Below are positions 1 through 28,442 of a DNA stretch of 28,442 nucleotides, in pieces. This DNA is from a virus. The notes beneath the pieces are model-generated. The model made no database searches. It saw only the letters and a program-made list of their open reading frames with translations, and was not told where the DNA came from. The stretch spans positions 1 through 28,442 of IMG/VR virus record IMGVR_UViG_3300042509_001946. One strand, written 5' to 3'. A program made the position numbers and the translations under genes. The first letter of the stretch is position 1; each line of letters opens with the position of its first letter.

Positions 1-17
1 CAGGGCGGGTCACTCAT
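1..17 (-). CDS. Possible start of a further virion gene, cut by the window edge
   Basis: An ATG on the minus strand at position 17 opens a frame that runs off the left edge after five codons (MSDPP). It lies 20 bases beyond the stop of the preceding minus-strand gene and continues the same operon direction. No good ribosome binding site is visible and too little is present to name a product. Confidence 0.25.
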
Positions 18-36
18 CTCGAATTGTTGCGAAGCG

Positions 37-498
37 TTACGCCGCCATCAGCAGCAGGATCGCTTCGTCCTCGTCTTCCTGTTCCTGCGCAGCGCGGGCT
101 TCAGCCTCGGCGCGTTGCCGGTCGTATTGCTCGAGCGCCGCGACAATCGCGGCCTGCGTTCTCGCGAAGGCTGCATCCTGGCGCGCGATGATCTGCTGCG
201 CTGCCAGCGGCGGGATTGCCGGCCGTGGTGCAGGCGGTTGCCAATCGTCCCCGAAATCCTTGGAGACGGGCTCGGGTTGCTTCTTCTTCTTGCGCTTCTT
301 GTAATAATAGGGGTCTTCAAAGCCGCCTTGTGAGCGCGACTGAACTTCTTCAGTACCCTGACCTGACAGCGTCGCGGTGAACTCAGACGAGCCCGCAAAG
401 CTGCCAGACATGGCGTTGGGATCGGATGCAGTTTCCTGCCCGCCCATCGCCTTGAAGTAGAGCGCCTTCCAGTAGTCGGCTGAGAAGAAATTGGCCAT
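37..498 (-). CDS. Hypothetical virion-associated protein, 153 aa
   Basis: Not recognised as a named family. The start ATG overlaps the stop of the upstream repeat protein by one base, so the two are translated together. Residues about 29-50 (MSGSFAGSSEFTATLSGQGT) resemble one unit of the 20-residue repeat carried several times by that upstream protein. A lysine-rich patch (KKRKKKK) lies near residue 70, followed by a proline-rich stretch. The C-terminal half is a predicted alanine/glutamate-rich helix ending in an acidic run. Context in the packaging and structure operon suggests a minor virion protein; this is inference. Confidence 0.6.
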   Translation of the reverse strand: MANFFSADYWKALYFKAMGGQETASDPNAMSGSFAGSSEFTATLSGQGTEEVQSRSQGGFEDPYYYKKRKKKKQPEPVSKDFGDDWQPPAPRPAIPPLAAQQIIARQDAAFARTQAAIVAALEQYDRQRAEAEARAAQEQEDEDEAILLLMAA

Positions 499-1301
499 CA
501 GTCGAGGTCGTAAGTTATGGCGGTTCGATTGCCGTCCGTGTCCACGCTTGCCACGATGCGGTTTGCAGCGTCAGCCACCGCATTGCGAATGGTGATGGTC
601 GCCGTCCCGCCGCCGCTGATCTTGCCCGCCGTCGCCGCCGTCACCAGACGCAGCGCCTGCCGAAGCGTCATTCCCGTTTCGATGTCTTCCTGATCCAGCA
701 AATAGGACGAGAACCCTTGCGCCTCCAGCGTCACAGGCGGTGCGAATGAGCCCGACATGGAGCCCGTCGCGTACCGGATCGCCTCGAAGCTTGCGACACC
801 TGCAAACGCGCCCACGATGTTGCCCTTGGCAAGTACAGCGCCAGAGAAGGCGGCGACACCCGCAAACGTGCCAACCGCACCCAGCGCCGCCGTGACGTTG
901 CCCGAGAAGGCCCCGACACCGGCAAACGAACCGATGCCCGACACGACAAGCTGACCCGTGCCGGCGAAAGCTGCAACGCCCGCGAAGGTCGCTGCAAGGT
1001 TGCGGCCCGCAGCGATTGACGCCGTGAACGCTGCAAGCCCGTTGGCCGTCGAATGCGCTGAAATCCCGCCCGCCGTGCGTGGCATCATCCAGCCGCGTGC
1101 GCCATACCCGGCAGGGATAGAGGCGAGTTCGTAGGCCTCTGTTCCGTCTGCCAGTGCGAAGTTGCGCCGCGCGCCGTTGCGGCCCCAATTGGCGCGCGTG
1201 TTGACCTGCGCCGAACCTACGCCAGACGCGTGCGCTGTCGATGTACCGCCAAGCCAGCGGCCCGGCGTCTTGTTCAGGACGCTGTAGTTACCCCAGAGCA
1301 T
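498..1301 (-). CDS. Repeat-containing phage structural protein, 267 aa
   Basis: The start is set at the ATG at 1301, one base after the upstream stop codon, with GGAG about nine bases before it inside the end of the upstream gene. A longer open frame to 1367 would overlap that gene without reason. The middle (about residues 85-180) consists of roughly 20-residue imperfect repeats of the form (I/V)G-(S/T/A)FAGV-(A/G)AF-SG. The C-terminus, with TLRQALRLVTAATAGKISG and DTDGNRTAITYD, resembles a domain I know from many tailed-phage structural proteins near tail genes. The exact role is unknown; a tail or virion surface protein is most likely. Confidence 0.75.
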   Translation of the reverse strand: MLWGNYSVLNKTPGRWLGGTSTAHASGVGSAQVNTRANWGRNGARRNFALADGTEAYELASIPAGYGARGWMMPRTAGGISAHSTANGLAAFTASIAAGRNLAATFAGVAAFAGTGQLVVSGIGSFAGVGAFSGNVTAALGAVGTFAGVAAFSGAVLAKGNIVGAFAGVASFEAIRYATGSMSGSFAPPVTLEAQGFSSYLLDQEDIETGMTLRQALRLVTAATAGKISGGGTATITIRNAVADAANRIVASVDTDGNRTAITYDLD

Positions 1302-1302
1302 G

Positions 1303-2463
1303 TCAGCTCCAGCCGAAGTCGAGATGCCCGAAGAAGCTGGAGTTGTTCGGAATGGCCGAGCCCGCATAAATCATCCACGCGAGGCAGGCCCCGTCATAGA
1401 CGCGCGGCATCGAGGGAAGCTGGTTGACGAGGTCGCGCTCTGAAGCCACGCCAAGCGTCGTGATCGGCAGCGTCAGCAGCGGCTTGGCAAAGCACAGGTT
1501 GTAGACGCCAGTGGTCACGCCCGCGCTCGCAAGGATGATGTTCTGACAGGTACGGATACCTGCGTCACCGCCAGCGAGCGGAAAGAACGGCCCGAACTTG
1601 CCCGAGCCCGTGCCGCTGTAGGGAACGCCAAGCAGCGGCGAAGTTGCGTTGTTGGTCGGCAGCGCGGGCGAGGATGGCGTGGTGCGTGAGCCGGTGCCTG
1701 CGCTGTTGGTATAGGTGAGCTGGAACGTGCCCGTTCCCGCCGTGCCCGCAGTCGAGGCCACCAGAAAGGCTTGTACCCCTGCCCCATCCGAATAGCGCGG
1801 CAGGCGAACCGTCATCGTGTTCGTGCCGGAGCCTGCATCTGTGAACGCAATTGCCGTCGTCGCGACCGCGTTCGTCAGGGACGTGGCAAGGCGCGAGGTC
1901 GTCGCAGAGACGCGGATCGTCCAGTAGATCGTGCCCGCCACAAGGCCCGTGGGAAGCGCGCCCGTCGTCGTGAAGCTGACAGGGGTGAGATCGGCATAGT
2001 CCGCCACCGTCGTCATCAGCAGGCCCGAAGACGAGGAGAACGTCACCGCTTCCGTGTTCACCAGCGTCTTTGTGCCCGTTGTCGAAATCGTCGCGTTGGT
2101 CAACGTGGCGTAGCTCAGAAGGTCCACGAGCATCATGACGCACGGCACGGTCGTCGCCGCCGCCGTGAACGCGCTCGCGTTGAGCAGCACTTTGTAGTCC
2201 GTCGCGCTCGCGCCCACGTTGCCGCCATGCTGGATGCCGCCATGCGTCGCGCCGAGGTCGTATTGCGGCTTCTGAACCAGCGTGACGCCAGAGCCGAGCG
2301 CGGTATTGGCAACCGGATTGCCCGCTCCGCCCGCCAGGAATTGCCACGAGCCAGCGACAACCGTGCCTCCCGTCGCGTGGTTCTTGTTCCAGTCAGCCCG
2401 GAAGAACTTCCCCGAGTTGGAGACGTTCGTCACGAGGTTATCGAGCGAGGAAAAGCCAGCCAT
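1303..2463 (-). CDS. Putative virion surface protein with an inserted domain, 386 aa
   Basis: Paralogue of the next upstream gene (2464-3327). Shared blocks include an N-terminal part with GNPV and GG(I/L)xHG, then C(V/I)xM, LPRY..GAGVQ, TYTNS.G..(S/G)RT, GPF(F/I)PL..GD(A/S)G(I/V)R and a C-terminal AKPL/VKPL..ERD segment. It differs by about 85-90 extra residues (around 124-213) rich in Thr/Ala/Ser, containing ALPTGLVAGTIYWTIRVSA, a pattern that recurs in many phage fibre and tail proteins as a small beta-sandwich module. The ATG directly follows the upstream TAG. Function is inferred from context only: a virion surface or tail-associated protein encoded just downstream of the portal. Confidence 0.7.
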   Translation of the reverse strand: MAGFSSLDNLVTNVSNSGKFFRADWNKNHATGGTVVAGSWQFLAGGAGNPVANTALGSGVTLVQKPQYDLGATHGGIQHGGNVGASATDYKVLLNASAFTAAATTVPCVMMLVDLLSYATLTNATISTTGTKTLVNTEAVTFSSSSGLLMTTVADYADLTPVSFTTTGALPTGLVAGTIYWTIRVSATTSRLATSLTNAVATTAIAFTDAGSGTNTMTVRLPRYSDGAGVQAFLVASTAGTAGTGTFQLTYTNSAGTGSRTTPSSPALPTNNATSPLLGVPYSGTGSGKFGPFFPLAGGDAGIRTCQNIILASAGVTTGVYNLCFAKPLLTLPITTLGVASERDLVNQLPSMPRVYDGACLAWMIYAGSAIPNNSSFFGHLDFGWS

Positions 2464-3327
2464 CTAGTTCCACACCGTTTCGATTGTGCCCATGATCTGC
2501 GCACCCGACAGCGTCCCGCTCGGGTAGCAGATCAGATTTAGGTAAGCGTCGCTCTTGATCTCAGCCAACTGGACGCCGTCGAGGATCATGTCGCGCTCAA
2601 CCGGCGCCGTGATGTCGTAGATCGAGAACGATGCAAGCGGCTTGACCAGCACCAGCGTAATCAGCCCCACATCGCCCGTCAGGAATGTGCAGCTCTCGAT
2701 TGATCGCACGCCACTGTCGCCAGCCTGGAGTGGGATGAATGGCCCAGCGCAACCTAGCGTGGCCGGCGCCGTCGAGATGATCGTGCCGTTAACCGTTTGC
2801 GTGTTGCAAGTGACCGTCGCGCTTGTCCGTCCCGCAACGCCGTTCGAATTGGTATACGTGACAAAGAAGCTGACCCCGCCAATCTGCGAGGCAACCTCAA
2901 CAGCCATGATCTGCACGCCCGCCCCGGTCGGATACCGCGGCAACGCATCGCCCACAGTCATCGCCTGCGGGTCGGTCACGCTCATGTCCACGAACGGATA
3001 GTACAGCAGGTAGTCCATCAGGATGCAGGGCAGCGGGACCGCCGTGGTCGTCACAGTCATAGCCAATATGCGGCGAAGGTGTTTGGTGCTCGTCCCGCCC
3101 GGCGTTGCGCCATGAAACAGCCCGCCATCCGTCGATTGCGCCAGCGCCTTGGAGATCAGCGGAGCAGCCGCGTAGAAATTCGGAACCGGATTGCCCGGCG
3201 ACATCGAGAGATCGAACCAGATGCCCGAGCCCGTCGTCTGGGTCGGGACTTTCCGCCATCCGAACAGCGTGGCCTGTCCAGCCTCTTCGGCGTCGATCAG
3301 CTCCTTGAACGAGCGAAACGCGGTCAT
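2464..3327 (-). CDS. Putative virion surface protein, 287 aa, paralogue of its neighbour
   Basis: Beta-rich protein without signal peptide or membrane segment, sharing its whole-length pattern with the downstream 386-residue protein but lacking that protein's inserted module. Conserved landmarks are GNPVPN near residue 45, LPRYPTGAGVQ near 129-139, TYTNSNG, GPFIPLQAGDSGVR and ERDMILDG near the C-terminus. The start ATG overlaps the TGA of the 54-residue gene upstream (ATGA). Tandem duplication of a structural gene followed by domain gain or loss is the simplest reading. I do not recognise a named family. Confidence 0.7.
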   Translation of the reverse strand: MTAFRSFKELIDAEEAGQATLFGWRKVPTQTTGSGIWFDLSMSPGNPVPNFYAAAPLISKALAQSTDGGLFHGATPGGTSTKHLRRILAMTVTTTAVPLPCILMDYLLYYPFVDMSVTDPQAMTVGDALPRYPTGAGVQIMAVEVASQIGGVSFFVTYTNSNGVAGRTSATVTCNTQTVNGTIISTAPATLGCAGPFIPLQAGDSGVRSIESCTFLTGDVGLITLVLVKPLASFSIYDITAPVERDMILDGVQLAEIKSDAYLNLICYPSGTLSGAQIMGTIETVWN

Positions 3328-3488
3328 GGCGCAGGCTCAGGTTCGGGCTCGGGTGGAGGCTCAGGCGGAGGCTCGTCCTCACTCACCACGTCAGCAGGAG
3401 AGACACAGGCACAAGCCTTCCACGCTTGATTATCTTCAACCCGCGTGAGCAGCCCGCACTGGGTGCATGTGTGCCGATAGATAATCAT
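3324..3488 (-). CDS. Small zinc-ribbon-like protein with Pro/Glu tail, 54 aa
   Basis: Too short for usual length cut-offs, but supported by tight junctions: its ATG overlaps the upstream stop by one base (TGATG) and its TGA overlaps the downstream ATG (ATGA). The N-terminal half carries HTCTQCG near residues 6-12 and ACAC near 25-28, giving two cysteine pairs that could bind one metal ion. The C-terminal third is made almost only of Pro, Glu and Ala. A metal-binding knuckle plus an extended linker suggests a small adaptor or assembly factor for the virion; this is inference. Confidence 0.7.
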   Translation of the reverse strand: MIIYRHTCTQCGLLTRVEDNQAWKACACVSPADVVSEDEPPPEPPPEPEPEPAP

Positions 3489-3928
3489 CAGTCCTCAGTG
3501 CCGTCCAGGTCGCCTGCGCCAAACTGCGGCTGGATGCCTGAGCTGATCGCCAGCGAAGCCGACAACGCACCCCGATAAAGCACCTTGCCCGTGCCGCTCG
3601 ATGCCGTGCCAATCGCGAAGTATGTCGCCGTCTCGGAACCGCCCGTGCATTGCGGGAACTGCACAAGCGCAGCGTTGGTCACGGCGTTGCCCGACACCGT
3701 CCAGCCAGCGCCAGAGCGTGCGACAGCGACCCGCGCATAGCTCGTGTAAGCGCATTCGTTCGTGGTCTGGGTTCCAGCTTCGCCCGGGTCGCCCGTGTGA
3801 AGCGACACATAGAGCGAGCCCGCCGTAGCTGACGGTTGCAGGCCCGATGCGTCACCAATGAGCGCCGCTGCGGTGTTGTTGAAGATCAGCAAAAGCAGAT
3901 CGTTCTCGAAGGTATTGCCCTTGCTCAT
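3488..3928 (-). CDS. Conserved phage virion protein, 146 aa
   Basis: Carries LYVSLHTGDPGEAGTQTTNE near residues 39-58, followed by YARVAVARS, GWTVSGN, FPQCTGG and YFAIGTASSGTGKVLYRGAL. I recognise this arrangement from a widespread small phage structural family often annotated only as a phage protein or putative tail fibre protein. It has no membrane segments and is rich in beta-forming residues. Its ATG overlaps the portal stop (TAATG), so it is translated with the portal. Location directly after the portal fits a decoration or neck-proximal role, but that is inference. Confidence 0.75.
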   Translation of the reverse strand: MSKGNTFENDLLLLIFNNTAAALIGDASGLQPSATAGSLYVSLHTGDPGEAGTQTTNECAYTSYARVAVARSGAGWTVSGNAVTNAALVQFPQCTGGSETATYFAIGTASSGTGKVLYRGALSASLAISSGIQPQFGAGDLDGTED

Positions 3929-6057
3929 TATTCAATCCCTATCGGCTTTCCATCCGCACCACGGACGATTGACTTAGGCTTGCTCAGTGCAGCGGCCAGA
4001 GCTTGCAGGCCCATGCCAACAGCATCCCCGCTCTTGTCCGGCTTCTCGGTTTCCTTGGGCTTCGACGCCTCGCGTTGCGCGCGGTTGTCCTCTGCCATCG
4101 CCTGACGGTCGGCCATGCGTTCGGTCAGCGCGGAACGCTCCCGTTCCATCTCGACGTTCGCCGCCAGTTCCTGCTGCTTCAGCCCAAGCTCAGCGCGCTT
4201 GAGGTCCAGTTCAGCCAGCTTGAATTGCAATTCCTGCTGCTTGATCTGTAGTTCCTGCGCCTTGATAGCCGTCTCGCCCTGCGCCTTGACTTGCTCGGCC
4301 GTCATCCGCTCGCGCTCTAGCTCAATGTTGGATTGCGCAAGGGCGCCCTCGTTCTGCGCCTTCGCCATGTTCAGCGCGGCGGAGCTTTCCTTTGTCGCAA
4401 TCTCGGCCATCGCAGCACGTTCCTGCATCTGCGCTTGCTTCTGCGCCATCGCCTGCGCCTCGGGGCTTTGCTCGCCACCGCCCGACAACAGCTCCGTCAT
4501 CTTCTTTTTGCGCTGCGCCGGCAGAGAGGACGCCTCGATCAGCGCCAACGCGTAAGGCGGCGGGAGCGCGGCCAGTTGCGGCATGATCTGCGCCAGTTGC
4601 TCAAACTCCTCGGACTGCAACGTCACCGTGTCGGGGCCGGTCTCGAGGATGACGTCCACATCCATCTGCGCCACGGCGTTCTGCACCATCGGCTGGCCCG
4701 TCATCGGGTCCACCTGCACCTGGTTCAGCCCGATAAACTGTGTGGCCGCCTCGTCGTCCGTGATGCGCACCCACTTCGGGGCCTTCCAGAACTGTTTGAT
4801 CCTGGCCCATGTCGCCCGGTAGACGCGCAGCTTGAAGTCATTGAACCGGTCATACAGCGGCGCGAGCTCGGCAAGCCCGGCCTGCTGCTGGGCGATGATA
4901 GCGCGTCCGCTCTCGCCTTCGGTGCCTTTGCCCTGCAGCGCATTGTTCGGCCCGAGAAGGTCAATCTCAGCCTTGGCTTCCTGAAGCATGTTCAGGTTGC
5001 CGGTCGTTTCCTGCGCCGTGTCGAGAACCTCCACCGCTTGCGGGTCTACAACCTCGACCCAGCCATCAGGGCGGGCAATCTCGCGCTTGGCCTGGCCTAC
5101 ATCAGCAACCGCACCCTGTTGGGCCATGACGCGGCGTGAGTGCAGGAAGTGGACGGCCTTGGACCGGCGATGGTTGATCTCGTCCTGCGGCCCGCGCATG
5201 TCGTGGACCACGCCATACCGGGCGTTCTCGCGGTCCACGTAGGCGCTGAACGCCTCGATTGGGCAGACGGTCTTGCCCTTTTCGTCGCGGTAATACGATG
5301 GCCCGTCCATGACGAGCGTTGAGCCGACAACCACCGCGTAGTTATGCTCAGAGCCAGCCTTGTAATAGAGTTGGCAGACCTGGACGCGCCGGCGCTTGCG
5401 GTCGATCCACGTCCCGCTGGACGGCTTGTCGTCAACGCTCTGGTCAGCAACGAAGGCTTTCTCGCTGCCCGTGATGCCCGCCTCAATCTCCTTGCCCTTG
5501 TCGGGGTACAGCGCGATTGCGTCGTCTGCGTCCATCCACTTCAGGACGCCCAAATAGCGCGCATCGCTGAAATCGTGGCGGCTGCTTCTCGGGTCGAAGA
5601 TGAACTCGTCCCACGGGATCAGGTTGATGCGGATGTCCTCCGGCCCATCCATGATGACTTCGGCCGCACCAGCGCCCTCGATCATCCCGCACTCGAAAGC
5701 GCCTGAGAATATGTTGTTGAGCCGCGTCTGGTCGCTCACGAACCGCAGCGCCTGCGTTACGATGTCGGCGCTCTGCTCGTCTCGAGGCGTGCGCGGATAG
5801 GCCTTGGGATCGGTGCGCCTGTTGCGCTCGACGCCCAAAATGCTGTCCACTTTCCTCTTGATCCGATTGAAGACGATAGGCGGCTGGCCGCGCTGCTTGA
5901 GGGTCGCGATTTCCTCACGCGTCCACTGCTTGCCGTCGTAGTAGTCGCGCGCCAGGGCCGAGCGGTCGCGGGCCTCTTCCATCGTGTCGAGATACTCGCG
6001 CACCATCTTCCGGATGCGCTCGGCGCCGTCCTCGCCCGTGTCGGGCTTAGGCGACAT
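3928..6057 (-). CDS. Portal protein, P22-like, 709 aa
   Basis: Forms the dodecameric ring at the capsid vertex through which DNA is packaged and ejected. The N-terminal part (YYDGKQW, RGQPPIVFNRIKRKVDSILGV, then RNRRTDPKAYP) is typical of P22-type portals, and the length is close to the 725 residues of P22 gp1. The last ~180 residues form a long Gln/Glu/Lys/Ala-rich coiled coil with clear heptads (KQQELQF, KLAELDL, KRAELGL, KQQELAA), like the barrel helix of P22. The start is set at 6057, two bases after the terminase stop; the open frame reaching 6174 would run far into the terminase gene. Confidence 0.93.
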   Translation of the reverse strand: MSPKPDTGEDGAERIRKMVREYLDTMEEARDRSALARDYYDGKQWTREEIATLKQRGQPPIVFNRIKRKVDSILGVERNRRTDPKAYPRTPRDEQSADIVTQALRFVSDQTRLNNIFSGAFECGMIEGAGAAEVIMDGPEDIRINLIPWDEFIFDPRSSRHDFSDARYLGVLKWMDADDAIALYPDKGKEIEAGITGSEKAFVADQSVDDKPSSGTWIDRKRRRVQVCQLYYKAGSEHNYAVVVGSTLVMDGPSYYRDEKGKTVCPIEAFSAYVDRENARYGVVHDMRGPQDEINHRRSKAVHFLHSRRVMAQQGAVADVGQAKREIARPDGWVEVVDPQAVEVLDTAQETTGNLNMLQEAKAEIDLLGPNNALQGKGTEGESGRAIIAQQQAGLAELAPLYDRFNDFKLRVYRATWARIKQFWKAPKWVRITDDEAATQFIGLNQVQVDPMTGQPMVQNAVAQMDVDVILETGPDTVTLQSEEFEQLAQIMPQLAALPPPYALALIEASSLPAQRKKKMTELLSGGGEQSPEAQAMAQKQAQMQERAAMAEIATKESSAALNMAKAQNEGALAQSNIELERERMTAEQVKAQGETAIKAQELQIKQQELQFKLAELDLKRAELGLKQQELAANVEMERERSALTERMADRQAMAEDNRAQREASKPKETEKPDKSGDAVGMGLQALAAALSKPKSIVRGADGKPIGIE

Positions 6058-6059
6058 GC

Positions 6060-7466
6060 TTACAATACTCGCCAATTGTCCGCCTTTGGTGGGGGCCTGT
6101 AGTCGCGTGGTCGTCCCGGTCCTGCGTCTGGTCGCGGTGCAATCCACGGCCGCGACATGCAGGCATAACGCCATTCATCCGCAGCGTGGTCTTCTGCGTC
6201 CGTGTTCACGTCTTCCGGCCTGGTCGTGTCGTGAGGCAGGGACGGGATCGTCCGAATTGAGTCCTTGCAGGTCGAGAACGTGTAGATCATCGGCCGGCCG
6301 CCATGCCCGACCAGCCGTTGGCGCATCTCGTCCCAGCCGCCCATCATGCCATTGCGGCCGACACGCTTGTTATCGGCATACTTGAACGCCACGCCGTTGC
6401 GTCTCAGCACCTCGGCGCGGCTCGGGCCGCCATCCTCGGCAAAGATGGCCGGATCAGCGACACAGCCGACGTATCGCTTGCCCTTGGATCGCTCGAGGAT
6501 GCCAGCGGCCACCTGCTCAATGGTGAGCTTCAGCCCCTTGTTCGGTCCGCTGGCGCCGTACCATTCGTTGAACCTGACCAACGCACCGCGCGGGATGACA
6601 CCCTCGGGCCTGTGCAGGTCGTCGCTCGCTACAGCCCAGAAGCCGCAACTGAACGGGCTGGCGCTGCCCCAGTCGAAGGACCGGAAGCAATGCCACTCGG
6701 CCGGCACCTCGAAAGGGCTGACAACGTGTTGCGGTCCCCAGCAATCGAAGAACGCGCCTTCAATGGCGTTCCAATCGCCATCCAGCCAGGCGCGAACCAG
6801 TTCCTTGGATCCGACCAGATACAGGCGGTTGACGTAGTCCGGATCCTTGCTCAGCAGCGCCCGGTTCTGCGTCACCCGGCTTGGGATGTAGCAGCGTGTA
6901 TGTTCCGCCCCGTTTGGCAGCTTGTCCCTGAATATCCGCATTCCCTGCGGACACTCGTCGATGTGAAACCTTGGCCTGATCCATGAAGCGCCAGCGCCGC
7001 CCGGGTTGGCAGTCAGCAACATCTGCACGTTAGCGCCCCTCAGAGCGCCCCAGAGGCGGTCGATGGGGTCGGGCGTCGGATAGTTGCCCGCTTCCTCGAT
7101 CACCGCGTCTGTGAGGTTCTGGCCCTGATACTTGGCCGCGTCGTCTATGCTTTCGAGCGGGCGAAACCTGAGCCTACCCCCATCGGGGAAGCTCCACTGG
7201 CTTTGCACCTTGTTGAACCGCGCGCCGAGCGGCCCGTAAACGGCCTGGCTGCGCTCGATCAAGTCGTCTGCCTGCGGCATCTCTTGCCGGAAAATCACGC
7301 CGTTATAGTTGGCGCCCATGATCTTCTGGCGCAGGCCGATCCGGCCAACAATGCCGTCAGTCTTGCCGCCGCCGCGCGCCCCGCCGAACAGGATTTCCCG
7401 CGCAGGGCATTTAATGAGCGCGTGCTGTGGACCCGGCTGCGGCGCCCAGAGCGTTCGCGTCTCCAA
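6060..7466 (-). CDS. terL: Terminase large subunit, 468 aa
   Basis: Packaging motor ATPase and headful nuclease. Walker A is GGARGGGKT (residues 28-36); Walker B with the catalytic acid is DAVIEEAG (120-127). The nuclease half has acidic residues in SFDWGS (D265), VADPA (D338) and the DAEDHAADEW segment (423-432), fitting an RNase H-like fold. The best start is a TTG at 7466 preceded by GGGAGCGAG, overlapping the end of the small subunit gene by 56 bases; no ATG or GTG gives a complete N-terminus. The protein ends in a Pro/Arg-rich tail that may contact the portal, which is encoded next. Confidence 0.95.
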   Translation of the reverse strand: METRTLWAPQPGPQHALIKCPAREILFGGARGGGKTDGIVGRIGLRQKIMGANYNGVIFRQEMPQADDLIERSQAVYGPLGARFNKVQSQWSFPDGGRLRFRPLESIDDAAKYQGQNLTDAVIEEAGNYPTPDPIDRLWGALRGANVQMLLTANPGGAGASWIRPRFHIDECPQGMRIFRDKLPNGAEHTRCYIPSRVTQNRALLSKDPDYVNRLYLVGSKELVRAWLDGDWNAIEGAFFDCWGPQHVVSPFEVPAEWHCFRSFDWGSASPFSCGFWAVASDDLHRPEGVIPRGALVRFNEWYGASGPNKGLKLTIEQVAAGILERSKGKRYVGCVADPAIFAEDGGPSRAEVLRRNGVAFKYADNKRVGRNGMMGGWDEMRQRLVGHGGRPMIYTFSTCKDSIRTIPSLPHDTTRPEDVNTDAEDHAADEWRYACMSRPWIAPRPDAGPGRPRDYRPPPKADNWRVL

Positions 7467-7872
7467 ACTCTCGCTCCCATTCCTCGGCCGGCAAGGGATC
7501 TGCGGACAGGTTGTAATTGACGTTTTCAGCCTGCACGCGGCTCATATCGACAATGCGGCCCGTGAGCTTGGCGATGTCCATGAGCGCCTGGCGCGCGTTG
7601 GTTCTGTCGTCTGCGCCTATCGAGGCTTTCCAGACGTTCAGCAGCTCGGTCGCGAGGAAGTCCGTTGTAATTTCGAACTTGGCAGCGATAGGAGCGCGCA
7701 GTTCTGCAATTCGTTCGCATATGCTAGCGTTTGTTAGCAGCCTGCTGGCATTGGCTCTTGCGGTCGCGTCGTTTGAGACTTTGTAGCCAGCTTCTACGTA
7801 AGCCTCGTTTCCGTTCCTGCCTTCTACGATCAGCTGGCAGAAGCGCTCTTGCTGTTCGTTGAGCTTGGTCAC
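7411..7872 (-). CDS. terS: Terminase small subunit, 153 aa
   Basis: Recognises phage DNA for packaging and loads the large subunit. The N-terminal part (LNEQQERFCQLIVEG, then NEAYVEAGY, ARANASRLLTN) matches the Terminase_2 family helix-turn-helix. A central helical oligomerisation region and a short flexible tail follow, and the length is normal. The start is taken as the GTG at 7872, which overlaps the TGA of the 44-residue gene upstream (GTGA); the ATG at 7917 would overlap that small gene by about 50 bases. The 3' end overlaps terL. Confidence 0.9.
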   Translation of the reverse strand: MTKLNEQQERFCQLIVEGRNGNEAYVEAGYKVSNDATARANASRLLTNASICERIAELRAPIAAKFEITTDFLATELLNVWKASIGADDRTNARQALMDIAKLTGRIVDMSRVQAENVNYNLSADPLPAEEWEREFGDANALGAAAGSTARAH

Positions 7873-8003
7873 GACGTGCCCTTTGGCTTGGGAACGGCGC
7901 GCATGACTTGGCCCCATCTGCGCTTAGCCTGCGAGATGACAAGGCTGCGGCTAATGCGTGTCCATTTGCCGGATCGCGAGATGGTGACGCGCTCAAAGAT
8001 CAC
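7869..8003 (-). CDS. Small basic protein of unknown function, 44 aa
   Basis: Fills an otherwise unexplained gap between the adaptor-like gene and terS. It begins with GTG in a GTGA overlap with the upstream stop and ends in a GTGA overlap with terS, which strongly supports translation. The product is Arg/Lys-rich with an aromatic core (GKWTRISRS, KRRWGQVMR) and no cysteine pair or membrane segment. I do not recognise a family. A nucleic-acid-binding or packaging accessory role is conceivable from charge and position only. Confidence 0.65.
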   Translation of the reverse strand: MIFERVTISRSGKWTRISRSLVISQAKRRWGQVMRAVPKPKGTS

Positions 8004-8374
8004 GACGCGTAGGTCCAACCGTAATCGGAACGCCAGTTCCCGTTGACCTCAAGGAAGCGCAGCTTCTCGATGCGGATGCGTCCGTCCGAGAACGTCACGG
8101 TTATGTCGGTGTCTCCATAGCCCATGCCCAGGCCTAGCGTTGTGAGCGTGATTTGCCCGCCTGAAACTGAGACGCTGCCGGCGATGTTGTTGTCTGCAAC
8201 AGCGGCTGTGATGGTTGCGCCGTTGAGGACATCCGTAAAGTCGAGCGTGGTCTTCGCTGTCTCGTCCTCTCGTTGCTGCAAGACGAACCTCCCGACGCGA
8301 TGGTCTTTCGTGACGCCGCGCAAGACTTCGCGGTTGTTCTCGCGGTATCGGATGATCGGATTGGGATAGGCCAT
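8000..8374 (-). CDS. Fibre-tail-adaptor-like phage protein, 124 aa
   Basis: The central part, with a TLDFTDVLNGATIT block, then SVSGGQITLTT, then DITVTFSDGRIRIEKLRFLEV, follows the Ig-like pattern of small phage proteins annotated as fibre-tail adaptor. In that family a line of the form DFTDVL-DG-TI is followed by a GG turn and a final DGR strand. It is the first gene of the minus-strand packaging operon, with AGAGGAAGG ahead of its ATG. Family assignment is from pattern memory and is moderate; placement upstream of the terminase rather than among tail genes is unusual. Confidence 0.6.
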   Translation of the reverse strand: MAYPNPIIRYRENNREVLRGVTKDHRVGRFVLQQREDETAKTTLDFTDVLNGATITAAVADNNIAGSVSVSGGQITLTTLGLGMGYGDTDITVTFSDGRIRIEKLRFLEVNGNWRSDYGWTYAS

Positions 8375-8429
8375 CTTGCCTTCCTCTGCGTCACTTCACG
8401 AACTGTTGATTTGGGGACAGCCAAGTAAC

Positions 8430-8500
8430 TTGCGGCTGTAACGTATCCCGCAACAGGCGAATGCGTATGTTTGGGACATGCGCTGTGAAGCGCTGTGATG
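8430..8500. promoter_or_regulatory. Divergent intergenic region with repeat elements
   Basis: Lies between the leftward packaging operon and the rightward membrane-protein gene. It holds an inverted repeat TTGCGG (8430-8435) and CCGCAA (8448-8453) with a 12-base spacer, and a tandem 10-bp repeat with CGCTGTGA at 8481 and again at 8491. A weak rightward promoter candidate is TTGGGA (8471) with TGTGAT (8494) spaced by 17. These are plausible operator sites; no clear leftward promoter was found. Confidence 0.35.
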
Positions 8501-8514
8501 TTTGACAATCAATC

Positions 8515-8550
8515 GGGGCTGGCACGGCAGCAACCGTGTTCTCCAGCCCC
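8515..8550 (+). promoter_or_regulatory. Stem-loop in the leader of the membrane-protein gene
   Basis: GGGGCTGG (8515-8522) pairs perfectly with CCAGCCCC (8543-8550), and inside it CACGG pairs with CCGTG around a CAGCAA loop, with a four-base bulge (TTCT) on one side. The hairpin ends about ten bases before the Shine-Dalgarno AAAAGGA and 21 bases before the ATG. There is no U tract, so it is not a simple terminator. It could stabilise the mRNA or control translation. Confidence 0.6.
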
Positions 8551-8571
8551 TAACGGGAAAAGGACCCCGCT

Positions 8572-9039
8572 ATGACGAAATATACCGAAGATCGTCCGTT
8601 TGAACAGCAAGCCTGCCTTGCGTTCGTTGGACTTTCAGTTGTCACCGCCACTCTAGGCTTCTGGGCCAAGGGTTGGCTTCCCGGAACACTCCTGACGGTC
8701 GCAATGGCCGTTATCGTGTTCCTCCTGAGCAAGGCCGTTGGCCGGGTTCAGGAAGCCTGGGAGACGCGGAACTGGTTCACCGCAGTTGTCGCTGGCATTC
8801 TTGCCGTAGGCTTCTGCTGCATTGAGGCAGGCTTGAACCACATCGGGCTCGAGCATCTCAATACGACGTATGATCTTGCGCCGGCTTGGGCTTTGTGGCC
8901 CGCCTGCTTCTTCATCAGCCTCGTGAACGTCTTTGCTTCGTTCGGCTTCGCTCGGACGCTGCGAGACAACCGGATCACCCCGGTTCAGACCAACCCGGCC
9001 CGGCAACTGGCCGAACTCAGGTGGAAAAAGTCCGCCTAA
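8572..9039 (+). CDS. Predicted four-pass membrane protein, 155 aa
   Basis: Unrecognised. Four hydrophobic segments lie at about residues 14-32, 35-55, 68-88 and 103-126, with a charged N-terminus and a basic C-terminal tail (RWKKSA). AAAAGGA lies 8-10 bases upstream of the ATG. The gene is a monocistronic unit facing away from the packaging operon, with its own leader hairpin and its own terminator. Such isolated, well-insulated genes in phages are often accessory cargo, for example superinfection-exclusion or host-interaction proteins; that is speculation, as no motif supports it. Confidence 0.75.
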   Translation: MTKYTEDRPFEQQACLAFVGLSVVTATLGFWAKGWLPGTLLTVAMAVIVFLLSKAVGRVQEAWETRNWFTAVVAGILAVGFCCIEAGLNHIGLEHLNTTYDLAPAWALWPACFFISLVNVFASFGFARTLRDNRITPVQTNPARQLAELRWKKSA

Positions 9040-9040
9040 G

Positions 9041-9445
9041 TCAAACGCCCTCGGAGAAATCCGGGGGCGCTTTGCTTTGTGGGCCTACCCACTCCGACCG
9101 CTCTTTCAGCAGGTTCAGGCTGAACCGCCGCTTCGCTTTTCGTCGGACGTCTTCCCGGGTAATCGGCCTGTCAGACAGAACCAGATGAAACGAACACCAG
9201 CCATCATCGGGGCAATCCGCCATGAACCAGACGTAGACGTGACGCCGGCGCGCCGCAGCCAGGCGGAAGCCTATCGCGCCGACGGCTTCATCCCGTTCAG
9301 CTTCGAAGGCGCAGCGTTCGTAGATCCGTTGCAGCTCGCAGATCCCGTCAGCATCGGGAGCGGTCAGGGAAACAACGATAAAATCAAGGGTTGCGACGGT
9401 TTCGGGATCGGGGGACCAGCGCGCGGTTTCGATCTGTGTGACCAT
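9041..9445 (-). CDS. Hypothetical protein, 134 aa
   Basis: Unrecognised soluble protein. A Trp/Phe-rich core (VYVWFMADCPDDGWCSFHLVL) is followed by a basic segment (RRKAKRRFSLNLL). The start at 9445 (MVTQIE) has GCGGGA just upstream; an in-frame ATG at 9466 is the alternative. The gene lies between two opposed terminators: a leftward one just upstream and a rightward one buried in its own last codons. It would need its own promoter or read-through. The frame is clean and more protein-like than the antisense frame, but expression is uncertain. Confidence 0.55.
   Translation of the reverse strand: MVTQIETARWSPDPETVATLDFIVVSLTAPDADGICELQRIYERCAFEAERDEAVGAIGFRLAAARRRHVYVWFMADCPDDGWCSFHLVLSDRPITREDVRRKAKRRFSLNLLKERSEWVGPQSKAPPDFSEGV
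9046..9080 (+). terminator. Rho-independent terminator of the membrane-protein gene
   Basis: CGCCCTCGG (9046-9054) pairs with CCGGGGGCG (9061-9069), one G-T wobble in nine pairs, with loop AGAAAT and a downstream CTTTGCTTT. It starts seven bases after the TAA of the rightward gene and lies within the last codons of the convergent gene. Confidence 0.8.
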
Positions 9446-9480
9446 GTCCCGCGATGGTAGGATCATGGCGCCCCGAAATC

Positions 9481-9510
9481 AAAAATGGCGGCTCCACACA
9501 GGAACCGCCA
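9481..9510 (-). terminator. Rho-independent terminator ending the leftward early operon
   Basis: Read on the minus strand, TGGCGGTTCC (9510-9501) pairs with GGAGCCGCCA (9495-9486), ten pairs with one wobble, loop TGTGT, followed by TTTTTGATTT. It lies 56 bases beyond the last small gene of the leftward early module. Confidence 0.88.
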
Positions 9511-9565
9511 CTCTGAATTTACCAAATAAAGCGATTTGTGGGCGTTGTAAATCGCAACTAGCAAA

Positions 9566-9655
9566 TCATGTGTCGCGCCGTGGCCAGAGCCACGCCAGCA
9601 ACAGGCACAAGCCGAGCATCCCGGCGCTGACGTAGAAGCCCTGTTCGATCCACAT
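9566..9655 (-). CDS. 29-residue single-pass membrane microprotein
   Basis: The ATG overlaps the TGA of the upstream 179-residue gene (TGATG). The product is a short N-terminus (MWIEQGFYVSAG), one hydrophobic helix and a basic C-terminal end with WLWPRR. The same C-terminal WLWP-RR signature appears in a second microprotein at 21946-22065. It is the last gene before the strong leftward terminator. No family recognised; the overlap and composition are the support. Confidence 0.6.
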   Translation of the reverse strand: MWIEQGFYVSAGMLGLCLLLAWLWPRRDT

Positions 9656-10194
9656 CACGCCGCCTCGCGTTTGAACATGCCCATATGGTCCGCAAGGGCG
9701 GTCAACCCCACAATGAGCGCGTCGAGCGAGCGAGGCGGTGATCCGTGCATGATGCGCTCAACTTCCTTCAGCGACCGGAACGAGTAGCGCCGGATGGCTG
9801 TCACCACCTCGAGGTATTCGGCAACTGCGGCCTGCGCCTGCTCCAGCGTCATGCCGCCCTCGCCGCTGCCCTGCACGTAATCGCGGAGCTGCCCGGCCGT
9901 CACCCGGGGAGCCCGGATGGCGACGACATACCGGGCATAGACGGTTCGGGCGTAGCGGCCCGCGTGGTACTGTTCTTCGGTCAGTCGGGCGGCCACCCTA
10001 TCGACCGGACAGACTTCCTCACGGGCGAGCCTGTAATCGCCAAAAAGGGCCTGTCTGCGGGCGATGGTCTCGGGCGTTGGTTCGATCACCTCGCCCCGAG
10101 GGGTTTTCCGGCGTTCGATTTCCGCCTCGGTCGGGCGCAAGCCCCCGGATGGGTAGCGTGCGCCTGCTTTGCGTGGTCGCCCCAATCGCCCCAT
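9655..10194 (-). CDS. Hypothetical phage protein, 179 aa
   Basis: Unrecognised. The N-terminus is strongly basic and glycine/proline-rich (MGRLGRPRKAGARYPSGGL), a style common in phage DNA-binding proteins. The remainder is mostly helical, with a Tyr/Arg-rich stretch (YHAGRYARTVYARYVVAIR) and a C-terminal helix with paired Leu residues. It follows the 97-residue gene by five bases in the same operon. A nucleic-acid-binding or late-regulatory role is possible from charge and position but not shown by any motif. Confidence 0.65.
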   Translation of the reverse strand: MGRLGRPRKAGARYPSGGLRPTEAEIERRKTPRGEVIEPTPETIARRQALFGDYRLAREEVCPVDRVAARLTEEQYHAGRYARTVYARYVVAIRAPRVTAGQLRDYVQGSGEGGMTLEQAQAAVAEYLEVVTAIRRYSFRSLKEVERIMHGSPPRSLDALIVGLTALADHMGMFKREAA

Positions 10195-10199
10195 GATGG

Positions 10200-10493
10200 C
10201 TACTCGCCTGAACCGTTGAGGGTTGTTTCCACGAACGTCACGGTGCCGAAGCTGACGGGCTGGCGGGTCACGTCGATGTCGGCCGGCGCTGGCGGCTCGG
10301 CGCGTGCGGATTGCAAAGCGGTGTCAGCAGCTTCGAGCCGCGCCTGGGCGGTCTTGTACGCCTCATTGGCGGCCATGTGGGCGCGGTTGGCGATAATCTG
10401 GACTTCGCGGGCGTCTGAAAGCGCGGCGAAGGTCAAGCGCACTTGTGCGGATGCGTCTCGGAATTCGTTAAGGCTTTGCTCGTGGTTGTTCAT
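10200..10493 (-). CDS. Hypothetical coiled-coil protein, 97 aa
   Basis: Residues about 5-65 are Ala/Glu/Gln/Arg-rich with a regular hydrophobic spacing that predicts a long helix or coiled coil. The last third (after PPAPADIDV) is beta-prone. The start ATG overlaps the upstream stop (ATGA). No family recognised. Confidence 0.62.
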   Translation of the reverse strand: MNNHEQSLNEFRDASAQVRLTFAALSDAREVQIIANRAHMAANEAYKTAQARLEAADTALQSARAEPPAPADIDVTRQPVSFGTVTFVETTLNGSGE

Positions 10494-10702
10494 GGTCTGG
10501 TTCCTGTTTGTTGTTCTGTCTGGGGTTTATGGATCTTGCCGGGAACGGCGTAGGATGGGCAGCGGTCCTGATAACTGTCGCGGACCATGCGATAATTCGG
10601 TGACGTTTCGGCCAGGCACATGGGACGGAATGGGCGGAGATGGGAACAGCCTTCGCATGTCAGGCGCTGGGAGATGATTGGGGGCTGGTTGCGGCGGGTC
10701 AT
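10490..10702 (-). CDS. Small cysteine-containing protein, 70 aa
   Basis: Contains CEGCSHLR near residues 16-23, then C29 and C48 (DRCPSY), a four-cysteine pattern suggesting a small metal-binding fold. Similar short CxxC plus C proteins are common in phage early operons. ATGA overlaps join it to both neighbours. Function unknown. Confidence 0.62.
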   Translation of the reverse strand: MTRRNQPPIISQRLTCEGCSHLRPFRPMCLAETSPNYRMVRDSYQDRCPSYAVPGKIHKPQTEQQTGTRP

Positions 10703-11262
10703 TCTGCCCAGCTTTCACAAGACCAGACTTCGCTTTGACGCTTGATGTCGGTCGGCCAGTCTTTTTCGACTGTGAAGGATCGTTCGATGAAAAGGGCGCG
10801 ATTGGTTGGTTGCGCCGTGTAACGTCCGTTTCGAAGAGCAAAAAACTTAAACTCTTTCGATTGCGCAGGCTCGGCTGAAAACCCATCGTTGAGCGGGCAA
10901 GCGGTGAACAGGTACTCGCCTATGTGCTCATCGTCGGCGCACCTCACGCGCGCTTCCAAGCCTTGAAGGTACGTGTAGCGAACGAGGCTGAACTGGTCGC
11001 CGTAACAATCCCACTGCTGCGCCGCTTCCCAATGCCAGTATTCAGCCTCTGGCGTTGCGCTGAGAGCGTGAAGCGGGAGATCACGCACCACAGCGCCGCA
11101 CTCCAGCAGGACGTGACAGCCCCATGCGCGACCAGGATAGGCGCGAAGGCCGAACCATACGCAGGGCTCTGTGCCGGTCTGCTCTCCAGTGCGGACAAAG
11201 CTTTTCTCGACGTGGCAATAGATGTGTTGAGGGAGCGAGCCAGAGCCTGTGCAGAGGGTCAT
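10699..11262 (-). CDS. Conserved hypothetical phage protein, 187 aa
   Basis: Soluble, rich in Trp, Cys and acidic residues. The stretch GRAWGCHVLLECGAVVRDLP followed by QQWDCYGDQFSLVRYTYLQG is reminiscent of uncharacterised proteins in alphaproteobacterial phages, but I cannot name the family. The gene is joined by ATGA overlaps to the VRR-NUC nuclease upstream and the cysteine protein downstream, so it probably acts in DNA metabolism or host takeover during early infection. Confidence 0.65.
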   Translation of the reverse strand: MTLCTGSGSLPQHIYCHVEKSFVRTGEQTGTEPCVWFGLRAYPGRAWGCHVLLECGAVVRDLPLHALSATPEAEYWHWEAAQQWDCYGDQFSLVRYTYLQGLEARVRCADDEHIGEYLFTACPLNDGFSAEPAQSKEFKFFALRNGRYTAQPTNRALFIERSFTVEKDWPTDIKRQSEVWSCESWAE

Positions 11263-11687
11263 GCGAGGTACTCCTTCAGGAATACCTCAACCTCGCCGAC
11301 GCTGCGGCAGACCTTGAATGGCTGCTTTGCGGCAATGGCCCAGCTCATGAAATCCTTTTGAGATACGGTCAGGACGCCGCCGAATGCCTTCAACTCGATC
11401 CACAAGGGAGACCCGTTCGGCCGCAGGATGCACACGTCAGGCACGCCTGGCTTGACGCCTTGGGCCTTGAGCTTGGCCGCGACGGACTTAAGCCTGTGTC
11501 CCCCGTTTGGGCTGTGAAACCAGCGCCACGTCTTGGGCAGCTTGGCGTCGAGGTATTGGGCGACCTGAACCTGTATCTGTTCTTCGGTCAGGTAGGTTGC
11601 CAGCTTGGCGGCGGGGATGCGCTCTTGGGGTTTGCCGGCTGGCCTGTCTTCCAGTTTCAAAGCGTGGCGTGCGTTGTGACGGCTCAT
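11259..11687 (-). CDS. VRR-NUC domain nuclease, 142 aa
   Basis: Member of the PD-(D/E)XK nucleases with a single VRR-NUC domain. The active site is visible as GVPDVCIL (D84) and WIELK (E98, K100), followed by the conserved Gln in SQKDF (Q110). Residues 33-47 (LTEEQIQVQVAQYLD) form the usual first helix and 57-64 (FHSPNGGH) the usual turn before the core. Stand-alone phage VRR-NUC proteins are thought to act on branched DNA. It overlaps the DnaA-like gene upstream (ATGA), tying it to replication. Confidence 0.88.
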   Translation of the reverse strand: MSRHNARHALKLEDRPAGKPQERIPAAKLATYLTEEQIQVQVAQYLDAKLPKTWRWFHSPNGGHRLKSVAAKLKAQGVKPGVPDVCILRPNGSPLWIELKAFGGVLTVSQKDFMSWAIAAKQPFKVCRSVGEVEVFLKEYLA

Positions 11688-12169
11688 GCTGCGGCGCGGA
11701 TTTCACCGCCCAGCGCTTGCCATGACACCAGATCAATTGACGCCACGACCACGTCAGGCTTGGAAAGCTGCATCGGTGAGGGCGGGGTCCATTCCGTTGA
11801 CGATCCACGCGCCGGGGTTACCAGCAGCTTGCCGATGCGCAGGGAAACCAGCTGTGCGATCCGTGCGCGGCATTCGTTGAGGCGTGCGGCAAGCCTGGCG
11901 TCTTCCGGTTCTCGCAGGGACACTTTGCGATCCGCATAAAGAACCGTTGTGTGATCCCGGTCCCCGAAGTGACGGGCCAGTTGCGGGTAGGACGCGCCGG
12001 TCAATTCGCGCGCCAGCTTCATGGCCTCTTGCCTTGGATGCGCCCAGCTGCGCTTGCGGCAATTGCTTTCCAGCGCCGAGACCGGAAGGCCGTGAACAGC
12101 CGCGACCACGGTTTTTACCTCGTGGATCTTGGCCTTGAATAAAATTGGTTCTGCCTGCCCGTCCCACAT
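11684..12169 (-). CDS. Free-standing DnaA domain IV-like protein, 161 aa
   Basis: Residues about 20-85 match the DNA-binding domain IV of the initiator DnaA: HPRQEAMKLARELTG (44-58), the helix-turn-helix SYPQLARHFGDR (60-71), and the signature RDHTTVLYADRKV (71-83), which in DnaA contacts the DnaA box. The AAA+ ATPase domain is absent. The remaining ~75 residues are unrecognised. GGGAG precedes the ATG. The protein could bind DnaA boxes at a phage origin or compete with host DnaA; the sequence shows binding capacity, not which of these it does. Confidence 0.85.
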   Translation of the reverse strand: MWDGQAEPILFKAKIHEVKTVVAAVHGLPVSALESNCRKRSWAHPRQEAMKLARELTGASYPQLARHFGDRDHTTVLYADRKVSLREPEDARLAARLNECRARIAQLVSLRIGKLLVTPARGSSTEWTPPSPMQLSKPDVVVASIDLVSWQALGGEIRAAA

Positions 12170-12192
12170 AATCAGCTCCCATGCCCTTTGTG

Positions 12193-12429
12193 TCAGTGTT
12201 TGTTGAGTTGCTCAAGTCGCGCGATTTCCTCGACCAGTTCAGCGCGGACTTGGCGTGACTTGTCGCAGTCAAGTTCAGGGAAGCGTGCGGCGCTGCGGTC
12301 AAATTCCACTAGATATCCCCGCATGAGAGCCAGCATGTCCGCTGGTGTTTGTGCGGCTTCGATCTCGGAGCGTATGAACGCTGCCAGCCCTGCCCGGATT
12401 TCGGCTGCGTCTGCGCGGCGATCTTTCAT
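12193..12429 (-). CDS. Hypothetical helical protein, 78 aa
   Basis: Almost entirely helical and charged (many Arg, Glu, Ala); no cysteine, no membrane segment. The ATG overlaps the stop of the ribbon-helix-helix gene (ATGA), so the two are translated together, which resembles antitoxin-first two-gene layouts. There is no toxin motif, however, and the pairing may be accidental. Confidence 0.6.
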   Translation of the reverse strand: MKDRRADAAEIRAGLAAFIRSEIEAAQTPADMLALMRGYLVEFDRSAARFPELDCDKSRQVRAELVEEIARLEQLNKH

Positions 12430-12581
12430 TTGCTTGCCTTGTCAGCGTGCGCTTTCAATGCGCCGATAACGATAGCGGCCTTGGTGACGTCCGCCTTGAT
12501 TGCCAGCTTCTCCAGTTGCGCATTCAACGCGGGGGAGATGCGGACGTTGAGCTGGACTTTGGGCTTGCGCGTTCTGATCAT
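12426..12581 (-). CDS. Ribbon-helix-helix DNA-binding protein, 51 aa
   Basis: Arc/CopG-type regulator. After a basic start (MIRTRKPK) comes the DNA-contacting strand VQLNVRIS, then helix one (PALNAQLEKLAIKAD) and helix two (TKAAIVIGALKAHA), the full minimal fold. Two GCTAGC sites one helical turn apart lie 9 bases upstream of its start, in the only real gap of this operon. Autoregulation of itself and the genes below it is likely. Confidence 0.78.
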   Translation of the reverse strand: MIRTRKPKVQLNVRISPALNAQLEKLAIKADVTKAAIVIGALKAHADKASK

Positions 12582-12589
12582 GGGAAGAG

Positions 12590-12614
12590 GCTAGCGAAAT
12601 GCTAGCACACGTCA
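12590..12614 (-). promoter_or_regulatory. Candidate operator/promoter of the ribbon-helix-helix gene
   Basis: GCTAGC occurs at 12590-12595 and 12601-12606, 11 bp apart, as expected for two ribbon-helix-helix dimers side by side. On the minus strand TTGACG (12614-12609) could be a -35 element; a weak TAGCCT lies 16 bases on. The sites would sit between -35 and -10. Confidence 0.5.
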
Positions 12615-13223
12615 AGCGGCAACTTCGCTCGCGGCCAGTTCGTCAGCCTCAGCGTAAAGGGCAGCGGCTTTGACAGGGTCACGCTCTCGCTGCGCTTCCC
12701 ATCGAACAAAAGACGATGTGCGTTTGGGAGGGGGCGAAGCCTTCTTCTGATCCGAAGGATTTAATATCTTAGTTCTATAAGGACTGTTCTTGTCCGACAG
12801 CCGGACACTATCGGGGGTCGATTTGGACACTATCAGCAGCGGTAGTGTAGCGTGGTCGGACACTATGCCGGGCTCTTGATCCTCATTTCCAAGGTCGGCG
12901 TCCATAGTGTTCGGATCACTACACTTACCCCAAGCGGCGGGGAATGCGCTGATCTTGGCAACCGACATGTGGTAGGCGACGGTGTATCCGCGACGGCCCG
13001 GCTTCTTGCCAATTGCCCGGATGACGCCTTCGTATTCCAGTTCCTGCATGACGCTGACGACTGTGGAGCGCGCCAGTTCGGTTTCTGCGGCTATCCTGGT
13101 CTTGCTAACCCAGACGTCCGAACCGTCATCGTTGGCCCTGTTGGCAAGCGACAGCAGCACGGCCTTGCGGCTTGAACTCCCGCAGACCTTCCCGCGCACA
13201 AGTTGCTCAATCGCCCAGCTCAC
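12612..13223 (-). CDS. Helix-turn-helix replication-type protein (phage O-like), 203 aa
   Basis: Begins MSWAIEQ and continues with SRKAVLLSLANRANDDG, VWVSKTRIAAETELARSTVV and LEYEGVIRA, the winged helix-turn-helix pattern of phage replication initiators and related regulators. The C-terminal half is low-complexity, Ser/Pro/Lys-rich and contains no ATPase motif, so this is the DNA-binding part only. The start is GTG in a GTGA overlap with the zinc-finger-like gene. Neighbouring helicase, DnaA-like and nuclease genes support a replication role; binding at an origin is inferred. Confidence 0.78.
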   Translation of the reverse strand: MSWAIEQLVRGKVCGSSSRKAVLLSLANRANDDGSDVWVSKTRIAAETELARSTVVSVMQELEYEGVIRAIGKKPGRRGYTVAYHMSVAKISAFPAAWGKCSDPNTMDADLGNEDQEPGIVSDHATLPLLIVSKSTPDSVRLSDKNSPYRTKILNPSDQKKASPPPKRTSSFVRWEAQRERDPVKAAALYAEADELAASEVAA

Positions 13224-13396
13224 GCCCGTGTCGCCTTGATGTGTGGGCCGGGGTCGGGATGATCATCCTCGCAATACCGGATGCCGTGGAATATGTGCGG
13301 GGTTTCGACCCCGCACACAGAACACCAGTCATCGTATGACACGCCGGGCTTTGGGGGCGGGTCGGGTAGCTCGTCAAAGAGGCTGGCTTGGGTCAT
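13220..13396 (-). CDS. Small zinc-finger-like protein, 58 aa
   Basis: Supported by overlaps on both sides: TAATG with the methyltransferase stop and GTGA with the helix-turn-helix gene. It carries CSVCG (residues 25-29), a histidine pair around PHIFHG (34-39), C42 and several late histidines (DDHPDPGPH), consistent with a single metal site. The N-terminus (ASLFDELPDPPPKP) is extended and acidic. It could be a DNA-binding accessory to its neighbours; no family recognised. Confidence 0.7.
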   Translation of the reverse strand: MTQASLFDELPDPPPKPGVSYDDWCSVCGVETPHIFHGIRYCEDDHPDPGPHIKATRA

Positions 13397-14301
13397 TAAG
13401 CGGCGCCCATCAAGTTAAGCAGAGAGCCTGTAGCAGTCTCCCGCTCGGCTTCGATCAAGTTATTGACGGCGTGCTTGAAGTATTGCGGCTTCAGCTCGGA
13501 ACCGACGAACTTGCGGCCAGCCTTTAGCGCCATAAAGCCTTCCGATCCGATGCCCATGAAAGGCGACAGGACAACGTCGCCAGGATTTGACCAGAGGCGC
13601 ATGCAACGCTCAATCAGATCAAGCTGTAGCGGGCAAAGGTGACGCTCGTCCTTGTCCTCGCGCGCCAGCTTGCCGTTGAGCACGTTCGTCTGCTGAATGT
13701 CCATCCAGACGGGCGAGGCCCACTGTTGCCACATATCGACGGGAAACAGCGTCTTGTCCTGCCCGACCTTGTCGCTGTCCTTCTCGTCTGCCGGCGTCTT
13801 GCGGAACACCATGACGTAATCCGCCATGCCCTGCCGGCATCGCGTGCTGTCAGTCTGGATCTGCTTGTAAAGCAAGCCTAGCGCCTTTGTGCGCTGCATC
13901 TCGACTACGGGGTCTTTCCAAACCGTGATACGACTATGAAACGTCCAGCCCTCGGCTTCGTGGACTTCCCTAATGTCAGCCGGGAAATCATAGAGCCCGA
14001 CCACGCCATGCATCGACTTCGTGCGCGGCAAATCGGAGCAATGCACCGCCGTCAGCCTGCCCGGTTTCGTGACGCGATACTTCTCGCGCACCATATGCCG
14101 ATAAAGCGCCTTAAACTCCGCTTCATCGCGCACGTTGCCCATATCGCGCTCGCTGTCGCTGTAGACAAACAGGTGAGCGAACGGGGGCGAGTAAACCGAG
14201 AAGCCGACGCTGTTGGACGGCAGGGCGCCGACCACTTCAACGCAATCGCCATTGTAAGCCGTGAAATGCTCGCCCGCGTACTGATTGATTACCGAGGTCA
14301 T
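13396..14301 (-). CDS. DNA methyltransferase, N6-adenine/N4-cytosine type, 301 aa
   Basis: Uses S-adenosylmethionine to methylate an amino group of adenine or cytosine in DNA. The catalytic motif IV is SPPF (residues 38-41) near the N-terminus and the cofactor motif I, SPFMGIGSEG, is near residue 246, giving the beta-type order IV to I. SPPF occurs in both N4C and N6A enzymes, so the target base is open. The start is placed at 14301, an ATGA overlap with the helicase stop. Recognition sequence unknown. It may protect phage DNA against host restriction or work with the coupled helicase. Confidence 0.87.
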   Translation of the reverse strand: MTSVINQYAGEHFTAYNGDCVEVVGALPSNSVGFSVYSPPFAHLFVYSDSERDMGNVRDEAEFKALYRHMVREKYRVTKPGRLTAVHCSDLPRTKSMHGVVGLYDFPADIREVHEAEGWTFHSRITVWKDPVVEMQRTKALGLLYKQIQTDSTRCRQGMADYVMVFRKTPADEKDSDKVGQDKTLFPVDMWQQWASPVWMDIQQTNVLNGKLAREDKDERHLCPLQLDLIERCMRLWSNPGDVVLSPFMGIGSEGFMALKAGRKFVGSELKPQYFKHAVNNLIEAERETATGSLLNLMGAA

Positions 14302-15752
14302 GACTGCATCCATGTTGGGATTGAAAGGGTTTTCTTGGGGTTGTAGGTCTCGACGGCTGCACGTTTAACGGCGCGAGCCATAGCCTGCGACATTGCCCGC
14401 TTCATCGTGTCGTGATCATCGGCCTTGCGGCTGACGGTCTGCCAAATGTTTTCTTCGGTATCGGCGCAGGCAATGTGAACCTGGACGGGTCGCGTCTGAC
14501 CGAAGCGCCAGCAACGGCGAATAGCCTGATAGTAATTCTCGTATGAGAAGCTCAGGCCAACGAAGGCCATGCGTGCGCAATGCTGCCAGTTTAAACCATA
14601 ACCGGCAATCGACGGCTTCGTGATGATAACCCGCGTCTGCCCGGTCGAGAACGCCACAAGGCCGCGCTCTTTTTCGTCTGCCGACATAGACCCGCGCACT
14701 TCAACGGCATCCGGCAGGCGAGCAGCAAGCGCATCGGCTTCGTAATCGGTATCGCACCAGACCACCCACGCCTCATCGCTGCCCGCAACAATCTCTGCGA
14801 TGGCGTCTGATCGCGCGTCCGTAGTCATGCGCTTTTCGCGGTGAATGCTGGTTGCGCTGGTGTCAGGCATACGGAACAAGTGGCCCTGCCCGTCCTTTTC
14901 AGATCCCACGTTCGCGTTGCGATCGGCAGCGATCACATGGCGACGCACGTCCAGCTCAGGCAGCACATAACCGTCATCGGAAAAGCCAATGTCTGACGGC
15001 TTGGAAATGCAGCGCGACCAGGATGCGACCCACGACCAGAAGTCATCAACGGCATGACCTTTCATGCGCCATGTTCCGGTATCCATGCTATCGTGGATGA
15101 ACCAGCGTTGCAGCATCATGTTCTGACGCATGACGCCAAGGAATTCAGAATGCGTCCCAAGCTCCATGTGATCATTCGGCGCTGGCGTGGCGGTGCAGGC
15201 GAGCCGGTAAGGCGTACGAGAAAATCCCTCGATCAGTGCCTTTGTCGTCTTGCCGTTAAAGCTTTTGATGACCGACGACTCGTCAAGGATAACGCCGCCA
15301 AATGCGGATGCGTCAAACTTGTCAAGTCGGTCATAGTTCGTGACGTAAACGCGGGCGCCGCGCACTTCCATCGGTTCGCGTATGGCCTTGACGTCAATGC
15401 CGAACTTGACGCCCTCGCGCTCGTGCTGCGCACCCACGGCAAGGGGAGCCAGCAACAAGACAGGCTTGCTGGTGTGCTCCACCACCTGCCGGCCCCATTC
15501 ATGAGCGCACAGCGACTTGCCAAGGCCAGTATCAAGAAACAGCGCCGCGCGGCCCTGCTGAATAGCAAACGTTGTTGCGTGTTCTTGGTGGGGCTTTAGG
15601 GACGCATTAAGCGGCTTTGGATCAAAGCCGAACGACTCGACCGCAGGCCGCTTCGCTTCAATCAATGCAAGATATTCTTTGGTCTGTCGTTTTGTGCCCC
15701 CGCTTTTGGGGCTTGGCGAACGCAATGAGGGTGTTAGATTGTTTTTCGACAT
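14298..15752 (-). CDS. SNF2/DEAD-type helicase, 484 aa
   Basis: ATP-driven DNA translocase or helicase. A Gln-containing motif (LKPHQ, 52-56) precedes Walker A DTGLGKS (74-80), motif II DESS (157-160) and motif III TATP (187-190). A second RecA-like lobe contains the arginine-finger motif QAIRRCWRFGQTRPV (409-423), characteristic of SNF2-family proteins. It lacks a nuclease domain. GGAGG lies seven bases before the ATG. The gene is translationally coupled to the methyltransferase downstream and preceded by a structured leader. Confidence 0.9.
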   Translation of the reverse strand: MSKNNLTPSLRSPSPKSGGTKRQTKEYLALIEAKRPAVESFGFDPKPLNASLKPHQEHATTFAIQQGRAALFLDTGLGKSLCAHEWGRQVVEHTSKPVLLLAPLAVGAQHEREGVKFGIDVKAIREPMEVRGARVYVTNYDRLDKFDASAFGGVILDESSVIKSFNGKTTKALIEGFSRTPYRLACTATPAPNDHMELGTHSEFLGVMRQNMMLQRWFIHDSMDTGTWRMKGHAVDDFWSWVASWSRCISKPSDIGFSDDGYVLPELDVRRHVIAADRNANVGSEKDGQGHLFRMPDTSATSIHREKRMTTDARSDAIAEIVAGSDEAWVVWCDTDYEADALAARLPDAVEVRGSMSADEKERGLVAFSTGQTRVIITKPSIAGYGLNWQHCARMAFVGLSFSYENYYQAIRRCWRFGQTRPVQVHIACADTEENIWQTVSRKADDHDTMKRAMSQAMARAVKRAAVETYNPKKTLSIPTWMQS

Positions 15753-15780
15753 TTGACGCCTCCAACGTCACTTGATCGGT

Positions 15781-15825
15781 CTTAAGCGGCTCACCTTTTG
15801 CGAGGTGGGCCGCAACCGCGTTAAG
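15781..15825 (-). promoter_or_regulatory. Structured leader upstream of the helicase gene
   Basis: GCGGCTCACCT (15786-15796) pairs with AGGTGGGCCGC (15803-15813), eleven pairs with one wobble and a six-base loop. The outer bases CTTAA and TTAAG extend the stem across a seven-base bulge. It lies 29 bases upstream of the helicase ATG. There is no T run, so it is not a standard terminator. The 81 remaining bases of this gap hold only an 18-codon frame (15835-15891) whose ATG overlaps the upstream stop. Confidence 0.6.
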
Positions 15826-15890
15826 CCGTCACAATCAACCCATTCTAAGCCATTCGCAAGCCAGAAACGCCCGGAATTGACGAATTGCCA

Positions 15891-16109
15891 TCAGGCTTTC
15901 GGCTTTGCCTTTTGCGGCTTGGGAACGGATCGCGCTTCCGTGCGCTTCCCGGCTTGCAGCTTGGCGTCAGCCAGGCCAAGACCTAGAACAGTATTCGCAT
16001 GGCGCGTTACTTCCATTGACCAGCCTAAACGCTTCGCCAGATCGTTGATGGTCTTGCAGGATTGGGCAAGACCACGGATTTCGTCAGCGCGCTGGATCAG
16101 CTCGCTCAT
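15891..16109 (-). CDS. Small hypothetical protein, 72 aa
   Basis: The N-terminal 45 residues contain INDLAKRLGWSMEVTRHANTV, a helix-turn-helix-like spacing, and the C-terminal third is Lys/Pro/Ala-rich and basic (ending PKPQKAKPKA). It is joined to the Cro-like gene by an ATGA overlap. It is probably a DNA-binding early protein, but the family is not recognised. Confidence 0.6.
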   Translation of the reverse strand: MSELIQRADEIRGLAQSCKTINDLAKRLGWSMEVTRHANTVLGLGLADAKLQAGKRTEARSVPKPQKAKPKA

Positions 16110-16336
16110 GCGCTTACTTTGCGCTTCGGCCGCATGAAAATGTCCGGGCGCATGTCATAAGGCGGGACGCCTGTCGCATCCGACACCTTGGCGACCCATT
16201 TTGCAGGAACCGTCCGCCTCTGCCGCCAGACATAGATCATGTCCGGGGTTGTGCCGATGTCCGCTGCAAGCTGCTGCGGATTGCCTAGGGCGCGTGCGAA
16301 TGTCTTCTCATCCATACGCGACGTCTGCCACAACAT
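16106..16336 (-). CDS. Cro/YdaS-like helix-turn-helix regulator, 76 aa
   Basis: The region LGNPQQLAADIGTTPDMIYVWRQR, ending in PYDMRPDIF, follows the Cro/YdaS pattern, in which a helix-turn-helix is followed by a conserved (L/M)RPDIF end. It is the first gene of the leftward early module and diverges from the ERF gene, the position expected of a phage switch regulator. Three starts are possible: GTG 16351, ATG 16336 (AGGTGG 11 bases upstream, chosen) and ATG 16315. ATGATAG repeats just upstream are candidate binding sites. Confidence 0.75.
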   Translation of the reverse strand: MLWQTSRMDEKTFARALGNPQQLAADIGTTPDMIYVWRQRRTVPAKWVAKVSDATGVPPYDMRPDIFMRPKRKVSA

Positions 16337-16355
16337 CGGGTGCGTGTCCACCTAA

Positions 16356-16415
16356 ATGATAGCTTGCGCAATGATAGATGGCGTGGCATAGGATGGGCAC
16401 AAAAGGAGCCCAGCG
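16356..16415. promoter_or_regulatory. Divergent promoter/operator between Cro-like and ERF genes
   Basis: ATGATAG occurs at 16356-16362 and 16371-16377, 15 bp apart, flanking a palindromic TTGCGCAA. The right part, CTTGCG (16363-16368), two bases, ATGATAGAT (16371-16379), three bases, GTG (16383-16385), recurs before the gene at 18663. TTGCGC with CATAGG 17 bases on is a weak rightward promoter candidate. AAAAGGAG precedes the ERF start. Confidence 0.55.
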
Positions 16416-17147
16416 ATGACAGACACGATTGCCCTACCCGCAGTTTACCAAGCAATTGCCGCCGTGATGCAGGACGTGGGGAGGGAGGGCATTGCGAAAG
16501 GACGGCGCAATCAGCAACAAGGCTACGCCTTCCGTGGCATTGATGATGTCTACAACGCTCTGGCGCCTCTGCTTGCGCGGCATCACCTGATCATCGTTCC
16601 CCGAGTCCTGACGCGCGAGAAGACGGAACAGACCACACAGAAAGGCGGCATCCTGTTCTATGTCGTCGTGCAAGTCGAGTTTGACATTGTGTGCGCTTCC
16701 GATGGGTCAAAGATTACCGCCTGCACTTGGGGCGAAGCGATGGACAGCGCCGACAAGGCCACCAACAAGGCCATGAGCGCGGCTTATAAATACATGGCAA
16801 TGCAGACGTTCTGCATCCCGACCGAAGGCGATAATGACGCCGACGCATCCCACTACGAAGTTCGCAGGGAAGCCGCTCCCTTGCATACCCCAGCGCCAGC
16901 GCAGGTACAGACCATGAGCAAGGGCGATGCACGCGCAGACTATGGCGTGATGGTCGAGGAAATGCGCCGCATCACATCAAGCCAGGAACTCAAGGAATGG
17001 GGCAAGATGAACGCCGAACGCGTCAAGCTCCAGCCGAAAGACTGGCAGGCAGAAATCCGCAAGTCCTACACGGAACTGATGGAAGGACTTCAACACAACG
17101 AGCGCACAAGCGCTGAAGCAGAAGAGGCGTTTGCAGATGCAAGGTAA
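16416..17147 (+). CDS. erf: ERF-family single-strand annealing protein, 243 aa
   Basis: Recombinase that anneals complementary single strands, used by phages for recombination and genome circularisation. The ERF core is visible: YAFRGIDDVYNALAPLLARH (37-56), VVVQVEFDIVCASDGSKI (83-100), and the signature GEAMDSADKATNKAMSAAYK (106-125). The C-terminal ~90 residues are a variable helical tail. It is the first gene of the rightward module with an excellent ribosome binding site. The 3' end overlaps the next gene by 11 bases; no partner exonuclease of the lambda type is seen. Confidence 0.93.
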   Translation: MTDTIALPAVYQAIAAVMQDVGREGIAKGRRNQQQGYAFRGIDDVYNALAPLLARHHLIIVPRVLTREKTEQTTQKGGILFYVVVQVEFDIVCASDGSKITACTWGEAMDSADKATNKAMSAAYKYMAMQTFCIPTEGDNDADASHYEVRREAAPLHTPAPAQVQTMSKGDARADYGVMVEEMRRITSSQELKEWGKMNAERVKLQPKDWQAEIRKSYTELMEGLQHNERTSAEAEEAFADAR

Positions 17148-17844
17148 TATCGGACACAACAAGGCCGACGACGTCGAAGCCTATCGGGAGATGCTGGCGC
17201 GCTTCAAAGCGGATGCCGACACCGTCACGGAGATAACTGAAGCGAATGCGCAATTCGTCCGCGATCATGTCGGTTATGGCGGCAAGCTGGCGAAGGAAAT
17301 CGACGCCACGCGCGACGACAAGAAGCGCCCGCACCTTGAGGCTGGCCGGCAGATCGATGGCGCATACAAGCCGCTGATCGAGGAATGCGACAAGATCATT
17401 AAGGGCCTGAAACAGAAGCTCGCCGCATTCTTGGACGCCCGCGAACGCGAAGCCAAGCGCATCGCGGAGGAAGCCCGGCGCAAGCTGGAGGAAGCCGAAC
17501 GCCTTGCCGCCAAGGCTGCTGAGGAACCGGAGGAAGACCCGTTCCTTGCCGCCACCGCGCCGACCGTGGACGTGAAGGCTGCGCACGTCGAGGCGAAGAT
17601 TGCCGAGGGCCAGGCGCTTGCCGCTTCGCGCGTATCTTCTGCCGCTGGCGGGTTTGCTGCAACGTCGCTTAAGACGAAGCGCAGCGCCAAGGTTACGCAC
17701 TATGCCACGCTGATAGCGCACTACGCCGGGCGCAACGAAATGAAAGAGTTAGCGCTCAAGTTGGCAAACGCGGACATCAGGCACGCCAAGGGCGAGGACA
17801 TCGAGATCCCCGGCGTTGAGATTGTCGAGGAACGGGTTCTCTGA
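17137..17844 (+). CDS. Coiled-coil protein encoded with ERF, 235 aa
   Basis: The start at 17137 overlaps the ERF stop and has GAAGAGG upstream; a TTG two codons earlier is possible. A long helical region (about 20-150), very rich in Lys, Glu, Arg and Ala, includes an almost continuous coiled coil (KRIAEEARRKLEEAERLAAKA) and then an acidic break (EEPEEDPF). The last ~60 residues (AKVTHYATLIAHYA onward) look like a small folded domain. Genes of this type often sit beside ERF or RecT genes; an accessory recombination role is inferred. No catalytic motif was seen. Confidence 0.7.
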   Translation: MQGNIGHNKADDVEAYREMLARFKADADTVTEITEANAQFVRDHVGYGGKLAKEIDATRDDKKRPHLEAGRQIDGAYKPLIEECDKIIKGLKQKLAAFLDAREREAKRIAEEARRKLEEAERLAAKAAEEPEEDPFLAATAPTVDVKAAHVEAKIAEGQALAASRVSSAAGGFAATSLKTKRSAKVTHYATLIAHYAGRNEMKELALKLANADIRHAKGEDIEIPGVEIVEERVL

Positions 17845-18242
17845 TGGGTCGCGCGCTTCTGGTATTGTGGAACGATGCGACACGCGCCAAGGCGATCGAC
17901 TGGATACGTCGAGCGCCGATGGAAACGCGCGTCACGTTCCAAGGCCCGAAGCGCACATTGCCTCAAAACGACAGACTGCACGCAATGATCACAGACGTTC
18001 AACAGCAAATGCTCTGGCACGGGCAACGCTTGTCGCTCGCTGATTGGAAGCTGGTTTTCATGGCTGCGCTGAAGCAGGAAATGCGCATTGTGCCGAACAT
18101 CGAAGGCACGGGCTTCGTGCAGCTTGGCAGATCCACAGCGAACCTATCGACGCAGGAAATGTCGGACCTGTTTGAGATCATCGAGGCATTTGGCGCACAG
18201 CACGGCATCAAGTTTCACGCGCCAGAGCCTGCCGATGCCTGA
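17844..18242 (+). CDS. ninB: NinB-family recombination protein, 132 aa
   Basis: NinB (Orf) of lambda binds single-stranded DNA and replaces RecFOR in phage recombination. The family pattern is evident: AIDWIRRAP, VTFQGPKRTLPQNDRLHAMI (residues about 31-50), LADWKLVFMAALKQEM and the late RSTANLSTQEMSDLFEIIEA. The length matches lambda Orf (146) closely. The ATG overlaps the upstream stop (TGATG). Together with ERF it forms a complete annealing-type recombination set. Confidence 0.9.
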   Translation: MGRALLVLWNDATRAKAIDWIRRAPMETRVTFQGPKRTLPQNDRLHAMITDVQQQMLWHGQRLSLADWKLVFMAALKQEMRIVPNIEGTGFVQLGRSTANLSTQEMSDLFEIIEAFGAQHGIKFHAPEPADA

Positions 18243-18588
18243 CCTCCCGAAGCCAGAGCGGCGCCGCAGCTTCACAGCCAAGCAGCGGAACATGATTGCC
18301 AACCGCCAGGAATGGCGCTGCAACGTCTGCAAGTGCGATCTGTTCGGGATAGCTTTCGACATTGACCACATCCAGCGCCTCGATGCGCTAGGCAAGCACG
18401 AGCCCGACAACTGGCAGGCGCTTTGCGTTCCGTGCCACGCCATCAAGACGAAGGTGGATAACCGCGAGGCCAAAAAGGGCCGCAGAATACGGCAGGAGAA
18501 CAAGCCTCGCGTCAAGAAAGCCATTCCCAGCCGAGGCTTCTCTACCACCCTGCGCCGCAGGATGGACGGGACGACGGAGCGAAAATAA
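18235..18588 (+). CDS. HNH endonuclease, 117 aa
   Basis: The HNH (beta-beta-alpha metal) fold is clear: CNVCKC (29-34), FDIDHIQRLD (41-50, catalytic DH at 44-45), DNWQALCVPCHAIKT (58-72; N59, C64, C67, H68). A basic C-terminal tail follows (RRIRQENKPRVKK). The start at 18235 overlaps ninB by eight bases; the longer open frame inside ninB is spurious. In the nin region of lambdoid phages a nuclease commonly follows NinB, so processing of recombination intermediates is likely; a packaging role is the alternative, since HNH proteins also occur beside terminases. Confidence 0.85.
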   Translation: MPDLPKPERRRSFTAKQRNMIANRQEWRCNVCKCDLFGIAFDIDHIQRLDALGKHEPDNWQALCVPCHAIKTKVDNREAKKGRRIRQENKPRVKKAIPSRGFSTTLRRRMDGTTERK

Positions 18589-18611
18589 TTGCACGCCAGC
18601 CAGAAATACAC

Positions 18612-18656
18612 CTTGCGTTATGATAGATCGTGTGTAGTGTGGGGGCAACAAAGGAG
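18612..18656 (+). promoter_or_regulatory. Promoter/operator and ribosome binding site of the second rightward unit
   Basis: CTTGCG (18612-18617), two bases, ATGATAGAT (18620-18628), three bases, GTG (18632-18634) repeats the element before the ERF gene with identical internal spacing. TATGAT (18619-18624) is a good -10 match but no -35 is evident. AAGGAG at 18651-18656 is the ribosome binding site for the ATG at 18663. Confidence 0.55.
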
Positions 18657-18662
18657 CACGAC

Positions 18663-19022
18663 ATGACTTACTCAGCCGACGAAATCACGCAAATGGCGCT
18701 GACCTTTACGCGCCGGACCAGCGAGGCGCTCGCTGCGCTTGAGCTGCCGTCAAAGACGGACGGCGAGATGTTTGAGGGGATGCTGGACCAAGTCGCCGAC
18801 AACCTGATGGTCTGCGAGCACGCGTGGGATCTGTTCGCCAGCACCGCGCGCATTGAGTTCTTCGGCTCTGACGCGTCCGAGACCGACCGCAAGCGCTGGG
18901 CTCGTCTTGGCTCTGACGCACGCAAGCAGCTCGACCGCTCCTACGCAGCTGAGTGCGAGGCGGATCGGGCAGACTACTACAACGATCTGGCCCGTGACGA
19001 GCGTCTCATGGGTGCAGCATGA
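18663..19022 (+). CDS. Hypothetical protein, 119 aa
   Basis: Start fixed by AAGGAG six bases upstream; an ATG at 18630 lies inside the regulatory region. Soluble, helical and acidic, with an SDASETDRKRWARLGSDARK segment that may be a charged helix-turn. It opens a run of eight or nine small genes linked by ATGA or TGATG overlaps, which suggests co-expression early in infection. No family recognised. Confidence 0.7.
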   Translation: MTYSADEITQMALTFTRRTSEALAALELPSKTDGEMFEGMLDQVADNLMVCEHAWDLFASTARIEFFGSDASETDRKRWARLGSDARKQLDRSYAAECEADRADYYNDLARDERLMGAA

Positions 19023-19231
19023 GCGCCCGCCGCATCATCACCGAATACGTCCACCCGCCGATCCCGTATCGCTGCAACGACTGGCGCGCGACGCGTGAGG
19101 GCGATGACGAGGATTACATTGTCGGCTGGGGCTCGACCGAACAGGACGCCATTGACGATCTGATCGCTGAAGAAGGCGCAGCGCAGGACGAGGCGGAAGC
19201 CCGTGCGGCGCGGAAGGCGGTGTCGAAATGA
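19019..19231 (+). CDS. Hypothetical protein, 70 aa
   Basis: Starts in an ATGA overlap. The N-terminus is aromatic and Pro-rich (YVHPPIPYRCNDWRAT), followed by GWGSTEQDAIDDLIAEE, which resembles a small beta-beta-helix module ending in a charged Ala/Glu/Arg helix. The pattern of a strand, then G-STEQDAI, is typical of small uncharacterised phage proteins. Function unknown. Confidence 0.65.
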   Translation: MSARRIITEYVHPPIPYRCNDWRATREGDDEDYIVGWGSTEQDAIDDLIAEEGAAQDEAEARAARKAVSK

Positions 19232-19455
19232 TGTTTTTTGAGGTCACCGAAGCCGCGCTCGAAAAGATCGCGGGCGAAGCGCCGGCCAAAGAACCCAGCG
19301 ACGGCCCGACCGTCGCCTGGCCCCCGAACTGGTCCGACGATCTGCGGGACACGGTCAACGACATGATCCAGCAGGCATTCAACGAAGGCCACACCCGCGC
19401 CTGCTGGGAGCTTGGGCAGATCGCAGACAAAGCATTGAAGACGGTGACGGAATGA
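19228..19455 (+). CDS. Hypothetical protein, 75 aa
   Basis: ATGA overlaps on both sides. Acidic, with WPPNWSDDLRDTVNDMIQQA followed by a Cys/Trp-containing helix (ACWELGQIADKALK). Looks like two helices with a proline-rich entry. No family recognised. Confidence 0.62.
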   Translation: MMFFEVTEAALEKIAGEAPAKEPSDGPTVAWPPNWSDDLRDTVNDMIQQAFNEGHTRACWELGQIADKALKTVTE

Positions 19456-19706
19456 CCGGCCTCGAACCCCTTCACAACAAGCACGACCTGACGTTCGAGC
19501 GTGTCGAGACGCTTCACAGCCTGCTCGATGATGCGGCGAAACGGGTCGGCGAGCAACGTCTGCGCATCAAGCGGCTGGAGGCACTGCTCGCTGACTGCGT
19601 CGAGTTCATCGAGCCCTACAGCGACGTTTACGATGGCGCTTACGGCGAACCCATTCCGAACGCAGCGATGAACCTGCTTTCAGCCATCAATGAGGAAATC
19701 ACATGA
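19452..19706 (+). CDS. Hypothetical coiled-coil protein, 84 aa
   Basis: Residues about 15-50 form an amphipathic helix (LHSLLDDAAKRVGEQRLRIK), and the rest is acidic and Tyr-rich. ATGA overlap upstream and downstream. No catalytic residues stand out; function unknown. Confidence 0.62.
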   Translation: MTGLEPLHNKHDLTFERVETLHSLLDDAAKRVGEQRLRIKRLEALLADCVEFIEPYSDVYDGAYGEPIPNAAMNLLSAINEEIT

Positions 19707-19963
19707 TCGCCCACGTCGAGATGCTTCTCGCAAACCGCCAGCGCCATGAAGACAAGGCCGCTGTCAGGTACACAACCCTAGAGGGTGTCGTCGCTGAGTT
19801 CACCGCTCGCATGGAACGGATCGGCCAGCTTGAGGATCGCGTTGCGCGCTGCACTTGCCAGCCCGCACCTGAGTTCACCATCGACACGCGCCGCGACAAG
19901 CCGCTGCACGCCATGTTCATCGCTCGCAGGTTTCAGCGCATGGCTGGGGAGGATGCGCGGTGA
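19703..19963 (+). CDS. Hypothetical protein, 86 aa
   Basis: Helical N-terminal half, then CTCQPAPEF with two closely spaced cysteines, then a basic C-terminus (RRDKPLHAMFIARRFQRM). Starts in an ATGA overlap and ends overlapping the next start. Function unknown. Confidence 0.62.
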   Translation: MIAHVEMLLANRQRHEDKAAVRYTTLEGVVAEFTARMERIGQLEDRVARCTCQPAPEFTIDTRRDKPLHAMFIARRFQRMAGEDAR

Positions 19964-20166
19964 TGGCAATCAAGCTTCAACTTCGTCTGCAAGATGCGCT
20001 GCAAGACTTGCAGGAATTTCGCGACAACCTCGACCCAGATGAACGCAAGCGAATTCGCGACGTGGACATGTCCATTCGCGCCGTCGAAGACGCCATCGAG
20101 TTGCACAAGGCCCTTGAGCTGGCCGCGTCTCCGATGCGCGAGCTTTTGTACTACTCGCAGGATTAG
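19963..20166 (+). CDS. Hypothetical helical protein, 67 aa
   Basis: ATG at 19963 overlaps the upstream TGA (TGATG); a GTG three bases earlier is an equivalent alternative. Strongly charged two-helix protein (LRLQDALQDLQEFRDNLDP, then a second helix). Function unknown. Confidence 0.6.
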   Translation: MAIKLQLRLQDALQDLQEFRDNLDPDERKRIRDVDMSIRAVEDAIELHKALELAASPMRELLYYSQD

Positions 20167-20171
20167 CGCGC

Positions 20172-20288
20172 ATGAGCAACGTGATCGAATTTCCCACACA
20201 GCACGCACGAGACGCAGCCCAGCGCATAGGCGCAAGCGCCAGACGGTCAACGTGGTGCGCAGCACATGCGCAAAGCTGCGGAGGGTGA
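20172..20288 (+). CDS. 38-residue protein, possible
   Basis: An intact small frame fills the gap between two genes. It begins MSNVIEFP, and the gene at 20538 begins MSNVIPLRP, the same opening in two small neighbours. Basic and Ala-rich with two late cysteines. The ribosome binding site is weak (GCGCGC only), so expression is less certain than for the overlapping genes. Confidence 0.45.
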   Translation: MSNVIEFPTQHARDAAQRIGASARRSTWCAAHAQSCGG

Positions 20289-20292
20289 TCTA

Positions 20293-20541
20293 ATGGATGA
20301 CCTGCCAAACCTTCGCGTTGCCATTTCCCCGCTCAGCAACCGCATTTTTGCGGGCTACTCGCGCGCCGTGAAGGGCAAGCCCGGCCTGATGAACTGGACC
20401 CGCAAGCAGGACGTCACAGCGCAAGCGGTTGACGCGGTCCTTCGTCATCTTCTCGACGGCAAAAAACAAGCGCGATGGGAATTTTTGAACGATGAAGACA
20501 CGCTTGTCGTCACCATCAAGCGTGGAGCGGCGAAGCCATGA
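20293..20541 (+). CDS. Small phage protein, DUF7446-like, 82 aa
   Basis: Start at 20293 with GGAGGG eight bases upstream. The sequence LRVAISPLSNRIFAGYSR, followed by KQDVTAQAVDAVLRHLLD and a C-terminal strand, resembles the DUF7446 family of small phage proteins, as far as I can recall the pattern. The role of that family is unknown. Confidence 0.68.
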   Translation: MDDLPNLRVAISPLSNRIFAGYSRAVKGKPGLMNWTRKQDVTAQAVDAVLRHLLDGKKQARWEFLNDEDTLVVTIKRGAAKP

Positions 20542-20720
20542 GCAACGTAATCCCCCTCCGCCCCCACGCGCCCATCGCCCTGCCAGACGACACCATCCGC
20601 GCGGACTGCGAACGCCTGATGCGCCGGCTGGTGCGTGACGGCCGCACGCCTGAACGCGAGATGAGATTGTTGGCCGATTTGCTCGACCACATCATTGTGC
20701 GGGTGGAGGAGCGCCAGTGA
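20538..20720 (+). CDS. Small hypothetical protein, 60 aa
   Basis: ATGA overlap upstream, GTGA overlap with the cytosine methyltransferase downstream. A Pro-rich N-terminus (MSNVIPLRPHAPIALPDD) is followed by two charged helices. Translational coupling suggests joint expression with the methyltransferase. Function unknown. Confidence 0.65.
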   Translation: MSNVIPLRPHAPIALPDDTIRADCERLMRRLVRDGRTPEREMRLLADLLDHIIVRVEERQ

Positions 20721-21949
20721 GATACGGCTCCGTCTGCTCTGGCATCGAAGCCGCGACGGTCGCCTGGCACGGCCTCGGCTGGACGCCGTCATTCTTCAGC
20801 GAAATCGACAAATTCCCGCGCGCCGTGCTGGCCGCTCATTATCCGAAGGTTCCGCTACATGGCGACTTCACGTCGATCAAAGCAGGCGAGTACGATCCAA
20901 TCGACCTTCTGGTCGGAGGAACACCTTGCCAGTCTTTCAGTGTCGCCGGCCTCAGAGGCGGACTGGCTGACGGGCGTGGTAACCTGGCGCTTGAATATCT
21001 TAAGCTGGCTCAACGCCTTGGCCCCAAGTGGCTGGTTTGGGAGAACGTCCCCGGCGTCCTGTCGTCCAATGGAGGACGGGACTTTGGTTCCATCCTCGGG
21101 GGCCTGGTCGAACTCGGGTATGGGTTCGCCTACCGAGTGCTTGACGCTCAGTTCTTCGGAGTACCGCAGCGCCGCCGCCGTGTGTTCGTTGTCGGATATC
21201 TTGGAGACTGGCGACGTGCCGCAGCGGTTCTTTTTGAGCGCCACAGCCTGCAAGGGCATTCTCCGCCGCGCCGGGAAGCGGGGCAAAGAGCTGCCCCCAC
21301 AATTAGCGCACGCACTGAGGGCGGCGGCGGCAAAGACGCCCAAGACGCCAGATTAGTCGGCTGGCCCGCAGATGTCGCGCCTACGCTCAATGCAGCCTTT
21401 GGCGACAAGCAGGGGCTTGAAGACCAGCACGCCTTGAATGGGGGGGGGCTTTTCGTTCCATCCCAAAGGTGCGGCTTCGATGTAGCTCACGCTCTCCGCG
21501 CCGATGGCTTTGACGCCAGCGAGGATGGAACGGGCAGGGGCACGCCTCTGGTTGCCATCCCGCACGTTGACATCATGCCGACAATGCAAAACGGCGCCGA
21601 CACGCCGGCCGGCCACAATGCGCGATCAGGCGATACAAAGGACGCTTACATCGTCCCCATTGCCTTCAACGCCAGGCAAGACCCGACACACGGCCCTGTC
21701 GCTGATCCGCTTGGCACGAAAGACACCGGACACGGCTTCCTGCGCGGCTCTGCCGTCCGCCGCCTCACTCCTCGAGAATGCGAGCGCCTCCAAGGCTTCC
21801 CTGACGACTACACGCTGATCAGTCATCGCGGAAAGCCCGCCGCCGACGGCCCCCGCTACAAGGCGCTTGGGAACTCAATGGCCGTGCCCGTCATGCGCTG
21901 GATCGGTGAGCGCATCCAGATGGTCGAAGCATTGCAGGTAGCAGCATGA
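20717..21949 (+). CDS. dcm: C5-cytosine DNA methyltransferase, 410 aa
   Basis: Transfers methyl from S-adenosylmethionine to carbon 5 of cytosine. Motif I GSVCSGIEAATVAW (4-17), motif IV TPCQSFS with catalytic C71, motif VI ENVPG (109-113), motif VIII QRRRRVF (151-157), a long target-recognition region (about 170-350), motif IX RLTPRECERLQGFPDDY and motif X GNSMAVPV are all present, so the enzyme looks complete. GTG start in a GTGA overlap. A run of nine G (21440-21448) lies in the recognition region. No partner endonuclease is visible, so it is an orphan, probably for evading host restriction. Confidence 0.95.
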   Translation: MRYGSVCSGIEAATVAWHGLGWTPSFFSEIDKFPRAVLAAHYPKVPLHGDFTSIKAGEYDPIDLLVGGTPCQSFSVAGLRGGLADGRGNLALEYLKLAQRLGPKWLVWENVPGVLSSNGGRDFGSILGGLVELGYGFAYRVLDAQFFGVPQRRRRVFVVGYLGDWRRAAAVLFERHSLQGHSPPRREAGQRAAPTISARTEGGGGKDAQDARLVGWPADVAPTLNAAFGDKQGLEDQHALNGGGLFVPSQRCGFDVAHALRADGFDASEDGTGRGTPLVAIPHVDIMPTMQNGADTPAGHNARSGDTKDAYIVPIAFNARQDPTHGPVADPLGTKDTGHGFLRGSAVRRLTPRECERLQGFPDDYTLISHRGKPAADGPRYKALGNSMAVPVMRWIGERIQMVEALQVAA

Positions 21950-22065
21950 CCCCCGACGAAATCGACCGCCTCTATGAAAGCCTGAGGCTCGCCGCGCCGA
22001 TGGCTGCTGTGGGCGTGGTGATGTTCCTGGCGGTGTGGCTCTGGCCTGTGAGGAGGAAACCGTGA
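21946..22065 (+). CDS. 39-residue single-pass membrane microprotein
   Basis: ATGA overlap with the methyltransferase and GTGA overlap with the Ea22-like gene. A charged N-terminal helix (DEIDRLYESLRL) is followed by one membrane segment and a basic end carrying WLWPVRR. The same C-terminal design closes the microprotein at 9566-9655. Function unknown. Confidence 0.65.
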   Translation: MTPDEIDRLYESLRLAAPMAAVGVVMFLAVWLWPVRRKP

Positions 22066-22445
22066 GTGCAAGTGAAGTGATCGCGCGCCTGCGAGAGTTG
22101 CGAGCCAAGGCGACGAAAAGCGAATGGCTCGCAATTAAGTCCCCTCGCTACAATCACTGGAAAATTGGCGATGGTCGATCCGTCTATTTCGACGTCTGCA
22201 ACTTCATCAACATAGAGCATTTTGCCAAATGGGGCACGTCCGGCACGGCTGAAGACAATGCCAAATACACCGCCGCCGCGATGAACTCGCTTGAGAGTTT
22301 GTTGGCGTGTGCGGAGGCTTTGGCTGAAATCGCCACTTGGGATGCGACGACGGACAGTTGGTATCGCCACCATCAAATGGTGCAGGCCAAAGCCCGCTCC
22401 GCACTTCAGGCGCTTGGAAAAACAACAGGAGAAACCAATGCTTGA
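22062..22445 (+). CDS. Ea22-like phage protein, 127 aa
   Basis: GTG start with GAGGAGG upstream, overlapping the microprotein stop. The design, with VIARLRELRAKAT..EW at the N-terminus, DNAKYTAAAMNSLESLLACAEA in the middle and a C-terminal helix (AKARSALQAL), matches ead/Ea22-like early phage proteins in lambdoid genomes, whose function is not established. Length is normal for a short member. Confidence 0.68.
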   Translation: MSASEVIARLRELRAKATKSEWLAIKSPRYNHWKIGDGRSVYFDVCNFINIEHFAKWGTSGTAEDNAKYTAAAMNSLESLLACAEALAEIATWDATTDSWYRHHQMVQAKARSALQALGKTTGETNA

Positions 22446-23181
22446 TTTCACGCTACTGGAAAAACTCGGGCCGCTCAAGAATGGCGGTCACTCAGGCCCG
22501 ACTGAGGGTGCTTGCGTGATGGAGGCTGTGGCCTACGTCGCTGGCGAGAAGTGGTCCGACCATCCCGAATGCGTTTCGCCTGTCATCGGCGCTTTCCTGC
22601 GCTCGTGGAATGACGGCCTGCCGACCGATGCGGATCGTGACCGGCTCTTGAAACCGCTGATCCCGAAGATCATCAACACGCGCTCGACGCAAGCCGTCGA
22701 AGAGCAGCGCTCATATCTCGCGCTCGACTGGATGATCCGAACCTTCCTGCCCGCATGGCTTCGCCTCGCGAAGATCAACGATCACGCGGACAAAATCGAG
22801 GCGCTGGCGCCCATCGTGGACACGGCGACTGCAACCGCTGCCGCGCCCGTCGTGCGCGCCGCAAACGAAGCGGCTTCGAAAGCGGGGGCCGCTGCGAGGG
22901 ACGCTGCGAGGGCCGCTGCGTGGGACGCTGCGAGGGACGCTGCGAGGGCCGCTGCGTGGGACGCTGCGTGGGACGCTGCGTGGGCCGCTGCGGGGGCCGC
23001 TGCGAGGGCCGCTGCGGGGGCCGCTGCGTGGGACGCTGCGTGGGCCGCTGCGGGGGACGCTGCGAGGGCCGCTGCGTGGGACGCTCTCAACGCCACCCGC
23101 GACCAGTTGCAGCTATCAGCGGTGGGTCTCGTTGAGCGGATGGCAGCACTTCAGGCGCTGGCGGAAGGGGATGCCTCGTGA
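22438..23181 (+). CDS. Conserved protein with C-terminal AAW/AAR repeat helix, 247 aa
   Basis: Start at 22438 (CAGGAG upstream). The N-terminal ~110 residues (GACVMEAVAYVAGE, SDHPECVSPVIGAFLRSWND, RLLKPLIPKIINTR, then an LDWMIRTFLPAWLRLA block) match an uncharacterised domain I know from phages and actinobacteria. Residues 151-214 are sixteen four-residue units (D/A)-A-A-(R/W/G), encoded by a 12-bp tandem repeat. The last ~30 residues form a normal helix. Similar Ala-rich repeats follow this domain elsewhere, so the array is probably functional rather than accidental. Function unknown. Confidence 0.8.
   Translation: MLDFTLLEKLGPLKNGGHSGPTEGACVMEAVAYVAGEKWSDHPECVSPVIGAFLRSWNDGLPTDADRDRLLKPLIPKIINTRSTQAVEEQRSYLALDWMIRTFLPAWLRLAKINDHADKIEALAPIVDTATATAAAPVVRAANEAASKAGAAARDAARAAAWDAARDAARAAAWDAAWDAAWAAAGAAARAAAGAAAWDAAWAAAGDAARAAAWDALNATRDQLQLSAVGLVERMAALQALAEGDAS
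22888..23079 (+). repeat. 12-bp tandem repeat, 16 copies
   Basis: Sixteen in-frame units of the form G(A/C)C GCT GCG (A/T/G)GG, followed by a degraded seventeenth (23080-23091). Only two positions in the unit vary: the second base of codon 1 (Asp or Ala) and the first base of codon 4 (Arg, Trp or Gly). All other bases are identical across copies. Confidence 0.95.
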
Positions 23182-23486
23182 CTGAACTAGACCCCCGCGC
23201 GCTGGAGAAGGCCGCAAGAGCGCTTAGCGAGCTTCACATTGAGGCCAGCTTGGAGAATGGCTCCGGCTGGAGGGTGGCTGCACATCGTGGAGCCCGCGCC
23301 GCCGTCACCGCGTATCTCGACGCGATGCCCCCGCCCGTATCGCCAGAGCTTATTGCCGGGCTCAACAAGCTGGCAACGTACCTCACCGAACAGGGCGAAT
23401 ACGAAGCGGTCGATCTTATCGACACGGTCGTTGCGCGGCTGACGCCTCTCCCCGCCCCTCCAGCAGCACAGGACCCCCGCCCATGA
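23178..23486 (+). CDS. Hypothetical protein, 102 aa
   Basis: GTG start in a GTGA overlap with the repeat protein. Helical, with RALEKAARALSELHIEAS and a central HRGARAAVTAYLDAMPPP; the ALEKAARAL pattern is frequent in small phage proteins of this region. Ends in a Pro/Ala-rich tail. Function unknown. Confidence 0.66.
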   Translation: MTELDPRALEKAARALSELHIEASLENGSGWRVAAHRGARAAVTAYLDAMPPPVSPELIAGLNKLATYLTEQGEYEAVDLIDTVVARLTPLPAPPAAQDPRP

Positions 23487-23773
23487 GCACGACGAGAGCG
23501 CTTGAGCACGCAATCCAGCACGTCAAGAACGGCTCGACTATAGAGCTGACAACCGACGATGTGTTGAGCATGTGGGGGCTGGTGCGTGTTGCCCGCCTCT
23601 CCGAGCTGGAGCGGGAGAATGCGAGGATGCGCGCCGCTCTTGAGGACATCGCCAAGCAGGTTCCGGCCAAAGACATGGACGAAGACTATTACGAAGCCGC
23701 AGACTTTGAAGACGGTTACGACCGCTGCGTTTTTCAAGCCCGCGCAGCACTAGCGGGGAGCGTGGAGAAGTGA
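23483..23773 (+). CDS. Hypothetical coiled-coil protein, 96 aa
   Basis: ATGA overlap upstream. A Leu/Glu/Arg-rich helix (ARLSELERENARMRAALEDI) is followed by an acidic Tyr-rich stretch (DEDYYEAADFEDGYD). It is the last gene of the rightward module; its stop is two bases from the stop of a convergent gene and no terminator is seen. Function unknown. Confidence 0.65.
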   Translation: MSTTRALEHAIQHVKNGSTIELTTDDVLSMWGLVRVARLSELERENARMRAALEDIAKQVPAKDMDEDYYEAADFEDGYDRCVFQARAALAGSVEK

Positions 23774-23775
23774 GC

Positions 23776-23868
23776 CTACAACCTCTCCAGCACCACAGCG
23801 AACCAGACCAGCGCGCTTGCGCTCGAGATGACCAGCAACAGCGTCTTGAGGAACGGCAGGTATCTCAC
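23776..23868 (-). CDS. 30-residue single-pass membrane microprotein
   Basis: GTG start in a GTGA overlap with the upstream gene. Short basic N-terminus (MRYLPFLK) followed by a hydrophobic helix to the C-terminus (ending VVLERL). It closes the leftward lysis module. Could be a small lysis modulator; no motif supports this beyond location. Confidence 0.5.
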   Translation of the reverse strand: MRYLPFLKTLLLVISSASALVWFAVVLERL

Positions 23869-24086
23869 CGGCGCACGTGAATTTTGACGCTCTGCTCCGG
23901 ATACCAGCGCGAGCCAGCTTCGACGAGGCATTGCCCATCCCGGTAGGTCACACGCAGGCCACTATCAGCCCAGCGCGCCGCGCAGTCTTGCGCATGGCCC
24001 TCGACAAACACCCACGCGCCAACAGCCCCGGCGACACACAGCGCGACAGCGCCGAGCATCGCCGGGTTTGTTACACGTACCTGCAA
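23865..24086 (-). CDS. Predicted secreted or anchored small protein, 73 aa
   Basis: A hydrophobic segment (MLGAVALCVAGAVGAWVFVEG) precedes a hydrophilic domain with two cysteines and RVTYRDGQCLVEAGSRWYPE. Start is uncertain: TTG at 24086, two bases after the upstream stop (chosen), ATG 24059, or ATG 24140 with a 52-base overlap. It is probably anchored by its N-terminus with the domain outside the cytoplasm. Located after the spanin genes; an accessory envelope role is inferred. Confidence 0.6.
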   Translation of the reverse strand: MQVRVTNPAMLGAVALCVAGAVGAWVFVEGHAQDCAARWADSGLRVTYRDGQCLVEAGSRWYPEQSVKIHVRR

Positions 24087-24088
24087 GG

Positions 24089-24325
24089 TTAGCTGAACTT
24101 CGGACGCAAGGCCCAGAGCATGTGCCAGACGATCAGCCACACCGCATACAGCGCGAGGCCGTCAAGGATGGTGTCCAGCCCGATGGATTTGTCATCAAAC
24201 GGGTTCAAGCCGATCAGGCGAAGGCCGATCAGCCAGGTTGCGAGCGCGACGTAGAAGAACCGGCGAACATTCATCCAGTTCACGGCGCCCCCCTTGCTTG
24301 TGATTTCCAGCCCGAGAATGTTCAC
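24089..24325 (-). CDS. Two-pass membrane protein of the lysis module, 78 aa
   Basis: GTG start at 24325 with TAGGAG eight bases upstream, overlapping the stop of the outer spanin-like gene; a frame to 24361 lacks such a site. Two hydrophobic helices lie at about residues 22-38 and 54-74, with a short acidic loop (NPFDDKS). Size and topology would fit a holin or antiholin, but no family is recognised, so this is a candidate only. Confidence 0.62.
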   Translation of the reverse strand: MNILGLEITSKGGAVNWMNVRRFFYVALATWLIGLRLIGLNPFDDKSIGLDTILDGLALYAVWLIVWHMLWALRPKFS

Positions 24326-24335
24326 GTCAAGTCTC

Positions 24336-24611
24336 CTATGTTTTGCAAATGGCGGCATCAAACGCCGGAGGCCGCTTCTCCGGACAAGCGCAGAAGATCG
24401 CGTTGTTGTGGTCCCCGATTGCCTCGGCAGTCTGGAGCGTCAGCACGTCGCCGCGCGAAATCAGGATTGGCGTCCCCGTGGTGCAGAGCGCCTCTTTCCA
24501 GATCGCCCCGCTAGTCGCGGAAATGATATTCGGGGAGGCTTTTGGTTCCGTCTGGCAGCTCGACAACAGCGGTATGGCTGCGCACAGCGTCAGCCTCGCG
24601 AACGACTTCAT
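24336..24611 (-). CDS. Outer-membrane lipoprotein, o-spanin-like (Rz1), 91 aa
   Basis: The N-terminus MKSFARLTLCAAIPLLSSCQ is a lipoprotein signal with Cys19 as the lipid-bearing residue. The mature part is short and carries three more cysteines. The first 101 bases overlap the inner-membrane partner gene in another frame, the classical Rz/Rz1-type nesting. It is longer and less Pro-rich than lambda Rz1, so the spanin assignment rests on signal, overlap and position after the lysozyme. Confidence 0.72.
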   Translation of the reverse strand: MKSFARLTLCAAIPLLSSCQTEPKASPNIISATSGAIWKEALCTTGTPILISRGDVLTLQTAEAIGDHNNAIFCACPEKRPPAFDAAICKT

Positions 24612-24813
24612 TTGTGTTTTCCGTGATCTGGGTGAGGACTTCTGACTCTACCTGCGCGGCTTCGATGTCGCGCGCGTCGTTCACTTCCCTGCGGATGCGC
24701 TTGTCGTGCTGCGACAGCAGGAACTTGCCGGTTAGCGCCATCATGAACAGCGCGCCGCACCACATAAGCGCAGTGCGCGCCCATTGTGGCAGGCCCATCC
24801 ACAGCGCCATCAT
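24511..24813 (-). CDS. Inner-membrane spanin-like protein (Rz), 100 aa
   Basis: One N-terminal membrane segment (residues about 11-34) followed by a charged periplasmic helix (DKRIRREVNDARDIEAAQVE) and a short C-terminal end. This fits an inner-membrane spanin, which bridges the periplasm with the lipoprotein to fuse both membranes in the last step of lysis. ATGA overlap with the lysozyme gene. It is rather shorter than lambda Rz (153). Confidence 0.72.
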   Translation of the reverse strand: MMALWMGLPQWARTALMWCGALFMMALTGKFLLSQHDKRIRREVNDARDIEAAQVESEVLTQITENTNEVVREADAVRSHTAVVELPDGTKSLPEYHFRD

Positions 24814-25976
24814 TTGAGAGGCCGTGTCGCTTTGCGTTCGCCCCAGTGCTGCACGGCTTCCCCGATCACCATGACCATGAAGCCTGAGAACATCTCCATC
24901 ACGAGCGGATCAGAAACAGCCCCAAGAACCGCGTTGCTGCCAGTTTTGAGCATCCACACACGGCCCGCCACAACCAGGAGAAGGCCCCAAAATCGGCGGG
25001 AGTAGATCATCGACTTGGCAGATGATGACCACTCCTCCGACTTTCTCGCAGCGTCTACAGCGCCGGTCTGTTGGCCGATGGGAACGGGCGGATCTGGCAA
25101 ACGTGGCGGCGGCGCAGGCTTAACCGGCGGCGGTGGCGGCTGGGGAGCCGGGACCACCACCGCCGGCCCTGCGACAGCGGGACCACTCGGCTGCACAGGA
25201 ATGGGCGCAGATACCAGCGGAGGGGGGTTGGGCTGGGGGGCTTCCTTCTCCGCTGGCTCCGCATCGCCCTCCGCCTCAATCACAGAGGTCGGGGGTTCAG
25301 CCTTTTTCGCGATCACTTCGGACCACTGTTTCTTGAGAATGTGAGACGTGTCGGGCGGCTTCGACGTATCGAGCCGCGCACGCATGAGGGTGTCTTCCAG
25401 AGACGTGCTTTCGTTCGGGTCGATCTTGCCAGCGTCATCGACAGATAGCTGGACCACGCTGATCGAACAGGCGTTTTCCCACGGGAGGTCGCAGAACAGG
25501 CACGCCTCAGCCAGCCTTCGCCGGTAGAGGCCCTTGAGCGGCTTGCCACCTGCGCGGCAGTTGCGCGGGAACTGCAACAGCGCCGAGCCGTAGCTGCCTG
25601 GCGTCATCACCTTGCCCGCGTCTGTCACGCCGCCATTAAGGCAAGCCTTCATCGATTTTGGGATGTAGCCTAGATTGAAGACGAGACTTGCAAGCGCATC
25701 GAATTCGCCCTGCGTCAGCGGCACTGTGATCTGATCCCGCACAATCTGCGCGTGTCGTGCCACGTCTTCGTCAAGCAGTGCGTCGGCTTCAGCGAGCGTG
25801 ATGCGCTTGCCGACAACCGCGACCGGCCCGGTCCTGCCGTATCCGATGGTCGGGATGCCGATAGGGTCGAGGTAGCCGGTAAGGCTCAACCCCTCGAAGT
25901 GCCGGATAAGGTCTAGCGCGGCCTTCGACGGGTACAGCTCACTCGGCGGCCTTCGGCGTAGTATCTCGATTGCCAT
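24810..25976 (-). CDS. GH24 lysozyme (endolysin) with Pro-rich linker and hydrophobic C-terminus, 388 aa
   Basis: Cleaves peptidoglycan. The catalytic triad follows the GH24 E-8-D-5-T spacing exactly: E28 in IRHFEGLS, D37 in YLDP and T43 in PTIGYG. The muramidase spans residues 17-160. A Pro/Ala-rich linker (about 230-300) follows, then two hydrophobic stretches (about 330-350 and 355-375). The start is ATG 25976 because GGAGG lies six bases before it; ATG 25982 touches that site directly. The gene overlaps the end of the membrane-protein gene by 38 bases. No signal peptide is visible, so export of the enzyme domain would rely on a holin or on the C-terminal part. Confidence 0.92.
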   Translation of the reverse strand: MAIEILRRRPPSELYPSKAALDLIRHFEGLSLTGYLDPIGIPTIGYGRTGPVAVVGKRITLAEADALLDEDVARHAQIVRDQITVPLTQGEFDALASLVFNLGYIPKSMKACLNGGVTDAGKVMTPGSYGSALLQFPRNCRAGGKPLKGLYRRRLAEACLFCDLPWENACSISVVQLSVDDAGKIDPNESTSLEDTLMRARLDTSKPPDTSHILKKQWSEVIAKKAEPPTSVIEAEGDAEPAEKEAPQPNPPPLVSAPIPVQPSGPAVAGPAVVVPAPQPPPPPVKPAPPPRLPDPPVPIGQQTGAVDAARKSEEWSSSAKSMIYSRRFWGLLLVVAGRVWMLKTGSNAVLGAVSDPLVMEMFSGFMVMVIGEAVQHWGERKATRPLK

Positions 25977-26949
25977 TGTCATCCTCCGAGAGATCGGCTT
26001 TGGTTTCGGTTCGCGCCTTGCGCATGTCTTCGATCAGGCGGCGGCGCGATGTGGTGCGACCGCCCTTGGCTCCGTTTTCCTGCGCTTCCTTGCGCTTGCT
26101 CATACCCATCTGGACCGCAAGCAAGGCCTGCGCGCCGACAGATCCGCACGCCTCGAGCAGGATCACCCAGAACAGCGCGAACATGTCCCGGAAGGTCACG
26201 CCATCGAAGCCGGGGAAATAGCGCGCGGGAGCCTGGAACACCGCAGGCAGGGCCGGATCGCCTACAGCGGCCTCCGTGGCCTGCTGACGCGCGCCTAGCC
26301 TGTCGGTTTCGGCTTTGGTGATCACTTCATCCTGCGCCGCAAGCTTGATGCGTGCGTCGTCTTCATAAGCTGCAATCTGCGCTTCGAATGCGGTCAGGTT
26401 GTCATTGCCGCCAATGCCGTCAGACAGCACGAGCCGCATGCTTTCCCGGGCGCCCGCAACCAGCCTGTCACGGTCGGCGCGAATTGCTTCCTTCTCGCCA
26501 GTTGCGCGGGCAATGATCGTGTCGGCGCTTTCCGTTGATGCCGTCTCGGTCTGCGTGATGGCCTCGCCTTTGCGGTAGTGATAGTCATTGCCCTCGGTCA
26601 CGAAGCCCAGCGCCGCGACACCGCAAGCCACAAGCCCCATCACCCAGATGAAGCGCAGCGTGCGGCCGGCAGCGGGGTTCAGCTTGTTGGTCTTCATCCA
26701 GACGATTGCCAGACCGCCGAAGATGACGAACGTCCTGAAGACGATCCCCGCAGCCATGAAGCTGGCTTCCATGCCGGGCGGCGCGAGGCTGGAGTAGAAC
26801 TGGCTGTCCCAGACGTAGAGCGTCAGGCACGCCACCACGACAGCGGCCCAGAGCGCCGAGAACGTCACGAAGGACACGGTGAACGCGGGAGCGTGATCCC
26901 TGACCCAGCGGCCAGCAGACGCCCACTCTGCTTTTGTGGGGGCTCTCAA
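25939..26949 (-). CDS. Large membrane protein with coiled-coil middle, 336 aa
   Basis: Start TTG at 26949 in a TTGA overlap, preceded by AAGGGGTGG. Membrane segments lie at about residues 22-46, 62-85 and 98-117, followed by a charged coiled-coil region (about 125-240), a further hydrophobic stretch (about 255-282, FALFWVILLEACGSVGAQAL) and a Lys/Arg-rich tail. It belongs to the lysis or envelope part of the module, but I do not recognise the family. A channel-like or injection-related function is possible and unproven. Confidence 0.72.
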   Translation of the reverse strand: MRAPTKAEWASAGRWVRDHAPAFTVSFVTFSALWAAVVVACLTLYVWDSQFYSSLAPPGMEASFMAAGIVFRTFVIFGGLAIVWMKTNKLNPAAGRTLRFIWVMGLVACGVAALGFVTEGNDYHYRKGEAITQTETASTESADTIIARATGEKEAIRADRDRLVAGARESMRLVLSDGIGGNDNLTAFEAQIAAYEDDARIKLAAQDEVITKAETDRLGARQQATEAAVGDPALPAVFQAPARYFPGFDGVTFRDMFALFWVILLEACGSVGAQALLAVQMGMSKRKEAQENGAKGGRTTSRRRLIEDMRKARTETKADLSEDDNGNRDTTPKAAE

Positions 26950-27353
26950 CGCCCCACCCCTTGAAACTCGGCCCAGCGTTCCAGGCCAAGCTGCATCACC
27001 GCGAAGCAACCCACGGCCATCAGCGCCCAGCCAAAAGCGGGAATTCGTGACCAGCCGTTGATTTTCTGGCTGTCCTGCACCTGCGCGACTTCACGCTTGT
27101 GGACTGACAAGTCGGTGCGCAAATGCTCGATTGTCTCAATCAGCTTCTGAAGGCTGTGCCGGACTTCCTGACTATCGGATTGGAGAGAGGCCAGCTTCAC
27201 CCTCATTTCGGATTCAAGGGCTGTGACCTTCGCAGCTACTTGCTCCACGTCTTCTCCGTTAGCCTTGCGTTTCCGCAGTTGTTCGAAGTCCTCCGCAACC
27301 TCACGCAATTCACGCTTGAGCGCCTTGAAGCGCTCGTTGAAGTCGTCATCCAT
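26946..27353 (-). CDS. Coiled-coil plus single membrane segment protein, 135 aa
   Basis: Residues 5-95 form a long coiled coil rich in Lys, Glu and Arg; one membrane helix lies at about 106-124 near the C-terminus. This order, long helix then C-terminal anchor, is found in phage lysis-associated proteins such as XhlA-like ones, but those are shorter. AAAGG lies upstream of the ATG. A holin partner or virion-membrane adaptor role is inferred. Confidence 0.72.
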   Translation of the reverse strand: MDDDFNERFKALKRELREVAEDFEQLRKRKANGEDVEQVAAKVTALESEMRVKLASLQSDSQEVRHSLQKLIETIEHLRTDLSVHKREVAQVQDSQKINGWSRIPAFGWALMAVGCFAVMQLGLERWAEFQGVGR

Positions 27354-27379
27354 TGTTCCCAGCCTTTCAGTTTAGGGCG

Positions 27380-28036
27380 TCAGGCTTCCAGCCAGCGCCC
27401 CAGCGTCTGCCTTCGCTCGAGGTCTTGCAGTTCCGCTTGCTCGCCAGCCGTGAGGCCGACAGAGCCGTCCTCGTTGACCTTGATTTCCGGGGCGATGAGG
27501 TAGTGGCGCAGCTCACGAAGCCGCTGCGAGAGACGCGCCTTGGCATCGTCCAGCGTCTCGTCTGCAAGCATCAGGTCTGCGAAATGGTGTTCGGGCTCTG
27601 GTTCGGGCGTCGGCTCCGGAACAGGCGCCGCAGCTACCTTGAGACGCTCTAGGACTAGGTCAATCGCCTCGTTGATCAGGTCCGCGCGTTCCATGTCGCG
27701 GGCGATCTGACGGGCAAGCGCACGCTCTGCGAGTTCTTCTGCGGTCGGTCCCGGTGGCGGGGGCTCTGGCTCCTTGCGGGGCCGTTCGCGGTAGAGCGCT
27801 GGCAGGTCAGGACGCAGCGAGATAGCCAGCTTCCAGCCGGGAGGGACTGAGCCAATCGTGATCGGCGTCCCAGCGTGGAGGCGTTGCAGCTCTGTCCTGT
27901 AGTCCTTTGCCCTGACGCTTGGATCAGGCGAGGCACACCAGAACACAACCGGATGCGGCGTGGTCAACTCCACATCGCCCGAAGGCAGATCCACAAGCGT
28001 CTCGTCTTCAGTGGCGGAGATTTCCAGCGTTGTCAT
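27380..28036 (-). CDS. Hypothetical virion protein, 218 aa
   Basis: Beta-rich N-terminal part (about 1-85) with TPHPVVFWCAS and AGTPITIGSVPPGWKLAISL, then a Pro/Glu spacer (RPRKEPEPPPPGPTAEE), a helical stretch, a second Pro/Glu spacer near 140-150 and a helical C-terminus. TAAGGA, part of the upstream stop, serves as ribosome binding site. Two linkers separate three modules, the style of fibre-associated or baseplate proteins. No family recognised. Confidence 0.68.
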   Translation of the reverse strand: MTTLEISATEDETLVDLPSGDVELTTPHPVVFWCASPDPSVRAKDYRTELQRLHAGTPITIGSVPPGWKLAISLRPDLPALYRERPRKEPEPPPPGPTAEELAERALARQIARDMERADLINEAIDLVLERLKVAAAPVPEPTPEPEPEHHFADLMLADETLDDAKARLSQRLRELRHYLIAPEIKVNEDGSVGLTAGEQAELQDLERRQTLGRWLEA

Positions 28037-28046
28037 GCAATGTTCC

Positions 28047-28442
28047 TTAGCCGACGCGTGTGAGCCACATGCCCGTGTAGTTGACAGTCGTCAGGACCGT
28101 TGCGTTGGAGGCTCCCTCCACAGCGGCCTGCGCATAGATGTCTGCGGTTCCAGAGCCGATATCCTGTTCTTTGATAAGAACATGGAAGCTTTCGCGGACA
28201 ATGTCTTCCTCGCCGCTCTTGCCAATCGTGGTGCGCGTGACCTGCGTGACGCCACCGCCGACAACGCGGATTTCCACCGTGTCCTGATCGTCGAGGTTGG
28301 ACGAGAAGCGCAGGCCGATTTCCACCAGATAGAGGCCGGGCCATTTGACCGTGACCTTGTCGTTGGCGGTGTCTGCGATGCCTTCCGGATCGATGGTTGC
28401 GACAGAGAAGTCCAGCGTTGCGAGCGTGGACACATCCTGGTT
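28047..28442 (-). CDS. C-terminal part of a C1q/jelly-roll-like virion protein (cut by window edge)
   Basis: The frame stays open to the right edge, so the true start lies outside; a GTG at 28433 in the same frame is not convincing. The visible 131 residues (TLDFSVATIDPEGIAD, KWPGLYLVEIGLRFSSN, then YAQAAVEGASNATVLTTVNY) look like a jelly-roll domain as found at the tips of phage fibres and in C1q-like proteins. It is first in the visible rightmost leftward module. Confidence 0.7.
   Translation of the reverse strand, partial: NQDVSTLATLDFSVATIDPEGIADTANDKVTVKWPGLYLVEIGLRFSSNLDDQDTVEIRVVGGGVTQVTRTTIGKSGEEDIVRESFHVLIKEQDIGSGTADIYAQAAVEGASNATVLTTVNYTGMWLTRVG

Follow-up and report, generated by a model that had tools for sequence, protein, structure and literature searches.

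The window (the whole stretch of 28,442 nucleotides analysed here, IMG/VR virus record IMGVR_UViG_3300042509_001946) carries a short leftward gene, cro, which is divergent from a rightward unit that begins with an ERF recombinase gene (Table 1). The 69-aa product of cro matched PF15943 with 32.8 bits (cut-off 30), PHROG 35 (transcriptional repressor) and the Cro protein of PDB 3bd1 (E 1.6e-06). By these three matches it belongs to the Cro/YdaS family, as the first-pass annotation had proposed when it called the divergent gene Cro-like. The protein also matched PDB 2hin, annotated as Repressor protein/Gp39 (E 0.0033). No relative was found in bacterial genomes in the Cro search. The leftward unit continues after cro with genes for a helicase, a DNA methyltransferase, a replication-initiation-like protein, the terminase and the portal.

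The second rightward unit consists of B1, further small genes and a C5 cytosine methylase gene (20717-21949). The latter has 86% DNA identity over 555 bp to the gene of Caulobacter phage DMCA and also resembles that of Pseudanabaena phage Pan4, and this likeness suggests that exchange may have been recent. One small protein of the window matched the DnaA C-terminal DNA-binding domain (PF08299, E 3.9e-20), and another matched the VRR-NUC nuclease domain.

Table 1. Features of the control region in the window, and repeats found in other immunity types.
Feature	Position	Strand	Remarks
Small conserved gene beside cro	15891..16109	-	anchor for finding other immunity types
cro, Cro/YdaS-family regulator, 69 aa	16106..16315	-	heads leftward unit; proposed binder of A and B; PF15943, PHROG 35, PDB 3bd1
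Weak candidate cro promoter, TGGACA, 17 bp, CAGACG	16322..16350	-	read from sequence, putative
Extra ATGATAG (AWGATAG in relatives)	16356..16362	+	15 bp upstream of the copy within element A
Element A, CTTGCG CA ATGATAGAT GGC GTG	16363..16385	+	precedes ERF unit; OR-like position, divergent from cro; conserved in relatives
Candidate -35, promoter A, TTGCGC	16364..16369	+	17-bp spacer; putative; single-site score not significant
Putative operator core ATGATAGA in spacer of promoter A	16371..16378	+	predicted function
Candidate -10, promoter A, CATAGG	16387..16392	+	CATAGT or CATGGT in relatives; putative
Shine-Dalgarno sequence of ERF, AAGGAG	16403..16408	+	read from sequence
Unit A: ERF recombinase, exonuclease-like, NinB, HNH	16416..18588	+	in the slot of the cI-like XRE gene of relatives
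Element B, CTTGCG TT ATGATAGAT CGT GTG	18612..18634	+	precedes small-gene unit; OL/PL-like position; conserved in relatives
Candidate -35, promoter B, TTGCGT	18613..18618	+	16-bp spacer; putative
Putative operator core ATGATAGA in spacer of promoter B	18620..18627	+	predicted function
Candidate -10, promoter B, TAGTGT	18635..18640	+	putative
Shine-Dalgarno sequence of B1, AAAGGAG	18650..18656	+	read from sequence
Unit B: B1, further small genes, C5 methylase	18663..23773	+	
Repeat of L064/L065, TTGCAATnTGCAA			Cro 42% identical to that of the window
Repeat of L063/L068/L047, GTGCACCTAGTGCAC			
Repeat of L066, AATACGttctGTATT-like site			
Repeat of L241, TGTTCGCnnnnnGCTAACw			
Repeat of L245, GTCAGCnATGTGCTGAC-like site			
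Repeat of L249, TGCGAAAnTTCGC			

Each rightward unit is preceded by one copy of a 23-bp element, A and B. A pattern scan of the window with CTTGCGnnATGATAGATnnnGTG gave exact matches at these two places only. There was no third copy in the window within 3 mismatches, and 100 dinucleotide shuffles gave 0 matches. The pattern, the coordinates of both copies and the additional ATGATAG upstream of A were thus exactly as first described. Two figures had to be corrected. A and B are identical at 19 of 23 bases and not at 18, and the Shine-Dalgarno sequences, which had been placed 26-30 bases behind the elements, start 16-18 bases past the element end; the start codons (16416 and 18663) follow at 28-30 bases. 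The likeness of A and B extends well beyond the element, as an alignment of the two starts at a shared AAA and reaches the Shine-Dalgarno sequence, about 55-60 bp in all (0 of 1000 shuffles). Very probably the two are copies of a single early-gene control site of this bacterial virus.

The idea of one regulator for both units was to count as refuted if related phages had no such element at the corresponding positions. We observed both copies in every relative that spans both places, and whole-record searches of the window-type relatives found no other sites with 0-1 mismatch. A first pattern scan of viral contigs had returned many unrelated matches, and only those with matching context were counted. 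The relatives belong to phages of Alphaproteobacteria, and the group is apparently undescribed. The loci for alignment of the divergent region were fetched via the Cro protein and therefore carry no motif bias; CTTGC, TGATAG and the upstream GATAG were kept in 13/13 aligned rows, which are not all independent. The gap between CTTGC and ATGATAG has two forms there, GCA and AGG, and the downstream bases are variable. At the B sites, part of which were chosen by the motif itself, the gap is GTT, AAT or AGA. The conserved unit is therefore CTTGC-NNN-ATGATAG(A) rather than the full 23 bp, since the gap bases and the GTG tail vary. The third copy of the core in relatives is AWGATAG abutting CTTGC, which makes a 15-bp direct repeat at site A only. 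The distance between A and B ranged from 1919 to 2668 bp in relatives, so that a constant spacing, as a looping model might want, was not seen. In two relatives a degenerate third match, CTAGCCTGATGAAAGA, lies about 1.46 kb past B with no ribosome binding site behind it, and we dropped it.

Some relatives have ERF as the first gene behind A and others have a RecT-like protein, just below the Pfam cut-off; the cassette therefore persists while genes are exchanged behind it. Near ERF homologs in other contexts (L046-L049, L051-L062) the element was absent, as it should be if it goes with the control slot rather than with ERF. Such swapping of first genes behind a constant cassette, together with similarity of A and B that continues through the ribosome binding site, would also suit a promoter and ribosome binding site that work without any regulator, the likeness being due to recent copying of a constitutive early promoter. 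We consider this decidedly improbable, because A and B have diverged in their -10 regions and in the rest of the spacer but have both kept CTTGC and ATGATAG, and a constitutive promoter needs no fixed spacer sequence.

Neither A nor B was called as a rightward promoter in a sigma-70 consensus scan, which also showed no excess over shuffles; the promoter reading therefore rests on comparison. The -35/-10 score of A or B alone was not significant (approximately 15% of shuffles reach it). Further, the downstream promoters of several types have TTGC (as TTGCAA, TTGCGG or TTGCGA) 16-18 bp before a -10-like hexamer, and those of other types have TTGACA or TTGACG. A rough Fisher combination by hand, with 11 types treated as independent, gave p < 1e-3. 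On this reading ATGATAG lies within the spacer, where a bound protein would hinder the polymerase. At the candidate promoter of cro, GACGTCTG (16322-16329, just upstream of the start codon) did not vary among the aligned relatives and is thus conserved to the same degree as the element. It may be the -10 of the cro promoter, part of a leader or an operator.

We located other immunity types via B1 and via the small gene adjoining cro. In most of these relatives a short regulator gene points leftward, an XRE gene of approximately 100 residues (HTH_3/HTH_31) points rightward, and B1 or a similar gene comes next. Each other type has a repeat in the divergent region and again before the next unit (Table 1). 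To compare these, the divergent and the downstream region were scored against each other without gaps in nine phages (six other types and three of the window type, 60 shuffles each). Own-pair scores were 12-18 in all nine phages and above 60/60 shuffles in each, whereas scores between types reached at most 10.5. The element is therefore type-specific and changes together at both places, also in the L064 type, where a homologous Cro (42%) goes with an operator of its own at the same two places. When the two regions are compared, most other types match best in inverted orientation (cro promoter against B1 promoter), whereas the window type matches best in direct orientation, and so its site A is directed towards the rightward unit. 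On reading, a similar arrangement was seen in prophage-like loci of Henriciella, Bradyrhizobium and Sphingomonas, outside the scored set. By the own-pair rule operators can be read from sequence in at least seven immunity types, and this set may be useful for studying how Cro proteins and operators change jointly.

The suggestion that one regulator controls both units is thus supported by the presence of both sites in relatives, by the type-specific pairs of the other types and by the Cro/YdaS nature of the divergent gene. The core has no clear palindrome, unlike the operators of other types, and the cro promoter showed no inverted copy of the element. The core allows an imperfect dyad, CTTGC-N5-GATAG, but there is no strong inverted repeat common to A and B. 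This dyad shares its centre with TTGCAATATGCAA of the L064 type, the type with the homologous Cro. The agreement is no more than a hint, and in the two types the site is placed differently with respect to the promoter.

At both sites the core is asymmetric, points the same way and keeps a fixed distance to the -35-like CTTGC, and the -10 candidates are weak. Activator-dependent early or middle promoters could also look like this. ATGATAG, beside the -35, would then be recognised by an activator of the phage or the host that switches both units on, in the manner of the MotA box in T4. We consider this improbable, as the Cro/YdaS protein is the only regulator-like protein recognised beside the sites, and the operators found at these places in other immunity types are palindromic.

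We therefore favour the reading that A and B are paired early promoter-operator elements through which the Cro-like protein represses both rightward units, and we estimate its probability at approximately 0.68 as a whole. Our confidence is higher for paired early promoter-operators as such and lower for the exact binder. In this cassette CTTGC would be the -35, the operator core ATGATAG would lie in the spacer, and a weak -10 and the ribosome binding site would follow; the whole would be duplicated at the OR-like (divergent) and the OL/PL-like (pre-B1) places of a lambda-type control region. Cro/YdaS from the divergent leftward gene most likely binds A and B, and as it accumulates it would shut off the recombination unit (erf-exo-ninB-hnh) together with the small-gene unit. 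With the extra GATAG, binding at A may be stronger or cooperative, and Cro's own promoter may be limited as well. The asymmetric core, the weak promoter scores and the lack of an inverted element at the cro promoter count against this reading. What began as a repeat in the sequence thereby becomes a control circuit that can be tested in this phage group.

So understood, the locus is a variation on a type of phage switch that is already known. In phage lambda the control region is laid out as OR with PR and PRM, and OL with PL. Judged by their positions, the elements of the window occupy both places of this OR/OL arrangement. The relatives resemble lambda in that two operator-promoter regions flank the control slot, with the slot gene running in the direction of the PL unit and cro opposite. 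The window type differs, as its slot has no cI, A and B are direct copies, not head-to-head promoters, and each of the two places showed a single full element. Stoperators and start-associated sequences of mycobacteriophages occur in many copies, whereas the window has exactly two full copies, both at promoter positions. The likeness to those of cluster K is in their form, namely short asymmetric repeats of fixed orientation near early gene starts (PMC3203893).

The closest comparison in terms of the regulator is CP-933P of E. coli O157:H7, where a Cro gene of the YdaS family, of the same Pfam family as that of the window, is likewise divergent from another unit. YdaS was argued by Jobling to be a Cro (PMC5917428). 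In CP-933P it gives footprints on PRM and PR, represses PRM, PR and PL, and lowers the PL-type promoter approximately 100-fold (PMC8630535). CP-933P has repeated operators over the promoters of the divergent region and a distant PL-like promoter, and we liken the arrangement of A and B to this. However, it has the CI-equivalent PaaR2 and 18-bp palindromic repeats, while in the window no CI-equivalent was recognised, the core is asymmetric and the slot is taken up by recombination genes. The immB regions of N15 and phiKO2 likewise have paired OR and OL operators and, going by the match to PDB 2hin, a Cro of the same broad kind, but the phiKO2 operators are 16-bp near-palindromes, unlike the core of the window (PMC4997575). 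Since phiKO2 Cro binds OR3 only and not OL (PMC4997575), one Cro for both sites is not to be assumed.

The slot between A and B holds erf-exo-ninB-hnh instead of an XRE gene. For HTH_3, the window and two window-type records (41 and 55 kb) gave no match, and a third such record, of 29 kb, gave sub-threshold matches only. There was no S24 repressor match in the window or in any of these three records; viral records may be incomplete, and other window-type records may be fragments. This incompleteness, and the cI-like XRE gene between the two operators of related types, would leave room for A and B as operators of another repressor, a cI-like protein from elsewhere in the phage or from a resident prophage, with Cro at most secondary. 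Given the HTH_3 and S24 results, we consider this highly improbable.

Both elements are also present in the 55-kb record G001 (L278, G001:C1:21500-31500), which has an integrase match downstream of the B unit (G001:23032-23475). No HTH_3 or S24 repressor was found in G001, and no tRNA was found near its integrase. The other window-type records, possibly fragments, had no integrase, and relatives with the cI-like gene mostly have one. A literature search on cI loss found no paper. These observations raise the question of what role a lambda-type switch has once cI is missing from the slot. Under a one-regulator switch cI would be gone, the recombination genes in its slot would be preceded by a copy of the PL-type promoter, and YdaS/Cro alone would govern both early units and possibly even lysogeny. 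Lysogeny under YdaS/Cro alone is conceivable because G001 has an integrase but no recognised cI; as a whole we consider such a switch unlikely.

Further loci without a cI-like gene were also seen. In the relative L233 a short leftward ORF (992-1192, minus strand) is directly divergent from a B-type unit, and three TTTGGG...CCCA-type repeats are located between them. More distant YdaS-type Cro genes, some without an adjoining cI-like gene, are present in L262-L268 and L271-L277, and their divergent regions have repeats of their own, e.g. GTAGG...CCTAC in L272.
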